Source: Bacteroidota bacterium | GTDB taxonomy: Bacteria > Bacteroidota > Bacteroidia > NS11-12g > UBA955 | Assembly: GCA_018333525.1 (NCBI GenBank) | Contig: JAGXTF010000118.1 | Coordinates: forward strand, 186,001 to 250,000 | DNA: 64,000 nt | Reading direction: 5' to 3' | Translations under genes and position numbers: made by a program | Notes under the pieces: model-generated | What the model was told of the DNA's origin: nothing | The model's input: only the letters and a program-made list of their open reading frames with translations | Databases searched by the model: none | Shown here: piece by piece, positions 1-64,000 of the stretch | How positions within the stretch are numbered: position 1 is the first letter of the stretch | Layout: each line of letters starts with the position of its first letter

Positions 1-648
1 GTGAATGGGTTGTAAAATGGGAGTTTCCACTTCCAAATAACCCTTTTCATTAAACGTATCGCGCAGGCTTTGTACCACTTTGCTTCGGGCAATAAATATA
101 TCCTTGATATGGGGATTTACTACCAAATCCACATAACGCATGCGGTATCTCGCTTCCGGATCGGTAAATGCGTCGTGTATGTTTCCATCCGCATCCTGCT
201 TGGGCAGTGGCAAAGGATTCAAACATTTGGAAAGTAACTTCAGCGATGTAACATGTACACTGGTTTCGCCTGTTTGTGTAGTAAATACATAACCTTCTAT
301 GCCAATAATATCTCCAATATCCAATAGTTTTTTGAAAACGGTATTGTACAGTTCTTTATCCTCATCCGGACATATTTCGTCGCGGTTTACATAAATCTGA
401 ATGCGTCCGCTGCTATCCTGAATATTGGCAAAAGCCGCTTTACCCATTATGCGTTGGGTCATCAAGCGTCCGGCTAGAACTACATGCTTAAAGCCTTCCG
501 GGTTGGATGGAAAATCGCGTTTGATATCCGCGGCATATGCATTAACGGGAAATAATTCAGGAGGAAAAGGGTCAATTCCAATCTCGCGCAATTGTTGCAA
601 TTTCTGTCGCCTGATCAGTTGTTGTTCATTGAGGTCGTGGTCAAACAT
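1..648 (-). CDS. lysS: Lysyl-tRNA synthetase, N-terminal part (cut by window start)
   Basis: Class II lysyl-tRNA synthetase, which charges tRNA-Lys in the cytoplasm. Only the first 216 codons are inside the window and the frame is open to base 1. The visible part holds the N-terminal OB-fold anticodon-binding domain, with GRLMTQRIMGKAAFANIQD followed by SGRIQIYVNRD. The class II catalytic domain then begins at the motif-1 region (EARYRMRYVDLVVNP, then VVQSLRDTFNEKGYLEVETP). All these blocks are characteristic of bacterial LysRS. The ATG at 648 is preceded by a TATCTTTG box ending 9 nt upstream, which supports this start and suggests a very short leader. The gene is divergent from the membrane-protein gene at 765. 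Identification is firm; catalytic motifs 2 and 3 lie outside the window. Confidence 0.95.
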   Translation of the reverse strand, partial: MFDHDLNEQQLIRRQKLQQLREIGIDPFPPELFPVNAYAADIKRDFPSNPEGFKHVVLAGRLMTQRIMGKAAFANIQDSSGRIQIYVNRDEICPDEDKELYNTVFKKLLDIGDIIGIEGYVFTTQTGETSVHVTSLKLLSKCLNPLPLPKQDADGNIHDAFTDPEARYRMRYVDLVVNPHIKDIFIARSKVVQSLRDTFNEKGYLEVETPILQPIH

Positions 649-657
649 TTGGGGCCG

Positions 658-665
658 CAAAGATA
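658..665 (-). promoter_or_regulatory. -7 box TATCTTTG of lysS
   Basis: On the minus strand the sequence TTCTTATCTTTGC holds an exact match to the Bacteroidota -7 consensus TAnnTTTG. It ends 9 nt before the lysS ATG, so a leader of only about 5 nt is expected. The same 13-mer lies upstream of gltX and of the aminotransferase gene. No convincing -33 element was seen. Confidence 0.6.
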
Positions 666-764
666 AGAAAACGGTCAACTTGCAGCGCGTTTCGGGCATA
701 CGAATTAAAAATGCCTTCCACACCGCGAATATTCGCCCTTAATAATTGCGATATTGCGGGCCAA

Positions 765-1886
765 ATGCGCAGAATTTTAGTATTGGTTTTCATCTGGATT
801 TCAGTTGGCAATCTGTTTGGGAATATGGCTTACTGGGGCCCTCCAAAGGGAGATTTAAGCGGACAATTGTCTTCGGGTAACATTCGTATTCAACACGAAA
901 TACTTACTGCTGATTTGCGCAAAATTTACCAAAATGAGATTTCTGTTTTTGCCACATATAAAATAATTTCCCAATCTCCTGAAGGAATTATCCGGTTTGT
1001 ATTTGTGGCCAGTGCACAAACCGGTGCAGCCCCTGAATTTATATTGGATAACAGGGTAATACCCGCAGCTGAGAAGCGATTCAGGATGATTCCATGGAAT
1101 GCAATCTCGAATAATTCCACAGCGGATACATTTATAGAATTTCTCCAAATACAGAAAAGCAATAGTGCCTCAACTCATTTGCATCTTCAGGAAACGCTAT
1201 TCATTTACGAATTGATGTTAACTCCAGGAAAGCATGATTTGAAGGTGGGGTACCATTGCAATCCGGTTATTTATGAAGACGACCTTCTGCGATATACTGC
1301 TTTTCCCTATTTTCTTGGAAACGAAAAAACGCGCCATTCTTATGACAGTATTTTTTTACAACTTTATTTGCCCGATTCCGTAAATTACAAGTGCAATTTT
1401 GATTTGACTAAATCCGGCGAATTCTATACCAGTCACAACATTGCAGGTTCTAAAGACAATCATTTGCTCGTTTCTTTATTCAGAGATGTACGAAAAGAAA
1501 TCCATGAAGGAAGAAAAAATGTGAAGTTAAAGTCTATCTTTTTTTTAGTAATACTTCAAATTTTGATTATGATTCTGATACACTGGTGGTTGAAAAAAGG
1601 AAGAAAAATGGCCTATCTTTTCATACCCGTTTTACCGGTAGCTATATTGGTAACTGCTGTTTTTCTGGGACTTTGGACAGAATATTACCGCGAGTATAAT
1701 TTAAAATACCGACCCTTCATACACGGAGATTTCGGCAAAGGATATTGGGCAATAGGCATGATGTTATTCACTTTCATACTTACATCCATTGCATACACGG
1801 CAATTGTTTTTGTTTATGGAACCATTGTAAAAAACAAAAAATACGATCTGTTGCATTACATTTCGAAGAGAAAATTAAAAGAATGA
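765..1886 (+). CDS. Exported protein with three C-terminal membrane segments, function unknown
   Basis: I do not recognise this family. The ATG at 765 is preferred over an in-frame one at 711 because it gives a typical signal or anchor sequence (MRRILVLVFIWISVGNLFG). A soluble extracytoplasmic region of about 240 residues follows. The C-terminal third has three strongly hydrophobic segments separated by short basic loops: around LKSIFFLVILQILIMILI, MAYLFIPVLPVAILVTAVF and MMLFTFILTSIAYTAIVFV. The protein ends in a basic tail. The topology suggests a membrane protein with a large periplasmic domain. Its stop codon overlaps the start of the GreA-like gene (ATGA at 1883-1886), so the two are translationally coupled and probably co-transcribed. 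No catalytic motif is visible. Confidence 0.75.
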   Translation: MRRILVLVFIWISVGNLFGNMAYWGPPKGDLSGQLSSGNIRIQHEILTADLRKIYQNEISVFATYKIISQSPEGIIRFVFVASAQTGAAPEFILDNRVIPAAEKRFRMIPWNAISNNSTADTFIEFLQIQKSNSASTHLHLQETLFIYELMLTPGKHDLKVGYHCNPVIYEDDLLRYTAFPYFLGNEKTRHSYDSIFLQLYLPDSVNYKCNFDLTKSGEFYTSHNIAGSKDNHLLVSLFRDVRKEIHEGRKNVKLKSIFFLVILQILIMILIHWWLKKGRKMAYLFIPVLPVAILVTAVFLGLWTEYYREYNLKYRPFIHGDFGKGYWAIGMMLFTFILTSIAYTAIVFVYGTIVKNKKYDLLHYISKRKLKE

Positions 1887-2332
1887 GTGATAAAGAAAAG
1901 GTATGGAAATTCTGTATGGACATGCTGTTGGAAAAACAAAAGGGAATTCAGCAGCTTATTGCCGATGCCCGCGCTGCTTCTAACAATGATACCAAAAGCA
2001 GCATGGGAGATAAGTATGAAACTACCCGTGAAATGATGCAGATTGAAATCAACAAATTGCAATTGCAATTGCAGGAATGTGGTCAGATGTTATTGGCACT
2101 TAAAGTTATTGATCCGGAAAAGAGATCGGAGATTGCAGAATCTGGTGCTTTGGTATTCACAGACAAAATAAACTTTTTTATCGCTACCGGAATTGGAAGG
2201 GTGCAAGTTGAAAATCAAAGCTGGATGGTTGTTTCCTCATCTTCCCCAATTGGGAAATCTATGCAGGGAAAGAAAGTTGGGGACTTGCTGACAACTCAAG
2301 CGTTTCATGCAAAAATTTTGCAAATATCTTAA
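1883..2332 (+). CDS. GreA/GreB C-terminal-domain-like protein
   Basis: A 149-residue protein of a Bacteroidota family. The N-terminal half is a charged helical region (SSMGDKYETTREMMQIEINKLQ) that probably forms a short coiled coil. The C-terminal half resembles the FKBP-like domain of GreA-type transcript cleavage factors (GALVFTDKINFFIATGIG, then SSSSPIGKSMQGKKVGD). The last block matches the GreA signature around 'SPLGKALLGKKVGD'. Related proteins are, as I recall, often mis-annotated as 3-oxoacyl-ACP synthases; no ketosynthase motif is present here. Whether it binds RNA polymerase is inference. The start overlaps the upstream membrane-protein stop, and the gene ends tail to tail with the minus-strand gene, both stops using the same TTAA. 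Confidence 0.75.
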   Translation: MSDKEKVWKFCMDMLLEKQKGIQQLIADARAASNNDTKSSMGDKYETTREMMQIEINKLQLQLQECGQMLLALKVIDPEKRSEIAESGALVFTDKINFFIATGIGRVQVENQSWMVVSSSSPIGKSMQGKKVGDLLTTQAFHAKILQIS

Positions 2333-3864
2333 GGAGATTTCGCAATATAAATAATGCCATCTTCCAAAAATATTCTTTGAATTTCACATGGGAAATTGAG
2401 ATTCTTATTTTGAGATTCTGAAGTTTGTATAATTAAAACCAGTCCGGATTTCATTTGGCAAAAGCCATTTGCAAATTGTTTTATTTGAACATTTAACGAA
2501 TCCGGATTTATAGGAACCATTTCGTTACCATGCCATTGCTGAACTCCTGGCAGGGCATTAACTTTTGATGTATTCAGGAACAAAGCGGCTTCTTTGGGGA
2601 CGTCGCAATAAATCGCCGTATTTGGATGTTGGCGCAGGTATTGATTTGCGTATTGGACGGCATGGTTGTGTTTTAGGCTGTGGGATACATTATCTGTAAG
2701 AGTGGGATTGGAGTACAAAAATTTATTTCCAATTCCAAATACCAAAAATCCCAATAACATGGCATAAAGTAACTTCCCTTGCCAACACTGTATTCCAAAT
2801 TCTGCTGCCAGAGAAATCGTGCAAAAGAGCAAGAGAATATTCGGAAACAACATGGTTCTCGGATTCACCTGAGGGTAACTCAAAGTGGTAACAGCTAAGT
2901 AAATGAGAACATATAGTGGTATAGCAATAATACTGTAGGACACACTTGCTGAAATGGAATTGGCTTTTCTGCTTTTAAGGTAATAAGTAATAAAAGAAAC
3001 TACCATAAATATATATACCAATGTCCAGATATAATGATAAGCTTTTAGCTTGAAATATACATTGGAATTGATTACAAAACCGTTAAAAACTGCACCAATA
3101 TTGCCGAATTCTGCAAAGAGATTGGTTAAGACAGATTCGCTATTGGCGCTTTGTATCTGCAGTCCGGAATACCCTCCAAATGAGAGTTTGATCGCGAAAA
3201 CACCTGCCATAAAAATAAAACAAAAAATTGCGGAATATTTCCATTTCACGTCAGTAGACCATGTTTGCAACCAGACCCAAATAACCATGGCAATAGCAAA
3301 TGCTATTGCATTGGGTTTGATAAAATACAGACTTAATAATGTAATTATTATTAGAAGAAATTTAGGAGTGGAAATTTTGTTCTGTATACCCCGAAATTGC
3401 AATAAAAATAGCAGTAAGAAAGTAATAAACGGCAATTCTGCCATCATACTAAATGCCTCGGTGCGGTAAGATGTAAATATGGGCAGCAACAAAGAAAAAA
3501 GAAATATCCATATAGGTCTGCGAATTTCGGTTTGATAAATTGCAAACAGGAAAAGGAGAGAATTTAAACAAAATAAAAATACATGTAGATATTTAGCTGC
3601 ATGCAAAATGGAACCCCCGAATAAATACTTAAATATAGCCATAAGATAGGGATATCCCGGGTTCCAAACATTGGAATTTGGGGTATTCCCGTGTAGAATT
3701 TGCTCCGCCATCGAGGCGTATGTGGCGCTGTCTCCACCTATGACCAGACCATTTATTGAAATTTTAAGGGAGAAAAAAAATAATATGAGCAGGTAGAAAA
3801 TTAGAAAAGAAAGCCATGTCTTTTTATTCCATGTATCTTGAAATATTATTAAGGAAGCAGACAT
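2329..3864 (-). CDS. Polytopic membrane protein, probable GT-C-type glycosyltransferase
   Basis: A 511-residue protein with about ten or more hydrophobic segments spread over the first 400 residues and a soluble C-terminal domain of about 100 residues. The first extracytoplasmic loop after the first helix carries an acidic motif (NGLVIGGDSATYASMAEQIL), followed by NVWNPGYPYLMAIFKYLF. An Asp in this loop plus a downstream xPGYP segment is the pattern of ArnT/PMT-like GT-C glycosyltransferases, which use polyprenyl-phosphate sugars. Donor and acceptor cannot be read from the sequence. It lies alone between a convergent GreA-like gene and the RDD gene. It could instead be a non-catalytic relative, since the family is very divergent. 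Confidence 0.65.
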   Translation of the reverse strand: MSASLIIFQDTWNKKTWLSFLIFYLLILFFFSLKISINGLVIGGDSATYASMAEQILHGNTPNSNVWNPGYPYLMAIFKYLFGGSILHAAKYLHVFLFCLNSLLFLFAIYQTEIRRPIWIFLFSLLLPIFTSYRTEAFSMMAELPFITFLLLFLLQFRGIQNKISTPKFLLIIITLLSLYFIKPNAIAFAIAMVIWVWLQTWSTDVKWKYSAIFCFIFMAGVFAIKLSFGGYSGLQIQSANSESVLTNLFAEFGNIGAVFNGFVINSNVYFKLKAYHYIWTLVYIFMVVSFITYYLKSRKANSISASVSYSIIAIPLYVLIYLAVTTLSYPQVNPRTMLFPNILLLFCTISLAAEFGIQCWQGKLLYAMLLGFLVFGIGNKFLYSNPTLTDNVSHSLKHNHAVQYANQYLRQHPNTAIYCDVPKEAALFLNTSKVNALPGVQQWHGNEMVPINPDSLNVQIKQFANGFCQMKSGLVLIIQTSESQNKNLNFPCEIQRIFLEDGIIYIAKSP

Positions 3865-3940
3865 AGCAGAGGAATGGTAAAAATACAGAATTGGAACGCA
3901 AATTCATAAATCAAGTTTATTGTTTGTTACCAATAGGCAA

Positions 3941-4516
3941 TTATTCCAATATACTGGAATCTTCGCTACTCATTCCCAGAAGTCTACGCAATTCTTCGTA
4001 TTCCTTGGCATCAACCACCCAGGTATCACTCCATTTGTCGTGCCATCCCCTGCCGCTGGAAGAAAAGCATGACAAAGCTTCAAATGGGACAATTCTTATG
4101 AGACTTCTGGAGAGGATGGATTTTGCATCTGGTTTTTCACAATATGCATTTATAACCCTGCATCCGGTCAAGAATTTTGCAGGAGTACGTTGGAAACTGT
4201 TTTCGAAAATAAAATAAAAAAAAGTATAACAAATCAAATTTATGATGGGTACAAAAAATGGGATTATGATAATATTTTCCAATGCGTCAGAAAAGAAAAT
4301 CACTGTAGTTTGAAGTAGTACAATTCCAAAAGAAAACACAACAGAATCCACAAAATAATGCAGCATTCGTTTGCTGCCGGACGCAGTATTTACGGGCCTT
4401 GTAAATTCCACTTCTTCCGCATCCCTGATCAAATCTCCATCATCATCGCGATAATGCACTGTGCGCATTTTGGTGATTCGGATTTCAGTTATTTTTTTTC
4501 TAATAACAGTCATCAA
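3941..4516 (-). CDS. RDD-family membrane protein
   Basis: A 191-residue protein. A charged N-terminal tail is followed by an RDD-type core: KRMLHYFVDSVVFSFGIVLL as the first helix with an Arg and Asp in the characteristic positions, a second helix (IIPFFVPIINLICYTFFYFI), and the block QRTPAKFLTGCRVINA. The end of the domain is LSRSLIRIVPFEALSCF and a DKWSDTWVV motif. RDD proteins are small membrane proteins of mostly unknown or transport-related role. The soluble C-terminus (KEYEELRRLLGMSS) is short. Two ATGs lie at the start (MMTV) and either could be used. Assignment to the family is good; function is unknown. Confidence 0.8.
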   Translation of the reverse strand: MMTVIRKKITEIRITKMRTVHYRDDDGDLIRDAEEVEFTRPVNTASGSKRMLHYFVDSVVFSFGIVLLQTTVIFFSDALENIIIIPFFVPIINLICYTFFYFIFENSFQRTPAKFLTGCRVINAYCEKPDAKSILSRSLIRIVPFEALSCFSSSGRGWHDKWSDTWVVDAKEYEELRRLLGMSSEDSSILE

Positions 4517-4554
4517 TATTTAGATATAAAATAAGAAATCAGCAATAAAATAAC

Positions 4555-6654
4555 TTACCAGTTCAATAATTCTTCCAGTATTTTAACTACTTTTTCCGCA
4601 TTCGGAAGCATCTCCGCTTCCAATCCCATATTCAGCGGAATCGCAGGAAGATTGGCGCTGCCCATGGTTTGCACCGGAGCATCCAGCTGTTGAAAACACT
4701 CGCGGGAGATTCTGCCAGCTATAGCTTCTGCAAAAGAATTATGCAAAGTTTCTTCCGTAAGAACCAATACTTTTCCATGCTTTTTGGCCTGCGAATAAAT
4801 GGCTTCATCATCGCAGGGATTTAAACTTCTCAAATCCAGAATTTCTATTTGCCCGGGGAATTTTTTAGCCGCACTCATGGCCCAATAAACGCCCATTCCG
4901 TATGTAATTACAGCAACGGATTCGCCATTTTCCACCATCTTGGAATCCGCTTCCAAAGCTATTCTCGCTTTGCCTAATGGCACCACATAATCTTCATCCG
5001 GTTCTGCACATTTTGCAGGTTCCGTACCCGGCATTTTGCTCCAATAAATTCCCTTGTGTTCAAAAATTACAACCGGATTTGGATCATAAAATGCGGCTTT
5101 TAACAGACCTTTCATATCGGCTGCATTGCTGGGATAAACCACTTTAATTCCCTTGATCTGCAGTATACTGCTTTCCACTGTTCCACTGTGGTAAGGACCA
5201 CCTCCGCCATAGGCACCTGTTGGCACTCTGATTACCGATGCTACGGGATATTTTCCCATGGTGAGATAACAACTTTTGCTGAGTTCCACTACCAATTGAT
5301 TTACTCCAGTCCAGATGTAATCAGCGAATTGAATTTCAACGATGGGTTTGCAGCCCACTGCGCTCATTCCCTGGGTACTTCCAACAATATATGCTTCCTG
5401 AATCGGTGTATTAAATACCCTGGATTTTCCATATTTTTCTGCAAGAGTAGCAGCCTCGCGAAAAACTCCACCCAGACGAATCCCTACATCCTGCCCGTAT
5501 AAAAGTGCTTCGGGATGTTTCTTTAGAATCTCATTTACTGCAAATAGCGCAGCATCCACCATCATAATGGGTTCTTTTCCGGCAGGCTCCCGCACTCCCT
5601 TTTCTTCCAAAACAGGTGTAGGTGCAAATTCGTGTAAATACAAACTATCCGGAGTGGGATCCGCTGCATTTTTTGCTTTTTCGAAATCCTGTAAAACTCT
5701 GGCTTCGCATTCCAGGCGAATATTTTCTAATGATTCTTCGGTTTCGGCAAGATCTAATAGTAATTTTTTGAGTTTTGGAAAAGGATCGTTTTTCTCGTGT
5801 TCTGGCAAATCATCCCGATACCATTCACTGCGCACTCCGCTGGTATGGTGTCCCAACAAAGGAACTTTAGCGTGAACCAGCATAGGGGCTCGGTTTTCCC
5901 TTACAAACCGAATCGCCTTTTCCATGTCTTCATAGCATTGGACCATATCGGTACCATGAATTCGCATTCGGCGCATTCCCTTAAATCCAAGGGCATAATC
6001 AAATGCATCCATGGCGCGCATTTCATCCCCACTGGCACTGATGCCCCAATCGTTATCCTGCACCAGATAGAGTATTGGCAATTCGTGCAATACTGCCATT
6101 TGAAATGCTTCTGCAACTTCTCCTTCCGTTACACTTCCATCGCCTAATGAACATAATACAATTGGCTTTTCCAGGCCTTTCAGCAATCCTTGTTGCTCCT
6201 GATATTTGAGGCCATGCGCTGCACCTGTTGCCGGAATGGCCTGCATGCCGGTAGCGCTGCTTTGATGCGGCATTTTGGGTTTATCAGGTCGGTTTAATGA
6301 AGGATGAGAATAATAAGTCCTGCCGCCACTAAATGGGTCATCGGCTTTTGCCAGGAGCTGCAACATCAATTCATATGGTTGCATTCCCATCCCAATTAAC
6401 ATGCTTTCATCCCGATAATAGGGGTAGGCATAATCGATATTTTTCAGCAAATAGCCGGTTGCAAGCTGAATAGCCTCATGACCTTTGGATGTGCTGTGAA
6501 CATATTTGGTAATGGGGCGATTGTCTTCGTATGTTTTTGCCATTGCCCGGGTAGTACACATGTGTTCCCAGGCCTTTATCAGTAATTCTTTGCCAACCAT
6601 GAACGGGGCTGCAAGTTTACCCCTTTTTTGCCCAACCTGCAACGTAAACTCCAT
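4555..6654 (-). CDS. 2-oxoacid dehydrogenase E1 component, fused alpha and beta subunits
   Basis: Thiamine-diphosphate-dependent E1 of a branched-chain 2-oxoacid or pyruvate dehydrogenase complex, catalysing oxidative decarboxylation and transfer to lipoyl-E2. Residues about 1-340 form the alpha part: the TPP motif starts at GDG (171-173) and ends at N201 in QDNDWGIS. The GHHTSGVRSEW loop resembles the E1-alpha phosphorylation-loop region. Residues about 365-699 form the beta part (ALLYGQDVGIRLGGVFREA, FNTPIQEAYIVGSTQGMS, VIRVPTGAYGGGGPYHSGTVE). In many bacteria the two parts are separate genes; the single-chain form is common in Bacteroidota. The ATG at 6654 is chosen; extension to a TTG at 6678 adds 8 residues of low quality. 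No E2 or E3 gene is in the window, so the substrate is unresolved. Confidence 0.9.
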   Translation of the reverse strand: MEFTLQVGQKRGKLAAPFMVGKELLIKAWEHMCTTRAMAKTYEDNRPITKYVHSTSKGHEAIQLATGYLLKNIDYAYPYYRDESMLIGMGMQPYELMLQLLAKADDPFSGGRTYYSHPSLNRPDKPKMPHQSSATGMQAIPATGAAHGLKYQEQQGLLKGLEKPIVLCSLGDGSVTEGEVAEAFQMAVLHELPILYLVQDNDWGISASGDEMRAMDAFDYALGFKGMRRMRIHGTDMVQCYEDMEKAIRFVRENRAPMLVHAKVPLLGHHTSGVRSEWYRDDLPEHEKNDPFPKLKKLLLDLAETEESLENIRLECEARVLQDFEKAKNAADPTPDSLYLHEFAPTPVLEEKGVREPAGKEPIMMVDAALFAVNEILKKHPEALLYGQDVGIRLGGVFREAATLAEKYGKSRVFNTPIQEAYIVGSTQGMSAVGCKPIVEIQFADYIWTGVNQLVVELSKSCYLTMGKYPVASVIRVPTGAYGGGGPYHSGTVESSILQIKGIKVVYPSNAADMKGLLKAAFYDPNPVVIFEHKGIYWSKMPGTEPAKCAEPDEDYVVPLGKARIALEADSKMVENGESVAVITYGMGVYWAMSAAKKFPGQIEILDLRSLNPCDDEAIYSQAKKHGKVLVLTEETLHNSFAEAIAGRISRECFQQLDAPVQTMGSANLPAIPLNMGLEAEMLPNAEKVVKILEELLNW

Positions 6655-6694
6655 TTCCCCTGTAACCCCCTGCCGCAACCGCCATATGTGTACG

Positions 6695-6709
6695 CACCGC
6701 CGCGCGGTG
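6695..6709. repeat. Short GC-rich inverted repeat
   Basis: CACCGC-CGC-GCGGTG, two perfect 6-bp arms with a 3-nt loop, immediately left of the 34-bp palindrome. It may be part of the same intergenic element. Confidence 0.5.
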
Positions 6710-6710
6710 T

Positions 6711-6744
6711 AGATTTGACAACTCTTATAAGAGTTGTCAAATCT
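6711..6744. repeat. Perfect 34-bp palindrome between divergent genes
   Basis: The 17-nt half-site AGATTTGACAACTCTTA is followed directly by its exact reverse complement, with no loop and no mismatch. It lies in the divergent gap between the E1 gene and the serine hydrolase gene, about 28 nt upstream of the latter's -7 box. A dimeric regulator site, a cruciform-forming REP-like element or a recombination site are all possible. No second copy was found in this window. Confidence 0.85.
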
Positions 6745-6771
6745 GCGCGGGGGGAAATCTGCGTGGATGTG

Positions 6772-6779
6772 TACATTTG
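6772..6779 (+). promoter_or_regulatory. -7 box TACATTTG of the serine hydrolase gene
   Basis: An exact TAnnTTTG match ending 4 nt before the ATG at 6784. With the usual distance to +1, transcription would begin at or next to the A of the ATG, giving a leaderless mRNA. Confidence 0.5.
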
Positions 6780-6783
6780 TGTT

Positions 6784-7959
6784 ATGGGGAAAATAATACT
6801 GAAGGGATTGGTTTATACAGCGGCTGTTATATTGTTGTGTATGCTGATTGCGTATGTAACAGGTTACGGATATTTGATTCGGGGTGTTACATTCACCTAT
6901 TTGAAAGGATATAAATCTGCCAATATTTACGATGGAAATGATTTTGATACCAGAACTATAGAAAGAGGCAGTGCCATTTCCAATTTACCGAGAAGTGTAA
7001 AATATAACCAGATAGCGCTTTCAGCGGAACTTCTGGAAATGTTGGACCGCACCAAAACCACTTCATTTTTGGTGTTAAAAAACGACAGTATTGTTTGGGA
7101 ATATTATTACAGGGGACATACTGATTCCACGCGAAGCAATGCGTTTTCCATGGCGAAATCCATAACCACAATACTGGTTCAAAAGGCCATAGAAGAGAAA
7201 ATTATTTCTGGTTGGGATACAAAAGTGAAACAGTATTTGCCCTGGTTGGAAGGTCCGTTTGCCGATAAACTTACCATGAAACATTTGGCTACCATGACCG
7301 CAGGTTTGGACTGGTCTGAGTCTTATTACAATCCTTTTGGAATTACAGCAAGAGCGTATTACAGCCATGATATTGAAAGTGCTATGCATAGGGTTCAGGT
7401 AGTTTCTGAACCGGGTATGGAATATCAATACCAAAGTGGTGCAACTCAGTTATTGGGACTTTGTTTGAAAAAAGCCCTGAAAAAACCTATTGCAGATTAT
7501 GCCTCCCAAAAATTATGGAAACCACTGGGAATGGAAATGGGTGCCACCTGGCATACAGACGATGAAAGCGGAATGGAACTAACCTACTGCTGTGTGAATG
7601 CCATTACCAGAGATTTTGCCAGAATTGGGCAAATGCTATTACATGGTGGAAAGTCAGAAAACGGCAGAATTATAGACAGCGCATTTATTTCCAATGCGAC
7701 AAAACCTGTGAAGGCTGACTGGTATGGGCAAAGTTTTTGGTTGGGAGAATCCCATCATACACATTATTACCAAATGCAGGGAACTATGGGACAGTTTATT
7801 ATTGTAGTGCCCGAAGCGAACGTTGTCATTGTTCGAACAGGGCATATCTATCTCCATTCTAAAAACGGACTCCCTGAATGCTCGCGCACTTATACCGATG
7901 AAACTCTGAATCGCTGGTTCAAAGCGGAAACGAATGCCATAATAATCAATAAAAAATAA
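6784..7959 (+). CDS. Serine hydrolase of the beta-lactamase class C fold, membrane-anchored
   Basis: A 391-residue protein. One N-terminal hydrophobic segment (residues about 9-28) anchors or exports it. The catalytic domain has the SxxK tetrad S122-M-A-K125 in NAFSMAKSITT, and the second-motif tyrosine at Y216 in EYQYQSGATQLLGL. The block HLATMTAGLDWSE is typical of this esterase/beta-lactamase superfamily, which includes EstB-like esterases, D-aminopeptidases and penicillin-binding-protein-like proteins. A C-terminal GTMGQFIIVVPEANVVIVRTGH stretch carries the third-motif region with H replaced by T (GTMGQ). The natural substrate cannot be predicted. It lies head to head with the E1 gene across the 34-bp palindrome. 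In-frame codons upstream of 6784 read through the palindrome and are not credible as protein. Confidence 0.85.
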   Translation: MGKIILKGLVYTAAVILLCMLIAYVTGYGYLIRGVTFTYLKGYKSANIYDGNDFDTRTIERGSAISNLPRSVKYNQIALSAELLEMLDRTKTTSFLVLKNDSIVWEYYYRGHTDSTRSNAFSMAKSITTILVQKAIEEKIISGWDTKVKQYLPWLEGPFADKLTMKHLATMTAGLDWSESYYNPFGITARAYYSHDIESAMHRVQVVSEPGMEYQYQSGATQLLGLCLKKALKKPIADYASQKLWKPLGMEMGATWHTDDESGMELTYCCVNAITRDFARIGQMLLHGGKSENGRIIDSAFISNATKPVKADWYGQSFWLGESHHTHYYQMQGTMGQFIIVVPEANVVIVRTGHIYLHSKNGLPECSRTYTDETLNRWFKAETNAIIINKK

Positions 7960-8031
7960 TTACCGAGTGTATGGGAAATTGCGTTTCTTGCAACTTTAAG
8001 GCCTTTTCATATATGTAATCACATAATGGTA

Positions 8032-8045
8032 GTAACATATGTTAC
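8032..8045. promoter_or_regulatory. 14-bp palindrome, possible operator
   Basis: GTAACATATGTTAC is a perfect palindrome about 80 bp upstream of the -7 box of the TonB receptor gene. Its size fits a dimeric regulator site. No regulator gene is adjacent, so this is only a candidate. Confidence 0.35.
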
Positions 8046-8126
8046 AAAATTTGTATAGATTGCACATAAAAGCAAAAGGTTATTTATTCCTTGTGTTTAT
8101 CCATATTTCCCAAAAAAATAGTGCAT

Positions 8127-8134
8127 TAAATTTG
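8127..8134 (+). promoter_or_regulatory. -7 box TAAATTTG of the TonB receptor gene
   Basis: An exact TAnnTTTG match 29 nt before the ATG at 8164, which would give a leader of about 25 nt. A TTTC about 17 nt further upstream is only a weak -33 candidate. Confidence 0.5.
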
Positions 8135-8163
8135 AATTAGATACTTTTAATAAACCCCTAATA

Positions 8164-10962
8164 ATGAATAGAAAATTACAGAAGAAAATTTATACTTTTA
8201 TTATTACATTTTGGGTGGGTGTAAATGGATTCGGTGCGCAAATTATTAAGGGAAAAATTACAGACAACACAACAGGCACAAAGGTTTCAGGAGCAAATAT
8301 TGAACAACAAAATACAGGAAAAACAACGACAACAGATACCAATGGCATTTTTCAACTGGAATTAAAAATTGGCGAAAAAATCATCGTATCTGCTGAAGAT
8401 TATGTAACCACAGAATTTGTGGTGCCGGATAATATTAATGGTATTTGGGAAATAAAGATAGTAAGTATTGCAAGACAAATAGGTGCAGTATTTATACATC
8501 AAAACAGGCTAAAAGAAAAATTGCGCGAAAGTCCGGTTACTGTGGAAAGTCTCAATGCGCAAGCCATACGCGAAACACCGGCAAGTGATTTTTACGAAGC
8601 ATTAGGACATTTAAAAGGTGTTGATTTAACTACTGCGAGTATGGGATTTAAAGTAATCAATACACGCGGATTTAATAGTACCAGCCCTGTGCGTAGTTTG
8701 CAGTTAATCGATGGTGTTGACAATCAGGCTCCGGGTTTAAATTTCAGCCTTGGGAATTTTTTGGGAGCATGCGAATTGGACATTCAAAATGTAGAATTGG
8801 TAGTAGGTGCAAGCAGTGCCTATTATGGCCCCAATGCCTTTAATGGCGTTATCAGTATGACAACCAAGAATCCCTGGAAATATCGTGGACTTAGCGCACA
8901 ATTGAAATTGGGAGAAAGGGATTTGGGGCAAATTATGATTCGTTACGCGGATGTAATAAAGAATAAAAAAGGGGAAGAAAAATTCGCCTATAAGGCTAAT
9001 ATTTATTATATGCGCGCATATGACTGGCCTGCGAACAATATGAATCCAACGTCAAATAGTTTGGTCGGTATAAACAATCCAGGAGGTTATGATGCAATAA
9101 ACAGATACGGGGATGAAGCCCTTGGTTTTCAGCCAAGTCCTTATGGCAGAAGAATAGACAGAAGCGGTTTAGAATACTATTACAGAACGGGATATGCGGA
9201 AAATCAGATTATTAATTATAACACCAAAAATCTAAAAGGGAATTTATTTTTTGCATATAAAATAAATAATAATAATGAGTTGCAAGTAAACTCAAATTTT
9301 GGAACCGGTAGCACGGTGTATCAAGGAGATAACAGATATAGGTTGGAGGATGTACTCTTTTTTCAGAACAGGTTGGAATGGGTGGGTAAAAAGGGTTTTT
9401 TAAGATTTTATTCAACTCATGAAGACGCGGGAAAGACATATGATATTGTATTAACATCCTATATTTTAAACAATACCAATAAAACAGATGAAAGTTGGAG
9501 AAAAGAGTATGCAGGTTATTGGTCTAAATATATGAATGACAAAGCGCAGGCATTACCAGGCTTTCCATCAGATCCTTTTGATCCAAAATTCGACTCCCTT
9601 TATGCAGTTTATTTACAAAGGAACCATAAAGAATTACAGGAATTGCATCAGCAAACCAGACCAAATGCCGATTTAAAAAGTGCGAACTACGATTCAGAAG
9701 ACAGGTATATTCCAGGAACAATGAGATTTGATTCTATGAGAAATCTGGTAATTGGCAGAAGGGGATTTGATAAAGATGGGCGCGCAATGGGAAGCAGGTT
9801 TTATGACAGATCCTCCTTATATCATGTAAACGGTGAAAGAAAATTCAAATTCCGGGATTATCAATTTGTAACAGGATTTAGTTCCAGATTATATCGACCA
9901 AATTCTCTGGGAACTTTGTTTTTAGATACGAATGGACGAAGAATAAACAACCATGAATTTGGCATTTATGCGGGAATTGAAAAGCGTTTTTGGGAACAGC
10001 GAATGAAGGTCAATATTACCTGTAGGGTAGACAAAAATCAGAATTTTAATTATCTTTATTCCCCCGCGGCATCTCTGATTTACAGTAAAACAAAAAAACA
10101 TACTTTTCGAATTTCCACATCCTCTGCATTGAGAAATCCTACTTTGCAGGATCAGTACTTAAACTATAACATTGGTCCGGCAATTTTAAGAGGTAATCTG
10201 GATGGATTTAAAAATGTATATACACTTTCTTCCTGGATAACGGCGGTTGGAAGTTTAAACCCCAAGGCTTTAGATACTTTTGATGTAGATCCTTTAAAAC
10301 CGGAAAAAGTAAAAACTTTTGAGTGTAATTATAAAGGATTTTATGCTGGAGGAAGAGTAGCAATTGATGCAGGAGTTTATTACAGTTTATACCGCGATTT
10401 TATTGGATTTATGTTAGTTGTGGATGGTGCAATGGATCGGACTACAGGTATACCCAAATATGCGCAGGTTTACAGAGTAGCTGCAAATAGCAAATCATTA
10501 GTGAGTACGCAGGGAGCTACCATTGGGGTTAATTATTTCTTTTTGCGATTCTACACTTTAAATGCAAATTGGAGTTATAATGTATTAGATAGAAAAGGAT
10601 TAAATGATAAACTGATTCCTGCATTTAATACCCCAAAAAATAAATTCAATATTTCTATAGGGGCCTCAAACCTGAATGGAAGAATTCATGTGTTCAATAA
10701 AAATTTAAATTACAGAAATATAGGATTCAATATTAATTATAAATATGTGCAGGGATTTTTATTTGAAGGGTCACCTCAATTTTCGGGAAAAATTAACTCA
10801 TATAAACTAATTGATGCCCAATTTTCAAAGCAAATTGAAAAATGGAAAAGTACCATAAAAATAGGAGCCACTAATTTGCTAAATACACCAACTTACCAGG
10901 TTTATGGAGGTCCGGCCATTGGAAGGATGGCATATATTTCTTTCACTTATGAACCAAATTAA
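8164..10962 (+). CDS. TonB-dependent outer-membrane receptor with carboxypeptidase-regulatory-like domain
   Basis: A 932-residue outer-membrane receptor. A signal peptide ends near residue 25. A CarboxypepD_reg-like beta-sandwich follows (about 26-105; GKITDNTTGTKVSGANIEQQ, TDTNGIFQLEL). The plug domain is about 118-225 (RESPVTVESLNAQAIRETPASDFYEAL, VINTRGFNSTSPVRSLQLIDG, VELVVGASSAYYGPNAFNGVISMTTKN). The rest is a beta barrel ending in aromatic-rich strands (GRMAYISFTYEPN). This layout is the usual Bacteroidota design for importing ligands with TonB-ExbBD energy. No SusD partner follows; instead a T9SS-exported hydrolase-fold gene starts 12 bp downstream, so the pair is probably one operon. 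The ligand is unknown. Confidence 0.9.
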   Translation: MNRKLQKKIYTFIITFWVGVNGFGAQIIKGKITDNTTGTKVSGANIEQQNTGKTTTTDTNGIFQLELKIGEKIIVSAEDYVTTEFVVPDNINGIWEIKIVSIARQIGAVFIHQNRLKEKLRESPVTVESLNAQAIRETPASDFYEALGHLKGVDLTTASMGFKVINTRGFNSTSPVRSLQLIDGVDNQAPGLNFSLGNFLGACELDIQNVELVVGASSAYYGPNAFNGVISMTTKNPWKYRGLSAQLKLGERDLGQIMIRYADVIKNKKGEEKFAYKANIYYMRAYDWPANNMNPTSNSLVGINNPGGYDAINRYGDEALGFQPSPYGRRIDRSGLEYYYRTGYAENQIINYNTKNLKGNLFFAYKINNNNELQVNSNFGTGSTVYQGDNRYRLEDVLFFQNRLEWVGKKGFLRFYSTHEDAGKTYDIVLTSYILNNTNKTDESWRKEYAGYWSKYMNDKAQALPGFPSDPFDPKFDSLYAVYLQRNHKELQELHQQTRPNADLKSANYDSEDRYIPGTMRFDSMRNLVIGRRGFDKDGRAMGSRFYDRSSLYHVNGERKFKFRDYQFVTGFSSRLYRPNSLGTLFLDTNGRRINNHEFGIYAGIEKRFWEQRMKVNITCRVDKNQNFNYLYSPAASLIYSKTKKHTFRISTSSALRNPTLQDQYLNYNIGPAILRGNLDGFKNVYTLSSWITAVGSLNPKALDTFDVDPLKPEKVKTFECNYKGFYAGGRVAIDAGVYYSLYRDFIGFMLVVDGAMDRTTGIPKYAQVYRVAANSKSLVSTQGATIGVNYFFLRFYTLNANWSYNVLDRKGLNDKLIPAFNTPKNKFNISIGASNLNGRIHVFNKNLNYRNIGFNINYKYVQGFLFEGSPQFSGKINSYKLIDAQFSKQIEKWKSTIKIGATNLLNTPTYQVYGGPAIGRMAYISFTYEPN

Positions 10963-10974
10963 CAGATCAAGAAT

Positions 10975-12558
10975 ATGAACAGAAAATTACTTTTCGCCAT
11001 TGTAATCGGAATGATGACAATAGGCCAAATTCATGCACAGTTTAAAAAATATCTGTACGTGGATTCTATGTATCCCAGAAGTTCTGTAAGCAGAACGAAC
11101 AACATTCAGTATGCAACCAATACAGGTGTAATTACCGGCTCTCCTAAGCTGGAAAATTTGAAGCTCGACCTGTATCAGCCAACTTCGAATGCGTCTACAT
11201 CCAGGCCATTGGTGATTTTTATGCATACCGGAAGTTATTTACCTCGCTACATAAACGGTACACCAACCGGAGCAAGGGATGATAGTGCAACCGTTGAATA
11301 CTGCACCCAAATAGCCCAAAGAGGGTACGTGGTTGCATCCATTTCTTATCGCCTTGGCTGGAATCCTTTCGATACCACAGAGGATGGTCGCAAATCGGGA
11401 ATTATTAATGCGGCATACAAAAGTGTTCAGGATCTTGCCTCTGCAATTCGCTTCTTTAAAAAATCGGTAGCTACTGGAAATGCTTATGGAATAGATTCCA
11501 ATAAAATTGCATTAGGAGGACAGGGAACAGGAAGTTATGTGGTATATGCATTTTCTGCATTAACTGCGCAAAGCGATATACGCATTGCAAAATTCTATGA
11601 TTTTACCAAAAAAGCTTGGATGGTACAAGACTCTTTGCTATGGGGCGATAGATTTGGATTTAGAATCCCAGGTTCGGCTGGTATTTTGGTAGTCGAAAAC
11701 TCAAAAGGATATACTTCCAATGCGCATGCCGGATTTGCATTTGGAGGTGCTATGGGAGATTCCGGCTGGATGAAACCCGGACAAATTCCGTTGACTTCGG
11801 TTCATAGTGTAAAAGATCCATTTGCTCCATATTTAACAGATTATGTGTTAACGCCGCCACCATTTAATCAAGTGGTAGTAAAAGTAAGCGGAGGGCATGA
11901 CGTAATGGTGAGAGAAAATAGATTAGGCAACAATAAAATTTATGCGGATAGTTCTAAAAATTGGGGGGATGTTTATTCCAAAAATGCAAGGACTATGTTA
12001 AGTCCGGAAAAAATTGAAGGATTATATCCAATTCATGGAAGAGCGAATTCAAGTGGTCCATGGGAATGGTGGGCAGATAGCGTAACCCTAGTAAATTGGC
12101 TTGCGGATCCCAGCAAACACCCTGGAGATACCTTTTCACTTACTCAGGCAAAAATAATTTATTCAAATGGAATAAAAGCCAATCCATTGATGAGTAAAAC
12201 GCGTGCATTAAAATATATAGACACCAGCCTTGGTTATACCATGCCAAGAATTGCATGTGCATTGGGTTTATGGAATTGCGGTGCTGATTATCAGGTCAAT
12301 GCAGTAAAGAATCTGGATTATTCTGCCAATGTTACTGTAGCACCGGTACCTTCAGATGGAAGAATTCAAATTTGGCATAATTTAATGAACAACAAAATTC
12401 AGGGAATTGAGATTTTCGATATCAATGGCAGAACGCAGTACAAATATGGTTCTCAGGGCAATTCCACTGCGCTGAATTTGGAATTGAAACCGGGTGTTTA
12501 TTTTATGAATATTGAATTCACTTCCGGCAAAGCTGTGAAGAAGTTTGTGATACAATAA
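10975..12558 (+). CDS. Secreted alpha/beta-hydrolase-fold protein with T9SS type-A sorting domain; nucleophile apparently missing
   Basis: A 527-residue protein with an N-terminal signal peptide (cleavage near HAQ, residue 22). The alpha/beta-hydrolase core covers about 55-340: the strand and oxyanion region PLVIFMHTGSYL, then GYVVASISYRLGW, then the nucleophile-elbow region DSNKIALGGQGTGSYVV. In carboxylesterases this elbow reads GxSxG, but here residues 181-186 are GGQGTG with no Ser, Cys or Asp at the nucleophile position. A candidate catalytic His lies in SGGHDVMV. The last about 75 residues are a T9SS type-A sorting domain (VTVAPVPSDGRIQIWH, IEIFDINGR, LKPGVYFMNIE, KKFVIQ), so the protein is expected on the cell surface or released. 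It follows the TonB receptor gene by 12 bp. It may be a binding protein rather than an esterase. Confidence 0.8.
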   Translation: MNRKLLFAIVIGMMTIGQIHAQFKKYLYVDSMYPRSSVSRTNNIQYATNTGVITGSPKLENLKLDLYQPTSNASTSRPLVIFMHTGSYLPRYINGTPTGARDDSATVEYCTQIAQRGYVVASISYRLGWNPFDTTEDGRKSGIINAAYKSVQDLASAIRFFKKSVATGNAYGIDSNKIALGGQGTGSYVVYAFSALTAQSDIRIAKFYDFTKKAWMVQDSLLWGDRFGFRIPGSAGILVVENSKGYTSNAHAGFAFGGAMGDSGWMKPGQIPLTSVHSVKDPFAPYLTDYVLTPPPFNQVVVKVSGGHDVMVRENRLGNNKIYADSSKNWGDVYSKNARTMLSPEKIEGLYPIHGRANSSGPWEWWADSVTLVNWLADPSKHPGDTFSLTQAKIIYSNGIKANPLMSKTRALKYIDTSLGYTMPRIACALGLWNCGADYQVNAVKNLDYSANVTVAPVPSDGRIQIWHNLMNNKIQGIEIFDINGRTQYKYGSQGNSTALNLELKPGVYFMNIEFTSGKAVKKFVIQ

Positions 12559-12613
12559 AAACTAAATATTGAAATCTGCTCTTTGACGACGTAAATATTG
12601 GAAACTAAACCAT

Positions 12614-12641
12614 AAAAGCCGGCTAATTGCCGGCTTTTTTT
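12614..12641 (+). terminator. Intrinsic terminator after the receptor/hydrolase operon
   Basis: The stem AAAAGCCGGC pairs with GCCGGCTTTT across a TAATT loop and is followed by further T residues. It lies 55 bp after the hydrolase-fold gene and before ileS, and so closes the TonB receptor transcription unit. Confidence 0.85.
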
Positions 12642-12743
12642 GTATTGCAGAAGAAAAAAGAGCCAAAATGGTCATCAGACTTTGCCTATGAAAAATCAGG
12701 CTTTTTCGTTAATTTCGCGCCTTATTTTTAGAACGGCTATCCA

Positions 12744-15700
12744 ATGTACAACACGCTCAAACACCTTAACTGGCCTCTGATCGAAGAGGAAATCATTCGC
12801 TTTTGGGAAGCGGATAAGATTTTTGAGCAGAGTGTAGACAATCGTCCGGAAGACAAGGCCTTTACCTTCTACGAAGGACCGCCAAGTGCCAATGGCATGC
12901 CGGGGATTCACCATGTGATGGCCCGCGCAATCAAAGATATATTTTGCAGGTATAAGACCCAGCAAGGATATCGGGTAGAGCGCAAAGGCGGATGGGATAC
13001 CCATGGCCTTCCCATCGAACTTCAGGTGGAGAAAAGACTGGGTATTCGCAAAGATGATATCGGTGTAAAAATTTCTGTTGAAGATTATAACCGGGAATGC
13101 AGAAATGATGTGTTGATGTTTAAGGATAAATGGGATGAACTTACCCGCCGGATCGGCTATTGGGTAGATCTGGACAATCCTTATATCACTTATGAAAATT
13201 CTTATATAGAAACCCTTTGGTATTTGCTGAAACAATTATATCAGAAAGGATATTTATATAAAGGCTATACCATTCAGCCATATTCTCCGGCAGCTGGAAC
13301 GGGGCTTTCCAGCCATGAACTCAACCAGCCTGGCACCTACAAAATGGTAAAAGATACCACCATTGTAGCCCAATTTAAATTAGAACAAAACACACTTTCG
13401 GCAGCACAAAAACAAATTATTTTTAATGGAAATTCTTCTGAAAATAATGTGTTTTTTCTTGCCTGGACCACCACCCCATGGACCCTTCCAAGCAACACCG
13501 CACTTGCCGTAGGAAAGAAAATAAAGTACCGCTTAATTGAAACTTTTAATCCGTACACCGGAATAAAAATTCAGGTGATTTTGGCTGCGGATTTATTATC
13601 GAAATATTTTTCTGCAGAATCAGAAAATGGTGATTTTTCCGCATATAAAACCGGAGATAAAAATATTCCGTGGAGATTCATTTCGGAATTTACCGGGGCT
13701 GATTTGGCGGGAATAGGCTACGAACAATTGCTGCCTTATGCAAAGCCGGATGGCGATGCATTTAAAGTGGTTACTGCAGACTTTGTGAGTACTGAAGATG
13801 GTACCGGAATTGTTCACATTGCACCGAGCTTTGGTGCCGACGATTTTAAAACAGCCAGGGAAAATGGAATTGGCGCTTTAACACTTGTAGATAAGGAAGG
13901 AAAATTCACTTCTGAAATGGGTGAATTTGCACATGAATTTGTTAAAGAACAATACCTAACCGATGAGGAAAAATACGCAGAGCAACTCAAGCAGGGACGA
14001 GACAAATACCTGAATGTGGATGAGCGCATTTCCATCAAATTAAAACAGGAAAATAAAGCATTTAAAGTAGAAAAATACGAGCATACCTATCCGCATTGCT
14101 GGAGAACAGACAAACCTATTTTGTATTATCCGCTGGAAAGCTGGTTTATTAAAACTACTGCAGTAAAAGACAGATTAATTGAACTGAATAAAACCATAAA
14201 CTGGAAGCCGCAAAGCACCGGTGAAGGGCGATTTGGAAACTGGCTCGAGAATCTGGTGGATTGGAATTTAAGCAGAAGCAGATATTGGGGTACGCCATTG
14301 CCAATTTGGAGAACAGAAGATGGATCCGAAGAAAAATGCATTGGAAGTATTGAAGAATTATTAAACGAAATTTCCACTGCAAATGAGAAATTGGGACTCC
14401 AACAAAATTGGACTCGCGAAAATTTGGATTTGCACCGGCCATATGCGGATCAAATTGTATTGGTGAGCACATCGGGAAAACCCATGAAACGCGAAGCGGA
14501 TTTGATAGATGTGTGGTTTGACAGCGGTGCCATGCCTTATGCTCAATGGCATTGGCCATTTGAAAATAAAGAATTATTTGAAAATAATTTTCCCGCAGAT
14601 TATATCGCTGAAGGGGTGGATCAAACCCGTGGCTGGTTTTTTACTTTGCACGCTTTGTCGGTTTTATTATTCGATTCTATTGCATTTAAAAATGTGATTG
14701 CCAATGGTTTGGTTTTGGATAAAGTTGGCAATAAAATGAGCAAACGATTGGGCAATGCTATTGATCCTTTTGAGACTGTAAATAAATACGGAGCCGATGC
14801 TGTGCGCTGGTATATGATTACCAATGCACCACCATGGGATAATTTAAAATTTGACGTAGATGGAATTGGTGAAGTGCAACGTAAATTTTTTGGTACGCTG
14901 TATAATACCTATAGTTTTTTTGCCATTTATGCCAATATAGATCGCTTTGAATTTGATCCCGATAATTTAATTCCTTACGAAAACAGAGTGGAATTAGACC
15001 GTTGGATTCTCAGCAGGTTGAATTCCATGAAACTCAGAGTGCAAGAGGCAATGGACGATTATGATCCAACTGTTGCGGGTAGGGAAATTGAAGATTTTGT
15101 GGATGAACATCTGAGCAATTGGTATGTAAGATTGAGCAGAAGAAGATTTTGGAAAGGGGAAATGAACGACGACAAAAAAGCGGCATATGAAACGCTTTTT
15201 GAATGTCTGGATACCGTATCTAAACTTATGGCGCCCATCAGTCCGTTCTTTTCAGACTGGTTGTATAGAAGTTTGAATGCTTCAAAAATTGAAAATGGGG
15301 AATGTCCGAAATCGGTGCATCTCACTGATTTTCCGCAAGTGAATAGAAAAGTGATGGATAAGTATCTGGAAGCCACCATGGATATTGCAGAAACCACTTG
15401 TTCACTGGTTCTTTCTTTGCGTAAAAAAGAGAAAATAAAAGTTCGCCAGCCATTACAAAAACTCATGGTACCGGTATTGAATACCGAATTTGAAAAGCAG
15501 TTAAAGCATGTGGAAGAATTGATCAAACATGAGGTGAATGTCAAAGAACTGGTTACACTGAATGCAGATAATGATCTGATTGTAAAAAAGCTAAAACCGA
15601 ATTTCAAGACATTGGGTCCTAAGCTTGGCCAGGATATGAAATTACTTGCAGCGCAAACGGGGTCATTTACACAAGAGCAAATTCGGGATTTGGAAACCAA

Positions 15701-16100
15701 TGGATTTTTAGAAATTCCGATTGGTGCACGACAGTTTAAGCTGGAGCTGGCAGATGTGGAGATAAGTACGAGCGATATGCCCGGCTGGCTGGTAGCAAGT
15801 GATCATGGAATTACGGTTGCATTGGATATTACCATTGATGACAACCTGAAATCAGAAGGTATTGCCAGAGAATTCGTTAACAGGGTGCAAAACCTCAGAA
15901 AAGAAAGTGGTTTTGACGTAACAGACCGCATTCAGGTAATTTTTCATGGGGATGATGAATTGGGAAAGAGCATAGAAAACTATATATCCTATATTTGCAG
16001 TGAAATACTTGCAGTATCCGTAAAACCATCGGGGCTTCAGGAAGGCACTGAAGTCGAAGTGAACGATAAACAGGTTTTCTTACAACTTAAAAAGGCATAA
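12744..16100 (+). CDS. ileS: Isoleucyl-tRNA synthetase
   Basis: Class I synthetase of 1118 residues that charges tRNA-Ile. The HIGH signature is the variant GIHH in PSANGMPGIHHVMARAIKD (residues about 47-65), followed by GGWDTHGLPIELQVEK. The CP1 editing domain includes LAWTTTPWTLPSNTALAVG and an EDGTGIVHIAPSFGADDF block. The KMSKR loop is intact (VGNKMSKRLGNAIDPFE). The anticodon-binding helical domain and a C-terminal extension of about 200 residues follow. Length and the GIHH form fit the longer, eukaryote-like IleRS type, which in other species is linked to mupirocin tolerance; tolerance here is inference. The DksA-like gene starts 12 nt after the stop, so this is probably the first gene of an ileS-dksA-lspA unit. 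Confidence 0.95.
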   Translation: MYNTLKHLNWPLIEEEIIRFWEADKIFEQSVDNRPEDKAFTFYEGPPSANGMPGIHHVMARAIKDIFCRYKTQQGYRVERKGGWDTHGLPIELQVEKRLGIRKDDIGVKISVEDYNRECRNDVLMFKDKWDELTRRIGYWVDLDNPYITYENSYIETLWYLLKQLYQKGYLYKGYTIQPYSPAAGTGLSSHELNQPGTYKMVKDTTIVAQFKLEQNTLSAAQKQIIFNGNSSENNVFFLAWTTTPWTLPSNTALAVGKKIKYRLIETFNPYTGIKIQVILAADLLSKYFSAESENGDFSAYKTGDKNIPWRFISEFTGADLAGIGYEQLLPYAKPDGDAFKVVTADFVSTEDGTGIVHIAPSFGADDFKTARENGIGALTLVDKEGKFTSEMGEFAHEFVKEQYLTDEEKYAEQLKQGRDKYLNVDERISIKLKQENKAFKVEKYEHTYPHCWRTDKPILYYPLESWFIKTTAVKDRLIELNKTINWKPQSTGEGRFGNWLENLVDWNLSRSRYWGTPLPIWRTEDGSEEKCIGSIEELLNEISTANEKLGLQQNWTRENLDLHRPYADQIVLVSTSGKPMKREADLIDVWFDSGAMPYAQWHWPFENKELFENNFPADYIAEGVDQTRGWFFTLHALSVLLFDSIAFKNVIANGLVLDKVGNKMSKRLGNAIDPFETVNKYGADAVRWYMITNAPPWDNLKFDVDGIGEVQRKFFGTLYNTYSFFAIYANIDRFEFDPDNLIPYENRVELDRWILSRLNSMKLRVQEAMDDYDPTVAGREIEDFVDEHLSNWYVRLSRRRFWKGEMNDDKKAAYETLFECLDTVSKLMAPISPFFSDWLYRSLNASKIENGECPKSVHLTDFPQVNRKVMDKYLEATMDIAETTCSLVLSLRKKEKIKVRQPLQKLMVPVLNTEFEKQLKHVEELIKHEVNVKELVTLNADNDLIVKKLKPNFKTLGPKLGQDMKLLAAQTGSFTQEQIRDLETNGFLEIPIGARQFKLELADVEISTSDMPGWLVASDHGITVALDITIDDNLKSEGIAREFVNRVQNLRKESGFDVTDRIQVIFHGDDELGKSIENYISYICSEILAVSVKPSGLQEGTEVEVNDKQVFLQLKKA

Positions 16101-16112
16101 TAAGAATAGAAT

Positions 16113-16487
16113 ATGGAAAAAAACCGTTACAGCGATGAGGAATTGATCGAATTCAAGGAGATCATACTTAAAAAACTGGATGTAGCTAGGGAAGAGTTCA
16201 ATACCCTTCAAAAAAACCTGCGCGACGGCAACGAGAATGGTACTGACAGTACCAACAATAATTATCTTACTCTGGACGACGGAGCGGACACTTTTGAAAA
16301 AGAAAATACCACCCAACTTGCGGCGAGATTGATGAAATTCATTCAGAATCTGGAAGCAGCATTGGTGCGTATTGAAAACAAAACCTACGGCATTTGCAAA
16401 ACCACGGGGAAATTAATCCCCAAAGAAAGATTGCGCGCCGTTCCGCACACAACACAGACAATAGAAGCCAAACTCCACAGCAAATAA
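16113..16487 (+). CDS. TraR/DksA-family protein with degenerate zinc finger
   Basis: A 124-residue protein. The N-terminal two-thirds is a helical hairpin (DEELIEFKEIILKKLDVAREEFNTLQK, then ENTTQLAARLMKFIQNLEAALVRIE) of the DksA type. The C-terminal region (NKTYGICKTTGKLIPKERLRAVPHTTQTIEAK) has the length and flanks of a DksA C4 zinc finger, but only one of the four cysteines remains. It therefore probably folds without zinc. DksA proteins bind RNA polymerase in the secondary channel and modulate the stringent response; that role is plausible here but not shown by sequence. It lies between ileS and lspA in the same direction, an arrangement I recall from other Bacteroidota. Confidence 0.85.
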   Translation: MEKNRYSDEELIEFKEIILKKLDVAREEFNTLQKNLRDGNENGTDSTNNNYLTLDDGADTFEKENTTQLAARLMKFIQNLEAALVRIENKTYGICKTTGKLIPKERLRAVPHTTQTIEAKLHSK

Positions 16488-16519
16488 GCTGCTTGAATCC
16501 AGTTACTGAACAGCATGTA

Positions 16520-17239
16520 GTGAAACGGGCCAAATGGATTTTGCCCCTTTTGGTTTTGTGCATTTGCGTGGCATTAGACCAGTGGATTAAGGTCTATGTA
16601 AAAACGAATTTTGTATACAGCGAGATTAGACCGGTTTTTGGAAATTGGTTTAAACTCTATTTTATTGAAAACAACGGAATGGCCTTTGGCCTGGAATGGG
16701 GTGGCAAGGCAGGCAAACTTCTCCTCACCGGTTTTCGCCTTGCAGTGAGTTGTTTTGGAGCCTGGTACCTCTGGTATAACATCAAAAGGAATGCGCCAAT
16801 TGGCTTATTGCTGAGCATTGCCTTAATTATGGCAGGCGCGCTCGGTAATATTATTGATTCTGTATTTTATGGGGTTTGGTTTAATAAAATCAATGCTTAC
16901 GACGGTGGATATTTTCAGGGCCATGTGGTAGATATGTTTTATGCACCTGTTTACCAGGGGCAATTTCCTGCATGGTTTCCCATTTGGAAAAATGAACCAT
17001 TTGTATTCTTTAGTCCTATTTGGAATCTGGCTGATGCTTGTATAACCATCGGAGTTGCCATCATTATTATAGGTCAAAAGCGATATTTTAAACCGCATCC
17101 AAAAAAACACGAGGATTCAGATAGCGATTCTGAGTCCAATTCTGAATCTGCTGAAAATGAGAGTCAGAGCGGGCAAAATGAAATTATAGAGCCGGATTTT
17201 AAGAGCACTGCAGATACTTCCGACCAACCGGAATCCTGA
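16520..17239 (+). CDS. lspA: Lipoprotein signal peptidase (signal peptidase II)
   Basis: Inner-membrane aspartyl protease that removes signal peptides from diacylated prolipoproteins; many substrates are encoded in this window. It has four membrane segments. Family motifs are present: ENNGMAFGL, the first catalytic Asp in GALGNIIDSVFYG, and the second in SPIWNLADACITIG. A GHVVDMFYAPVYQGQFPAWFP insertion between them is typical of Bacteroidota LspA. No in-frame ATG lies near the domain start. GTG at 16520 is the most likely start; TTG at 16493 is possible, and the longer frame would overlap the DksA-like gene by 94 nt. Odd feature: about 40 hydrophilic residues after the last helix, rich in Asp, Ser and Glu (HEDSDSDSESNSESAENES), beyond the usual LspA length. 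Confidence 0.9.
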   Translation: MKRAKWILPLLVLCICVALDQWIKVYVKTNFVYSEIRPVFGNWFKLYFIENNGMAFGLEWGGKAGKLLLTGFRLAVSCFGAWYLWYNIKRNAPIGLLLSIALIMAGALGNIIDSVFYGVWFNKINAYDGGYFQGHVVDMFYAPVYQGQFPAWFPIWKNEPFVFFSPIWNLADACITIGVAIIIIGQKRYFKPHPKKHEDSDSDSESNSESAENESQSGQNEIIEPDFKSTADTSDQPES

Positions 17240-17255
17240 TTCCATACCGCGATTT

Positions 17256-17276
17256 GGCGCGTTGCGCCTATCTTTG
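17256..17276 (+). promoter_or_regulatory. der promoter: inverted repeat abutting a TATCTTTG -7 box
   Basis: GGCGC-GTT-GCGCC (17256-17268) is a perfect inverted repeat directly joined to TATCTTTG (17269-17276), an exact TAnnTTTG match. The ATG of der follows after 11 nt. The repeat could be an operator or a structure at the promoter. Confidence 0.55.
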
Positions 17277-17287
17277 CAAACTTTTTT

Positions 17288-18598
17288 ATGAGCAGAATTG
17301 TCGCCATAGTAGGCAGACCCAATGTTGGGAAATCCACTTTATTCAATCGTCTAACCGGTGAAAGAAAAGCCATTGTAGATGACGTAAGCGGAGTTACCAG
17401 AGACCGCCATTATGGTACCTCAGACTGGAATGGGGTAGACTTTACAGTAATTGATACAGGAGGATTTGTGCCAACAAGTACAGATGTTTTTGAAGCTGCA
17501 ATTCGCGATCAGGTGCATATTGCAATTGATGAAGCAGATGTATTGCTTTTTGTAGTGGATGTGATGACGGATGTTCATCCATTAGACGAAGAATTTTCTG
17601 AAATTCTGAGAAAATCCAAAAAGCCTGTGTTGCTTGTGGTGAACAAGGTGGATAATGATAAACTGAGTTTGGATGCAATGGTATTTTATTCCCTTGGATT
17701 TGAAGAATACTTTGAAATATCTGCAAACAATGGAAGTGGCACAGGGGAATTGCTGGATAAACTTACCGGAATCCTCTCTGCAATGCCACCGCAAAAACAG
17801 GAAAATGATTTGCCCAGAATTGCAATAGTAGGCAGACCAAACGTAGGCAAATCTTCACTGATTAATGCATTTACGGGTGAAGACCGGAATATTGTTACTG
17901 AAATTGCCGGAACCACCAGAGACAGTATTGACACCAGATATAAAGCATACGGAAAAGATGTAATTTTAACGGATACTGCCGGAATACGTCGCAAAAGCAA
18001 GGTTTCCGAAAATATTGAATTCTATAGTGTAATGCGGAGTTTGCGCGCTTTGGAGAACTCGGATGTGGTGGTGATTGTACTGGATGCAACATTGGGAATA
18101 GAAGCACAGGACCTGAATTTATTCTGGCTTGCTCACAGACAGGGTAAGGGAATTTTGGTTTTTGTAAATAAATGGGATTTGGTAGAAAAAGATACCAATA
18201 CCCATTTGCGTTTTGCGGAAGATATCCGGAAACGCACATCGCCTTTCGTGGATTATCCGATTTTATTTATTTCGGCAATTTCGAAACAAAGAATTTTTCA
18301 GGCAATGGAAACTGTTTTAGAAGTGTATGACAGGTTGACCTTTAAATGCGCTACCAACGAATTAAATAATTACTTATTGCCCATTATTGAAGCATTTCCA
18401 CCTCAAAGTGTGAAAGGAAAAACAGTTAAAATAAAATATTGCACGCAGCTCAGAACCAAGCGCGTGGCCTTTGTTATGTTCTGTAATTTACCGCAATATG
18501 TGGCAGAAAGTTATGGCCGTTTTATTGAAAATAAATTGCGTGAACATTACCAATTAAATGGGGTTCCGGTTTCTGTTTTTTTTAGAAAAAAGAATTAA
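17288..18598 (+). CDS. der: Ribosome-assembly GTPase Der (EngA)
   Basis: A 436-residue tandem GTPase needed for 50S subunit maturation. The first G domain (about 1-165) has G1 GRPNVGKSTLFN, G3 DTGG and G4 NKVD. The second (about 176-345) has G1 GRPNVGKSSLIN, G3 DTAGIRRKSKV and G4 NKWD. The C-terminal KH-like domain (about 350-436) contains LLPIIEAFPPQSVKGKTVKIKYCTQ. Length and order match the family exactly. It has its own -7 box, so it can be transcribed apart from lspA, 48 bp upstream. rlmN follows after 12 bp. Confidence 0.97.
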   Translation: MSRIVAIVGRPNVGKSTLFNRLTGERKAIVDDVSGVTRDRHYGTSDWNGVDFTVIDTGGFVPTSTDVFEAAIRDQVHIAIDEADVLLFVVDVMTDVHPLDEEFSEILRKSKKPVLLVVNKVDNDKLSLDAMVFYSLGFEEYFEISANNGSGTGELLDKLTGILSAMPPQKQENDLPRIAIVGRPNVGKSSLINAFTGEDRNIVTEIAGTTRDSIDTRYKAYGKDVILTDTAGIRRKSKVSENIEFYSVMRSLRALENSDVVVIVLDATLGIEAQDLNLFWLAHRQGKGILVFVNKWDLVEKDTNTHLRFAEDIRKRTSPFVDYPILFISAISKQRIFQAMETVLEVYDRLTFKCATNELNNYLLPIIEAFPPQSVKGKTVKIKYCTQLRTKRVAFVMFCNLPQYVAESYGRFIENKLREHYQLNGVPVSVFFRKKN

Positions 18599-18610
18599 TA
18601 TTTTTCATTT

Positions 18611-19657
18611 TTGGTTGCGGTAAAAGACATACGGGATTTAGATGAAAATGCATTGAAAGAGGAACTCAGTGCAATGGGACAACCCGCATACCGCGCCGGA
18701 CAGATATATAAATGGTTATGGCAAAAAGGAGTTCGATCCTTTAATGAAATGTCAGATTTACCGGCAGAACTTCGTGAACAATTACAACAAAAATTTACGT
18801 TTCAACCCATTGAAATTGCATTGCAGCAAAAAAGCGTGGATGGTACTATTAAATGCGCATTTAAACTGTGGGATGATAATTATATCGAGGGAGTTTTAAT
18901 ACCCACTGAAACGCGAATGACTGCCTGCGTGAGCAGTCAGGTAGGATGTAGTTTGGACTGTAAATTCTGTGCAACCGGATATTTAAAGAGATCCAGAAAC
19001 CTGCAGGCATATGAAATTTTTGATCAGGTTTGGTTACTTGACCAACTTGCAAGAGAGAATTACGGAAAAGGGCTGAACAATATAGTTTATATGGGTATGG
19101 GAGAGCCGCTGTTGAATTTTCAGCAGGTTATGCGCAGTGTGGAGCTGATCACCAGTGAAAAAGGCCTTGGAATGAGCGCACAGAGAATTACCATCAGCAC
19201 TGCCGGAATTGCCAAAATGATCATCAAAATGGCAGATGACGGGGCCAGGTTTAATCTGGCTTTGAGCCTCCACGCGGCCAACAATGCCAAACGCAGCGCT
19301 ATCATGCCTATCAATGACAGCAATAATTTGGAAATGCTGGCCGATGCCATGTCGTATTGGTATCAAAAAACGGGTATAAGACCAACATTGGAATATGCAG
19401 TAATCGATGACCTCAACGACCATGATGAAGAAGTAGCTGAACTCACCCGATTCGCCAGAAAATTCCCCTGCAAGATCAATCTGATTGAATATAACCCCAT
19501 TTCCCTCGCCGATTTTAAAGCCAGTGGTAAAACCAAGCTGGAACATTTTGCGGAGGCACTTTCTGCGAACAAACTCATTGTAAACGTTCGCCGGAGTAGG
19601 GGAAGAGACATTGATGCAGCCTGTGGTCAGCTGGTAAACAAAAGCTTGCTTAGCTAA
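18611..19657 (+). CDS. rlmN: Dual-specificity 23S rRNA/tRNA adenine-C2 methyltransferase RlmN
   Basis: Radical-SAM enzyme that makes 2-methyladenosine in 23S rRNA (A2503) and in some tRNAs. The radical-SAM cluster motif is CSLDCKFC with cysteines at 113, 117 and 120. MGMGEPLLNF is the GGEPLL-type SAM motif. The C-terminal catalytic Cys is in RDIDAACGQL (about residue 338). The N-terminal region (QPAYRAGQIYKWLWQKGV) is the RlmN HhH-like part. The start must be TTG at 18611 or later, because an in-frame stop (the der stop) lies just upstream. The gene is 12 bp after der and probably co-transcribed with it; a terminator follows. Confidence 0.96.
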   Translation: MVAVKDIRDLDENALKEELSAMGQPAYRAGQIYKWLWQKGVRSFNEMSDLPAELREQLQQKFTFQPIEIALQQKSVDGTIKCAFKLWDDNYIEGVLIPTETRMTACVSSQVGCSLDCKFCATGYLKRSRNLQAYEIFDQVWLLDQLARENYGKGLNNIVYMGMGEPLLNFQQVMRSVELITSEKGLGMSAQRITISTAGIAKMIIKMADDGARFNLALSLHAANNAKRSAIMPINDSNNLEMLADAMSYWYQKTGIRPTLEYAVIDDLNDHDEEVAELTRFARKFPCKINLIEYNPISLADFKASGKTKLEHFAEALSANKLIVNVRRSRGRDIDAACGQLVNKSLLS

Positions 19658-19677
19658 TATTCATAAAACAAGCTTCA

Positions 19678-19705
19678 CAAAACTATGTCATGGTTTTGTT
19701 TTTTT
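19678..19705 (+). terminator. Intrinsic terminator after rlmN
   Basis: CAAAACTAT pairs with ATGGTTTTG across a 3-nt GTC loop, with one T-G wobble, and is followed by seven T residues. It ends the der-rlmN unit. Confidence 0.7.
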
Positions 19706-19815
19706 GAATTCATAAAAGTATCTTGCATTGTTTTTCGAGGGTACTCTCCAATTCTCTAATTTATTATCCTTTCTTTTTAACCTTAAAATAGTCAACGGGC
19801 ACTAGTGTATGCCTA

Positions 19816-22800
19816 TTGGCCGAGGGAGCGACTCTCAAAAATTTAATACCTCTGAGGTTGCGCGGAAAGATTTTTTTCGTCATAGCGGTTTTTTGCGCCG
19901 GAATTTTACCGGTTTTTGCTACATGTCCCAATGTAGTGCCGGATTTTTCCTATTCTAAAAGTAAAAGTTGTGGCACTCCCGTGGTATTGAGTTTCACAAA
20001 TAATTCCTCGGGTTCTCACCAAAATATTGCACAATATTTTTGGTATCTGGATACACAATTAATTAAAACCAGTACAGGGAAATCCAACTTCAGTTATACG
20101 CTTACAGCGCCAGGTAACTATTCGGTTACGCTTATCGCAAAGGATACGGGAACATCGGGTTGCAGGGATACTGTGGTTCAAACCATCACCGTAAATCCTA
20201 TAATTCCATCTATTAAAGATGGACTGGGCAATTTCAGCTACTCACCGGTATGGGAAAATTGTATTGGAAATATTACGCTTCCGGATACTTTCGGGGTAAC
20301 CTTTGTCACTTCAGACTCCCTTAAAAATTATACCGTGAATTGGGGCGACGGTAGTTCACCTGCAAGTGGTACTTTGTTAACGAAAACACAGAGTATTTAC
20401 CACAAATATTCTGCTTTGGGGCAATATAAAATTACCATAACAGGCAGCAACGGAACATGCAATGATACCTTGCAGGGGCTGGTGGTAAATGAACGGAACC
20501 CTGTTGCCGGGCTGATTGGGCCCCCTTCCGGAACTAGTGCGGGTTGTATACCAATAAGAGTTAGGTTCATCAACAATTCAAATCCCAGTTCACCTTCCAG
20601 CAAATTTACCTGGGAAATGGGTGATGGAAATATTCTTACCATGGCATCTTCCACTTACCATGATACACTGTTTTATACCTATAGAAAACATGTATGTAAT
20701 GGGCTGGTGAAACTTACACTTACCAATTCCTGCGGAAGCAGTTATTCCACCTGGAACCCTATTCAGGCCAGCAGTAAGGACACAGCAATTATTAAACCTG
20801 TGAATCCAACCAATTGCATTTTGAGCAAGGATTTTGAATTTACCAATGCAAGTGAAAACAGATTTTGCAGTTCGCCTCTGGTGAAAAAATATATATGGAA
20901 TTTTGGTGACGGGAGCGGAAATTATATCACTTCAAAAAATACCACGGTTTACAAAAAATACAATTCGCGGGGTACATATAAAATTACTTTAGTTGATAGC
21001 AATACCTGTGGCAAAGACACCACATTTTATATTCTTAAAATAGATTCATTACCTTATGCAAAAGCAACAGCAAAGAACATTTCCGGTTGCGCACCTTTGA
21101 CTACTTCATATAATGACAGCAGTATAAACGGATATACCAGAATTTGGAATTTTGGAGATAACAATTCGGATGTAATTCCAAATCCAAAACACACCTTTAT
21201 AAATGGTGGAACTTATAAAACCATACTAACGATTGGAAATGTTTGTGGTGTGGTAAAGGATAGTTTATATGTACATGTGAAGGATAATGTAAAAGCAGCA
21301 ATTAAGCCGCTAATAGGGTCCTTTTGCGTTCCATACAGAGCCAAATTAACAAATACATCCACAGTTCCATATCCGGCGCAAACCACATTTAAATGGATTT
21401 TTGAAGATGGTTCAACCGCTGTTGCAACGGATACCAGCCGTTATTTTAGCAAGGCAGGAAATTACCTGATAAGGCTGGTTGCCTATGACAGTTGTGGATC
21501 GGATACCGCCAAATTGGTGATTCCGGTAACAGACAACCCGGTATTAAATACTTCCGTTGTATCCAGTGTAAATTGTATAAAATCCGGAATTCAGCTTCAA
21601 TATTCCATTTCAGATTCTACTTACAAGGTAATCTGGAATCATGGAGATGGAAAAGCATCCCAAAATTTTACCGGAAAATCTATTGCAGTTCACAGCAATA
21701 AATTTGATTCTGCCAAGACATATTTTAATACGATCATTTTAATTGATAATGTAGGTTGCCGCGATACGGTTGTGATGCCTGTGCAGGTAAATCCGCCACC
21801 CGTTTCTTCTTATATCACTGATGTTAATTCCGGCTGCGGACCACTTGCTGTTAAGTTTACAAATACCAGCACCCATAGCGGTGGCGGCAGTTTTTCCCAA
21901 ATGAAATTTTGGTGGAATTACAATGGAATTAAAAGCGTTGCTAACGACACTGCAATTGTTTGCAAATCCAGCAAAACCAGAGATAGTATTTATCCAATTA
22001 AATTAATTGCTCAGAATTTCTGGGGTTGTATGGATAGCACAAATGGAATCATACGGGTTTATCCAAAACCACTGAGCCGTTTTCAAATTTCCAAATCCAG
22101 TGGATGCGCACCTCTGCTGGTTTCTACCAACAATACTTCCATTCCTTATGATACCGGTTCTATTTGGATAATGAAATTTAAATGGAATTTCGGAAATGGA
22201 AATGTTGCAAATAAAAAGGATACAGTTACAACTTATTATCCAAGTAAAACAAAAGACAGTTTTTATGTCATTAGTTTAATTGCATTTTCAGAGCACAATT
22301 GTGTAGATACCAGTTACAGAACAGTGCAGGTATTTCCCAAGCCCAAAGCGCGTTTTACACCAGATTATTATTCAGGTTGCAGGCCTTTAAAAGTAAATTT
22401 TACCAATACCAGTACGCCATTTGATACAGGAAATATTTCCATGATGAGTTTCGTTTGGCATTTGGGAAATGACCAACAATATTCTTTGGCCCAAAATCCG
22501 GTTGCCATTTATAATGACGTTTACAAAAAAGACACCATTTATAAAGTCTCCTTAATTGCAATAAGTGAGCATGGTTGCAGGGATACAGGCTATGGAACCG
22601 AATTGGTTCATCCCACGCCAATCATGAAATTTTCTGCGGATAAATATCAGGGTTGCAATCCCCTGTATGTGAATTTTCAGAATCAAAGCATTCATGCAAA
22701 TACATGCCAGTGGCAAATTGGATTAGGAGGAACCACACAATGGAATCCTTCTTTATGGTTATATGGGAAAGATCTTTTTGACAGCACTGCAATGGTGCGT

Positions 22801-24927
22801 TTGTGGGGAAAATCCGCATATGGTTGCAACAGCGACACTGCTACACAATACATTCAGTTATTTGGTTTGCCAAAATCGGATTTTAAAGTAACAGCAGATT
22901 CTTTTTGTTATAAAAATGGGGTGCAGTTTTACAACCAGAGTTTGGGCGGGGTAAGCTACCAATGGAAATTTGGTGATGGTGCTATATCGGGTCTTTCGAA
23001 TCCCATGCACAACTATGCCAGAAATGCAGACCCAAACAAATTCCAACCCTATACAGCAACTTTAATTACAACCAATTTCAGGGGTTGCAGAGATACCATT
23101 TCCAAAACACTTCAGGTATATCCTTATTCCATTCCGGCAATTGGAACCAATACTGTGGCGGGATGTGCGCAACTGAAAGTACAGTTCACCAACAGTTCTC
23201 AAAATGCACCGAAATGTACCTGGCAATTTGGAGATGGTGGAAATGCACAGTCACAAAATCCGGTACATATATATGAAAACCTGTCTTTAACGGATACTTT
23301 TTATCATGTATTGCTTACCACTTATTCTCCATATTGTACAGACACTATTGGGAAGTGGATTAAAGTCTTTGGGCGGTCTGAATCCATGTTTGCAGCGGGC
23401 AGACAGGATCCATGCGATAGCGGATATTTTCAATTTACCGACATGTCGATGAATGCGCAGTCGGTGAAATATCTTTTTGGTGATGGAACCTCATCCAATA
23501 ATTTGAATCCGCAACATTTGTATGTATCATCTCCATATAGAGATACTTCCTACAAAGTAACCATGATAAGCTACAGCAAATCCAATTGCAGCGACACATT
23601 TAACCGAACGGTTACACTTCCGCAAAGGTTGCAGTTGTCTATTTTGGATACTGCCATATTTGCCTGCAATCCCGGAATTATTTATTTCAAAAACAATTCT
23701 GTAGGTGCCGTAAATTATATCTGGGATTTTGGCGATAATACGATCAGTGTGCAGAAAAGCACCTGGCATGAATACCGAATGACAGGGGTTTATACTTACC
23801 AGTTATTTGGTATTGACGGAAATGGTTGCGTAGACAGTATTCAGGCAAAAAATAAGATTACGATTTATGACAATCCGGTTGCTCAGTTTGATGTGAACCC
23901 GGCTGTGGGCAGGTTGCCATCCAATGTCAATATCAATTTTATCAATAAAAGCATTAGTGCAAAACCACTCAGTTATTTGTGGAATTTTAATGATCCTACA
24001 GGTATTCCTCCAACTTCTATACAAAAAGATATAAGCCATAGTTTTAGTGATTCGGGGAATTACAATATTTGTTTAAGTGTAAGCAACGGAGGATGTTCAG
24101 ATACTTTTTGCCATATTGTGAGAATTGAACCTCATTTCCCAATTGCAGCCTTCAGAAATGACAGAGATTCCGGCTGTGCACCCTTAACGGTTTCATTTGA
24201 AAATGAAAGCCAGTATGCAGGAAATTTTGAATGGTATTTTGGTGATGGAAGTTCATCAACAGAACGTAGTCCTCTGCATGAATACGCTTATAGCGGCATT
24301 TATAATGTATTGCTGGTGGCATACGGACCTGGCGGACAAACTTTTATTGAAAAGAAATTTTTAATTAAGGTATTGGATAAACCATTCAGCTTGTTTCAGG
24401 TAACGCCTTCGATATTATTTCTGCCGGATGCGCGCTTCTCTATACAAAATATGTCTGCGAATGCTGTGCTAAATAACTGGACCTTATTTAAAAGTTATTC
24501 CGGTAATGCCTTGCAATTTTCGAACATGAGCAATCCGGAATTTTCACTTACGGATACCGGTTATTATGATCTGCAACTGGTAACCATTGCCAAATCCGGA
24601 TGTACCGATACCCTGCGAAAAAATGCAGTGGTATTTGTAAACCCAAAGGGATTAATGCATGTCCCCGATGCATTTACTCCCAGTGGAGATCACAAAAATG
24701 ATGTATTTAAACCCATCACCAACAATGTAATTCGCGACAATTATTTGTTTCAAATTTATAACCGATGGGGAGAAGAAGTTTTTGAAACTACCAATTTAGA
24801 TGCGGCCTGGGATGGCACGTTTAATGGAATTAACTGCACCAATGGGGTGTATATTTATAAAATAAATGCCAGGTTAATTAGCGGTGAAGACATCGTGCAG
24901 CAAGGGGTGGTTCATCTGCTGAGATAA
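19816..24927 (+). CDS. Giant PKD-repeat surface protein with T9SS type-B (gliding-motility-associated) C-terminal domain
   Basis: About 1700 residues. An N-terminal signal peptide (GKIFFVIAVFCAGILPVFA) precedes roughly 15 PKD-like beta-sandwich repeats. Their hallmarks recur: an SGC(A/R/G)PL-x-V-x-F-x-N-x-S entry strand, a W-x-FGDG loop, and an H-x-Y/Y-x-G-x-Y strand. Nearly every repeat carries a Cys pair, one in the entry motif and one in a 'GC-x-D' turn. The last about 90 residues (MHVPDAFTPSGDHKNDVFKPI, LFQIYNRWGEEVFET, WDGTFNGINCTNGVYIYKI) are the type-B sorting domain exported by the type IX system. No in-frame ATG precedes the signal peptide: TTG at 19816 or TTG at 19858 must serve. 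It is probably an adhesin or matrix protein; the ligand is unknown. It is convergent with the uxs operon, 16 bp away. Confidence 0.88.
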   Translation: MAEGATLKNLIPLRLRGKIFFVIAVFCAGILPVFATCPNVVPDFSYSKSKSCGTPVVLSFTNNSSGSHQNIAQYFWYLDTQLIKTSTGKSNFSYTLTAPGNYSVTLIAKDTGTSGCRDTVVQTITVNPIIPSIKDGLGNFSYSPVWENCIGNITLPDTFGVTFVTSDSLKNYTVNWGDGSSPASGTLLTKTQSIYHKYSALGQYKITITGSNGTCNDTLQGLVVNERNPVAGLIGPPSGTSAGCIPIRVRFINNSNPSSPSSKFTWEMGDGNILTMASSTYHDTLFYTYRKHVCNGLVKLTLTNSCGSSYSTWNPIQASSKDTAIIKPVNPTNCILSKDFEFTNASENRFCSSPLVKKYIWNFGDGSGNYITSKNTTVYKKYNSRGTYKITLVDSNTCGKDTTFYILKIDSLPYAKATAKNISGCAPLTTSYNDSSINGYTRIWNFGDNNSDVIPNPKHTFINGGTYKTILTIGNVCGVVKDSLYVHVKDNVKAAIKPLIGSFCVPYRAKLTNTSTVPYPAQTTFKWIFEDGSTAVATDTSRYFSKAGNYLIRLVAYDSCGSDTAKLVIPVTDNPVLNTSVVSSVNCIKSGIQLQYSISDSTYKVIWNHGDGKASQNFTGKSIAVHSNKFDSAKTYFNTIILIDNVGCRDTVVMPVQVNPPPVSSYITDVNSGCGPLAVKFTNTSTHSGGGSFSQMKFWWNYNGIKSVANDTAIVCKSSKTRDSIYPIKLIAQNFWGCMDSTNGIIRVYPKPLSRFQISKSSGCAPLLVSTNNTSIPYDTGSIWIMKFKWNFGNGNVANKKDTVTTYYPSKTKDSFYVISLIAFSEHNCVDTSYRTVQVFPKPKARFTPDYYSGCRPLKVNFTNTSTPFDTGNISMMSFVWHLGNDQQYSLAQNPVAIYNDVYKKDTIYKVSLIAISEHGCRDTGYGTELVHPTPIMKFSADKYQGCNPLYVNFQNQSIHANTCQWQIGLGGTTQWNPSLWLYGKDLFDSTAMVRLWGKSAYGCNSDTATQYIQLFGLPKSDFKVTADSFCYKNGVQFYNQSLGGVSYQWKFGDGAISGLSNPMHNYARNADPNKFQPYTATLITTNFRGCRDTISKTLQVYPYSIPAIGTNTVAGCAQLKVQFTNSSQNAPKCTWQFGDGGNAQSQNPVHIYENLSLTDTFYHVLLTTYSPYCTDTIGKWIKVFGRSESMFAAGRQDPCDSGYFQFTDMSMNAQSVKYLFGDGTSSNNLNPQHLYVSSPYRDTSYKVTMISYSKSNCSDTFNRTVTLPQRLQLSILDTAIFACNPGIIYFKNNSVGAVNYIWDFGDNTISVQKSTWHEYRMTGVYTYQLFGIDGNGCVDSIQAKNKITIYDNPVAQFDVNPAVGRLPSNVNINFINKSISAKPLSYLWNFNDPTGIPPTSIQKDISHSFSDSGNYNICLSVSNGGCSDTFCHIVRIEPHFPIAAFRNDRDSGCAPLTVSFENESQYAGNFEWYFGDGSSSTERSPLHEYAYSGIYNVLLVAYGPGGQTFIEKKFLIKVLDKPFSLFQVTPSILFLPDARFSIQNMSANAVLNNWTLFKSYSGNALQFSNMSNPEFSLTDTGYYDLQLVTIAKSGCTDTLRKNAVVFVNPKGLMHVPDAFTPSGDHKNDVFKPITNNVIRDNYLFQIYNRWGEEVFETTNLDAAWDGTFNGINCTNGVYIYKINARLISGEDIVQQGVVHLLR

Positions 24928-24943
24928 ACCTGAATTCGCGAAT

Positions 24944-25939
24944 TTATTTCACCGTATATTTTTCAAAACTTTTGTGGTTTGCATCTTCATACAAACGCTC
25001 TTGAGGTAAGTTTTTGAAGTATTCATAAGTAATTCGCAAACCTTCGGCCCGCTTAACTTTGGGCTCCCATTTCAGAATTTCACGCGCTCTGGTAATATCC
25101 GGCTGGCGTTGTTTTGGATCATCCACAGGCAATTCTTTGTAAATTACTTTTTGTGTGGTTCCTGTTAATTTAATAATTTCTTCTGCAAATTCAGCGATTG
25201 TAATTTCATCAGGATTTCCAACATTTACCGGATATGCATAATCGCTGAATAAAAGTCGGTATATACCTTCTACCAAATCATCTACATAACAGAAACTCCG
25301 GGTTTGACTTCCATCTCCAAATATGGTGAGGTCTTCCCCGCGCAAAGCCTGTCCGATAAATGCCGGCAGCACACGGCCATCATTAAGCCGCATTCGCGGG
25401 CCATACGTATTAAATATTCTCACAATGCGCGTTTCCAATCCGTGAAAAGTATGGTATGCCATGGTAATGGCTTCCTGAAAACGCTTGGCTTCATCGTAAA
25501 CTCCACGCGGGCCGATAGGATTTACATTTCCCCAATAATCTTCATTCTGGGGATGTACGGTAGGATCGCCATAAACTTCACTGGTGCTTGCAACCAATAT
25601 TCTGGCATTTTTGTTTTTAGCAAGCCCCAGCAAATGGTGCGTACCCAAAGAACCAACCTTAAGGGTTTGTATGGGTATTTTAAGATAATCTATAGGACTG
25701 GCCGGACTTGCAAAATGCAGGATGTAATGAAGTTTTCCGGGCACATGCACAAATTTGGTTACATCGTGATGGTAAAATTCAAAATTTTCCAGGTGCATCA
25801 AATGCTCAATATTTCGCAAATCACCCGTAATTAAATTATCCATTCCAATCACCTGAAACCCTTCGGTTACAAATCTGTCACACAGGTGTGAACCCAGAAA
25901 ACCGGCTGCACCTGTAATTAAAACACGTTCCTTTTTCAC
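24944..25939 (-). CDS. uxs: UDP-glucuronate decarboxylase (UDP-xylose synthase family)
   Basis: Extended short-chain dehydrogenase of 331 residues that converts UDP-glucuronate to UDP-xylose with bound NAD. The nucleotide-binding motif is [11 protein letters not shown], then [12 protein letters not shown]. The UXS family block is [19 protein letters not shown]. The catalytic set is the Ser in [11 protein letters not shown] and the Y-x3-K motif in YDEAKR. The substrate-binding [10 protein letters not shown] and [18 protein letters not shown] blocks are intact. The start overlaps the ugd stop by 4 bp (ATGA), so it is translationally coupled as the last gene of a three-gene operon whose first steps make its substrate. 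A related SDR function such as a 4-epimerase is less likely given the HFASPASP block. Confidence 0.9.
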
Positions 25940-27252
25940 TGTAGATTTCTCCTTCCAATACTATAGTATTCAAATCCTTTTTTCGACATACTTTCCAAAT
26001 CAAATACATTTCTTCCATCGAAAATGATATTGTTTTTCATCGCTTCAGCGAGTTTGGTGAAATCGGGGTTTCTGAACTCAGGCCATTCTGTGGCAATAAT
26101 CAGAAAATCGGCATCCTGTACTGCTTCATAATGTGTACTGCAATATTCAATTTTATCCCCCAAAATCTGTTTTACATTCGGCATGGCTTCAGGATCAAAG
26201 GCTTTAATTTTTGCCCCTAGTGATACCAATTCATCAATCAATTCCAAAGCCGGTGCTTCACGTATATCATCGGTATTTGGCTTAAACGCCAGTCCCCAAA
26301 GTGCAATGGTTTTTCCGGAAATATTGTTCTGAAATCGATTTAATATTTTAGGAATTAAAACCAGTTTTTGATTTTTATTTACTTCTTCTACTGCCTGTAA
26401 AATCAAAAAATCGTAATCGGTTTCAGATGCAGAATGAATAAGGGCTTTCACGTCTTTTGGGAAGCAACTTCCACCGTATCCAATCCCCGGAAATAAAAAG
26501 CGTTTTCCAATGCGTGCATCAGAACCTATTCCCAATCTTACCATATCCACGTCTGCTCCCATTTTTTCGCACAATCTGGAAATTTCATTCATGAAACTGA
26601 TTTTGGTTGCCAGAAAACTGTTTGCCGCATATTTGGTTAATTCCGCACTGCGCAAATCCATAAAAATAATTGGATTTCCCTGGCGAACATAAGGTGCATA
26701 CAATTCCGCCATCATGGTTTTTGCACGTTCGGATTCCACACCAATTACCACACGGTCCGGCTTCATAAAATCCTCTACTGCAACACCTTCGCGCAAAAAT
26801 TCCGGATTGGAAACCACATCAAATTCACCCGAATAATTCGCCTGAATGGCGTCTTTTACTTTATCTGCTGTGCCAACGGGAACGGTACTTTTATCAATGA
26901 TAATTTTATAATCTCCGGGCTGTAATATTTTTCCAATATCGTTTGCCACTCCAAGTACATATTTCAGGTCTGCACTGCCATCTTCACCCGGAGGTGTGGG
27001 CAAAGCCAGAAAAACAATATCGCTGTTCTTTATGGCAAAAGAAAGGTCAGTGGTAAACTGCAATCTGCCCTCTTTTAAATTGCGATTGAACAGGGTTTCC
27101 AGGCCTGGTTCATAAATGGTTATCTGACCATTTTTTAATTTTTCTACTTTATGGGAATCTATGTCTACACAAATTACATTGTTTCCGGTTTCGGCAAAGC
27201 AGGTGCCGGAAACCAGACCAACATAACCTGTTCCTATTACGCTTATTTTCAT
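25936..27252 (-). CDS. ugd: UDP-glucose 6-dehydrogenase
   Basis: A 438-residue enzyme oxidising UDP-glucose to UDP-glucuronate in two NAD-dependent steps. The N-terminal Rossmann domain starts [21 protein letters not shown]. The central helix contains [19 protein letters not shown], and the catalytic Cys is in [11 protein letters not shown]. The C-terminal domain carries [19 protein letters not shown] and the FDGRN motif. All family residues appear present and the length is normal. It overlaps both neighbours by 4 bp: its start overlaps the stop of the aminotransferase gene and its stop the start of uxs. The operon therefore leads from UDP-glucose to UDP-glucuronate and UDP-xylose, for cell-surface polysaccharide or protein glycans. 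Confidence 0.95.
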
Positions 27253-28370
27253 GAATTCAGAAATTCTTTTACTTTGGAAATGATATATTCAATTTGTATA
27301 TCTGTCATTTCCGTATGAATGGGAAGCGAAAAAACAGAGGCACATAATTGTTCGGTGGGTTGCATTTTTATTTCAGCTTTATAAGCCTGTTGTTGGTACA
27401 AAGGCAAGGGATAGTAAATCATGCTGGGAATTTGATTTTCTTTCAAATACGCCATGATTGTGTCGCGTTTGGCGGCGTCCTCTAAAGTGAGGGTATACTG
27501 ATGAAATACATGGGTGGAATTCTCAGCTCTTTCCGGTGTTTTTAATCCAGAAATTGCGGCAAATCCTTCGTCATATTTATTTGCAACATTATTTCTCGCT
27601 TTTTCAAAATCGCGCAGGTATTTTAATTTCACTAAAAGAATTGCAGCCTGAATAGTATCCAGCCTGCTGTTTACGCCAACCACCTCATGTTTGTATTTAA
27701 TTTCCTGACCGTGGTTTGCTACCATTTTTATTTTTTTAGCAAGCGAATCATCGCTGCAAAAAATGGCACCACCATCACCATAACAACCCAGGTTTTTAGA
27801 TGGGAAGAAAGAGGTGGTTCCAATATGTCCCATGGTCCCTGCCTGTGCTTTATTTCCATTTGAAAAAGTATAAAAAGCTCCAATTGCCTGTGCGGTATCT
27901 TCAATTACATAAAGACGGTGTTTAGCTGCGATATCCAATATGATTTCCATATCGCAACATTGCCCGTATAAATGTACAGGGGTAATTGCGCGCGTATTAG
28001 GCCCAATCAAACTTTCCACGGATTTTGGATCCATTAAAAAGGTACCTGGAATTACTTCACAATACACCGGTTTTAATTGAAGTAAATGCAACACTTCTGC
28101 AACTGCGGCATAACTAAATGCCGGAGTTATTACCTCGCTGCCTGCGGGCAGATTCAATGCCATAAAGGCAACTTGCAGCGCATCGGTGCCGTTTGCACAT
28201 CCAATTACATATTTGCTTCCTGTAAATTCAGCCAGTTTTTGTTCCAGTTCGGCAACCTCTTTTCCTTTAATAAATGCGCCGCTGTCGAGTACATTTTGAA
28301 TGGCGCTGTCTATTTCGTTTTTATAACGGTGATACTGATTTTGCAGATCCACCATTTGTATGGGTTGCAT
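27249..28370 (-). CDS. DegT/DnrJ/EryC1/StrS-family sugar aminotransferase
   Basis: A 373-residue PLP-dependent aminotransferase acting on keto-sugar nucleotides. The PLP-lysine is K192 in TSFFPSKNLGCYGDGGA. Other family blocks are CANGTDALQVAFMAL, VIEDTAQAIGAFY and NSRLDTIQAAILLVKL. ATG at 28370 is chosen: a longer frame to 28391 would overlap a TATCTTTG promoter box at 28389-28396, and MQPIQMVDLQNQYHRYK is the usual N-terminus of the family. First gene of the ugd-uxs operon. Family members of the WbpE/WecE type give UDP- or dTDP-amino sugars. The keto-sugar it uses here is not obvious, because no 3- or 4-keto-producing dehydratase or oxidase is in the operon. Confidence 0.9.
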   Translation of the reverse strand: MQPIQMVDLQNQYHRYKNEIDSAIQNVLDSGAFIKGKEVAELEQKLAEFTGSKYVIGCANGTDALQVAFMALNLPAGSEVITPAFSYAAVAEVLHLLQLKPVYCEVIPGTFLMDPKSVESLIGPNTRAITPVHLYGQCCDMEIILDIAAKHRLYVIEDTAQAIGAFYTFSNGNKAQAGTMGHIGTTSFFPSKNLGCYGDGGAIFCSDDSLAKKIKMVANHGQEIKYKHEVVGVNSRLDTIQAAILLVKLKYLRDFEKARNNVANKYDEGFAAISGLKTPERAENSTHVFHQYTLTLEDAAKRDTIMAYLKENQIPSMIYYPLPLYQQQAYKAEIKMQPTEQLCASVFSLPIHTEMTDIQIEYIISKVKEFLNS

Positions 28371-28388
28371 GGCTCGGTTTAAAGGCCG

Positions 28389-28396
28389 CAAAGATA
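28389..28396 (-). promoter_or_regulatory. -7 box TATCTTTG of the nucleotide-sugar operon
   Basis: The minus strand reads TTCTTATCTTTGCGGCC, an exact TAnnTTTG match, ending 18 nt before the ATG at 28370. It shares TTCTTATCTTTGC with lysS and gltX. Confidence 0.6.
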
Positions 28397-28449
28397 AGAA
28401 TTCTTACAGCCTAATAAAATGATGCGGTAAAGCGCTGTTAGCAAGAGTT

Positions 28450-29202
28450 TCAGGAGTTTTGACCCAATTTTCTTCTATTTGCTTCAAATAGTGCAATACC
28501 TGTTGCCACCGAAACGTTCAATGAACCAACACCATAAGGGCTCATTGGAATATTAAAATGCAAGTCGCACAATTTCCAGGTATCCGGACTAATTCCTGTC
28601 TCTTCATTCCCCATTACCATTGCTAATGGACCATCAAAATCACATTCATAAATGGATGTTGCACCTTTTTCAGAAGCACCTGCAATTTTTAATCCCGAAT
28701 TTTTGAGATTTTTTATGGTATGATAAAGGGATTTTGTTCGGCAAACAGGGATTTTTAAAAGTGCACCTGCTGAGGTTTTCACTGCGTCGCTGTTTATGGC
28801 TGCGCTTCCGGTTTCGGGCACAACAATAGCATGCACGCCTGCACAGGCTGCTGTCCTCGCAATTGCTCCAAAATTTCGTACATCGGTAACCCCATCCAAT
28901 ACAAGAATGAGCGGGTCCATTCCTTTTTCAAAAGCCTCTGCAACAACATCTTCCACTTGCGCAAAATCAATGGCTGAAAGCGCAACAACTATTCCCTGGT
29001 GATTTGCTCCTTTGGTGAGGCTGTGCAACTTTTCCTGTGGTACCTGTTTCCAAATTATTTTTCTATCGTGTAGTTTGGTGAGAATTTCTTTTAATTGCCC
29101 TGCAACCTGACCTTCCTGAATCCAAACCTTATCCAGTGTTTTTCCGGCGTCGAGCGCTTCCAAAACTGGTCTGATGCCGTATATAAATGAAGTATTTTTC
29201 AT
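28450..29202 (-). CDS. rlmB: 23S rRNA (guanosine-2'-O)-methyltransferase, SpoU family (RlmB-like)
   Basis: A 250-residue SpoU-type 2'-O-methyltransferase with the trefoil-knot SAM fold. The N-terminal substrate-binding domain starts SFIYGIRPVLEALDAGKTLDKVWI. Motif 1 is DVRNFGAIARTAACAGVHAI, motif 2 VMGNEETGIS, and motif 3 IPMSPYGVGSLNVSVATGIALFE. This arrangement matches RlmB (Gm2251 of 23S rRNA); a tRNA or other rRNA target cannot be fully excluded. The ATG lies only 9 nt downstream of the terminator hairpin of the preceding DUF2723 gene, so its own promoter must overlap or precede that hairpin, or it depends on readthrough. Confidence 0.88.
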   Translation of the reverse strand: MKNTSFIYGIRPVLEALDAGKTLDKVWIQEGQVAGQLKEILTKLHDRKIIWKQVPQEKLHSLTKGANHQGIVVALSAIDFAQVEDVVAEAFEKGMDPLILVLDGVTDVRNFGAIARTAACAGVHAIVVPETGSAAINSDAVKTSAGALLKIPVCRTKSLYHTIKNLKNSGLKIAGASEKGATSIYECDFDGPLAMVMGNEETGISPDTWKLCDLHFNIPMSPYGVGSLNVSVATGIALFEANRRKLGQNS

Positions 29203-29205
29203 GTA

Positions 29206-29241
29206 AAAATTCGCCCCGCAGTTTATTAATACTGCGGGGCG
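29206..29241 (-). terminator. Intrinsic terminator of the DUF2723 gene
   Basis: Read on the minus strand, CGCCCCGCAGT and ACTGCGGGGCG form a perfect 11-bp stem with an 8-nt AT loop, followed by AATTTTT. It lies 8 bp beyond the DUF2723 stop codon and just before the rlmB start. Confidence 0.85.
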
Positions 29242-29249
29242 AAATCAAT

Positions 29250-32200
29250 TTAAATCGGTGACATTTGTTTATACTGGTTTGCCCAGTCTTTTTTCCCTTT
29301 TTGGTTACAGAAACTGATGATCTGGTTGATTAAAGCCTGGCTGTTTCCAACTTCTATACTTCCCCAACGGAATTCATCCTGATATCTCAGGAAATATTTA
29401 TAGTACTGAATATTGTCGTTCATTGCCATATCGAGCAATTTCTTTCCATTTTTATCATCGCCAAATTCTACCAGCAACATGGCATATTCTGTTTTCATAT
29501 CTCTGCGCATTGGCATTACAGATTCCGGAATTTCAGTTAGAATTTTATTCAATACCGTTACAATGCGTTTCTTGTAAACATCTATGCTGTCTTTATAAAA
29601 ACTTACATAACCGTTGATATCTGCAAAACCAGGAGGAGGAGCAACAATTTTACCTGAATCCAGTGCTTTTTTAACACCTTCATACTGGCGAATTTCATTC
29701 TGATAATAATAGCCAAGCATCAGTCCATATTGCTGCATATCCTGCGGTACATACGCCGCTTTATCATCCAGATAGAAATTTTTCTTTTTATTCATTCCAT
29801 AATAACTGTAATTATTTACCAGATTATTATACAAATGAATATCTGAAATTTTAGTTGGTTGATTGCCGCCGCTTACACCGCCACGAATGGGCACAAATCT
29901 ATATACAAGACCTTCCAGTTGGAGGTAAGGATTTAAATAATTAAAATCATAACCGCTCACAGAAGTGAAATAAATCGGGCGTTTCCATCCTTGTTCCGCA
30001 TTGGTTGTAATCAAATCATAAACTACCAAATCGCCTTTAGATAAATAATCTCCGCCTATGCTGATGTCTATGCTGTCCACAATTTGTCCGTAATCTTTGG
30101 GGCTTACCAGGCCTGCTTTTTTCACGACTTCTTTGTCAACTTTAATGTAACATTTTGCACCATGCCAGAAGTTTCTCTCGGCACCATTGCTATTGTCGCG
30201 AAGCAATTCCTGAATTACATTTCTGAAGGGGCGTGGCTTTTTATAACCTCCGCGATCTACTTCAATTCCATATTCAAAACTTCCTGTGCGCAAATCTTTT
30301 TTGGTAACGGTTAATGGAAGCGGAGTAGATTTATAAACTGTATCCAGTAATATGCTGGAGTACCATTCTGTAGGCAACAAACTTTCATTGATGATACGCA
30401 CATCGGTACGGAAACCCTCAACGTTTTGAGCGTACCAGAGAGGATAAGTATCGTTATCCCCATTGCAAAATAAAATAGCATTGGGCTCCAGACTTCCCAG
30501 AAAATCCTTGGCCAAATCAATACCTATGTAGCGTCCGGAACGATCGTGATCATCCCAGTTTTGATATCCCATATTTACAGGAACAGCAACAATACATGCT
30601 AAAGTTGCTGCAATGGCTGCATTTTTCTTGAAGTATTTCTTTATTAAATCTGCTACCAGAATTACACCCAAACCAACCCAAATACAGAAGGTTTGGAATG
30701 AGCCGACCTGCGAATAATCCCTTTCCCGCGGTTCATATGGCGGCTGATTCATATATACGTTTATGAGAACTCCCGTAAACAGGAACAAGGTCATTACCAG
30801 CCAGGCATCCAGCTTCGCCCGTTTATAATGAATTATCATGCCCATAATTCCCAGAATTAATGGCAAAAAGAAATAGCCATTTTTGCCTTTTTGATTTTTA
30901 TAATAATCGGGTAAACCGCTTTTTGGGCCGGTTACAAATCTGTCTACAACAGGAATTCCGCTATACCAGTTTCCATCAAATCTTTCATTTCCCGTAACAG
31001 CCTGTTGGTCATTGAATCTCCCAACAAAATTCCACAGGAAATACCGTATATACATGTATCGAATTTGATAATTAAAAAAGAACATCATATTGTTCTTAAA
31101 AAAGCTGGGCATTTCCAATTCCAGATCCTGCAATTCCTGCTGCTGCATTGGCGAAAGTTTGCCTCTGCTCTGCAATTCACGGAGTTCATCTATCTGTGCC
31201 TGAATATCGCCCATACCGCTGAATTGTCTGTAACCGCGGGCATCACCGCTTTTACCGGATTTCCCCATTCTGGGAAACAATACATTGTAATCTGGGTCAT
31301 ATACAGGCTCCTGGATTTTTCCGCCATCCTCATATTTATTTTCGCCCTTGTAATATTTGGTACCTTTATCATCAAAACTATATGGACCGGGAGCGTTGAA
31401 ATATGGACCTTTTACCAAAGGCCTGTCTTGATATTGCTGACGTGTAATATATCCATAGAATTTGTATGGATCTTCCGGATTGTTCATATCAATCGCGGGA
31501 TTTGCATAGGAGCGAATCACCACCATAGCATAGGAACTGTATCCAATTATCACAAACAAAACAGACAATAGGGTAATGTTCCAATTGCGCAGTTTTTTCT
31601 TATGGGTGAGGTAAAGAAAGTATCCTATACTTCCAAAAATCAAAACGAGAGCGAAAATACTTCCGCTGTAAAACGGCATATGAAAACCATTGACAAATAC
31701 CCGGTCCATAGTTGCCACCAGCCATGGAATTCCGGGATAAATAATTTTCATTACAAAGCCAAGTGCAACAATGGCGGTTCCGAAAGCCAGAAAAACTCCT
31801 TTTCTGGTAATAGTAAATCTTTTGAAATAATATGCCAGACAAATGGCCGGAATTACCAGCAAATTCAGCATGTGTGTGCCTAGCGCCAATCCGGTGATAA
31901 AGGCAATAAATACCAACCAACGGTCACTTGCCGGATCTTCGCTATGCTTGTCCCAGCGCAGTATAGCCCAAAAAGTGAGTGCAGTGAAAAAGGAACTCAT
32001 TGCATATACTTCCGCTTCCACAGCGCTAAACCAAAAAGTATCCAGAAAAGTATTGGAAAGTGCGGCTACCAAGCCGGCACCAAAGATCAAAACATTTCTG
32101 TTTTCGCTTTCCGCACTAACAATTTTTTGCGCAAAGTGGGTGGTAATCCAAAAGGTAAACATCACACATCCGGCACTGGCAACAGCGGAGAGCATATTGA

Positions 32201-32432
32201 TCCAAAATCCGACTTCTGCCGGAGATCCTGCAATCAGTGAAAACAGCCTGCCAATCATTAAAAAGAAAGGCGCTCCGGGCGGGTGAACTACTTGTAAACG
32301 GTAAGCTGCAGATGCAAATTCCCCGCAGTCCCAAAGGCTCACAGAGGGTTCAAGTGTGAGGGTATATACCGCAAGTGCGATTACAAAAGTTACCCATCCA
32401 AAAATCCGGTTTAACAACCTGAAGTTATTCAT
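29250..32432 (-). CDS. DUF2723-family membrane protein, probable GT-C O-mannosyltransferase-like
   Basis: A 1060-residue protein typical of Bacteroidota. The N-terminal DUF2723 domain (about 1-220) starts with a helix followed by TLEPSVSLWDCGEFASAAYRLQVVHPPGAP, where the Asp and Glu in the first outer loop are the GT-C catalytic-motif pattern. Many further membrane helices extend to about residue 620, interrupted by a hydrophilic loop of about 150 residues (330-480). The C-terminal about 400 residues are soluble with NAILFCNGDNDTYPLWYAQNVEG. The human DUF2723 protein TMEM260 is an O-mannosyltransferase, so a role in protein or glycan mannosylation in the periplasm is reasonable inference. It stands alone, closed by its own terminator. 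Confidence 0.8.
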   Translation of the reverse strand: MNNFRLLNRIFGWVTFVIALAVYTLTLEPSVSLWDCGEFASAAYRLQVVHPPGAPFFLMIGRLFSLIAGSPAEVGFWINMLSAVASAGCVMFTFWITTHFAQKIVSAESENRNVLIFGAGLVAALSNTFLDTFWFSAVEAEVYAMSSFFTALTFWAILRWDKHSEDPASDRWLVFIAFITGLALGTHMLNLLVIPAICLAYYFKRFTITRKGVFLAFGTAIVALGFVMKIIYPGIPWLVATMDRVFVNGFHMPFYSGSIFALVLIFGSIGYFLYLTHKKKLRNWNITLLSVLFVIIGYSSYAMVVIRSYANPAIDMNNPEDPYKFYGYITRQQYQDRPLVKGPYFNAPGPYSFDDKGTKYYKGENKYEDGGKIQEPVYDPDYNVLFPRMGKSGKSGDARGYRQFSGMGDIQAQIDELRELQSRGKLSPMQQQELQDLELEMPSFFKNNMMFFFNYQIRYMYIRYFLWNFVGRFNDQQAVTGNERFDGNWYSGIPVVDRFVTGPKSGLPDYYKNQKGKNGYFFLPLILGIMGMIIHYKRAKLDAWLVMTLFLFTGVLINVYMNQPPYEPRERDYSQVGSFQTFCIWVGLGVILVADLIKKYFKKNAAIAATLACIVAVPVNMGYQNWDDHDRSGRYIGIDLAKDFLGSLEPNAILFCNGDNDTYPLWYAQNVEGFRTDVRIINESLLPTEWYSSILLDTVYKSTPLPLTVTKKDLRTGSFEYGIEVDRGGYKKPRPFRNVIQELLRDNSNGAERNFWHGAKCYIKVDKEVVKKAGLVSPKDYGQIVDSIDISIGGDYLSKGDLVVYDLITTNAEQGWKRPIYFTSVSGYDFNYLNPYLQLEGLVYRFVPIRGGVSGGNQPTKISDIHLYNNLVNNYSYYGMNKKKNFYLDDKAAYVPQDMQQYGLMLGYYYQNEIRQYEGVKKALDSGKIVAPPPGFADINGYVSFYKDSIDVYKKRIVTVLNKILTEIPESVMPMRRDMKTEYAMLLVEFGDDKNGKKLLDMAMNDNIQYYKYFLRYQDEFRWGSIEVGNSQALINQIISFCNQKGKKDWANQYKQMSPI

Positions 32433-32520
32433 GTACGCTAGTTAATAGGTTTTAAATAAGTGGCGAAAATACGGAATTCACATTCATTATCGAATGCTCT
32501 CCGACAGGTTAAGCACTTTT

Positions 32521-34056
32521 TCAGGCAGACAGCGGAGCTATGGTTTCAGTTGCATGCCTGATGCGGGCATGTACTTCTGATTTTCCGAGAAGAGAAATTA
32601 AATCAAATACCGGTGGCCCTGAAGCTTCTCCACTCACAGCTACACGCAAGGGTTGCATTAATTCGCCGGGTTTCATGCCAACAGATTCACAATAATTTTT
32701 GTAAATATTTTCCAATTGATCGTGTTTGAAATCGACGCTTTCATCAAACAGAGCAGACAAGGATAAAAGGTGCGCATTGGTTGTGGAATTCCACTTTTTG
32801 CGAATGGCTTCTTCATTGTATTTCAGTTCCGATGTGAAAAAATAATAACCGGATGAAATGATTTCATTGGCAAAATTTACCTTTTCCCGCATTAGAGAAA
32901 CCACAGATTCCATATACTCTTTTTTAGGATTGTAACCAGCGTCTGCAGCTATTTTCATCAACGGCTCCGCAATTTCAGAAACCGGTTTTTCCATCATATA
33001 ATGGTGGTTAAACCAGAGCGCTTTTTGCAGGTCGAATTTTGCACCACTTTTGCTCACTTTTTCCAGAGTAAATGCCTCAATTAACTCTGTCATGGTAAAT
33101 ACTTCCCTGTTATCACTCGGATGCCAACCCAACAGTGCCAGCATATTTGCAACCGCTTCCGGATAATATCCGGTTTCGCGATAACCACTGCTAACTTCAC
33201 CTGTCGCGGGATCTTTCCATTCCAGCGGAAATACCGGAAATCCCAAACGATCGCCATCTCTTTTGCTGAGCTTTCCATTGCCTTCAGGTTTTAAAAGCAA
33301 AGGCAGATGCGCAAATTCCGGCATTACATCTTCCCAACCCAAATATCGGTAGAGCATGATGTGCAGGGGTGCACTGGGCAACCATTCCTCACCGCGAATT
33401 ACATGGCTGATTCCCATCAGATAATCATCCACCACATTTGCCAAATGGTAAGTTGGCATTCCATCGCTTTTTAAAAGGACCTTGTCATCCAATTGGGAAC
33501 TATTAACGGTAACCCAACCCCGAATATTATCGTGAAATCGGATATCCTCTTTACGGGGTAATTTAATTCTTATCACATAAGGATTGCTCTGTTCCAGCCT
33601 GGCTTTTACATCATCTGCAGGAAGGGTAAGGGAATTTACCATACTCATTCTGCTCACCGCATCGTATGCCGGATGCATACCACCTGCTTCCAGTCTTTTG
33701 CGCATGGTTTCCAAATCTTCTTCGGTATCGAATGCATAATATGCATAACCCCGCTCAATTAAATCCAGCGCATATTGGGCATACATTTCTTTTCGCTCAC
33801 TTTGTCTGTAAGGCCCATGTGGACCGCCAATTCCCTGGCCTTCGTCAATTTCAATTCCTACCCAACGAAGGCTTTCTATGATATAATTTTCTGCACCGGG
33901 AACAAACCGGTTCTGGTCTGTATCTTCTATTCGAAGAATCATAGTACCCTTGTGTTTTCGTGCAAATAAATAATTATACAGGGCGGTACGCACCCCGCCA
34001 ATATGAAGGGGGCCTGTGGGGCTCGGTGCGAATCTTACTCTTACGGGTCTGGCCAT
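32521..34056 (-). CDS. gltX: Glutamyl-tRNA synthetase
   Basis: Class I synthetase of 511 residues. The HIGH region is RFAPSPTGPLHIGGVRTALYNYLFA at the very N-terminus, and the KMSKS-type motif is KLSKRDG. The family block LRIEDTDQNR is intact, as is DGMPTYHLANVVDDYLMGISHVIRGEEWLPS. The C-terminal helical anticodon-binding domain is normal in size. It is expected to charge tRNA-Glu; a non-discriminating form charging tRNA-Gln cannot be judged from this view. The ATG is preceded by TATCTTTG ending 10 nt upstream. The gene is divergent from the first L,D-transpeptidase-like gene. Confidence 0.96.
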   Translation of the reverse strand: MARPVRVRFAPSPTGPLHIGGVRTALYNYLFARKHKGTMILRIEDTDQNRFVPGAENYIIESLRWVGIEIDEGQGIGGPHGPYRQSERKEMYAQYALDLIERGYAYYAFDTEEDLETMRKRLEAGGMHPAYDAVSRMSMVNSLTLPADDVKARLEQSNPYVIRIKLPRKEDIRFHDNIRGWVTVNSSQLDDKVLLKSDGMPTYHLANVVDDYLMGISHVIRGEEWLPSAPLHIMLYRYLGWEDVMPEFAHLPLLLKPEGNGKLSKRDGDRLGFPVFPLEWKDPATGEVSSGYRETGYYPEAVANMLALLGWHPSDNREVFTMTELIEAFTLEKVSKSGAKFDLQKALWFNHHYMMEKPVSEIAEPLMKIAADAGYNPKKEYMESVVSLMREKVNFANEIISSGYYFFTSELKYNEEAIRKKWNSTTNAHLLSLSALFDESVDFKHDQLENIYKNYCESVGMKPGELMQPLRVAVSGEASGPPVFDLISLLGKSEVHARIRHATETIAPLSA

Positions 34057-34066
34057 AACGGGGTTG

Positions 34067-34074
34067 CAAAGATA
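34067..34074 (-). promoter_or_regulatory. -7 box TATCTTTG of gltX
   Basis: The minus strand reads TTCTTATCTTTGCAACCCC and then the gltX ATG. It is an exact TAnnTTTG match predicting a leader of about 6 nt, and the same 13-mer is found before lysS. Confidence 0.6.
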
Positions 34075-34194
34075 AGAATTATCCCAGCTCTGGCGGGAGA
34101 AAACCCTATTGGATTTTTAATATAAAAAAAGGTGTGAAAAAGATTTTTTTTCATTCACATCATAAACGGAATTGAATTTGCGTTATACGGTAAT

Positions 34195-34839
34195 ATGAGA
34201 GGTTGGATGATATATGGAATTCTGGTATTTACCATTACCGTTATGGGTGTGGTATATGCACGTAGCCATGCCACCGATCATGTTTTAAATACATACGATT
34301 ACCAAAGAGTTGCCGATAAATACGACAAACATGAAAGTGCTTTGGAAGCGCAGCATCTTACCGACAGCCTTCATGAATGGCTGGAGGAAAATGGCTATAG
34401 CACCAGTTTGTTATTTATTGCAGATATGGGTTTGCGAATGAATATCAAACGCTTTTATGCCATTAATCCGGATAGTAAAAAATTGATTTTTGATGCAATA
34501 GTATCTCATGGAAGCGGTGGTAAAAGTACCATCCAAAAAGCCACGTTCAGCAACGTATCAGGTAGCTTTTGTACCTCCAAAGGAAGATTTAAAATAGGGG
34601 AAAAATATACAGGTAAATTTGGCAAAAGTTATCGTTTGCATGGGCTGGATGCCAGCAATAGCAATGCGTTGGAAAGGTGTATCGTTTTACACGCATACAT
34701 GGATCAAACCGAAGACGAATATGAAAATCCACTTTATTTTAGTGCAGGTTGCCCAATGCTGGGACAAGAGAGTTTTAGCAAATGCGACTCTCTGATTCAA
34801 AAAGAAGACAAACCTGTAATGTTGATTATTACAGAATAA
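34195..34839 (+). CDS. Murein L,D-transpeptidase catalytic-domain-like protein (copy 1)
   Basis: A 214-residue protein with an N-terminal membrane anchor (WMIYGILVFTITVMGVVYA). The catalytic domain resembles the YkuD_2 type: SLLFIADMGLRMNIKRFYAI, then VSHGSGGKS, FSNVSGSFCTSKGRFKIGEKYTG, LHGLDASNSNALERCIVLHA (His166), and SAGCPML with Cys186 as the presumed nucleophile. The His-x-SxGC order is that of L,D-transpeptidases, which crosslink or edit peptidoglycan or attach proteins to it in the periplasm. A clear paralogue lies 575 bp downstream, past a DinB-like gene on the other strand. The upstream gap from gltX holds A/T tracts and a TGTGAA...TTCACA inverted repeat (34133-34159), but no exact TAnnTTTG box in the right position. 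Confidence 0.82.
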   Translation: MRGWMIYGILVFTITVMGVVYARSHATDHVLNTYDYQRVADKYDKHESALEAQHLTDSLHEWLEENGYSTSLLFIADMGLRMNIKRFYAINPDSKKLIFDAIVSHGSGGKSTIQKATFSNVSGSFCTSKGRFKIGEKYTGKFGKSYRLHGLDASNSNALERCIVLHAYMDQTEDEYENPLYFSAGCPMLGQESFSKCDSLIQKEDKPVMLIITE

Positions 34840-34845
34840 AATGCT

Positions 34846-35340
34846 TTATTTTTTTCTGGGAATGGTAAGGGTTTTCCAATCCTCACCCACAAAAATTTTC
34901 GCAACGTACACAATTTGGCCGATATGGTAAGCATAATGCGTGGTTTGACGATTTATTGCGTCCATAACTGAATGAGCCTCAGACCGGATATAAACAGTTT
35001 TTGTGAGATCCTCCGGTTTCAGCGCAGCTATGGTATTTTCAGTAAGGTCCCATCCGGTATGCCACCATTCCATAATCTGTGTTTTATCGGGTTGCAAATT
35101 TTCAAATTCCCCATCGCGCTCGCGCCAGGGTTTTTCCCCATCAGTCGTAAGAAAATCCGTCCATCGCGAAAGCATATTGCCATGCAAATGTTTTATGATA
35201 TTTGAAATACTGTTGGTTTCCGGATTGAATTGGTGGTTCCATGCCTCATCCGGAATTTGTGCGAGAGTTCTTTCTCCAAGAGAACGATACTGGCGGAATA
35301 TTCGCAATGCACTTTCAAGAAAATCAGAAGGTATATTCAC
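34846..35340 (-). CDS. DinB-like (DUF1572-type) four-helix protein
   Basis: A 164-residue protein of the DinB/YfiT metal-binding four-helix superfamily. The first helix is SALRIFRQYRSLGERTLAQI, followed by a His in IIKHLHGNMLSRW. The second metal-ligand region is RQTTHYAYHIGQIVYVAKIF, with His spacing that fits the usual three-His site. The block KPWRERDGEFE is typical of the DUF1572 subgroup. The biochemical role is unknown; relatives include bacillithiol or mycothiol S-transferases, but that is not established for this subgroup. It sits on the opposite strand between two L,D-transpeptidase-like paralogues and ends 6 bp from the first. Confidence 0.8.
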   Translation of the reverse strand: MNIPSDFLESALRIFRQYRSLGERTLAQIPDEAWNHQFNPETNSISNIIKHLHGNMLSRWTDFLTTDGEKPWRERDGEFENLQPDKTQIMEWWHTGWDLTENTIAALKPEDLTKTVYIRSEAHSVMDAINRQTTHYAYHIGQIVYVAKIFVGEDWKTLTIPRKK

Positions 35341-35413
35341 ACTGTAAAATTACATATTTGCACATTTCTATCCAATTGAAAAATTTACAATCCTATTCCA
35401 AAATTATATTCGT

Positions 35414-36067
35414 ATGAATTCCATTATGCTCCGACAAATTTTTATTACAGGATTCATTTCCGCATCGCTGATATTTTCATTTTGTAATTCAGCTGCCAGT
35501 AAAAATTCCAAAGCTAAAAAAAGCAGCGGTTTTAATAAAACTGCAGATTTTGAAGCGAAAAAAATCAGTGCCCAAAGAGCACTTCATTATTCGGACAGTA
35601 TTCGAAAATATTTAAAAAGAAATGGTTACAGCAACCGTTTGTTATTTGTAGCAGACATGGATCTGCATATGTATGTTAAAAGGTTTTATGTCATTCGTCC
35701 GGATAGTTCTAAAATCCTGAATACCTTTCTGGTAGCGCACGGCAAAGGGTTGGGTAGCAAATGGGACAGCGCTGTATTCAGCAATGTTCCGGGCAGTCTT
35801 TGTTCTTCGAAAGGGAAATATAAAATTGGTAAAAGTTATTTTGGCGAATTTGGAAAAGGATATAAACTTCACGGGATAGACGCCACAAACAACAATGCTT
35901 TTAAAAGGCTGGTGGTATTTCATTACTACAATACCCAAACTACAGAGGAATATTCAAGGCCCAGCTATATGAGCAGCGGTTGCCCCATGCTTGCACCGGC
36001 AAATTTCAAAGTATGTGATTCATTGATACAAAAAGAAAAATTACCGGTAATGCTGGTGGTGTATTAG
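35414..36067 (+). CDS. Murein L,D-transpeptidase catalytic-domain-like protein (copy 2)
   Basis: A 217-residue paralogue of the product of the gene at 34195. It has a signal peptide or anchor at residues 6-24 and a Lys/Ser-rich linker instead of the acidic linker of copy 1. The catalytic domain keeps every landmark: RLLFVADMDLHMYVKRFYVI, VAHGKG, FSNVPGSLCSSKGKYKIGKSY, KLHGIDATNNNAFKRLVVFH with His170, and SSGCPML with Cys190. Both copies end in CDSLIQKE-x-x-PVML. A TATATTCG sequence, one mismatch from TAnnTTTG, lies just before the ATG. The two copies probably arose by local duplication. They may differ in substrate or growth phase. Confidence 0.82.
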   Translation: MNSIMLRQIFITGFISASLIFSFCNSAASKNSKAKKSSGFNKTADFEAKKISAQRALHYSDSIRKYLKRNGYSNRLLFVADMDLHMYVKRFYVIRPDSSKILNTFLVAHGKGLGSKWDSAVFSNVPGSLCSSKGKYKIGKSYFGEFGKGYKLHGIDATNNNAFKRLVVFHYYNTQTTEEYSRPSYMSSGCPMLAPANFKVCDSLIQKEKLPVMLVVY

Positions 36068-36072
36068 TTTTT

Positions 36073-39000
36073 TCAATATCCCCCTGAATTCTTAAATATC
36101 TGCATTTTTTCTTTTTGAACCAATTCCTGGTATTTTTTCCAGTCATTTTCAAAAAAGCGATTCACTTTTTGCATCACTATTTCGGTTTGTTTTTCAGCAT
36201 TATTTAAGGCATTCAGACAGTTCTCTCCCGGATCTGCATCGGAGGTGATAAATCCAAACGCAAGACCCAGATAATCATTTAAGCGTTGGGTAATTTCTTC
36301 ATAATACCTGACATCTTTATCCTGAATGAATAACAATTTCAGCATCGCAATGCTGTCTTTCATTCTATTGCCAAATTTTACAATTTGCGATTTTGTACTA
36401 TCGCCTTCAAAATTTTGTGCTGCAATATTTTTGATGGTTTCTTCTGCATTTTTTAATCCTTCAAATGCCAGAAAAGCGCGATCGGAATTCTTTTTCAAGC
36501 GGGAATATAATTCCTTTCTTTCCAATTCATTTCCGGAATTCCAGGTGTTATTCTGCAAATCAAAAACTTCCATTTCCGCACTGTCTTTCAGCACTCCGGC
36601 ATTTATTATTATTTTGTATTTTCCTGGTGCAATCGGCAATCCCTGCGGCAGAATATTTTCTTTTTCCATATTTCTATGAGTTGGAAAACGAATGCCATCA
36701 GAAGTCATATTCCACCAAATACGCTTCAATCCGGTACTATCCATTTTGAATTCAAACGTTCTTATTTTTTCACTTTTTGAATTCCATACAGTAGCTGTAA
36801 ATGTAGTTTTTTCCCATTTATTGGTTTTGGAATTTCGATTTACTTTGGCATAAACAGTCACAGGAACCCCAAAGTTTTTATTGTCGCCTTCAAAAGTGGC
36901 GTCAGCCCCAAAACGCTCTCCTTCCGGACGGGTGTAGGCAGCAAGATAACCATGACCTGCGCTCAAAATCTGAAGCTCTTTTTTGGTTTTGTTTTCTGCC
37001 ATTTTTCGGAAGACAGAAATATCGTCGAATACAAAAATGCTTCTTCCAAATGTTCCCAAAATTAAATCGTTTTCCTTTTCCTGATACACCATATCCTGCA
37101 CTGGACATGATGGCATTCCGGAAGTCCATTTATTCCATTTCTCGCCTCCGTTAAACGAAATAAACAAGCCGTGATCAGTTCCCAAAAAAATGAGATTGGG
37201 CTGCAGCTGATCCTGATATACACTCAGGCAATGCCCGGAAACTTTGGTTGCATCTGCCATTTTCTTCCAGGTATTTCCATAATCCGTACTGTGGTACAAA
37301 TAGGGTTGCCAGTCATTTTGCCTGTAATTGTTCATCACCACCCAAATATCACCTGCATTTTTGTTGGAAACCTGAATAAAAGGAACCCAGGCATTTTTGG
37401 GTGCACCTATTATTTTTGGTGTGAGATTGGTCCAGTTGGTACCTCCGTTGCGGGTCATTTGCACATTGCCATCATCGGTTCCCACATAAATCACATTGGT
37501 GTCTGACAAGGAGGGAGTTATTGTAATAATGGTACAATAATTTTCTGCATTGGTAGCGTCAATGGTAAGACCACCACTTTCTGCCTGATGCAGTTTGGAA
37601 GTATCATTGGTACTTAAATCAGGTGAAATTATTTTCCAGCTCAAACCATTATTATAAGATTTGTGCAAATATTGGCTGCCATAATACAATCCATTTTCCA
37701 AAACAGGATGTGCCGCCATTGCCGCATTCCAATTGTATCGCAGCATTTTACCTTCCGGATGCACCGGTTGTATGGATTGCGATTTTCCTGAAATTAAATC
37801 GTAAAAATAAACATTGCCACCCTGCCATGCTGCATAGCCTTTTTCGTGATTGTGGCGCAGCGGAATAACATCAAAACCATCTCCAAAAAGCAATTCTTTC
37901 CAATCCGAATTGCGAATTCCACCCTCTGTAAAAGTAAACCCGGGCCCTTTCCAGGAGCCGTTGTCCTGAAGTCCTCCATAAATATGATATGGAATTTCAT
38001 TGTCAACATTTACATGGTAAAATTGCCCTACAGGTAAATTGTTGATGTAACGCCAACTGGTTCCACCGTCGGTAGAAATATTAATTCCCCCGTCATTTCC
38101 ATCCAGCATTAATTTATTATTTTCCGGATGTATGTAAAATGCATGGTGATCCGGATGTACATGGTTCCAATCCAAAAACGTAGACCAGGTTTTTCCCCCG
38201 TCTATACTGTGACTTACCTGACTCCAGATACTGAAAATATGATTTTCATTTTTTGGATCCACATATATTTCGTTGTAATAAAAAGGGCGATTTCCAATAT
38301 TTTCTTCATCGGAAATTTTATTCCAATTGCTTCCACCATCTTCACTTTTGTATAATTCCAATTTTGCACTTTCCACAATTGCATAAATTTTATCGGGATT
38401 GGAATGTGAAATTGCGATTCCAATTCTTCCCAAAATACCTTGTGGCAGTCCGTTATTTTCTCCGAGTCTGGTCCATGTTTCTCCACCATCCAAAGTCATA
38501 TAAAGTCCACTGCCTTTTCCTCCGGAACGAAAGGTGTAAGGTTTTCTCTGATAATCGTACATGGCTGCAAAAAGCTTGTTGGGATTGGATGGGTCCATCA
38601 CCAAATCTGCACAACCGGAAAATTCGTTGGTGAACAGAGATTTGGACCAGGTTTTACCGCCGTCTTTGCTTTTATATACACCTCGGTCCTGCGAGGAGCC
38701 CCAAATACTGCCCATGGCACCCGCATAAATTATATCGGGTTCCGAAGGATGTAAAAGAATTCGGTGAATGGTTCTGGTATTTTCCAGTCCCATATTTTTC
38801 CATGTTTTGCCTGCATCCGGACTGAAGTAAATTCCTTTGCCACTGTTGTGACTATTCCTCGGATTTCCTTCTCCTGATCCGGCCCAAATCAGCGATGGAT
38901 TGTTTTGATTTACCGCTACTGCTCCAATACTCGCAACATCCATTTTGTCGAAAATGGCGGCCCAGGTGAGACCTCCGTTGGTGGATTTCCAAATGCCACC

Positions 39001-39183
39001 GCTTGCGGTTCCGGTATACATCATATTGGGATCCTTTTCTACCACAGCAATGGATGTTACCCTGCCACTCATGCTGGCAGGTCCTATAGCCCTTGGTTTT
39101 ATCGTTTGAAGTAATTCCATTTCAGAGCTTTGCGCCATGGCATTCAAACTGCCACAGAACAAGAGAAGGAGCAGGTATCTCAT
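36073..39183 (-). CDS. Secreted Asp-box (sortilin/VPS10-like) beta-propeller protein
   Basis: A 1036-residue exported protein. The signal peptide is MRYLLLLLFCGSLNAMAQ. Residues about 25-720 contain at least eleven Asp-box repeats of the form S-x-D-x-G-x-T-W, for example STNGGLTWAAI, SKDGGKTWSKS, SEDGGSNWNKI, SIDGGKTWSTF and STDYGNTWKKM, which indicate one or two large beta-propellers. A beta-sandwich region and a C-terminal helical segment follow. Family members are usually annotated as glycosyl hydrolases, but no catalytic residue set can be assigned from the repeats alone. There is no T9SS tail, so it is probably periplasmic or outer-membrane associated. ATG at 39183 is preferred over TTG at 39192, because a TATTTTTG box occupies 39190-39197. 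Confidence 0.85.
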   Translation of the reverse strand: MRYLLLLLFCGSLNAMAQSSEMELLQTIKPRAIGPASMSGRVTSIAVVEKDPNMMYTGTASGGIWKSTNGGLTWAAIFDKMDVASIGAVAVNQNNPSLIWAGSGEGNPRNSHNSGKGIYFSPDAGKTWKNMGLENTRTIHRILLHPSEPDIIYAGAMGSIWGSSQDRGVYKSKDGGKTWSKSLFTNEFSGCADLVMDPSNPNKLFAAMYDYQRKPYTFRSGGKGSGLYMTLDGGETWTRLGENNGLPQGILGRIGIAISHSNPDKIYAIVESAKLELYKSEDGGSNWNKISDEENIGNRPFYYNEIYVDPKNENHIFSIWSQVSHSIDGGKTWSTFLDWNHVHPDHHAFYIHPENNKLMLDGNDGGINISTDGGTSWRYINNLPVGQFYHVNVDNEIPYHIYGGLQDNGSWKGPGFTFTEGGIRNSDWKELLFGDGFDVIPLRHNHEKGYAAWQGGNVYFYDLISGKSQSIQPVHPEGKMLRYNWNAAMAAHPVLENGLYYGSQYLHKSYNNGLSWKIISPDLSTNDTSKLHQAESGGLTIDATNAENYCTIITITPSLSDTNVIYVGTDDGNVQMTRNGGTNWTNLTPKIIGAPKNAWVPFIQVSNKNAGDIWVVMNNYRQNDWQPYLYHSTDYGNTWKKMADATKVSGHCLSVYQDQLQPNLIFLGTDHGLFISFNGGEKWNKWTSGMPSCPVQDMVYQEKENDLILGTFGRSIFVFDDISVFRKMAENKTKKELQILSAGHGYLAAYTRPEGERFGADATFEGDNKNFGVPVTVYAKVNRNSKTNKWEKTTFTATVWNSKSEKIRTFEFKMDSTGLKRIWWNMTSDGIRFPTHRNMEKENILPQGLPIAPGKYKIIINAGVLKDSAEMEVFDLQNNTWNSGNELERKELYSRLKKNSDRAFLAFEGLKNAEETIKNIAAQNFEGDSTKSQIVKFGNRMKDSIAMLKLLFIQDKDVRYYEEITQRLNDYLGLAFGFITSDADPGENCLNALNNAEKQTEIVMQKVNRFFENDWKKYQELVQKEKMQIFKNSGGY

Positions 39184-39189
39184 ATTTGC

Positions 39190-39197
39190 CAAAAATA
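39190..39197 (-). promoter_or_regulatory. -7 box TATTTTTG of the Asp-box gene
   Basis: An exact TAnnTTTG match on the minus strand, ending 6 nt before the ATG at 39183. It overlaps the alternative TTG start and so argues against it; a leader of about 2 nt is predicted. Confidence 0.5.
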
Positions 39198-39368
39198 TAA
39201 ATATTTTACAACAAACAGTGGTATTTCAGACCAAAAGGGATTTGAAATGGTTGAAAGATATTTATCCTTAAAATGAATTAGTTGGAAGAATATTTGCGAT
39301 TTTCAAATACCGGATTGTATGTTTTCGATTTCTTCAAAAACCATTTTCGTTGCAAACTGTTCCTTGAT

Positions 39369-39376
39369 TACTTTCG
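39369..39376 (+). promoter_or_regulatory. Possible -7 box TACTTTCG of the metallophosphoesterase gene
   Basis: One mismatch from TAnnTTTG, ending 7 nt before the ATG at 39384. The spacing matches the other short-leader promoters of this window. Evidence is moderate only. Confidence 0.3.
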
Positions 39377-39383
39377 CAACGAC

Positions 39384-40691
39384 ATGAGCCAAAACCTCAA
39401 ATTTCTAATCATTCTCAGCACTATTTTTCTTGCAATCGACTTTTATACCTGGCAGGGAGTGAAACTGCTTACCCAGGGCTGGAGTGACAAAGGGAAATTA
39501 ATTTTAAAACTGGTTTACTGGGGGTATACCGGTTTAAATCTTTTATTTTTTATGAGCTGGCGCATGGGTTGGTTGCAATTTCCCCATTTGGTGTTGCGCA
39601 TGGTAACGGCCATTTTTGGCATGTTGTTATTTGCAAAATTATTTTGGTGTGTGTTTTTGTTGATGGATGATTTAATAAGATTGGGCAAATGGGTTGGCAG
39701 TTTATTTCAGGGGGCCCCGGAAAATGTGTTGGATTCAGGAGTTGAAAAATCCAAAGGCATCAGTCGTTTGCGTTTTTTGAGTTACCTGGGATTTGGAGTG
39801 GGTAGCACCTTTTTTGGAACCTCTCTTTATGGCATTGCCAGAGGTGCGCATAATTATAAAGTAAGGAAAAGAGATTTATTCATCATTGGTTTACCAGAGT
39901 CTTTTGAAGGACTCAAATTGGTTCAGATTTCAGACATCCATACAGGCTCTTTCTGGGACCGAAAAGCGGTTTCCAGAGGCATTGATATGATTGCAAATTT
40001 GAAGGCAGATATGGTATTTTTTACAGGCGATCTGGTAAATGATCTTGCAGAAGAATTGCATGGATGGAAAGAATTGTATTCTAAAATTAAAGCACCGCTG
40101 GGTGTGTATTCCATTTTGGGAAATCACGATTATGGCGACTACCATCCCTGGCCGGACCACACCAGCAACAAGCCACCGCAGGCAGATAAATCCCATATGT
40201 CACCCATGCAATTAAAAAACCTGGAAAAACTCAAGGAATCGCATGCGGAAATTGGTTGGGATTTGTTGTTGGACGAACACAGAATTATAGAAAAAAACGG
40301 GCATCAAATTGCGGTTTTGGGCGTGGAAAACTGGAGCAGCAAAGCGCGATTTCCAAAATATGGAAATTTAAAATCCGCTTATGCAGGAGCGGAACATATT
40401 CCGGTAAAGCTGTTGCTGAGCCACGATCCCAGCCATTGGAGGGAGGAAGTGGTAAACCAATATTCCGATATCAAGGCCACATTTTCTGGCCACACGCATG
40501 GCATGCAATTTGGAATTGATTCCAAATTTTACCGCTGGAGTCCGGTAAAATATATGTATCCGCAATGGATAGATTTGTACACGGAAAACGAGCAGCATTT
40601 ATACGTAAACCGTGGCTTTGGATATCTTGGATTTCCGGGCCGAATGGGCGTGTATCCGGAGATTACGTTGTTTACGTTGAGGGGGAAGTAA
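39384..40691 (+). CDS. Membrane-anchored metallophosphoesterase
   Basis: A 435-residue protein with three hydrophobic segments in the first 100 residues, a linker, and a calcineurin-like phosphoesterase domain. The metal-binding motifs come in the expected order: QISDIHTG (D184, H186), FTGDLVND (GD at 215-216), LGNHDYGDYHPW (GNHD 246-249), LSHDPSHW, and SGHTHGMQFG. This is the YaeI/YkuE-type arrangement, whose members act on membrane-associated phosphate esters such as UDP-diacylglucosamine. The substrate here is not determined. ATG at 39384 starts directly at the first membrane helix. A longer frame from TTG at 39282 would add 34 residues without family support. It is the last ordinary gene before the AT-rich island. 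Confidence 0.88.
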   Translation: MSQNLKFLIILSTIFLAIDFYTWQGVKLLTQGWSDKGKLILKLVYWGYTGLNLLFFMSWRMGWLQFPHLVLRMVTAIFGMLLFAKLFWCVFLLMDDLIRLGKWVGSLFQGAPENVLDSGVEKSKGISRLRFLSYLGFGVGSTFFGTSLYGIARGAHNYKVRKRDLFIIGLPESFEGLKLVQISDIHTGSFWDRKAVSRGIDMIANLKADMVFFTGDLVNDLAEELHGWKELYSKIKAPLGVYSILGNHDYGDYHPWPDHTSNKPPQADKSHMSPMQLKNLEKLKESHAEIGWDLLLDEHRIIEKNGHQIAVLGVENWSSKARFPKYGNLKSAYAGAEHIPVKLLLSHDPSHWREEVVNQYSDIKATFSGHTHGMQFGIDSKFYRWSPVKYMYPQWIDLYTENEQHLYVNRGFGYLGFPGRMGVYPEITLFTLRGK

Positions 40692-40756
40692 AGGGGCAGG
40701 TTTTATTCCCATCGAAAAATAGCAAAATTACAAATAGTTTTTATTTATGGATAATC

Positions 40757-40811
40757 GACCAATTGTGGATTGGGTTTTTTGGACGGATTGGTCCATCGAC
40801 CTTTTTTAGCT
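40757..40811 (+). terminator. Possible terminator after the metallophosphoesterase gene
   Basis: GACCAAT pairs with a later ATTGGTC, and GGTC-CATC-GACC is a small hairpin just before a run of six T residues. Stem strength is modest, so this is tentative. Confidence 0.35.
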
Positions 40812-40818
40812 ATCAGAT

Positions 40819-41424
40819 TTAAAATGGAACAATTTTCGAATTATTATCCAATCTGAACGATTTAAAATCGATTAAAGGCGTAATATGTAATTTATTATAC
40901 TTATTCAACAAACTCCTGGAACTATCCAAATTAGAGCAATAACTTGCGGCGATGATGCTTGAAATCCAAGCTATGTTGTTACTTGAACTATCATAATTTT
41001 TGGAAACATAATAAATCTGGCACATTTCGCTTAAATAACCCGGTTCTCCTAACATGTAGTTACAATAGGCATGGTATAAATCGAAATAAATATTTTTTTC
41101 GGTTTTAACAATAACATTTTTAGCCATTTCATATTCTCCTAATCCAATACAGTACTTTATTGTGTTTTCAATGAATATATGATTATTTGGATTTAGTTTA
41201 TTTGCCATGTTCATATAGTAAATAATGCTATCTTTTTTTATTTTGTTTAATTTATATTCACGCATTATATATAAGTACGTTGCTCTATTGTTGTAAGTTA
41301 CGGCTGTCAAGGAATCACTCACAGCGTTTTGTGTCTGAGCATATTTATCATTACAATCGAATGAAATTGAGATTAAAGCTACAGATAATATAAAAGCTTT
41401 CAGATACTTATTTCTGTTTTCCAT
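40819..41424 (-). CDS. Small exported TPR-like protein, function unknown (island gene 1)
   Basis: A 201-residue protein I do not recognise. A signal peptide covers residues about 8-28 (KAFILSVALISISF). The rest is helical with TPR-like spacing (TVTYNNRATYLYIMREYKL-type helix pairs, YYMNMANKLNPNNHIFIENTIKYCIGLGEYEMAKNVI, FDLYHAYCNYMLGEPGYL). Four to five cysteines are in the mature part. Base composition is clearly more AT-rich than the flanking housekeeping genes. Repeat copy A lies 107 bp upstream of its start, as for the other three minus-strand island genes. No homologous domain joins it to those genes except loose TPR similarity to the next one. Confidence 0.65.
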   Translation of the reverse strand: MENRNKYLKAFILSVALISISFDCNDKYAQTQNAVSDSLTAVTYNNRATYLYIMREYKLNKIKKDSIIYYMNMANKLNPNNHIFIENTIKYCIGLGEYEMAKNVIVKTEKNIYFDLYHAYCNYMLGEPGYLSEMCQIYYVSKNYDSSSNNIAWISSIIAASYCSNLDSSRSLLNKYNKLHITPLIDFKSFRLDNNSKIVPF

Positions 41425-41530
41425 ATGGATATTTAGCTGTTTGGCAATAAGTTACATAATATACCCTATTTAAAATGCGATTAGATCCCATAAGTTAAGC
41501 GGGTAACTGAGATAACTGTTGGGCATTTTA

Positions 41531-41570
41531 CCATAAAACAAATTTATGAGAAATTATGGGTATTTTTATA
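41531..41570 (-). repeat. Island 5' element, copy A
   Basis: Shares CATAAAACAAATTTATG with copies C (one change) and D, and with B (one change). The core is the inverted repeat CATAAA-ACAAA-TTTATG. On the minus strand it holds TAAATTTG, an exact -7 box pointing to the gene at 41424. Flanks are more diverged than in B and D. Confidence 0.75.
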
Positions 41571-41661
41571 TAACAGTACAGGGTTATGTTTTTGAATTAA
41601 AGTTTGTTGCTTGGGATTAAAGTGCTACCGTTATCTGATAAAATAATGCCTAAATAAAATA

Positions 41662-42273
41662 TTATTTCAAAGGATACAATGCATTCCAAACCGAGTCGAG
41701 TTTGAAACGTGATTTAACATTTTCAATACCCTGGATTTGCTGTATAGTGGTGTTCTTCTGTTTTAATAATCTTTTATTAGTTTCAATAATATACTTTGGG
41801 CCAAATAAAAAATATTCGCTTATATATTTGTATTCATAGTATATATATGCTTGTTTTTTGTCCATTGGAGGTTCATTATTTAGTTTAGTAATAATCCATT
41901 TGAAGTCTTTTTTTGCATTATTTGTATCCAGTATATTCAGAAATGTCTCGGCTCTTTCATAATGAAATAACACTGATTCTGGATATAAGCGCAACAATGA
42001 GTTATATGTATTAATCAATCCATGGTTATCAGATTTAAAATCTTGAACGCCTTTTAACATTTGCAAACATGAAGCACAATTGGAATCACATTTTAGAGCT
42101 TTTAGAGTTAAAACCTCAATTGTGTCAAGCAGCTTGGACTCTTGTAAACTTGTTAAATTATTAGATTCGCTAAATTCCTTAAAGAGGGCTCTCGCAGAGT
42201 CCATATATTTATTCTTATTGCAATAGTTGCATCCCGTAAAAAATATACCAAATAGTAATACGTATTTCCACAT
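41662..42273 (-). CDS. Small TPR-like lipoprotein (island gene 2)
   Basis: A 203-residue protein from the ATG at 42273. This start is preferred over 42306 because it places a lipobox (FGIFFTGC) at the right distance from the N-terminus (MWKYVLLFGIFFTGCNYCN). The mature part is helical with TPR-like blocks: SLQESKLLDTIEVLTLKALKCDSNCASCLQ, then HGLINTYNSLLRLYPESVLFHYERAETFLNIL and NAKKDFKWII. It has a cluster of cysteines (CDSNCASC). I do not recognise the family. It may be distantly related to the previous gene, sharing size, TPR-like helices and export. Repeat copy B lies 104 bp upstream of this start. Confidence 0.65.
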   Translation of the reverse strand: MWKYVLLFGIFFTGCNYCNKNKYMDSARALFKEFSESNNLTSLQESKLLDTIEVLTLKALKCDSNCASCLQMLKGVQDFKSDNHGLINTYNSLLRLYPESVLFHYERAETFLNILDTNNAKKDFKWIITKLNNEPPMDKKQAYIYYEYKYISEYFLFGPKYIIETNKRLLKQKNTTIQQIQGIENVKSRFKLDSVWNALYPLK

Positions 42274-42370
42274 GTACAAAAAATTTACATTTCGGTTCGA
42301 CAACAACCATACATTTTATCTCAAATTGATAACTTAAAGTCAAATGGGTATCGTGTATAATCTGCTTGGA

Positions 42371-42419
42371 GCTGAACCATAAAACGAATTTATGAGATTT
42401 CGTCCGGAATTTTCTTATA
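42371..42419 (-). repeat. Island 5' element, copy B
   Basis: GCTGAACCATAAAACGAATT and the following TATGAGATTTCGTCCGGAAT match copy D closely. The -7 box here is TAAATTCG, one mismatch. It lies upstream of the gene at 42273. Confidence 0.8.
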
Positions 42420-42632
42420 GCGGGGAGACAGAACGATAATACATTCCAGGCTATGGATCCGTTAGTTTCAGAGAAATGCCGGACGGGATGACGCCAGAGA
42501 ATATGGCTAGCAACCATAAGAGCGGCAATAGAATGAAACCATGGAAATATGTTCGACTATCTTACCAAACTATATTGCGGTAAAGTATAATTGACCGGAC
42601 AAAAGGCTCGTGAAAAAAGCAAATCGGATAGT
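42420..42632. other. Gap with a GC-richer coding-like fragment
   Basis: Between copy B and the next gene. A stop-free stretch of 47 codons on the plus strand (42440-42583) reads YIPGYGSVSFREMPDGMTPE and then ENMASNHKSGNRMKPW, ending at TAA. It has no start codon at its 5' end and is less AT-rich than the island around it. It resembles the end of a broken gene, but I recognise no family. Nothing else is visible. Confidence 0.3.
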
Positions 42633-43022
42633 TTATTTGATTTTGACACTGAAATAGAGCAATGACAATGAAAGAACACCGATGCCAATTACAATAGAAC
42701 TCGAAATAATGAGTACTTTCTTTTTGCCTATTTTATTTATATCTTCAATAGCGGTCCAATAAGCTTTATAGAATTCTTCCCTTAATATAAAAAAGATAAT
42801 ATTCAATACAATATACGTCATCATAACAGTTAAGAACGCGTCCAGAAAAGAGAGATCTGTCCAATTGGACAATCCTGTATAAAAGACTAACTGAAGAAAA
42901 GTAATAAATTTAGGTGCATATTCAAATGGATGTGAAAGAATCCTTGAACCAAAATTCAGGTATTCCAAGTAAAAGAAAAAGTAATATATAAATGTCTTTT
43001 TCTTCATTTTCTTTTTTCTCAT
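42633..43022 (-). CDS. Small polytopic membrane protein (island gene 3)
   Basis: A 129-residue protein with a very basic N-terminus (MRKKKMKKK) and about three membrane segments: FIYYFFFYLEYLNF with the following PKFITFLQLVFYTGL, FLDAFLTVMMTYIVLNIIFFIL, and VLIISSSIVIGIGVLSLSLLYF. Between the last two lies an amphipathic charged helix (REEFYKAYWTAIEDINKIGKKK). By the positive-inside rule the N-terminus is cytoplasmic. No family is recognised. The alternative start at codon 6 is equally plausible. Strongly AT-rich. Repeat copy C lies 105 bp upstream, and its leader shares short blocks with that of island gene 4. Confidence 0.6.
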   Translation of the reverse strand: MRKKKMKKKTFIYYFFFYLEYLNFGSRILSHPFEYAPKFITFLQLVFYTGLSNWTDLSFLDAFLTVMMTYIVLNIIFFILREEFYKAYWTAIEDINKIGKKKVLIISSSIVIGIGVLSLSLLYFSVKIK

Positions 43023-43120
43023 TGTTTATTTCTGGGTGAGTATTTCGGTTTAAAATCCCCTATTTTTTACTGCAAATTGCCGCCATATTGGAAAAAGACT
43101 TCTTTGACGATTTGCGAGGA

Positions 43121-43170
43121 GCTGAGCCATAAAACAAATTTAAGAGATTTAGTTTGGAAATTTTCTATTG
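43121..43170 (-). repeat. Island 5' element, copy C
   Basis: Starts GCTGAGCCATAAAACAAATT and ends TTTTCTATT-like, as in the other copies; the TTTATG arm is changed to TTTAAG. The minus strand carries an exact TAAATTTG box directed at the gene at 43022. Confidence 0.75.
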
Positions 43171-43267
43171 TGGTACAAGAGTGCGCTTTTACGACTTAGG
43201 TTGAATAATTGGGAATCGCATTTACTGTTAAGTAAAATCTTTTCTGAATAAGTCTAAAAGATGAAAA

Positions 43268-43717
43268 TTATCTTTTGAACCAAGAATCACCATTTGACGA
43301 ATTTCGATAACTAATTAGGTCTAAACTATCACCGTTTTTAATGCAGGAAAAACCATAATCCGAATCTGATGGGGCAAATTTTAAGGCAAAACCTCCCTTT
43401 ATCTTTGTTTTAATAGGGTAACCATTTTCAAAATAAATAGTAAAAATATGATTATCTGAGAGTTGTACGTGCGCGTATATGTGCTTCGCAGATGGAATAT
43501 TTGGATTTTGGGCTGAGTCTTTATTTCGCATGAATATTCTGAAAGACAACGTATCCGAGTAACTTTGAACCAGGCCGAAATCAACTTTATATTTAAGATT
43601 ATTTACCCTTAACAGGCTATCTATTTTATGCGGTAATCTTATACCTTCCGAACGCTTTTCAATATTATTGAAGGACGTCAGATAAAAAAATAGAAATGAA
43701 ATTGTTATTACTTTCAT
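43268..43717 (-). CDS. Small exported protein, function unknown (island gene 4)
   Basis: A 149-residue protein with a short N-terminal signal-like segment (VITISFLFFYLTSF). The mature part looks beta-rich: YKVDFGLVQSYSDTLSFRIF, AKHIYAHVQLSDNHIFTIYF, then a GFALKFAPSDSDYGFSCIKN block. I recognise no family. It is AT-rich like the other island genes and shares no clear sequence with them, yet its upstream region contains copy D 91 bp from the ATG. The leader also has TGTTTATT next to the start and ACTGCAAATT (plus-strand sense), both also present in the leader of island gene 3. Confidence 0.6.
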   Translation of the reverse strand: MKVITISFLFFYLTSFNNIEKRSEGIRLPHKIDSLLRVNNLKYKVDFGLVQSYSDTLSFRIFMRNKDSAQNPNIPSAKHIYAHVQLSDNHIFTIYFENGYPIKTKIKGGFALKFAPSDSDYGFSCIKNGDSLDLISYRNSSNGDSWFKR

Positions 43718-43801
43718 TGTTTATTCATTTAGCTCATGGCCTGCATGTCACTGCAAATTTACCTCGGGAGTCAATTTGGCATCTAAGGAAAACTATCAGG
43801 T

Positions 43802-43850
43802 GCTGAACCATAAAACAAATTTATGAGAATTCGTCCGGGATTTTTCTATT
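43802..43850 (-). repeat. Island 5' element, copy D
   Basis: GCTGAACCATAAAACAAATT followed by TATGAGAATTCGTCCGGGAT and TTTTCTATT. It is the copy closest to B. It contains an exact TAAATTTG box on the minus strand, upstream of the gene at 43717. Confidence 0.8.
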
Positions 43851-43962
43851 TCTGCTTCATGATTTACATGATGAAACACAAGCACCTACCATGGGCGTGT
43901 CTTCTTGTGGAGGCTGGTCGGAGTTTGTTGCCGTTGGTGGTTTGATGGCTGCGCCTGATCAA
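43851..43962. other. Gap with a degenerate third copy of the recX upstream motif
   Basis: ATGATGAAACACAAGCACCT and the following ACCATGGGCGTGTCTTC align with TGATCAAACACGAACACC and AACCGCGGGAACGTCTTC at 43957 onward, and with the same stretch at 44527 onward. No gene is visible here. Confidence 0.45.
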
Positions 43963-44100
43963 ACACGAACACCAACCGCGGGAACGTCTTCGGTTTAGAA
44001 ATGGTGAAAGGTTACGCTTTGGTGCTTGCTGCTGCAAGCACCAAAGCGTAATTTTGATCCCGGAATGAAAAAAACAAATCTGGGATTTGAAGAAGCCGTT
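43963..44100 (+). repeat. Duplicated recX 5' region, extra copy
   Basis: Nearly identical to 44532-44672: one 3-nt indel and about three substitutions over about 140 bp. It contains ACACGAACACCAACCGCGGG, a hairpin with perfect 18-bp arms and a TGCT loop (44012-44051), a TAATTTTG -7 box (44049-44056) and the first 12 recX codons. It ends where the small lipoprotein gene begins. Confidence 0.92.
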
Positions 44101-44106
44101 CAATAA
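44065..44106 (+). pseudogene. Truncated recX start (13 codons)
   Basis: The frame MKKTNLGFEEAVQ then stops. The first 12 residues equal the true RecX N-terminus. The stop codon lies 2 nt before the ATG of the lipoprotein gene, so ribosomes finishing this mini-frame could re-initiate there. Whether it is translated is unknown. Confidence 0.75.
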
Positions 44107-44108
44107 AC

Positions 44109-44492
44109 ATGATTATGAGTAAATATTCTTTAATATTGATTTTAATATTATTGACAAATTGCGGTCAGAAAGAAGCAATAAGAATGTCAAGTAAAATTGT
44201 TGGTCTATATTTTCAGGAATATGGCATTTATAGAATATACCATGATAGTTGTTTTGATGTGAACTTGAATGCTGGTCAAATATATTACAATGAAAAACAG
44301 AATCTTCTTATTTCTCGGTACGAGTCGAACACTAGAACTGATTCTTTGTTTCAAGTATTTTCCTTCTTAAATTGTTCTATAAGGGAGCTTAATCCTGATT
44401 CTATAATTATCATTAGCAATGAAAAATATAGGATTAGAGATTTGGATTACAAGAGTCCGGAGGAATATGATATTATTTCGCAGAATAAATAG
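44109..44492 (+). CDS. Small lipoprotein behind a duplicated recX promoter
   Basis: A 127-residue protein (125 if the second ATG at 44115 is used). The N-terminus is a lipoprotein signal with lipobox ILLTNC (Cys at about 18). The mature part of about 110 residues is probably beta-rich: KIVGLYFQEYGIYRIYHDSC, QIYYNEKQNLLISRYESN, LFQVFSFLNCSIRELN. I recognise no family. It is AT-rich and resembles the island genes rather than its recX neighbour. It is the only island gene on the plus strand. Its upstream region is the copied recX promoter and N-terminus, so it is probably transcribed like recX. The true recX copy of that segment begins 40 bp after its stop. Confidence 0.7.
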   Translation: MIMSKYSLILILILLTNCGQKEAIRMSSKIVGLYFQEYGIYRIYHDSCFDVNLNAGQIYYNEKQNLLISRYESNTRTDSLFQVFSFLNCSIRELNPDSIIIISNEKYRIRDLDYKSPEEYDIISQNK

Positions 44493-44531
44493 TACCAAAT
44501 CTTTTTTCCACTATCTGAAGTTGTATATGAT

Positions 44532-44672
44532 ACACGAACACCAACCGCGGGAACGTCTTCGGTTTAGAAATGGTGAAAGGTTACGCTTTGTAGGTGCTTG
44601 CTGCTGCAAGCACCAAAGCGTAATTTTGATCCCGGAATGAAAAAGACCAATCTCGGATTTGAAGAAGCCGTT
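44532..44672 (+). repeat. recX 5' region, native copy
   Basis: The partner of 43963-44100. The hairpin (44581-44623) has the same arms with a 3-nt insertion in the left arm. TAATTTTG (44621-44628) is an exact -7 box ending 8 nt before the recX ATG, so the hairpin base touches the promoter. This makes it more likely a promoter-associated operator or structure than a terminator. Confidence 0.9.
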
Positions 44673-45107
44673 TCCAAAATTGAAAAATATTGTGCCTACC
44701 AGGAACGTTATCATAGAGAAGTTGAAACAAAACTGAAATCCTATGGCCTGCGCGATGCGGATATTCAGGATATTCTGGTGATGCTTATCCGAAAGGGATT
44801 TCTCAATGAACAGCGCTTTACCAAAGCCTATGCCGGTGGCAAATACAGGGTTCTGGGTTGGGGGAGAAAAAAAATCATTTACCAATTGAAATCCAAAGGA
44901 ATAAACAGTAAAATAATTGAGGAAGCTTTGCTGGAAATTCCGGAAGATGGCTATGGAGAAACCCTGAAACATCTGATAGAAAAGAAAGACAAGGCACTGG
45001 GAACGAGCCCGGTTGAAATAAAAAAACAAAAAATTAGCAGGTATCTGTTGCAAAAAGGATATGAAATGGAAATGGTAATCGCAGAAATAAAGAAATTTTA
45101 TACATGA
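44637..45107 (+). CDS. recX: RecA regulator RecX
   Basis: A 156-residue RecX-family protein, a modulator that binds RecA filaments. The helical triplet repeats are visible: EEAVSKIEKYCAYQERYHREVETKLKSYGL, DIQDILVMLIRKGFLNEQRFTKAYAGGK, GWGRKKIIYQLKSKGINSKIIEEALLEI, and a C-terminal RYLLQKGYEMEMVIAEIKKF. ATG at 44637 is chosen because upstream codons run through the hairpin, and the -7 box TAATTTTG ends 8 nt before it. The stop overlaps the next gene (ATGA). recA is not in the window. Its 5' end is duplicated upstream. Confidence 0.9.
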   Translation: MKKTNLGFEEAVSKIEKYCAYQERYHREVETKLKSYGLRDADIQDILVMLIRKGFLNEQRFTKAYAGGKYRVLGWGRKKIIYQLKSKGINSKIIEEALLEIPEDGYGETLKHLIEKKDKALGTSPVEIKKQKISRYLLQKGYEMEMVIAEIKKFYT

Positions 45108-45289
45108 GAAATGCCAGCTTTTTCATATTGTTAATGTTGCTGTTGCCATCCTGTGTTACCCGGTCTAAATATAACCAGGTATTGGATTCCATCCACAGCA
45201 AAGGCAAACAGAAAGTGAAGTTGGAAAAACAGCTGGAAGCATTGAAATTGGAAAATGAAAACCTGCGCGACAGTGCAGAAAGAATATAA
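45104..45289 (+). CDS. Small coiled-coil lipoprotein
   Basis: A 61-residue protein: a lipoprotein signal with lipobox LLLPSC, then C-V-T-R-S-K-Y and a coiled coil to the end (KQKVKLEKQLEALKLENENL). It consists of nothing but the anchor-plus-coil module that also starts the next gene's product and a later TPR lipoprotein. It overlaps the recX stop by 4 bp and is followed 4 bp later by the CAP-domain lipoprotein gene, so all three are likely co-transcribed. It might be a relic of a partial duplication or a genuine small Lpp-like spacer. Confidence 0.7.
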   Translation: MRNASFFILLMLLLPSCVTRSKYNQVLDSIHSKGKQKVKLEKQLEALKLENENLRDSAERI

Positions 45290-45293
45290 AAAA

Positions 45294-46121
45294 ATGAAGT
45301 ATCAGGCCATTGTATCCATGATTTTTCTTACCTCCTGTGTTTCCCTTGCGGAATACAAAAGTAAAAAAATGGAGCTGGCCGAATTGGAAAAAGGCAATAA
45401 AGATTTAAGAAAAGAAATAAAAAGTTTAGAAAAGGAAAAGAAGGTTTTAACCGATACCATACGCAACAGAAATGAGCGGAATCAATTGCTGTCAAATGCA
45501 ATAAAACGGAGGCTGGAAGCGCATAAAATTAAAACCAAAATACAATCGCGTGATCTGGCAGGATTGACCATCAGCTATCCTGTTACCAATCCGGAATCCT
45601 ATGCAGAATTGATGCAAAAGCACAAAAACCGCGATACAAATTCTGCAAAAAATATGGCATGGTTGAGCGAAAAAGAAAAGAAAGTTTATTACTGGTTAAA
45701 TGTTGCAAGGCTGAACCCACGTGAGTTTTGCAATACTTATATTATTCCGAAATGGAAGCGCGATACCAACGATATTTATTTGTTAACCCTGATAGATTAT
45801 ATGTATGCCATGAAGCCCATGAATGCGTTGAAGCCGGATAAAACCCTTTTTGAAAATGCAAAATGCCATGCAGTTTCATCAGGAAAAACAGGATATGTGG
45901 GCCACCAAAGACAGAATAGCGAGTGTAAATCCGGGTTTTGGGCAGAGTGCTGTTCATACGGTATAGAAGATCCATTGGGAATCGTTTTGCAATTGTTGGT
46001 AGATCAGGGAGTACCTTCATTGGGGCACCGTTATATTTGTTTAGGCTGGTATGAAAACTGCGGCATTTCTCAAGCCCCACATAAGGGATTTACAGTAAAT
46101 ACCGTTTTGGATTTTAATTAA
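45294..46121 (+). CDS. CAP/SCP-domain lipoprotein with coiled-coil neck
   Basis: A 275-residue lipoprotein. MKYQAIVSMIFLTSC is the signal and lipobox, followed by CVSLAEYKSKK and a long coiled coil (MELAELEKGNKDLRKEIKSL and on to about residue 65). The C-terminal half is a CAP-superfamily domain: EKKVYYWLNVARLNPREFCNTYI, NALKPDKTLFENAKCHAVSS, then GYVGHQRQN and SLGHRYICLGWYENCGIS, which supply the conserved His residues of the CAP cavity. Six or more cysteines in the domain suggest disulfides. CAP proteins are extracytoplasmic with varied roles; function here is unknown. The codons before 45294 overlap the previous gene and are not used. Confidence 0.82.
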   Translation: MKYQAIVSMIFLTSCVSLAEYKSKKMELAELEKGNKDLRKEIKSLEKEKKVLTDTIRNRNERNQLLSNAIKRRLEAHKIKTKIQSRDLAGLTISYPVTNPESYAELMQKHKNRDTNSAKNMAWLSEKEKKVYYWLNVARLNPREFCNTYIIPKWKRDTNDIYLLTLIDYMYAMKPMNALKPDKTLFENAKCHAVSSGKTGYVGHQRQNSECKSGFWAECCSYGIEDPLGIVLQLLVDQGVPSLGHRYICLGWYENCGISQAPHKGFTVNTVLDFN

Positions 46122-46130
46122 AATTAAATT

Positions 46131-46325
46131 TCAAAGAGTCCAGATCCTATCTAAAATCCAAAAAATAATGGCAAGTAAAATTGCCCATCTGTTCCATTGA
46201 ATTGCAAAAATTGGGGCACCCAGGGATTTGCGAAAAATCCGGTCCACGAGCCATAAAACAGCGGGAAAAAGTACGTATAAAAAAGTCAGAATTATTGCGG
46301 GAATGGAGAAAAAACTGAATTTCAT
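46131..46325 (-). CDS. Small two-helix membrane protein
   Basis: A 64-residue protein with two hydrophobic segments (FSIPAIILTFLYVLFPAVLWLV and RWAILLAIIFWILDRIW) joined by a basic loop (DRIFRKSLGAPIFAIQWN). Its ATG at 46325 overlaps the stop of the ACMSD-like gene by 4 bp (ATGA), so it is translationally coupled to it. A start at 46358 would overlap the upstream gene by 37 bp and is less likely. Family and function are unknown. Confidence 0.6.
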   Translation of the reverse strand: MKFSFFSIPAIILTFLYVLFPAVLWLVDRIFRKSLGAPIFAIQWNRWAILLAIIFWILDRIWTL

Positions 46326-47359
46326 TTTCCGAAAAAACTCCGGTCCATTTTCAACCATTCCAGAGCACTGTCTGCCAACATTACCTGTTTGGTTTGATCC
46401 GGAATATCCAACGAGCGAATAAGTTCTCCCGGAATGTCTTCCCCGAGCGGATAAGGATAATCCGTGCCCATACAGATGCGGTGCGGTCCAATAAGTTCCA
46501 TTACATATTGCAACATTTTGGGATCGTGTACCAAACTATCCAGCCAAAACTGTCCGAGGTATTTTGCAGGGTCATGCGGATTGTCAATGGCAACCAAATC
46601 CGGTCTTACTTTCCATCCATGCTGAATTCTTCCAAAAGTTCCGGGAAAGGCTCCTCCACCATGCGCAAAGGCAACGCGCAGTTTTGGCAATTTTTCAAAA
46701 ATGCCTCCAAAAATCATGGAAGTGATTGCCAATGCAGTTTCGGCAGGCATGCCAACCAGCCATGGAAGCCAGTATCGCGGCATTTTGGCTTTGGCCATCC
46801 ACCACCAGGGGTGCACAAACAACGCCATATCCATATCCTGCATGGCTTCAAAAATGGGGAACAATTCCGGTTGGTTCAGGTTCCAATGGTTGATGTGTGA
46901 ACCAATTTGGATTCCTTTTAAACCAATTTTTTTGCATCGCTCCAATTCCTGAATGGAGAGTTCGGCATGTTGCATGGGTAAGGTGCCCAAACCCACAAAA
47001 CGGGTTGGAAATAAATGGCAAACTTCCGCAATATGATCGTTTAGAAATTTTGCAACTTCCAGGGTGTCTTTTGGCTCAGCCCAATAGCTAAACATTACAG
47101 GTACCGTGCTGATAACCTGTACATCCACCTGATGGTGGTGTGCATCGCATTCTTTGATCCGGGTTTGTGCATCCCAGTTGTTGCTTTCAATTTCACGGAA
47201 AAATTCTCCGTCCATCATCATTTTTGCACAACAGGGTTTGTGGTGTTGCAATTGAATAAACTCGCCGTAACCAAACTGCTTTTTCCAGTCGGGCAGGTGT
47301 TCCGGAATAATATGCGTATGAATATCTATAGAGAAAAATGCCGGTTCGGAGCGGTTCAT
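46322..47359 (-). CDS. 2-amino-3-carboxymuconate-6-semialdehyde decarboxylase-like amidohydrolase
   Basis: A 345-residue amidohydrolase-fold enzyme of the ACMSD family, which in the kynurenine pathway of tryptophan breakdown decarboxylates ACMS without oxidation. The metal-binding HxH is in DIHTHIIPEHLPDW. Further ligands and active-site blocks are ALFVHPWWWM, VAFAHGGGAFPGTFGRI and ICMGTDYPYPLGED. The IQIGSHINHWNL block is also typical. Length matches characterised ACMSD. No other kynurenine-pathway gene is in the window, so the pathway assignment rests on sequence likeness. It is followed by an overlapping small membrane-protein gene and is divergent from an APC amino-acid permease gene 63 bp away, which fits an amino-acid catabolic role. 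Confidence 0.88.
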   Translation of the reverse strand: MNRSEPAFFSIDIHTHIIPEHLPDWKKQFGYGEFIQLQHHKPCCAKMMMDGEFFREIESNNWDAQTRIKECDAHHHQVDVQVISTVPVMFSYWAEPKDTLEVAKFLNDHIAEVCHLFPTRFVGLGTLPMQHAELSIQELERCKKIGLKGIQIGSHINHWNLNQPELFPIFEAMQDMDMALFVHPWWWMAKAKMPRYWLPWLVGMPAETALAITSMIFGGIFEKLPKLRVAFAHGGGAFPGTFGRIQHGWKVRPDLVAIDNPHDPAKYLGQFWLDSLVHDPKMLQYVMELIGPHRICMGTDYPYPLGEDIPGELIRSLDIPDQTKQVMLADSALEWLKMDRSFFGK

Positions 47360-47422
47360 TGGGGCAAAAATATTAAAACTATTGCGCTATTGGCTTCGGC
47401 AATAAAACAATACCATTGAAAT

Positions 47423-48763
47423 ATGGCCATACTTACCCATATTTTTGCGGCTTTTATGGCCGAACGCAAAATAGATTTACTCGCAGCAACCAGTATTGTG
47501 GTGGCCAATATGATTGGCACCGGTGTATTTGTAAGTCTGGGTTATCAGTTGTTTGGAACCACAGCAGGTTTTCCAATTCTGGCCATTTGGCTGGTAGGTG
47601 GCTTGCTGGCTTTTCTTGGGGCATTGAGTTATGCGGAGTTGGCAACCAGATTGCCGGAAGATGGTGGTGAATATTATTTTCTGAGCAAAATTTATCACCC
47701 CGCTCTGGGATTTATGGCCGGATTTGTGAGCTCAACAGTGGGTTTTGCAGCTCCAATTGCTGCGGCAGCACTGGCACTCGGAGCTTATCTGAAAGGGGTA
47801 TTTCCCGGAATTAATGAAACATTGGTTGCTGGTGTAATTATTCTGGCAATTGCAATTATTCACATGACCAATTTAAAGGCAGGGGTTTCTTTTCAAAAGG
47901 TTTTTACCATCATTAAAGTTGCCATTATTGTAATTTTTATTGCCATTGGATGCATGCAGGGAAATGTACAAAATATTTCTTTTTCGCCGGAAGCATTTTA
48001 TTTTAAGGAAATTATAAATCCCGCATTTGCCGTGAGTTTGGTATGGGTTTCTTTCGCATATAGTGGATGGAATGCCAGTGCATATATTGCCGGAGAAATT
48101 AAAAATCCGGGTAAGAATATTTCCAGAAGTATCCTCGGTGGTGCTGCGTTGGTTACCATTTTATATGTATTGATTAATTCGGTATTTATGATGTCTACAC
48201 CTGCTTCTGAATTAGTAGGTAAAAAGGAAGTGGGACTGGTTGCAAGCAATTATATTTTTGGAAATAACGGCGGAAAAATAATGGGGGCCATTATCAGTAT
48301 TTTATTGATTTCAACTATCAGTTCTATGATACTCGCAGGTCCCAGAGTTTTGCAGTCCATGTTTTCCAAAATTCGCGGGTTGCAATATTTTTCCGAACGC
48401 GACAGCAATGGAAATCCCACGCGGGCAATACTGTTTCAAACTATTTTAAGTTTGATTCTCATGCTCACCGTGAATTTTGATTCACTTATTAATTACATCG
48501 CATTTACGTTATCTCTGTTCACTATTTTAACGGTGAGCGGAATTATTGTATTGCGATTTCGCCATGGAAAGCCACAGGGTTACAGGGCATTTGGATACCC
48601 GGTTACTCCGGTAATTTTTATTCTGACCACCTTAGCGGTGGCTATTTATTTTATGAAATCGCATACTCCGGAGAGCCTGTTGGGACTGGGAACTGCCCTG
48701 CTCGGCGGATTGCTTTATTTTATTTCTACTGACAAAAAAAAGATAAAAGAAAATGACCAATAA
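47423..48763 (+). CDS. APC-family amino-acid permease
   Basis: A 446-residue transporter with about twelve membrane segments. The first helix carries the APC signature (KIDLLAATSIVVANMIGTGVFVSLG), where the GTG kink binds the substrate backbone. The next block is FLGALSYAELATRLPEDGGEYYFL. Later blocks are AFAVSLVWVSFAYSGWNASAYIAGEIKNPGKNI and ISTISSMILAGPRVLQSM. This is the layout of the basic/neutral amino-acid exchangers (LAT/AdiC-like). Substrate is not predictable; tryptophan or kynurenine transport would fit the divergent ACMSD gene but is inference. ATG at 47456 (MAERKIDLL) is an alternative start. The next gene overlaps its end by 11 bp. Confidence 0.88.
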   Translation: MAILTHIFAAFMAERKIDLLAATSIVVANMIGTGVFVSLGYQLFGTTAGFPILAIWLVGGLLAFLGALSYAELATRLPEDGGEYYFLSKIYHPALGFMAGFVSSTVGFAAPIAAAALALGAYLKGVFPGINETLVAGVIILAIAIIHMTNLKAGVSFQKVFTIIKVAIIVIFIAIGCMQGNVQNISFSPEAFYFKEIINPAFAVSLVWVSFAYSGWNASAYIAGEIKNPGKNISRSILGGAALVTILYVLINSVFMMSTPASELVGKKEVGLVASNYIFGNNGGKIMGAIISILLISTISSMILAGPRVLQSMFSKIRGLQYFSERDSNGNPTRAILFQTILSLILMLTVNFDSLINYIAFTLSLFTILTVSGIIVLRFRHGKPQGYRAFGYPVTPVIFILTTLAVAIYFMKSHTPESLLGLGTALLGGLLYFISTDKKKIKENDQ

Positions 48764-49898
48764 AAAACTATTTTTCATCCCGTGTCTTGCCTTATTGTTG
48801 CTGAGTTCATGCGGCAATAGCACCGAAGCGGGTAAAAAAGATTCCACCATTAAAGAAACCAAACAGGAAAATTACGACAGAAAATTCAATGATATTGCCA
48901 GGTACATTGCGGCATTGGATTTGGAAAAGGGTTCAGTGGTGGGAAGCAGCGATACGTCTAAGTATTTCAGTGAACACAGAACAGAGTTTAACCAGCGCTG
49001 GAAAGAGTTGGATGAAAAAAGACTTTCCAAAATGCGCGATTTTGCTAAAAACGAACTCAGCAAAAAGATCAATCCGGATTTGAATTTGTTTTATCCATTT
49101 TCCGGTGCAGATTTTATTCACGCAAACCAGTTTTTTCCAAATGCAAAAAAGAGCTTGTATATCGCCAATGAAACTGTAGGGGAAGTTCCGGATTTGCAGG
49201 CCATGAGCGAAAAGCAGCGCAAGGAATATCTGCAACAGGTAGAAGTGGCTTTGCAGGATATTTTCAAAAGAAGTTATTTCATTACCAAAAGAATGATGAA
49301 CGATATTCCGGCGGTAAAAGGTGTAATTCCAATTTATATGGTATTTCTGGCGAGAACCAATAATGAGGTTTTAAATGTGGAATTAATTGATCTGGTTTCC
49401 GGTGGCAAAGTGATTTCCAGAAAAGGAAAAGCTACCGGAGCTGAAGGCGTGCGATTTACCTATTGCCCCGCGGGAAACAAATCGGATATCCGCACCCTGG
49501 AATATTTCAATTGCGATGCAAGCAATACCGGCATGGCAAAAAAACCACAGGTAATTCAGTATGTAAAAGCATTTGGGAAATCCAATGTGTTTTTTAAAGC
49601 TGCAAGCTATTTGATGCATTGGCCATTCTTCTCTGATTTCAGAGATGCCACACTGAATATTGCTGATGGCGTGGTGGAAGACGATACCGGAATTCCATTT
49701 AAATATTTGAAAGACAAATATACATACACCTTGTATGGCACCTATACAAAGCCTGTAAAGGACTTTGGAAAAGGAGGCTACCAGCAGGACCTTGCAGACG
49801 CATACAAGGAAGGCACCCACGTGAAACCACTTCCTTTCTCTCTCGGTTACCACTGGTGGGATAACCAACAGAACTATATGTGCTTTAAGCACAAATAG
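48753..49898 (+). CDS. Conserved-looking lipoprotein, function unknown
   Basis: A 381-residue lipoprotein: signal MTNKKLFFIPCLALLLLSSC with lipobox LLSSC, then a charged linker. The mature domain has distinctive blocks: NPDLNLFYPFSGADFIHANQ, FFPNAKKSLYIANETVGEVP, RSYFITKRMMNDIPAVKGVIP, and GVRFTYCPAGNKSDIRTLEYF. I recall similar 'YPFSGxDF' proteins in other Bacteroidota and planctomycetes, but know no function. The C-terminal part contains YLMHWPFFSDFRDATLNIADG, which looks like a ligand-binding loop. Its ATG overlaps the permease stop by 11 bp, so the two are probably co-expressed. A periplasmic partner of the permease is possible but unsupported. Confidence 0.7.
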   Translation: MTNKKLFFIPCLALLLLSSCGNSTEAGKKDSTIKETKQENYDRKFNDIARYIAALDLEKGSVVGSSDTSKYFSEHRTEFNQRWKELDEKRLSKMRDFAKNELSKKINPDLNLFYPFSGADFIHANQFFPNAKKSLYIANETVGEVPDLQAMSEKQRKEYLQQVEVALQDIFKRSYFITKRMMNDIPAVKGVIPIYMVFLARTNNEVLNVELIDLVSGGKVISRKGKATGAEGVRFTYCPAGNKSDIRTLEYFNCDASNTGMAKKPQVIQYVKAFGKSNVFFKAASYLMHWPFFSDFRDATLNIADGVVEDDTGIPFKYLKDKYTYTLYGTYTKPVKDFGKGGYQQDLADAYKEGTHVKPLPFSLGYHWWDNQQNYMCFKHK

Positions 49899-49942
49899 GA
49901 ATTACAGGCTTAGGCACTATTTTTGGATAGTTGCTACCGAAT

Positions 49943-51196
49943 ATGAAAAGGATAGTTTTTTTTCTGTGCCTGCTTTATTCCTGGACTATTCCAGCACAAA
50001 ATCTCACAGAAAAAAACTCAGCCTTATTAATGGACATTTTTTCAAAAGGCAGCGATGCATTTTTTAATGTTATCAGCCAACCGGAGAAATATAAATACCA
50101 AATTATCTACACCCAAATTAACCGCAATAAGCACGGGTTTGCAGATTTGGATAGGCATTATTTTAATTACGATGAATCCCAATTTTTGTACCCCGCAAGC
50201 CTGGTGAAATTGCCACTTTCGGTTCTCGCATTACAGAAAATAAATGACCTGCGCTTTCACAGTGTTTTGCCATTTACTACAATGGTTACTGATAGTGGAT
50301 GGTATTGTGAAACAAGGGTTTCGTCCGATTTTACCCAAAAAAACCATATGCCTTCAATTGAAGGGTATATCAAGAAAATGATGCTGGTAAGTGATAATGA
50401 TGCTTACAATCGGGTTTATGAATTTTTGGGATATGATTATATTTATGAAAGTCTGAAAAAAAGAGGATTACCGGATGTGAGAATTACACAGCGATTTGCT
50501 GGAATTTGCGACAGTCTTTCTTACTATACAACGAATCCGGTATACTTTTTAAACGGTACAGATACCTTGTACAAACAGGCGGGAAGCCTTGCCAGATACA
50601 GGTTGCACAATCCGCTGGGCGAAGTGTTTATGGGCAAAGGTTATTATGATTTTAACCACTATTTTAATCCTTTTCCGCGTTCTTTTTATTACAACAATTT
50701 TATAAAAATGGACGACCTGGAATCGGTAATTGAAAGAATATTTTTTCCAGAATCTTTTCCGAAAGCACAGCGTTTTGATGTGCCGGAATTTTACATGGAT
50801 TTGCTTAAAAAATATATGGGCCAATATCCGAGAGAATCGCGATATCCGGAATATGCACTGCCGGATCATTTTAAAAAATATTTCATGATTGGCGATGGCA
50901 GAATGAAACCAGCAAATTCCGATTTGCGCATATTTAATGTGGTAGGCCGCGCGTACGGTGTGTTGGCGGATTGTGCTTATATCACCGACCAAAAAAGCGG
51001 CACAGAATTTTTTCTCACTGCCATTATGTATTGCAATGAAGATGATATTCTCAACGACGACAGTTATGAATATGACAGTGTTGGTTTGCCTTTTTTGGCT
51101 GAACTGGGCACCTTGATTTATAACTACGAACGGAGTCGGGAGAAGAAATACAAGCCGGATTTGAAAGGCCTTTATCAATTGCTGGATTCCCATTGA
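49943..51196 (+). CDS. Class A beta-lactamase-fold serine hydrolase, exported
   Basis: A 417-residue exported protein (signal MKRIVFFLCLLYSWTIPAQN). The active-site motifs are S86-L-V-K89 in YPASLVKLPLSVLALQ and S150-D151-N152 in KKMMLVSDNDAYNRVYEFL, both in class A order and spacing. The usual third motif (K-T/S-G) is not obvious; VVGRAYGVLADCAYITD occupies that region with R-A-Y-G. An insertion of about 100 residues between the second and third motifs (LNGTDTLYKQAGSLARYRLHN onward) is far longer than in true class A enzymes. It may be a peptidase or esterase-like relative rather than an antibiotic-resistance enzyme. ATG at 49943 is preferred to TTG at 49931. Confidence 0.8.
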   Translation: MKRIVFFLCLLYSWTIPAQNLTEKNSALLMDIFSKGSDAFFNVISQPEKYKYQIIYTQINRNKHGFADLDRHYFNYDESQFLYPASLVKLPLSVLALQKINDLRFHSVLPFTTMVTDSGWYCETRVSSDFTQKNHMPSIEGYIKKMMLVSDNDAYNRVYEFLGYDYIYESLKKRGLPDVRITQRFAGICDSLSYYTTNPVYFLNGTDTLYKQAGSLARYRLHNPLGEVFMGKGYYDFNHYFNPFPRSFYYNNFIKMDDLESVIERIFFPESFPKAQRFDVPEFYMDLLKKYMGQYPRESRYPEYALPDHFKKYFMIGDGRMKPANSDLRIFNVVGRAYGVLADCAYITDQKSGTEFFLTAIMYCNEDDILNDDSYEYDSVGLPFLAELGTLIYNYERSREKKYKPDLKGLYQLLDSH

Positions 51197-51258
51197 TTGT
51201 ATCGGAAAATGCCGGTTTTCTTTCTACTGTTTATGCAGGGAATACGCCTGGTGCTTCG

Positions 51259-51266
51259 TAATTTTG
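51259..51266 (+). promoter_or_regulatory. -7 box TAATTTTG of the YbjN-like gene
   Basis: An exact TAnnTTTG match ending 7 nt before the ATG at 51274, which predicts a leader of about 3 nt. Confidence 0.5.
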
Positions 51267-51273
51267 CAGGCGA

Positions 51274-51744
51274 ATGAATATAGAGTTGCTGATAAAAAAA
51301 GTAGAGAATTCCTTGTTGCAATTGGGAATTAATCCCGATGATGCGAAGAATGAGGCAGCGGGGCAGTGGTTTTTAATGAACCAGGATATGCCCATCTATA
51401 TTGATGCCTGGGAGGAACAGGAATCCACGCCCTGGAATTATTTTAAGTTTCGCGAGGATCCGACCGTATTTCAAATTACCGTTCCTTTCTGTTACGGACC
51501 AACTTTAAAGCGCGACGAGTTTTTGGAAGAATTGCTGGTAGTGAATCTGAATTTGCACTACGGAAAATTCAGTTACAATACCAAAGAAAATGTGGTTGCT
51601 CTATTATACCGTAAACCGGGAAGTGCTTATAGAGAAGAGGAAATGAAAGATATTGTGGATGCCCTTGGATACTATGCGGAAATGACCTACCACGTTTTAA
51701 AAGATGAATTTAATTTGAAACGAGTTTTGGTATCAGAATCGTAA
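51274..51744 (+). CDS. YbjN/secretion-chaperone-like fold protein
   Basis: A 156-residue cytoplasmic protein without signal or membrane segments. The order of elements (KKVENSLLQLGINPDDAKNE helix, GQWFLMNQDMPIYIDAWEEQ strands, FQITVPFCYGPTLKRDEFLEELLVVNLNLHYGKF, NVVALLYRKPGS, then a helix DIVDALGYYAEMTYHVLKDEF) fits the YbjN / type-III-secretion-chaperone-like fold. In that fold, several strands are followed by a helix that packs a dimer. Members are often of unknown function. The assignment is by pattern only. It stands alone between the class A-like hydrolase and the convergent TPR lipoproteins. Confidence 0.6.
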   Translation: MNIELLIKKVENSLLQLGINPDDAKNEAAGQWFLMNQDMPIYIDAWEEQESTPWNYFKFREDPTVFQITVPFCYGPTLKRDEFLEELLVVNLNLHYGKFSYNTKENVVALLYRKPGSAYREEEMKDIVDALGYYAEMTYHVLKDEFNLKRVLVSES

Positions 51745-51780
51745 TTTTTCAATAAAAATACCTACAGGAAATTTCCATTA

Positions 51781-52650
51781 TTATTGCCTGTACATGGCAT
51801 TTTTAACTTCCATCAGATACCGTTTGGCAGTGGTGTATTCCGGTGCCATTTTCACCACTTCCTCCAAAGTTTTGGTCGCCTTTACCAGCTGTCCGGAATT
51901 GGCTTGCATCAATCCGCGCAGAAATAAAAATGCCGCTTTTGAAGGTATCTGATCCACCCTGCGTTCGTCAATTGCAGTTATTCTCACTTTTTTTACGGCA
52001 ACATTGGGAGACTTTAACACCTCACTTACAATAGATTCCGTTTTTTTCACATCCTGATAAATAATTAAATGGATGTATGCAATATTCCACAAATACGTAT
52101 TGTCACCGGTTTTCTCCCATAAATCATTGTAAATAGCCAAAGCCTCCTTATCGTTCTGAAAAAGCAACAACATTTTGGCGCGGATATCAATTAAAAATTC
52201 GTTTTGCGGATTGAGTTTTAATCCCTGCTCCGCATATACCAATGCAGATTTGGGAACAAAACTTCCACCCGGTGTCATTAAATATAAATAATGATAAAAA
52301 GCAAGACTGTCATAAATCCAATATGCCTGTGAAGAATCCAGTTGCAGCAACTGATTCAGATATACAACAGAAGTGGAATAATCTCCTGCTTTGCTTGTAT
52401 TTTTAAATAGATTGTATGTGGAAAAAATTGCCTTTTCCTTCTCTTGTTTTTGCAATAACTGAATGCTGTCTCGCACCAGATTTAATTGCATATTTTGAGA
52501 AATCAGCTTGCTATCGGCTTGTTTCAGATCTGTTTTTAATTGTAAAATATCAGCATTTTGAGCCTCATATTTCTTTACGGATACACAGGAAAAAAAGAGG
52601 CTAGAGACAATTGTAAAAGCAATTGTCACTTGGGTTTTAGAAAGAAACAT
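51781..52650 (-). CDS. TPR lipoprotein with coiled-coil N-terminus (paralogue 1)
   Basis: A 289-residue lipoprotein: signal with FFSC lipobox, then C-V-S-V-K-K-Y and a coiled coil (DILQLKTDLKQADSKLISQN onward) to about residue 75. TPR-like helices follow: STSVVYLNQLLQLDSSQAYW, YDSLAFYHYLYLMTPGG, ALVYAEQGLKLNPQNEFLID, ALAIYNDLWEKTGDNTYLWN and a last pair near QLVKATKTLEEVVKMAPEYT. The TPR part is clearly paralogous to the gene 3 bp upstream (52653), from which it differs by the added coiled coil. Such proteins usually act as scaffolds at the outer or inner membrane. Both genes are divergent from the giant T9SS protein gene at 53440, so a role in its export or anchoring is conceivable, not shown. 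Confidence 0.75.
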   Translation of the reverse strand: MFLSKTQVTIAFTIVSSLFFSCVSVKKYEAQNADILQLKTDLKQADSKLISQNMQLNLVRDSIQLLQKQEKEKAIFSTYNLFKNTSKAGDYSTSVVYLNQLLQLDSSQAYWIYDSLAFYHYLYLMTPGGSFVPKSALVYAEQGLKLNPQNEFLIDIRAKMLLLFQNDKEALAIYNDLWEKTGDNTYLWNIAYIHLIIYQDVKKTESIVSEVLKSPNVAVKKVRITAIDERRVDQIPSKAAFLFLRGLMQANSGQLVKATKTLEEVVKMAPEYTTAKRYLMEVKNAMYRQ

Positions 52651-52652
52651 GT

Positions 52653-53393
52653 TTAATTATTTTGTCTTTTTGCGCTTTGTTGCAATTCATATGCAGCGAG
52701 TTTAGCAGCATAAAAATTTGGGGATTCTTTGAGTGCTTCCTGCAGTGCTAATGAAGCTTCCAGTACTTTATTCTGTACAATAAGCACTGTTGCTTTTAAA
52801 TAAATAAAAGCAGCTTTGGATTTGATTTTCTCCTGAATTTTATCAGGCAACAAATCTATTCTCACTGTTTTGGTTTCGGATTGCGGATTTGCAATTGCAG
52901 CATCAATTAATGAATCCGCTTTTGCAAGGTTCTTTTTGTGGTGGGCTTCCATGAAATATAAAATCCATAAGTAAGTATCGTCATGGGTTTTATTCCAAAG
53001 GCTGCGGAAAGAAGTTTCAGCAACGGTCACTTTTTGATCTTCCAGGTCTAATCGGGCTTTGATTTCAGCCAGATAGGTGTTTTCCGGATTGATATCCAAT
53101 CCTTTTTGGGCGTAATAAATGGCGGTATGGGTGTTTCGCACTGTACCCGGGGCAACCAGTTGAAAATAGTGGTAATAGGCCAGACTGTCATAAGCCCATG
53201 TATTATTTGCCGAATCCTGATTCACCAGTTGTAAAAGCAAGGCACAGGCTGCGTGATAATCCTGAGCATTTTGCGCCAGGGTATAGGATTTTAGAAGTTT
53301 GGCAGATTCCGTTGCTTTTTTTGAGGTGCAGGCGGGCAACAAAAGGGCACAAAATACCGTCAGTATTAAAAAAAACTTGGACTGCGTTTTCAT
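52653..53393 (-). CDS. TPR lipoprotein (paralogue 2)
   Basis: A 246-residue lipoprotein with signal FLILTVFCALLLPAC (lipobox LLPAC). TPR-like helices match the neighbour's in order: YHAACALLLQLVNQDSANNTW, YDSLAYYHYFQLVAPG, AIYYAQKGLDINPENTYLAE, ETSFRSLWNKTHDDTYLWI, and VRIDLLPDKIQEKIKSKAAF then LEASLALQEALKESPNFYAA. It lacks the coiled coil of paralogue 1. The downstream paralogue starts 2 bp after its stop, so the two form an operon from one duplication. Divergent from the giant protein gene, with 46 bp between the starts. Confidence 0.75.
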   Translation of the reverse strand: MKTQSKFFLILTVFCALLLPACTSKKATESAKLLKSYTLAQNAQDYHAACALLLQLVNQDSANNTWAYDSLAYYHYFQLVAPGTVRNTHTAIYYAQKGLDINPENTYLAEIKARLDLEDQKVTVAETSFRSLWNKTHDDTYLWILYFMEAHHKKNLAKADSLIDAAIANPQSETKTVRIDLLPDKIQEKIKSKAAFIYLKATVLIVQNKVLEASLALQEALKESPNFYAAKLAAYELQQSAKRQNN

Positions 53394-53410
53394 TTGACGC
53401 GCAAAATAAG

Positions 53411-53418
53411 TAATTTTG
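53411..53418 (+). promoter_or_regulatory. -7 box TAATTTTG of the second giant T9SS gene
   Basis: An exact TAnnTTTG match 21 nt before the ATG at 53440, within the 46-bp divergent gap. A TTTG 14 nt further upstream is nearer than the usual 19-21 nt spacing, so the -33 element is uncertain. Confidence 0.5.
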
Positions 53419-53439
53419 AAAGATTGTTGTTAAAACATA

Positions 53440-56400
53440 ATGAGAATTAGAATTCTCGTTTTACTTGTATATGTAGCCTTACTGGAGGGACTAAAGGCGC
53501 AAACAGGACCTGAAATTGAAGTACTTACTCCGAATCCATGTGTTCCGGAGCAGGTATCGTTGCGAGTGATAAATTGCTCGTCCTGTATCAGCTATGAATG
53601 GGAAATTGGGGCCGGAAAAGGTTACAAACGAGCCGGCAGCAACTATTCTACCATCATAAACGATACCGGCTGGTTTGATGTAAATGTAAAAATCACCACA
53701 AGTTCCAATTCCACCTTATTAATCACCAAAAAAGCGGCTTTCTATGGCAGGCCTGCACCCGCAATAAAATTTACCGTGAGTCAACCTGTGCTATGCCATG
53801 GTGCTGATTCTATACTGGTGACTGACAATACATCGGGAATAAAATCCAGAGATTGGTTTATCGATGGAAAGGTTTTTTACAACGGACCCAAACAAGTAAA
53901 AATCGGATTAACTCCCCTGCAGGGATACCGAAGTGTGTATCTGCTGGTGCGCGACAGTTTCAATTGCAAAGCCACGATTTTAAAAGACTCGGTAATTGGT
54001 GTTTGGGATTCTGTTAAAGCTACTGTGAATAGTTCGCTCACGGGCAAATGTGCACCAACAACAGTGAACTTTTCCGCCTTATTGGATACCGGAAAGCACA
54101 AAATAACATCATATTTCTGGAAATTTGAGAAAGGCCTGCCTGCTACCAGTTCGGAGGCTGCTCCTTCAGGAATTGCATACGCCAAAGGAGATACCCTTGA
54201 CGTATCTCTGAAAATAACTACCAACAGGGGATGCACCTTTAATTACAAATACAACAACCTTCTGAATATTGGAGATACCTCTATACTGAAAATAGGGATT
54301 TCCAAATTGCGTCTGTGTGCAAACGAACCCATTCAATTGAGTGTAACCGGAGGGAAAACATTAAGCCCCACGTGGAATGTGGATAGCGTTGCAACAAATG
54401 AAGGCACTCAAAAGGGGACTACAGTTACTTATTCTTTTAAAGATACCGGAAATCCTATTTTCAGGGTTTCTGAAAATTTTAAAGGATGCATCTCCTATGC
54501 ACAATTCACTACAAAAGTCACTGTAGAAGGCCCCGTAGCAGTGGTTGTTTCTGAATCGCCATTTTATTGCGGTGCGCCGAAAACCCTGATATTCACAAAT
54601 AATTCTGAATCATGGCCGGGTGGAACGAGTTGGAAATGGCAGCTTTGGGACAGTAAGGGTAACCTGGTTACCAGTTCCACCTCAAAAAATTTCTCTTATA
54701 CCACCAATACTGGTGAAAATTATTCGGTTCAATTGAAAGCTACTGGTACCAATGGCTGTGCCGACTCCATGTATTTAAAAAAGGCGAGTGTATTCGGACA
54801 TATTGATACCAATTTTTTAGTAAATCCAAATCCTGCTTGTCCCGGAAAAGCAATAACCCTGAACCCACTGGCGGGTGGAGGAAGTCCATCAGATCCGAAT
54901 AAATTTCTCTGGACCATTTTTGACAAATCGGGAAATAAAATAGCCACAGACAATCAGGTTTACGGAAGTTTTTCTCTCGCCAACCCCGGAGATTATTCTG
55001 CGAAACTGCTGGTTTATAACAATAGCAATTGCAGGGATTCGCTTACGCTGAAAGATACCATTCATGTGGTTTCTCCTTCTTTATCCATTAGCTTTAAAGA
55101 TAGCCATGTTTGCCTGAACAGGCAATTGATGTTCGTTGCTTCATACAATGTAAAAAGTCCTTCGGCTTATGTATTCTGGGAGTTTACCAATATAGATTCT
55201 GCTGGTGTAACCTTATTTGGAAACAGAGATACAGCCAGATTTTATCCGCCAAAAACGGGCAGATATAAACTATCCGCGGCTCTTTTGGATACAGCCAAAA
55301 ATGCCTGCACTTTTGGTATTAAATATCCCGGGTTATTTTATGCGAGTGGTATTCGCGTAAAAGTAACGCCACCCGAAACAAATGGTTGCGTTCCGCTTAA
55401 TGTAAATCTAAGTGCCACTCTGGTGGAAAATGTGAATTATAAAGTCAAAAATTCAACGATAAATTATGGTTGGAAAATTGGCGCGTCCAATTTTACATTT
55501 GGCACACCCAATGCATGGAGCACTTCGGTAACCGCTAATGCGGAAGCACAATACTGGCCGTATTTCAAATATTCCAATGCAAGTGGTTGCATGGATTCAT
55601 CCTATGCAGTTGTAGATAGCAGATTTCAAGCCAGCTTCTATCTGGATAATGTTGCACATTGTGTAGGGCAAACAGGTAAAATTATTAATCAGGCAACACC
55701 CTGGGCAACCAATTATATCTATGATGCGGACCCTTCCATCATTTTTACACCAAGCAGATTTGTTGCAACTCCTACCATTCGGTTTACAAAACCCGGTACC
55801 TGGAAAATTGGACAGATAATCAATAACGGTTCCTGCTATGATACTTTTTACAATTGGTTTACCATTTATGATGTTAAAGCAGACTTCTATACCCCGGATA
55901 GCATCAGTTATTGTGCACCACGACTGATCAATTTTGTAAATACAACCAACTCCACATTTTACAATTATTGGAAATTTGGAGATGGAGATTCTGCGGTTTC
56001 CATGTTTAATGATTTAACAGGGCATCTTTACCTTAAAAACAACTCCAGACCCGGATTTGACGTTACGCTGGTAGCTGAAAATTATTATGGCTGCAGGGAT
56101 ACCATTACGAAGAAGGCCTATTTAAAACTCATTGGCCCTGTTCCGGATTTCAGTGCAGAAAACACTACCGGTTGTGAACCTTTGAGGGTAACCTTCAAAA
56201 ATAAAAGTTACGATTACAGCCGTATGTTGTTAGACTATGACAACGGGGTGGTTTTGGATTCCATGGAACTTGGATATTTTGATTATTTGGTTACCAATAA
56301 AGCGCTTCCAAATCAACAGTATTTCCCGCGTTTGCTTTTGATTGACACTCTGGGTTGTTCCGCTATGGCTGAGTGTCCGGATACTATTAATGTGTTAAAA

Positions 56401-58341
56401 GGCCCCGAACCAAAATTTTCATTTACATCCGTTAATTTTATTAGAAATACCGAAGGTTGTGCAGGGCAATTATTGGTGAAATTTACCAATCAAAGCAAAT
56501 TCTTTGGCCGTACTTATTGGGATTTTAATGCCGATGGAATTACGGATATAAAAAATCAAAATACACCTTCATACTTGTATGATAAACCCGGAGTATTTTA
56601 TCCGCAGTTGGTTGCAGAACATGTAAACGGATGTAAAGATACTTTTGTTAAAGATTCGCTTGTGGTTTGGGCACCTCCGGTTGCAAACTTTAAACCAAAT
56701 GCAGATACCACATGTGCCGTAAATCCGGTGAAATTCACATTTACAGGTAGTTTCAGTCACCCGGTAAAGAAATACATCTGGAACTTTGGCGAACTGCCTG
56801 TTTATAACGATACCTCAGGAATGGCGTCTCCGGTTTGGAAATACAACACTCCGTTTAACCACAATGTATCGCTGCAGATAGAAGATATCAAAGGATGTAA
56901 GGATCAAATCGTTCGCAACCTTTATGTAAATGATACCACCGGGCCGAAAAAACCGGAACTGGCTTATGTTACAGTGAAGGATGATAAATATGTGGAGTTT
57001 TACTGGAAGCAATCCAAACTCGGGAATTTCCTGCAATACCATGTTTTGCTGGATAGCCTTGGATTATGGCCTAAGGCCAAATTCAACAAACGCGGAGATA
57101 CCATGTTTGATGCGGATTACAGTTCGCAGTTGAGCAACCGGAGATTCTGTTATACAATGCGTGTGGAAGATACGTGTAACCAACGCGGTATAGCAGCCAA
57201 TAGCCATTGTACCATTGTTCTTAGAGACAGCGCATTTGAGCCCTTTAATATCCATTTGAACTGGCTCGGATATGACTGGTGGGGGTCGGAATTAGACCAC
57301 TATGAAATTTTCAGAAAAACAGGCAATGGCAATTTTGTGAAACTTGCCGATGTGAAACCCGGCAAACTGAGTTACACAGATAGTTTTCTGTGCGATAAAG
57401 ATTATTGTTATTACGTAGAAGCAGTTCACAAAAACAGGGAATATCGTTCCAGAAGTAATACCACCTGTAAGCGGCCTATTTACCTGAAACCAGACAGTTC
57501 TGTTAAAACGACGCTGGTGAGTGTAAAAGACAATGCATACCCTGAAGTCCACTGGGAGCCATACTATAAATATTATCGCAATTGGTCTTATGTTCTGGAG
57601 AGGTCTTCCAATGGCATGACCGGTACATTTTCAAAAGTGAATGAGGTTCGCGGACTGGATACGATTGATATTGCTACAAACGTGCAGGACAGGTCTAATT
57701 TTTACAGAATCAGTTTTAAAGACCATTGTGGAGTAAAAGGAGAGCCCGGGTTAATTTCAAACACCATTTGGCTAAAGGCAGAAAAGAAAGAACGAAATAA
57801 CAGCAGCCTTACCTGGACTCCTTATGACTATTGGCATAGCGGAGTAAAAAATTATGGGCTGCAGTTGAAAAACCAAAGCGGGGTGTTTCAGGATATGGCA
57901 TCGTTTTCGCCAACCACTACCAGTACTGAAAACATTGATATTGAAAAGCTGAATCTGGATAGCATTTGCTTTCGGGTTTATGCAGTAAAAGATACGATTA
58001 CATCGGATACTTCCTGGTCCAATGAAGTATGTTTGGTACCAGCCTCTTATATTCATGTTCCTACGGCTTTTACACCGGATTTAAATGATCTCAATGATGT
58101 TTTTAAACCGGTAAGCGGCTTTCTTCATAATGAAATTGAAAATTCCAATACCCGCTATGAATTTCGTATTTACAACCGCTGGGGACAAATGGTTTATATG
58201 ACCAACGATCCAAAAGAAGGTTGGAATGGAACCTGTAACGACGTATTCTGTGAAAGCGGATTATATATTTGGAAGCTTCAGGCAGTGGGGTATGACGGGG
58301 TTGCCTACAGAATGGATGGCACGGTTTATTTGCTTCGCTGA
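53440..58341 (+). CDS. Giant PKD/beta-sandwich surface protein with T9SS type-B C-terminal domain
   Basis: A 1633-residue exported protein with signal MRIRILVLLVYVALLEGLKAQ. Residues about 25-1150 are a chain of PKD-like and related immunoglobulin-like domains with recurring GC-x-P(L)-x-V-x-F and W-x-FG-x-G motifs and paired cysteines (APTTVNFSALLDTGKHKITS, TGCEPLRVTFKNKS, WKFGDGDSAVSMFN). Residues about 1180-1530 look like fibronectin-type-III-like repeats (YVEFYWKQSKLGNFLQYHVL, WGSELDHYEIFRKTGNGNFV). The last 90 residues are a type-B sorting domain (IHVPTAFTPDLNDLNDVFKP, EFRIYNRWGQMVYMT, WNGTCNDVFCESGLYIWKL). It has the same overall plan as the 19.8-kb gene but differs in the fibronectin-like section. 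Likely a T9SS-exported adhesin or matrix component. Confidence 0.88.
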   Translation: MRIRILVLLVYVALLEGLKAQTGPEIEVLTPNPCVPEQVSLRVINCSSCISYEWEIGAGKGYKRAGSNYSTIINDTGWFDVNVKITTSSNSTLLITKKAAFYGRPAPAIKFTVSQPVLCHGADSILVTDNTSGIKSRDWFIDGKVFYNGPKQVKIGLTPLQGYRSVYLLVRDSFNCKATILKDSVIGVWDSVKATVNSSLTGKCAPTTVNFSALLDTGKHKITSYFWKFEKGLPATSSEAAPSGIAYAKGDTLDVSLKITTNRGCTFNYKYNNLLNIGDTSILKIGISKLRLCANEPIQLSVTGGKTLSPTWNVDSVATNEGTQKGTTVTYSFKDTGNPIFRVSENFKGCISYAQFTTKVTVEGPVAVVVSESPFYCGAPKTLIFTNNSESWPGGTSWKWQLWDSKGNLVTSSTSKNFSYTTNTGENYSVQLKATGTNGCADSMYLKKASVFGHIDTNFLVNPNPACPGKAITLNPLAGGGSPSDPNKFLWTIFDKSGNKIATDNQVYGSFSLANPGDYSAKLLVYNNSNCRDSLTLKDTIHVVSPSLSISFKDSHVCLNRQLMFVASYNVKSPSAYVFWEFTNIDSAGVTLFGNRDTARFYPPKTGRYKLSAALLDTAKNACTFGIKYPGLFYASGIRVKVTPPETNGCVPLNVNLSATLVENVNYKVKNSTINYGWKIGASNFTFGTPNAWSTSVTANAEAQYWPYFKYSNASGCMDSSYAVVDSRFQASFYLDNVAHCVGQTGKIINQATPWATNYIYDADPSIIFTPSRFVATPTIRFTKPGTWKIGQIINNGSCYDTFYNWFTIYDVKADFYTPDSISYCAPRLINFVNTTNSTFYNYWKFGDGDSAVSMFNDLTGHLYLKNNSRPGFDVTLVAENYYGCRDTITKKAYLKLIGPVPDFSAENTTGCEPLRVTFKNKSYDYSRMLLDYDNGVVLDSMELGYFDYLVTNKALPNQQYFPRLLLIDTLGCSAMAECPDTINVLKGPEPKFSFTSVNFIRNTEGCAGQLLVKFTNQSKFFGRTYWDFNADGITDIKNQNTPSYLYDKPGVFYPQLVAEHVNGCKDTFVKDSLVVWAPPVANFKPNADTTCAVNPVKFTFTGSFSHPVKKYIWNFGELPVYNDTSGMASPVWKYNTPFNHNVSLQIEDIKGCKDQIVRNLYVNDTTGPKKPELAYVTVKDDKYVEFYWKQSKLGNFLQYHVLLDSLGLWPKAKFNKRGDTMFDADYSSQLSNRRFCYTMRVEDTCNQRGIAANSHCTIVLRDSAFEPFNIHLNWLGYDWWGSELDHYEIFRKTGNGNFVKLADVKPGKLSYTDSFLCDKDYCYYVEAVHKNREYRSRSNTTCKRPIYLKPDSSVKTTLVSVKDNAYPEVHWEPYYKYYRNWSYVLERSSNGMTGTFSKVNEVRGLDTIDIATNVQDRSNFYRISFKDHCGVKGEPGLISNTIWLKAEKKERNNSSLTWTPYDYWHSGVKNYGLQLKNQSGVFQDMASFSPTTTSTENIDIEKLNLDSICFRVYAVKDTITSDTSWSNEVCLVPASYIHVPTAFTPDLNDLNDVFKPVSGFLHNEIENSNTRYEFRIYNRWGQMVYMTNDPKEGWNGTCNDVFCESGLYIWKLQAVGYDGVAYRMDGTVYLLR

Positions 58342-58356
58342 TTGGCAATAACGAAT

Positions 58357-58364
58357 TAACTTTG
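58357..58364 (+). promoter_or_regulatory. -7 box TAACTTTG of ffh
   Basis: An exact TAnnTTTG match ending 7 nt before the ffh ATG, predicting a leader of about 3 nt. It lies in the 30-bp gap after the giant protein gene, so ffh need not rely on readthrough. Confidence 0.5.
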
Positions 58365-58371
58365 CGGCTTT

Positions 58372-59685
58372 ATGTTTGATAACCTCCAAAGCCGACTGGA
58401 AAAAGCCTTTAAATCTCTTAAAGGGCAGGGAAGAATTACCGATTTAAATGTTGCCGAAACCGTAAAAGAAATTCGCAGAGCCCTGATTGCGGCCGATGTA
58501 AACTTCAAAGTTGCCAAGGATTTTACCGATACAGTGCTTGAAAAAGCCCAGGGGCAAAATGTAATTAAAGCCGTTTCTCCTGGTCAGTTACTCACCAAAA
58601 TTGTACATGATGAATTGGTGGAATTGTTGGGAGGTCAGAAGTCGGAGTTGGCCACCACAGGCAATCCTACCATCATATTAATTGCCGGTTTGCAGGGATC
58701 CGGTAAAACAACCTTTTCGGGAAAATTGAGCAAAATGCTCAAAGGGAAAGGTAAAAATCCATTGTTGGTTGCAGGTGATGTATACAGACCTGCCGCGAGA
58801 GAACAATTGAAGGTTTTGGGTGCTGCTGCTGAAGTTGAAGTTTATAGTGAAGACAGCAATCTGAACCCGGTACAAATTGCAGAGAATGCCATCAAGCATG
58901 CGAAAAACAACAACCACAATGTGGTGATTATTGATACCGCCGGTCGCCTCTCCATAGATAAGGAAATGATGGATGAAATCGCTGCAATTAAGAAGGTAGT
59001 AAAACCGAATGAGATCTTATTTGTGGTGGATTCCATGACCGGTCAGGATGCAGTAAATACGGCAAAGGCATTTAATGATGTTCTGGATTTCAGTGGCGTG
59101 GTACTTACCAAACTGGATGGCGATACCCGTGGTGGCGCTGCGCTATCTATAAAAAAGGTAGTAAACAAACCCATTAAATTTATTTCCACCGGTGAAAAAC
59201 CGGAAGCACTGGATGTGTTTTATCCTGAAAGGATGGCGGGTCGTATTCTTGGAATGGGAGACGTGGTTTCTTTGGTGGAGCGCGCCCAGATGGCGTTTGA
59301 TGAAGAAGAAGCGGAAAAAATCTCCAAAAAAATCGCCAAGAATAAATTCGACTTTGAAGATTTTTTAGCGCAATTGCAGCAAATTAAAAAAATGGGAAAT
59401 ATTAAGGACCTTATGGCAATGATTCCCGGTGTAGGAAGTAAAATCAAGGACCTGGATGTTGACGATAAAAGTTTTAAAGGGATTGAGGCATTGATACAAT
59501 CCATGACTCCGGAAGAGCGCGCCAAGCCAGAGATTCTCAATGCAGCTCGTAAACAAAGAATTGTAGGCGGAAGCGGAAGCTCCATTCAGGAGTTAAATAA
59601 ATTGCTCAGTCAATTCAATCAAATGCGACAGATGATGAAATCGATGAACAATAAAAAGATGCCATCCAACCTGATGCGCAGGTGA
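58372..59685 (+). CDS. ffh: Signal recognition particle protein Ffh (SRP54)
   Basis: A 437-residue SRP GTPase that targets nascent membrane proteins to FtsY and the translocon together with 4.5S RNA. The N domain (1-~95) is followed by the G domain with G1 GLQGSGKT (106-113), the DVYRPAAREQL insertion-box start, DTAGRLSIDKEMMDEI, and TKLDGDTRGGAALS. The C-terminal M domain (about 300-437) has FLAQLQQIKKMGNIKDLMAMIPGVG and the methionine-rich RQMMKSMNNKKMPSNLMRR end that binds RNA and signal peptides. Length and all motifs are normal. The 4.5S RNA gene was not recognised in the window. Confidence 0.97.
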   Translation: MFDNLQSRLEKAFKSLKGQGRITDLNVAETVKEIRRALIAADVNFKVAKDFTDTVLEKAQGQNVIKAVSPGQLLTKIVHDELVELLGGQKSELATTGNPTIILIAGLQGSGKTTFSGKLSKMLKGKGKNPLLVAGDVYRPAAREQLKVLGAAAEVEVYSEDSNLNPVQIAENAIKHAKNNNHNVVIIDTAGRLSIDKEMMDEIAAIKKVVKPNEILFVVDSMTGQDAVNTAKAFNDVLDFSGVVLTKLDGDTRGGAALSIKKVVNKPIKFISTGEKPEALDVFYPERMAGRILGMGDVVSLVERAQMAFDEEEAEKISKKIAKNKFDFEDFLAQLQQIKKMGNIKDLMAMIPGVGSKIKDLDVDDKSFKGIEALIQSMTPEERAKPEILNAARKQRIVGGSGSSIQELNKLLSQFNQMRQMMKSMNNKKMPSNLMRR

Positions 59686-60267
59686 TTGGGTCAATAAAAA
59701 CCTCTGTTTTTTCGTATGAAATTTTCTCCTTTTTAATTGGTTATTGGTTGAATTAACTCAAGTTGAATTCACCCGAATGGATAAGATTTCCAATTTCCGC
59801 ATACCCAAAAACCCAAATTCCAAAGCGAACTCTATCTGTTTGAATACCAAACAAAAGGATGAACATTCAACCAAGATTTTGGAACATCCTTGCCTGCAGC
59901 TGAGTCCTGTATAAAGATAAGAATATCAATCATTTGTAAAAACTTGACATTGTGCGCCAAATCAAAACAGAATAAATGTTCGGTTTCGTGACAAAATGGT
60001 CTCATTATTTTTTTGTGATTTTTAATAAAAAGAAACCGCTCTTTTGCTACGATTGTGTGAATTTCGACATTCTTCAAATTCGTATATATTATTGATATAC
60101 AATATTTTAATAATTACGGTCGTGAAATATTACAATTTTCAGACGAAAGCCGTAACGATAAGACAACCATATAAACAGATGAATTTTGCTATATTTGAAC
60201 ACCTGCGTTTTCCTCCAGAACACAGGAAATGTTAAACTTTAAACCAGATCAAGAAATTATTCACCAT
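59686..60267. other. Intergenic region with imperfect hairpin and promoter box
   Basis: 582 bp without a supported gene. After ffh, AAAAAC-CTCT-GTTTTTT is a weak terminator-like hairpin (near 59695-59715). An 81-codon minus-strand frame (59832-60077) and a 45-codon plus-strand frame starting near 59778 show no recognisable protein. At about 60114-60166 an imperfect inverted repeat pairs TTACGG-TCG-TGAAA with TTTCA-GACGA...CCGTAA. TATATTTG at 60190-60197 is a -7 box about 70 nt before the next gene. Confidence 0.5.
60190..60197 (+). promoter_or_regulatory. -7 box TATATTTG of the third giant gene
   Basis: An exact TAnnTTTG match 70 nt upstream of the ATG at 60268. The predicted leader of about 65 nt is long for this window. 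Confidence 0.5.
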
Positions 60268-63200
60268 ATGAAAAAAAAACTACTGGGGATATTATCCCTA
60301 ATGCTTTTCAGCGTCACTGCTAAATTATTTGCTCAGGATGTGTCCTTTCGGGATACATTAACTCAAGGTCAAACCTATTGCACCACCAGTGATGAATTAA
60401 AACGATGGAAGACCTTCAGATCCAATCTGGATTCCTCAACCCATTTTTTTACTGAGATCAGCATGAACGGTCAGTTCGCTTCCTCTGCCAGAACTTGTAA
60501 AGACAAGTGGGCGGTTCGCAAATTGGCAGCAGCGCTGAAGTCAGGTACTAGCTTTTCAATCGCCTGTGATGGCTATAATTGGTCAGTTGGTGGTCCAGGT
60601 TCCTGTGTGGTTATTGGCGGATGCACGCACAATACAGGAGAAGATATTCACTTTTCTTCCGAAACCGGTACATTGGGTGTTTGCCAGTGTGGTTCAGGAA
60701 CATATTGGGTAATTCGCCATGCAATTGGCAATGCCAATTGGGGCGGAATCAATTCAGCTACCTGCGGTGCTACTACTCAATGGGTGGAGTTGATATTTAA
60801 GGCAAATCCTCCATATAATTACGACATTGCTACCACAGGCATTGCACCGTTAGATAAATGCGCTTCCACACAAAATATTAAAGCAAGATTTGCAAATCTT
60901 GGGAAAAATTCCATAGATAGTTTTCAATATGGTGTAAAAGTCAACACAACCAATTACGGTCCATATTGGGCTAAAATAACCCTGGCACCACAAAAAGACA
61001 CCTTGTTGACTGTTCTGGCCAATTATTCCTTAACCCCCAGCACCAATTACACTTTTACTGTTTGGTCAAACAAACCAAACAACAAAATAGACAGTTTTGC
61101 AGCAGACGATACGGTTAAATCCTTATTGGCATTTAATGGTACTAAAGGAATTCCAGATGCAAAAGATACTTCTGTATGTGGCAGTCAAAGTGTGAAACTC
61201 AGAGCAATACCGGCCGTTGCAGGTGATTCCATGGCATGGTTTGCAGATAGGGCACTTTCTAAAATGCTTGGCTTGGGTAAATCTTACACCACCCCATTCC
61301 TGGCTTCCGGTGTGACATATAAATTCTACGTAGCTTCCTATAATGGTTATGTAAAAGGAGTGTTGAATACAGGTTATACGCGCACCAATGCATGGCCTGG
61401 GACGATGTTTGATTTGAAATCCAATGGAGAAGACCTGATGGTGGATAGTTTTGGCATGAATTGCTATCAGGGTGGAATGCCAACCGGATCCACACAACCG
61501 GTTGAAATATATATACGCGAAGGAAGTTACCTCGATCCGGGTGCTACAACTACAGCATCTATGTGGAATTTGGCCTGGAAGGGAACTGTAGTTGCCAAAG
61601 GAGATTATAACCGCACCTGGTGTCCGGTTTCTTTTAACATGAAAGCCGGAAAATCCTATGGTATTTACATTATACCTACCAATGGCGCTGCGCAAAATAT
61701 GCTTGTAAAACCTTACAATGCTACGTTTACAAATGCAGATATCACATTAAGCGGTGGCACACTGAATCAGCCGAATTTTGGAACTTATCTTACCAATTAC
61801 ACATTCGACGGAGAAATCTTTTATCGCAAAATGATGTGCAAAAGTGAACCAGATAGTGCAACACTTACCATTAACCCAACACCTTATGGTGCCAAGTTAA
61901 TCCCCGGTATGCCTTTCCAAACTTCACCAAAAAAGAGTGGGGTAGGTTCCAAAACCAGCCCACATGTGGTTGCTCTGGGCGATACTCTTGGATTTGATCT
62001 TTCTGTACCAACCGGCTATTCCAATACAGGCCACAATACGGATTGGAAAGTAGCGAGTGTTTGGATGGTTTCCAATGGTGGTAGAAATGTTACCTCTTTT
62101 AGCTGGAGCGATCCGGATGATGTGAACGATGTAAATGGCATGTTAAAATATACTCCTACAACAACTGATATTGATTCTGTTGTGATGGTAAAAGTGAGAA
62201 TTCAGCAAATTGGAGGTTCCAATTGCGATACTTTCCTTACTCACTATATTTATGTTGCTCCATTGCCTGTCCCCGACTTTCAAAGACCTGCTAAAATTTG
62301 TGACGGAGATCCGGTGGAATTTACCAACAAATCCTCTATCCAAAGCGGATTTCTGGAATACAAATGGTACTTCGGTTCAGGTGATTCATCTGAAGCACAG
62401 GATCCTATTTATCAATACCCTGCTTTTGGAACTTACTATGCGAAACTCAATGCGATTTCCAGCATATATGGTTATGTAAGAAGCAAGATCGATACGATTG
62501 TAATTACACAGATTCCAAATGTTGCATTTACCATTCAAAATGCATGTGAAAGTAAAACACACCAGTTCATCAACAAGAGCACTGTGTCCGGTGGAACACT
62601 AACCTATATTTGGGATTTCGGTGATAATTCTTCCGCGAGTTTCATCAAAGACCCTTCCCATACTTATGCCAATGTTGGTCAATATAAAGTAACCCTCAAA
62701 GCAACCGCGAATGGTTGTCAGGCGGCATTGACCAAAACAGCATATCTGTTCCCAAAACCAAAAGCGGACTTTACATTCCCAAGTTCAGGTATAAAATATT
62801 GCACCAATACACCAGTAACTTTCACCAGCACATCCACTATTTCCAGTGGCAACATGGGTGTAATCTGGTCATTTGAAGCGGGTGAATTTGGCACTGTTCC
62901 AAAAGCAACACATGAATTTGATGATGCAGGAACTTTCAACATAAAACTTACTGCTATATCCGAGTTCGGTTGCCAGGACTCCATCAAAAAACCAATTACT
63001 ATTTTCGAAGCTCCAAAAGTGAGTTTCACACATGGTCAGGTTTGTGATCAAACACCTACTGTATTTAACAATACTACACCCGTGGTTGCAGGTAGCACCG
63101 CTAACACCAAATGGGATTTTGGAGATGGCACCGGAAGCACTGCAAACAGCCCAACGCACCAATACACAGTACTCGGACCTAAAACCATTAAACTGGTTGT

Positions 63201-64000
63201 GAGTCAGGACAATGGTTGTAAAGACAGCGCCACCACTACAGTGAGTGTTGGAACACAGGCTGTGGTTGATTTTGCAGTTGAAAATACCTGCTCAGGCAAA
63301 GAAGTTCAATTTGAAAACAAAACCAATTACAAACAAGGTAAAATCACTTACAAATGGTTGTTTGGTGGCGTAGATTCTACCACTGCCAGCGATCCGAAGT
63401 ATACCTTTAATGTTGCGAACAGTACTACCTATAACATTACCTTAAATGCTACCGTAGATGGTGGTTGTGTTTCCACACTTACCAAAGCAATGACAGTATT
63501 TGAATTGCCTGTTTGCGGATTCACCCTTACCGATGACTGGACTCCTGGCGACGGCTGGCGTACAGTGAAGGTAGAAGCTACAGACAAGACTCTTCCTTTC
63601 TATCGTTACAAATTCTCAGATGGCGGTAATTTAAGTACCCATACCGGAATTTACCAATTCCCTTATGATGGTGACTTTACTGTAACCCTGGTAGCTAGAA
63701 ACTCAGTAGATTGCGAATGCAGCCTTACCCAAAACAAATCCATCAGAAACTCCCTGAATACGGCTTCTTTGAACAACGAAGAAATTCGCTTGTTCCCGAA
63801 CCCAAGTACGGGTGTAGTTAATGTAGAAACCAACACCAACAGTGTTATTCAGGCTATCGAAGTTTATGATGTACTTGGAAACAAAGTAATCGTAAACAGC
63901 AAAATCAATAGCGCCAACAAAGGTGTGATTGAATTTAACAATGCAAGTAACGGTATCTACCTGGTGAAGGTGACCACAGTAAATGGAAGTATCACCAAAC
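60268..64000 (+). CDS. Giant PKD-domain secreted protein with T9SS type-A sorting domain (3' end cut by window)
   Basis: At least 1244 residues, open to the window edge. The signal peptide is MKKKLLGILSLMLFSVTAKLFAQ. An N-terminal cysteine-rich region follows (CVVIGGCTHNTGEDIHFSSE, VCQCGSGTYWVIRHAIGN), then a CARDB-like segment (YDIATTGIAPLDKCASTQNI). A central beta-rich section leads to four or more PKD repeats (ITYKWLFGG, TYIWDFGDNSS, NTKWDFGDGTGST, with H-x-Y strands). The end is a type-A T9SS sorting domain (EEIRLFPNPSTGVVNVETNT, IEVYDVLGNKVIV, ASNGIYLVKV), only a few residues of which can be missing. Unlike the two other giants it has the type-A tail. It is probably surface-attached or secreted; the ligand is unknown. 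Confidence 0.88.
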   Translation, partial: MKKKLLGILSLMLFSVTAKLFAQDVSFRDTLTQGQTYCTTSDELKRWKTFRSNLDSSTHFFTEISMNGQFASSARTCKDKWAVRKLAAALKSGTSFSIACDGYNWSVGGPGSCVVIGGCTHNTGEDIHFSSETGTLGVCQCGSGTYWVIRHAIGNANWGGINSATCGATTQWVELIFKANPPYNYDIATTGIAPLDKCASTQNIKARFANLGKNSIDSFQYGVKVNTTNYGPYWAKITLAPQKDTLLTVLANYSLTPSTNYTFTVWSNKPNNKIDSFAADDTVKSLLAFNGTKGIPDAKDTSVCGSQSVKLRAIPAVAGDSMAWFADRALSKMLGLGKSYTTPFLASGVTYKFYVASYNGYVKGVLNTGYTRTNAWPGTMFDLKSNGEDLMVDSFGMNCYQGGMPTGSTQPVEIYIREGSYLDPGATTTASMWNLAWKGTVVAKGDYNRTWCPVSFNMKAGKSYGIYIIPTNGAAQNMLVKPYNATFTNADITLSGGTLNQPNFGTYLTNYTFDGEIFYRKMMCKSEPDSATLTINPTPYGAKLIPGMPFQTSPKKSGVGSKTSPHVVALGDTLGFDLSVPTGYSNTGHNTDWKVASVWMVSNGGRNVTSFSWSDPDDVNDVNGMLKYTPTTTDIDSVVMVKVRIQQIGGSNCDTFLTHYIYVAPLPVPDFQRPAKICDGDPVEFTNKSSIQSGFLEYKWYFGSGDSSEAQDPIYQYPAFGTYYAKLNAISSIYGYVRSKIDTIVITQIPNVAFTIQNACESKTHQFINKSTVSGGTLTYIWDFGDNSSASFIKDPSHTYANVGQYKVTLKATANGCQAALTKTAYLFPKPKADFTFPSSGIKYCTNTPVTFTSTSTISSGNMGVIWSFEAGEFGTVPKATHEFDDAGTFNIKLTAISEFGCQDSIKKPITIFEAPKVSFTHGQVCDQTPTVFNNTTPVVAGSTANTKWDFGDGTGSTANSPTHQYTVLGPKTIKLVVSQDNGCKDSATTTVSVGTQAVVDFAVENTCSGKEVQFENKTNYKQGKITYKWLFGGVDSTTASDPKYTFNVANSTTYNITLNATVDGGCVSTLTKAMTVFELPVCGFTLTDDWTPGDGWRTVKVEATDKTLPFYRYKFSDGGNLSTHTGIYQFPYDGDFTVTLVARNSVDCECSLTQNKSIRNSLNTASLNNEEIRLFPNPSTGVVNVETNTNSVIQAIEVYDVLGNKVIVNSKINSANKGVIEFNNASNGIYLVKVTTVNGSITK

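Follow-up and report, generated by a model that had tools for sequence, protein, structure and literature searches.

A locally duplicated, probably regulatory upstream region precedes four apparently unrelated orphan genes in a lineage-specific islet of a Bacteroidota genome

The window, i.e. the whole 64,000-nt stretch of Bacteroidota DNA that was analysed, contains a 3.9-kb islet (40692-44636) situated between a metallophosphoesterase gene (39417-40691) and recX (44637-45107), the families of both flanking genes having been assigned by domain search. The GC content of the islet is about 0.34, compared with about 0.40 in its surroundings. Four of its five genes lie on the minus strand: gene 1 (40819-41424), encoding an exported helical protein of 201 aa that is TPR-like by eye; gene 2 (41662-42273), encoding a helical, TPR-like and lipoprotein-like product of 203 aa; gene 3 (42633-43022), encoding a membrane protein of 129 aa; and gene 4 (43268-43717), encoding an exported protein of 149 aa. 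The fifth (44109-44492) lies on the plus strand and encodes a lipoprotein of 127 aa. Export signals and membrane segments were assigned by eye and by hydropathy, and on this basis gene 3, which had been described as polytopic in the initial annotation, does encode a membrane protein, but one in which only two hydrophobic segments are clear. The start of gene 2, previously placed at 42306, is most likely at 42273 (MWKYVLLFGIFFTGC...).

In five relatives (L085, L086, L088, L090 and L091) the metallophosphoesterase and recX matches are only 64-94 nt apart, indicating that the five islet genes are a lineage-specific addition, and in G008, a genome of the same family, the two ORFs are separated by 34 bp. 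A VPS10-like gene on the other side is conserved in the five relatives wherever the contig reaches that far. The site may be permissive for insertion, since other, unrelated genes occupy the same junction in two further relatives, a TRIC-like membrane protein named by appearance (L087, 6275-6880) and an HtpG-like gene named from reading the sequence (L095, 7344-9158).

All five islet genes are orphans, and comparison with Pfam, NCBIfam and PADLOC gave no family above its cut-off or otherwise convincing, with only weak TPR-type signals for gene 2. A search of the proteins against PHROGs returned one uncharacterised PHROG at 1e-5. There were no relatives of gene 2 among 108 genomes of the order, of gene 3 among 395 genomes of the class, or of gene 4 among 70 genomes of the family, and gene 1 gave a single marginal match within the 108 genomes of the order (E 4.8e-4, 27% identity). 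No relatives of the orphan proteins were found on plasmids, nor of gene 2 in IMG/VR. An earlier suggestion that these might be immunity-like proteins was not borne out, as no match in the defence library rose above noise. The annotated frame was the best by codon usage in all five genes, but weakly so, and the genes have a GC content of 0.28-0.33; such scores and atypical composition are as for foreign or young genes.

The four minus-strand genes also have no detectable relation to one another. Their coding DNA showed no mutual similarity above shuffles, BLASTP among the four proteins gave E values of 0.1-8, and single-sequence hhalign gave a probability of at most 1.9%, in agreement with the initial description of genes lacking clear kinship. 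The alignment score of proteins 1 and 2 was slightly above shuffles, with 28 of 500 shuffles reaching the same score. Single-sequence structure models of these two proteins (pLDDT 40 for gene 1 and 59 for gene 2) were too poor to use. From these comparisons, the four small genes appear to be mutually unrelated and previously unseen.

Each of the four genes is nevertheless preceded by a copy of the same 64-nt element, all copies lying on one strand and in one orientation relative to the gene; gene 5 lacks it. The copies form a direct-repeat family, comprising E1 (41514-41577), E2 (42360-42423), E3 (43110-43173) and E4 (43791-43854), with successive spacings of 846, 750 and 681 nt and with identities to the reference copy E2 of 63% for E1 and 78% for both E3 and E4. 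Within the element there is a 19-nt core, CATAAAACRAATTTAWGAG, at 41532, 42378, 43128 and 43809, read as CTCATAAATTTGTTTTATG in E1, which is 95% identical across the copies. The core pattern matches all four without mismatch, by construction as it was derived from the copies themselves, and the independent test is the comparison with dinucleotide shuffles, in which each of the six core pairs exceeded all 300; the chance expectation for the pattern in the window is 0.26 matches even when up to three mismatches are allowed. The related upstream elements reported in the initial annotation are thereby confirmed, as is the exact TAAATTTG in the cores of copies 1, 3 and 4, with TAAATTCG, one mismatch away, in copy 2. 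The dyad CATAAA-N5-TTTATG, previously ascribed to every element, is intact in copies 1, 2 and 4, but one side is changed (CTTAAA) in copy 3, so that the claim was slightly too strong. With the gene 2 start at 42273, the distance from core to ATG becomes uniform, at 91-107 nt for all four genes, in place of the range of 70-107 proposed earlier.

The four copies were anchored on the core and aligned without gaps to obtain an identity profile. Upstream, identity remained at the background level of 0.17-0.28 until 40 nt before the end of the core, and then rose to 0.58-0.60 and to 0.95 in the core itself, an abrupt edge, whereas downstream it fell gradually (0.58, 0.45, 0.40, 0.35, 0.32, then 0.45 around +51), with the similarity running on into the leaders without gaps. 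Over 50 nt of leader the identity was 0.397, where shuffles gave 0.263 (sd 0.025). A second, AATTTG-type box follows the core at +48, +49, +48 and +48 in copies 1 to 4, respectively: it is a degenerate TAATCG in the leader of gene 1 (41425-41513), CAATTTG in that of gene 2 (42274-42359), CAATTTGC, again with AATTTG, in that of gene 3 (43023-43109), and TAAATTTGC, an exact TAnnTTTG, in that of gene 4 (43718-43790), all on the minus strand. As these second boxes were chosen after alignment, their regular spacing is suggestive rather than the outcome of a formal test. The maintenance of an indel-free register amid otherwise diverged DNA points to constrained spacing. The sequences TGTTTATT and ACTGCAAATT, noted previously as common to the leaders of genes 3 and 4, are present in both, ACTGCAAATT being the second box as read on the opposite strand.

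The element appears to be confined to this locus. In its own genome (3.71 Mb in 118 contigs), an element profile recovered the four copies at 57-69 bits and no fifth, the next best score being 16.7 bits, and the core pattern at up to three mismatches gave, besides the four, only chance-level matches with three mismatches. The profile found no copy in 23 relatives. Scans of 84,980 species genomes and of IMG/VR with the core pattern were likewise negative; they accept only perfect matches to the degenerate core, and diverged relatives would escape them. Together, these negative results remove the support that further copies upstream of other small exported proteins would have given to the initial interpretation. 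A search of Rfam returned nothing relevant, and no literature fitting the same architecture was found.

The explanation considered best, and held to be reasonably probable, is that four single-gene units, whose orphan products are mostly envelope-targeted, are each driven from a copy of the same cis-regulatory (promoter/operator) region, and that the element is not the end of a mobile cassette. Under this explanation, each minus-strand gene would be transcribed separately from the others, downstream of a copy of a single ancestral region some 110 nt long, made up of a strongly conserved distal core (TAAATTTG and the dyad) and, 62 nt further on, the second box, with transcription beginning just past one of the two boxes. 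A common regulator acting on the core would switch the four orphan genes together. Local duplication of the region would have taken place inside the islet, which itself either inserted at the metallophosphoesterase-recX junction or expanded there, and the copies of the region would have come to precede coding sequences unrelated to one another. The initial proposal of a co-regulated set of accessory envelope genes fits the common 5' region, the fixed position and orientation, the predicted exported and membrane proteins, and the absence of the islet in relatives.

The flavobacterial sigma-A -7 box is TAnnTTTG, and the median 5' UTR in F. psychrophilum is 24 bp (PMC9723704). Across 172 upstream regions of this contig, TAnnTTTG occurred 57 times in sense and 25 times in antisense orientation, against 17 in shuffles, with the matches mostly 8-40 nt before the ATG, and its distribution indicates a genuine promoter-type signal in this organism. 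Given this enrichment and the published box, the core looks like a promoter or, with its dyad, a regulator site, and the second box looks like a candidate proximal promoter, placed 43-59 nt ahead of the ATG. The core may be the promoter itself, in which case the 5' UTR would measure about 100 nt, or it may be a regulator site lying about six helical turns ahead of a promoter nearer the gene. The deviating copies favour neither, copy 2 keeping the dyad in the absence of an exact -7 box and copy 3 the reverse. On the coding strand TAnnTTTG is exact in the cores of E1, E3 and E4, and at the second position only in E4, features shared with flavobacterial sigma-A promoters; however, what is conserved here is a 64-nt block by descent rather than a motif, and both boxes are farther from the ATG than is usual in this organism. 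In the aligned copies neither box has a conserved -33 TTG at a spacing of about 19 nt, a signal that is also weak contig-wide. The imperfect dyad of copy 3, the inexact -7 boxes and the missing -33 TTG all count against the promoter reading. Further, regulation alone does not explain why unrelated coding sequences follow the same leader, for which promoter duplication with new coding sequences and very fast paralogue divergence are both possible explanations.

The second of these possibilities, that a gene was amplified in tandem together with its promoter and that the coding sequences, as fast-evolving surface proteins, then diverged beyond recognition while the regulatory core was conserved, is considered somewhat unlikely. 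It would account for the regular same-strand layout with a common leader and for the homology of core and leader in tandem, in one orientation and in ungapped register, and genes 1 and 2 are alike in length, with products that are both N-terminally hydrophobic and helical and that align slightly better than shuffles. However, the protein similarities reported above are not convincing, gene 3, unlike the others, encodes a membrane protein, and, with the coding DNA at shuffle level, coding sequence would have to have diverged far faster than non-coding sequence. A more novel and doubtful reading is a gene-capture locus at which a resident regulatory region is duplicated repeatedly and new, unrelated and possibly newborn or foreign coding sequences are put behind each copy; if true, the cell would be testing orphan envelope proteins under one ready-made switch.

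An integron-like or other site-specific cassette array, in which the element would be the recombination site and the genes the exchangeable cassettes, is very unlikely. Unrelated small orphan genes are set apart by a short repeated element in one orientation, within an islet absent from relatives, as in integron gene-cassette arrays; there is, however, no long attC-like hairpin, single-strand DNA folds of the four copies on both strands having z-scores of -0.9 to +0.8 against shuffles. No integron integrase was found above the cut-off, the best TIGR02249 match reaching 80.9 bits against the required 265, with the best weak matches lying elsewhere in the genome and similar sub-cut-off matches in all 14 control genomes. 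Each gene has the element on its 5' side, where it runs on into the leader, no other copy exists in the genome, and the window pattern search found none on the far side of gene 1. The cassette-type exchange put forward in the initial annotation thus finds no support. Hardly credible is a small mobile or REP-like repeat inserted locally four times: the element is short and repeated with a small dyad, and the genome has REP-like hairpin repeats and five Y1 transposase genes, but orientation and distance to the ATG are the same for all four copies, none is dispersed elsewhere in the 3.7 Mb, there is no stable hairpin, and homology extends past the element into the leader. The locus is probably best viewed as a locally duplicated switch for lineage-specific envelope genes and not as a moving gene-cassette system.

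Two kinds of known locus resemble this one in part. In ORFan islets of bacterial chromosomes, low-GC orphan genes lie amid conserved syntenic genes, as they do here with an empty site in relatives; what sets the present islet apart is the duplicated regulatory region common to four of its five genes. Tandem arrays of variable lipoprotein or surface-protein genes have conserved 5' regions, variable exported products and the same-strand layout seen here, whereas at the present locus no relation at all can be detected between the coding sequences, even in the signal region. The locus inverts what is usually seen when sequences duplicate and diverge, in that the non-coding control DNA can still be recognised although the genes that it precedes share nothing detectable. 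Should promoter capture prove responsible, it would offer a compact setting in which to study how orphan genes come to be expressed; should the genes turn out to be paralogues, it would show surface proteins diverged to an extreme degree. The pattern is clean and unusual, but it consists of one locus in one genome.

Several further features were observed in and around the islet. The recX leader and approximately the first 12 codons of recX are duplicated on either side of gene 5 (43958-44101, plus strand, with its partner at 44527-44672), as two blocks of 90-96% identity, as if the arrival of gene 5 had duplicated some 145 bp while recX itself remained intact. A derivation of E2, or of the sequence flanking it, from the recX leader was considered and dropped, since 43 of 500 shuffles also reached the best score of 28. 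Another repeat, about 118 bp long and containing two hairpins, occupies 43930-44047, with a perfect 18-bp stem at 44012-44051, and recurs at 84-86% identity on contigs C14 (55314-58421; L052, L054-L057) and C115 (20319-20436; L053), in tandem at a spacing of 141-145 bp at the end of the former and near the end of the latter; the assembly is probably interrupted by it. Other intergenic repeats on the 383-kb contig, considered as a possible second array, proved to be tRNA-Leu genes, plain tandem repeats and an HTH gene pair, and intergenic tandem repeats of 150-400 nt and 76-91% identity, unrelated to the element, were seen on C118 at 160272-161019, 171432-171968 and 174502-174871. The stretch 45104-46121, between recX and an amidohydrolase gene, contains a short coiled-coil lipoprotein ORF and a lipoprotein of 267-288 aa; in L086 only about 244 nt separate recX from the amidohydrolase gene, so that genes have been gained on either side of recX. 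A lipoprotein start similar to that found in this interval is also present at 51781-52650.

Follow-up and report, generated by a model that had tools for sequence, protein, structure and literature searches.

Insertion with long target duplication, the described process closest to the arrangement reported here, was named in Helicobacter for restriction-modification genes (in passages of PMC1643837, PMC3031569 and PMC3154945), and Nobusato et al. 2000 (Gene 259:99) is the source cited for it in PMC1643837 and PMC3031569. Also relevant are the RAYT genes of Bacteroidetes, a subclass of which (subclass 2.6 / group 5) is described in a passage of PMC6006769 as flanked by atypical secondary structures, and the sigma-A promoter of Bacteroidota, for which passages of PMC6847099 give a revised box of TAHHTTTG, a weak upstream TTTG element and, in F. 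johnsoniae, 4-5 nt between box and transcription start. Few leaderless mRNAs are reported for F. johnsoniae and F. psychrophilum in the corresponding passages of PMC6847099 and PMC9723704.

The recX locus of the Bacteroidota genome studied here resembles the Helicobacter cases in that a foreign gene is flanked by a long direct target duplication of variable length, and in that the insert lacks a transposase (at recX and at the dehydrogenase and arsC loci described below). The Helicobacter examples concern restriction-modification genes and were established by strain comparison, whereas the genes here, in a Bacteroidota genome, encode a lipoprotein, a ThiJ-like protein and a GIY-YIG protein; none is a restriction-modification system, an association that is frequent and not strictly defining. 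Unlike in the Helicobacter description, the duplicated end here carries a promoter together with a start codon. On the sequence evidence assembled below we favor, with moderate confidence, an insertion with long target duplication at the start of recX, which would have captured a nearly leaderless promoter ahead of an orphan lipoprotein gene. Insertion with long target duplication is itself known; among the papers listed on promoter capture with duplication and horizontal transfer, on long-target insertion with a promoter, and on target duplication with restriction-modification and Bacteroidetes, none matched the present combination. An integron cassette was also considered, by eye only, the attC core motif seeming no fit.

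The window, by which we mean the whole 64,000-nt stretch of DNA analyzed, was compared against itself with blastn, and the two copies of the unit at recX (Table 1) aligned over 141 columns with 95.7% identity (E 2e-59). The six columns that differ are accounted for by one 3-nt gap within the hairpin and by three substitutions, each of them synonymous (AAA/AAG, ACA/ACC, CTG/CTC) and located in the 12 codons of recX that both copies hold; the copies are otherwise identical, and the longest exact run common to both is 59 nt. Synonymous-only differences were dismissed as a sign of an imported allele, the numbers being too small. Reading of the frames showed that in copy 1 the recX frame reaches its TAA at 44104-44106 after 13 codons, 12 of them shared with recX, and that the ATG of the lipoprotein ORF stands two bases further on. 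The sequence-only reading had described a near-identical repeat of about 140 bp with one 3-nt indel and about three substitutions, and a recX frame that stops after 13 codons with the lipoprotein gene 2 nt further on, and was borne out to the base; the -7 box that it had marked is likewise present in both copies, at a place where the boxes of this genome cluster. The large hairpin that it had reported is real, with a perfect 18-bp stem in copy 1 (44012-44029/44034-44051) and a DNA fold of -23.1 kcal/mol (z -9.3 against 200 shuffles), but, as a member of a dispersed REP-like family, it is no structure peculiar to recX.

Table 1. Features of the recX locus (positions in the window).
Feature	Position	Strand	Remark
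Metallophosphoesterase gene	39282..40691	+	ORF; LpxG/YaeI-type NCBIfam matches below cut-off
Remaining island: four small low-G+C ORFs (40819-41424, 41662-42306, 42633-43022, 43268-43717)	40819..43717	-	
Repeat, one of four (others 41514-41577, 42360-42423, 43110-43173)	43791..43854	-	Upstream of minus-strand ORFs
First hairpin of REP-like composite	43933..43977	+	Complete only in copy 1
Duplicated unit, copy 1	43963..44100	+	blastn
Second hairpin, copy 1	44012..44051	+	18-bp perfect stem
TTG 23 nt before box start, weak signal	44026..44028	+	Best-populated spacing in genome
-7 box TAATTTTG, copy 1	44049..44056	+	At -16 from ATG
recX frame, truncated	44065..44106	+	13 codons and TAA
Inserted 431-bp segment	44101..44531	+	Between copies 1 and 2
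Orphan lipoprotein gene	44109..44492	+	127 aa; LTNC lipobox-like (by eye); 28% G+C
Duplicated unit, copy 2	44532..44672	+	blastn
Second hairpin, copy 2	44581..44623	+	With 3-nt bulge
-7 box TAATTTTG, copy 2	44621..44628	+	
recX, intact	44637..45107	+	156 aa

The G+C content of the lipoprotein gene compares with 39.6% for the window, and no match to its product was obtained in 107 other genomes of the order. Its ORF is intact with a signal-peptide-like start, and its predicted structure (mean pLDDT 34) is not interpretable. Judged from the layout of the frames, the lipoprotein is probably translated by termination-reinitiation from the short frame that ends just before its ATG.

Promoter boxes were surveyed in 69 stretches (about 1.34 Mb), which yielded 437 upstream regions of ORFs of at least 120 aa preceded by a gap of at least 120 bp. 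A TAnnTTTG box begins between -20 and -11 from the ATG in 47 cases against 2.2 expected (21-fold), and a reversed-motif control does so in 2; the stricter TAHHTTTG gave 46, with -12 as the commonest place (13/46). Smaller samples from two relatives point the same way (8 boxes in 71 regions of G011, 4 in 59 of G009). When boxes followed by an ATG at least 11 nt behind the box start (search window 12 nt) were collected, an ORF of at least 100 aa was found in 135/318, against 16-21% for four control motifs. The TAATTTTG box of recX fits TAHHTTTG, and its start at -16 in both copies is genome-typical. With the box-to-start spacing of F. johnsoniae, leaders in this genome would be about 0-8 nt and that of recX 3-4 nt, nearly leaderless, so that the recX promoter could not be copied without its start codon. 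Together the positions of the boxes suggest widespread leaderless or nearly leaderless mRNAs, a habit that would be notable in itself, since published flavobacteria have few such mRNAs whereas the boxes here peak at leaderless spacing.

The recX promoter departs from the Bacteroidota pattern in having no TTTG at the -33 place, about 19 nt upstream of the box, and only a TTG, which stands at the upstream spacing used by 9/77; TTTG-N17-21-TAnnTTTG occurs nowhere in the 64-kb window. The REP-like element appears to supply part of this promoter, as the TTG lies within its second hairpin. Short frames followed by a gene are not enriched behind boxes genome-wide (26/318, against 30/359, 32/252, 29/215 and 45/385 for controls), and the mini-frame by itself therefore proves nothing. 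A sigma-70-type promoter scan, with 6 promoter-like sites against 3.2 expected, was discarded; scanning for intrinsic terminators found none, and a search of Rfam gave no match.

About two thirds of the duplicated unit is a dispersed two-hairpin REP-like element and not specific to recX; at copy 1 the element is complete, with its whole first hairpin (from 43933), and copy 2 begins inside the first hairpin. The proposal of the sequence-only reading that the lipoprotein gene lies behind a copied recX promoter holds for a putative promoter-plus-start unit duplicated before an orphan gene, a unit most of which is not recX sequence. Contig C14 ends in a 141-bp tandem array with three complete copies and a partial fourth copy of the hairpin part, and has one more copy besides; others stand at the C115 end. 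The first hairpin also occurs on C58, C90, C104 and C31. Both contigs that carry the 141-bp two-hairpin tandem repeat (L009 7898-8421 and L010 6306-6494) end inside it, and the true array may be longer. Among 107 other genomes of the order, the composite element gave one weak match only.

The genome has three Y1-type transposase genes, of which those on C104 and C58 adjoin hairpins of the GGTTGGTG...CACCAACC type, as dispersed in the genome, and that on C59 sits between hairpin blocks of different sequence; on C104 and C59 the hairpin blocks flanking the gene are directly repeated. The C104 protein matched NCBIfam REP_Tyr_transpos NF047646 with E 2e-20 and 73.2 bits, under the curated cut-off of 80, and Y1 transposase was matched to PF01797 at 20.7 bits (cut-off 23). 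From these sequences we read the Y1 genes and hairpins as RAYT genes with REP-like elements. The likeness to REP/RAYT systems is that the hairpins dispersed through this genome are also found next to one of its Y1 transposase genes; the difference is that the unit at recX consists of REP plus recX sequence and that the lipoprotein gene is no RAYT. In the relative G009 (L193 2669-6129), fragments made up of the 3' end of a Y1 transposase gene plus hairpin occur at three places within 3.5 kb.

Direct repeats were surveyed in 70 stretches of the same genome (1,341,131 bases, 36% of the genome), a non-random set of long contigs and REP-bearing regions in which cases were picked by eye. Of 25 rows that passed the filter, four have a gene end duplicated around an unrelated gene, namely recX, a short-chain dehydrogenase gene, arsC and a tRNA-Arg gene; the rest comprise REP-like arrays, paralogous genes and tandem tails, together with unclassified rows. 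At the dehydrogenase gene (L143 5251-6420; C118:125251-126420) the leader and about 16 first codons are duplicated (63 bp, 92%), and the copy precedes, in frame, a ThiJ/PfpI-like gene within a segment of 60% G+C, compared with about 39% for the genome. No exact TAnnTTTG box was seen by eye in this copy. In 295 other genomes of the phylum the ThiJ/PfpI-like gene is missing; among the matches listed, its plasmid relatives (about 50% identical) come from Agrobacterium, Streptomyces and Staphylococcus, with the best in Agrobacterium and Streptomyces. At arsC (L009 4320-5591) the last 81 bp of the gene recur (94%) behind a lipoprotein gene and REP-like hairpins. At tRNA-Arg(CCT) (L010 1384-1782, on C115) the first 17 nt and 26 nt upstream are duplicated as 43 identical bp on the far side of a GIY-YIG gene (region L010 1328-1782). 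At arsC it is the 3' end that is duplicated, at the other three loci the 5' end, a difference that we count against the insertion reading.

Two candidates from the same genome were rejected: a lipoprotein gene near uvrA (L049) flanked by a 61-bp pair, where the repeat itself is a REP-like hairpin, and the C-terminal tail of a secreted protein, repeated in tandem along with a hairpin (L151), a different phenomenon. In relatives, 9 rows passed the filter in 0.4 Mb of four genomes and included two possible cases, both in G009 and neither counted. In one (L194 5399-6144) an IS200-like Y1 gene separates a 554-aa gene, which looks hsdM-like by eye, from its neighbor, and is flanked by a 43-bp copy (88%) of the 3' end of the 554-aa gene; the other (L193) involves a signal-peptide region common to neighboring genes.

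The surroundings of the repeat were compared with the recX loci of 27 relatives. The metallophosphoesterase gene was found in three of them (L053, L068 and L055), each time as the neighbor of recX at about 63, 93 and 424 bp (between alignment ends), and tblastn with the island proteins gave no match in any of the 27. The adjacency of the two genes without island genes, which had been named beforehand as supporting evidence, is therefore seen, and this lineage carries an additional stretch of about 3.8 kb (40692-44531). This empty arrangement is known from other genera only (RecX about 42-47% identical), too diverged to show a single unit, and the order of events at recX is one that we infer. 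The view that the duplication is the scar of an insertion survives for the lipoprotein segment and fails for the whole island, the repeat bracketing 44101-44531 only. The four minus-strand ORFs form a block separate from the duplicated unit. Each is preceded by one repeat made up of TAAATTTG (TAAATTCG in one), TTTT, ATG and a frame of 17-26 codons that ends 16-56 nt before the adopted ORF start; the repeats are 63-78% identical over 64 bp to the reference copy, their box stands at -12, the commonest spacing in the genome, and their 20-base core has no further occurrence in the genome when up to two mismatches are allowed. With the island proteins, Pfam, PADLOC and NCBIfam gave no match other than two from Pfam that lie under the cut-off and are of doubtful meaning. 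On the other side of recX, the window holds two further ORFs at 45104-46121 before an amidohydrolase-like gene, a gap of only about 240 bp in the relative G008.

A mis-join through a repeat could produce such a layout in a draft, probably metagenome-derived, genome of 118 contigs, two of which (C14 and C115) end in related repeat. An error of this kind is nevertheless very improbable, because three substitutions and a 3-nt gap tell the copies apart, their longest identical run, of 59 bases, is easily spanned by a single short read, and the same architecture stands at three unrelated loci. The insertion and its target duplication might instead be real and the copied promoter silent or irrelevant, with the lipoprotein gene decaying. 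The orphan protein has no relatives in the sets searched and copy 1 carries a 3-nt deletion in its hairpin relative to other family members, both of which speak for a neutral scar; we nonetheless think this unlikely, as the box of copy 1 is exact and stands at the distance typical of the genome, its frame is open and differs only synonymously, and the lipoprotein ORF is undamaged.

The duplication may also have arisen through a REP/RAYT event, in which the lipoprotein gene would be a REP-flanked passenger or one-ended Y1 activity would have carried the REP together with adjacent host sequence. The start of the duplicated unit inside a REP-like hairpin, the arsC duplicate directly beside such hairpins, the directly repeated blocks around the RAYT genes on C104 and C59 and the scattered Y1 3' end and hairpin fragments in G009 all speak for it, and yet the dehydrogenase/ThiJ and tRNA-Arg/GIY-YIG loci were unmatched by REP-like queries. 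We know of no long target duplications made by Y1 transposases, and rate such an event as distinctly unlikely.

If an insertion with long target duplication took place at recX, the orphan lipoprotein gene would have entered the start of recX as a 431-bp segment, and about 140 bp of target, comprising the 3' part of the upstream REP-like element, the recX promoter and 12 codons, would have been duplicated. The right-hand copy would keep recX whole, and the left-hand copy would now precede the lipoprotein gene, which would inherit a nearly leaderless 13-codon frame with reinitiation 2 nt downstream. The duplication could proceed by fill-in of a widely staggered break, a route that would need an end-joining step. 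No match to Ku was found in the genome (97.8% complete), and Ku-dependent end joining of filler DNA was therefore put aside as unlikely. Backward template switching during replication would also fit the duplication. All three substitutions fall in the coding part (36/138 bp), a distribution for which one simple duplication is only a loose explanation.

The arrangement bears on how foreign genes gain expression signals in Bacteroidota, whose promoters are unlike those of other phyla. Box and start codon are here often no more than about 20 bp apart, so that both would be cloned when 60-140 bp are duplicated at a gene start, and where mRNAs often begin at or near the start codon a copied promoter would bring the start codon and first codons with it. 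We tentatively raise the possibility, to which we give less than even weight, that where mRNAs often start at AUG foreign genes repeatedly gain a working promoter through insertion with long target duplication, every insertion near a gene start cloning promoter, start codon and first codons to yield a reinitiating mini-frame, as for recX/lipoprotein, or an in-frame fusion, as for dehydrogenase/ThiJ, and repeats of the process at one place building arrays like that of the four minus-strand orphan genes with their diverged copies of one promoter-plus-ATG. As a single genome shows four such loci in about 1.3 Mb, a systematic count would be worthwhile; if the proposal is true, long target duplication at gene starts would amount to one-step delivery of a promoter plus start codon.
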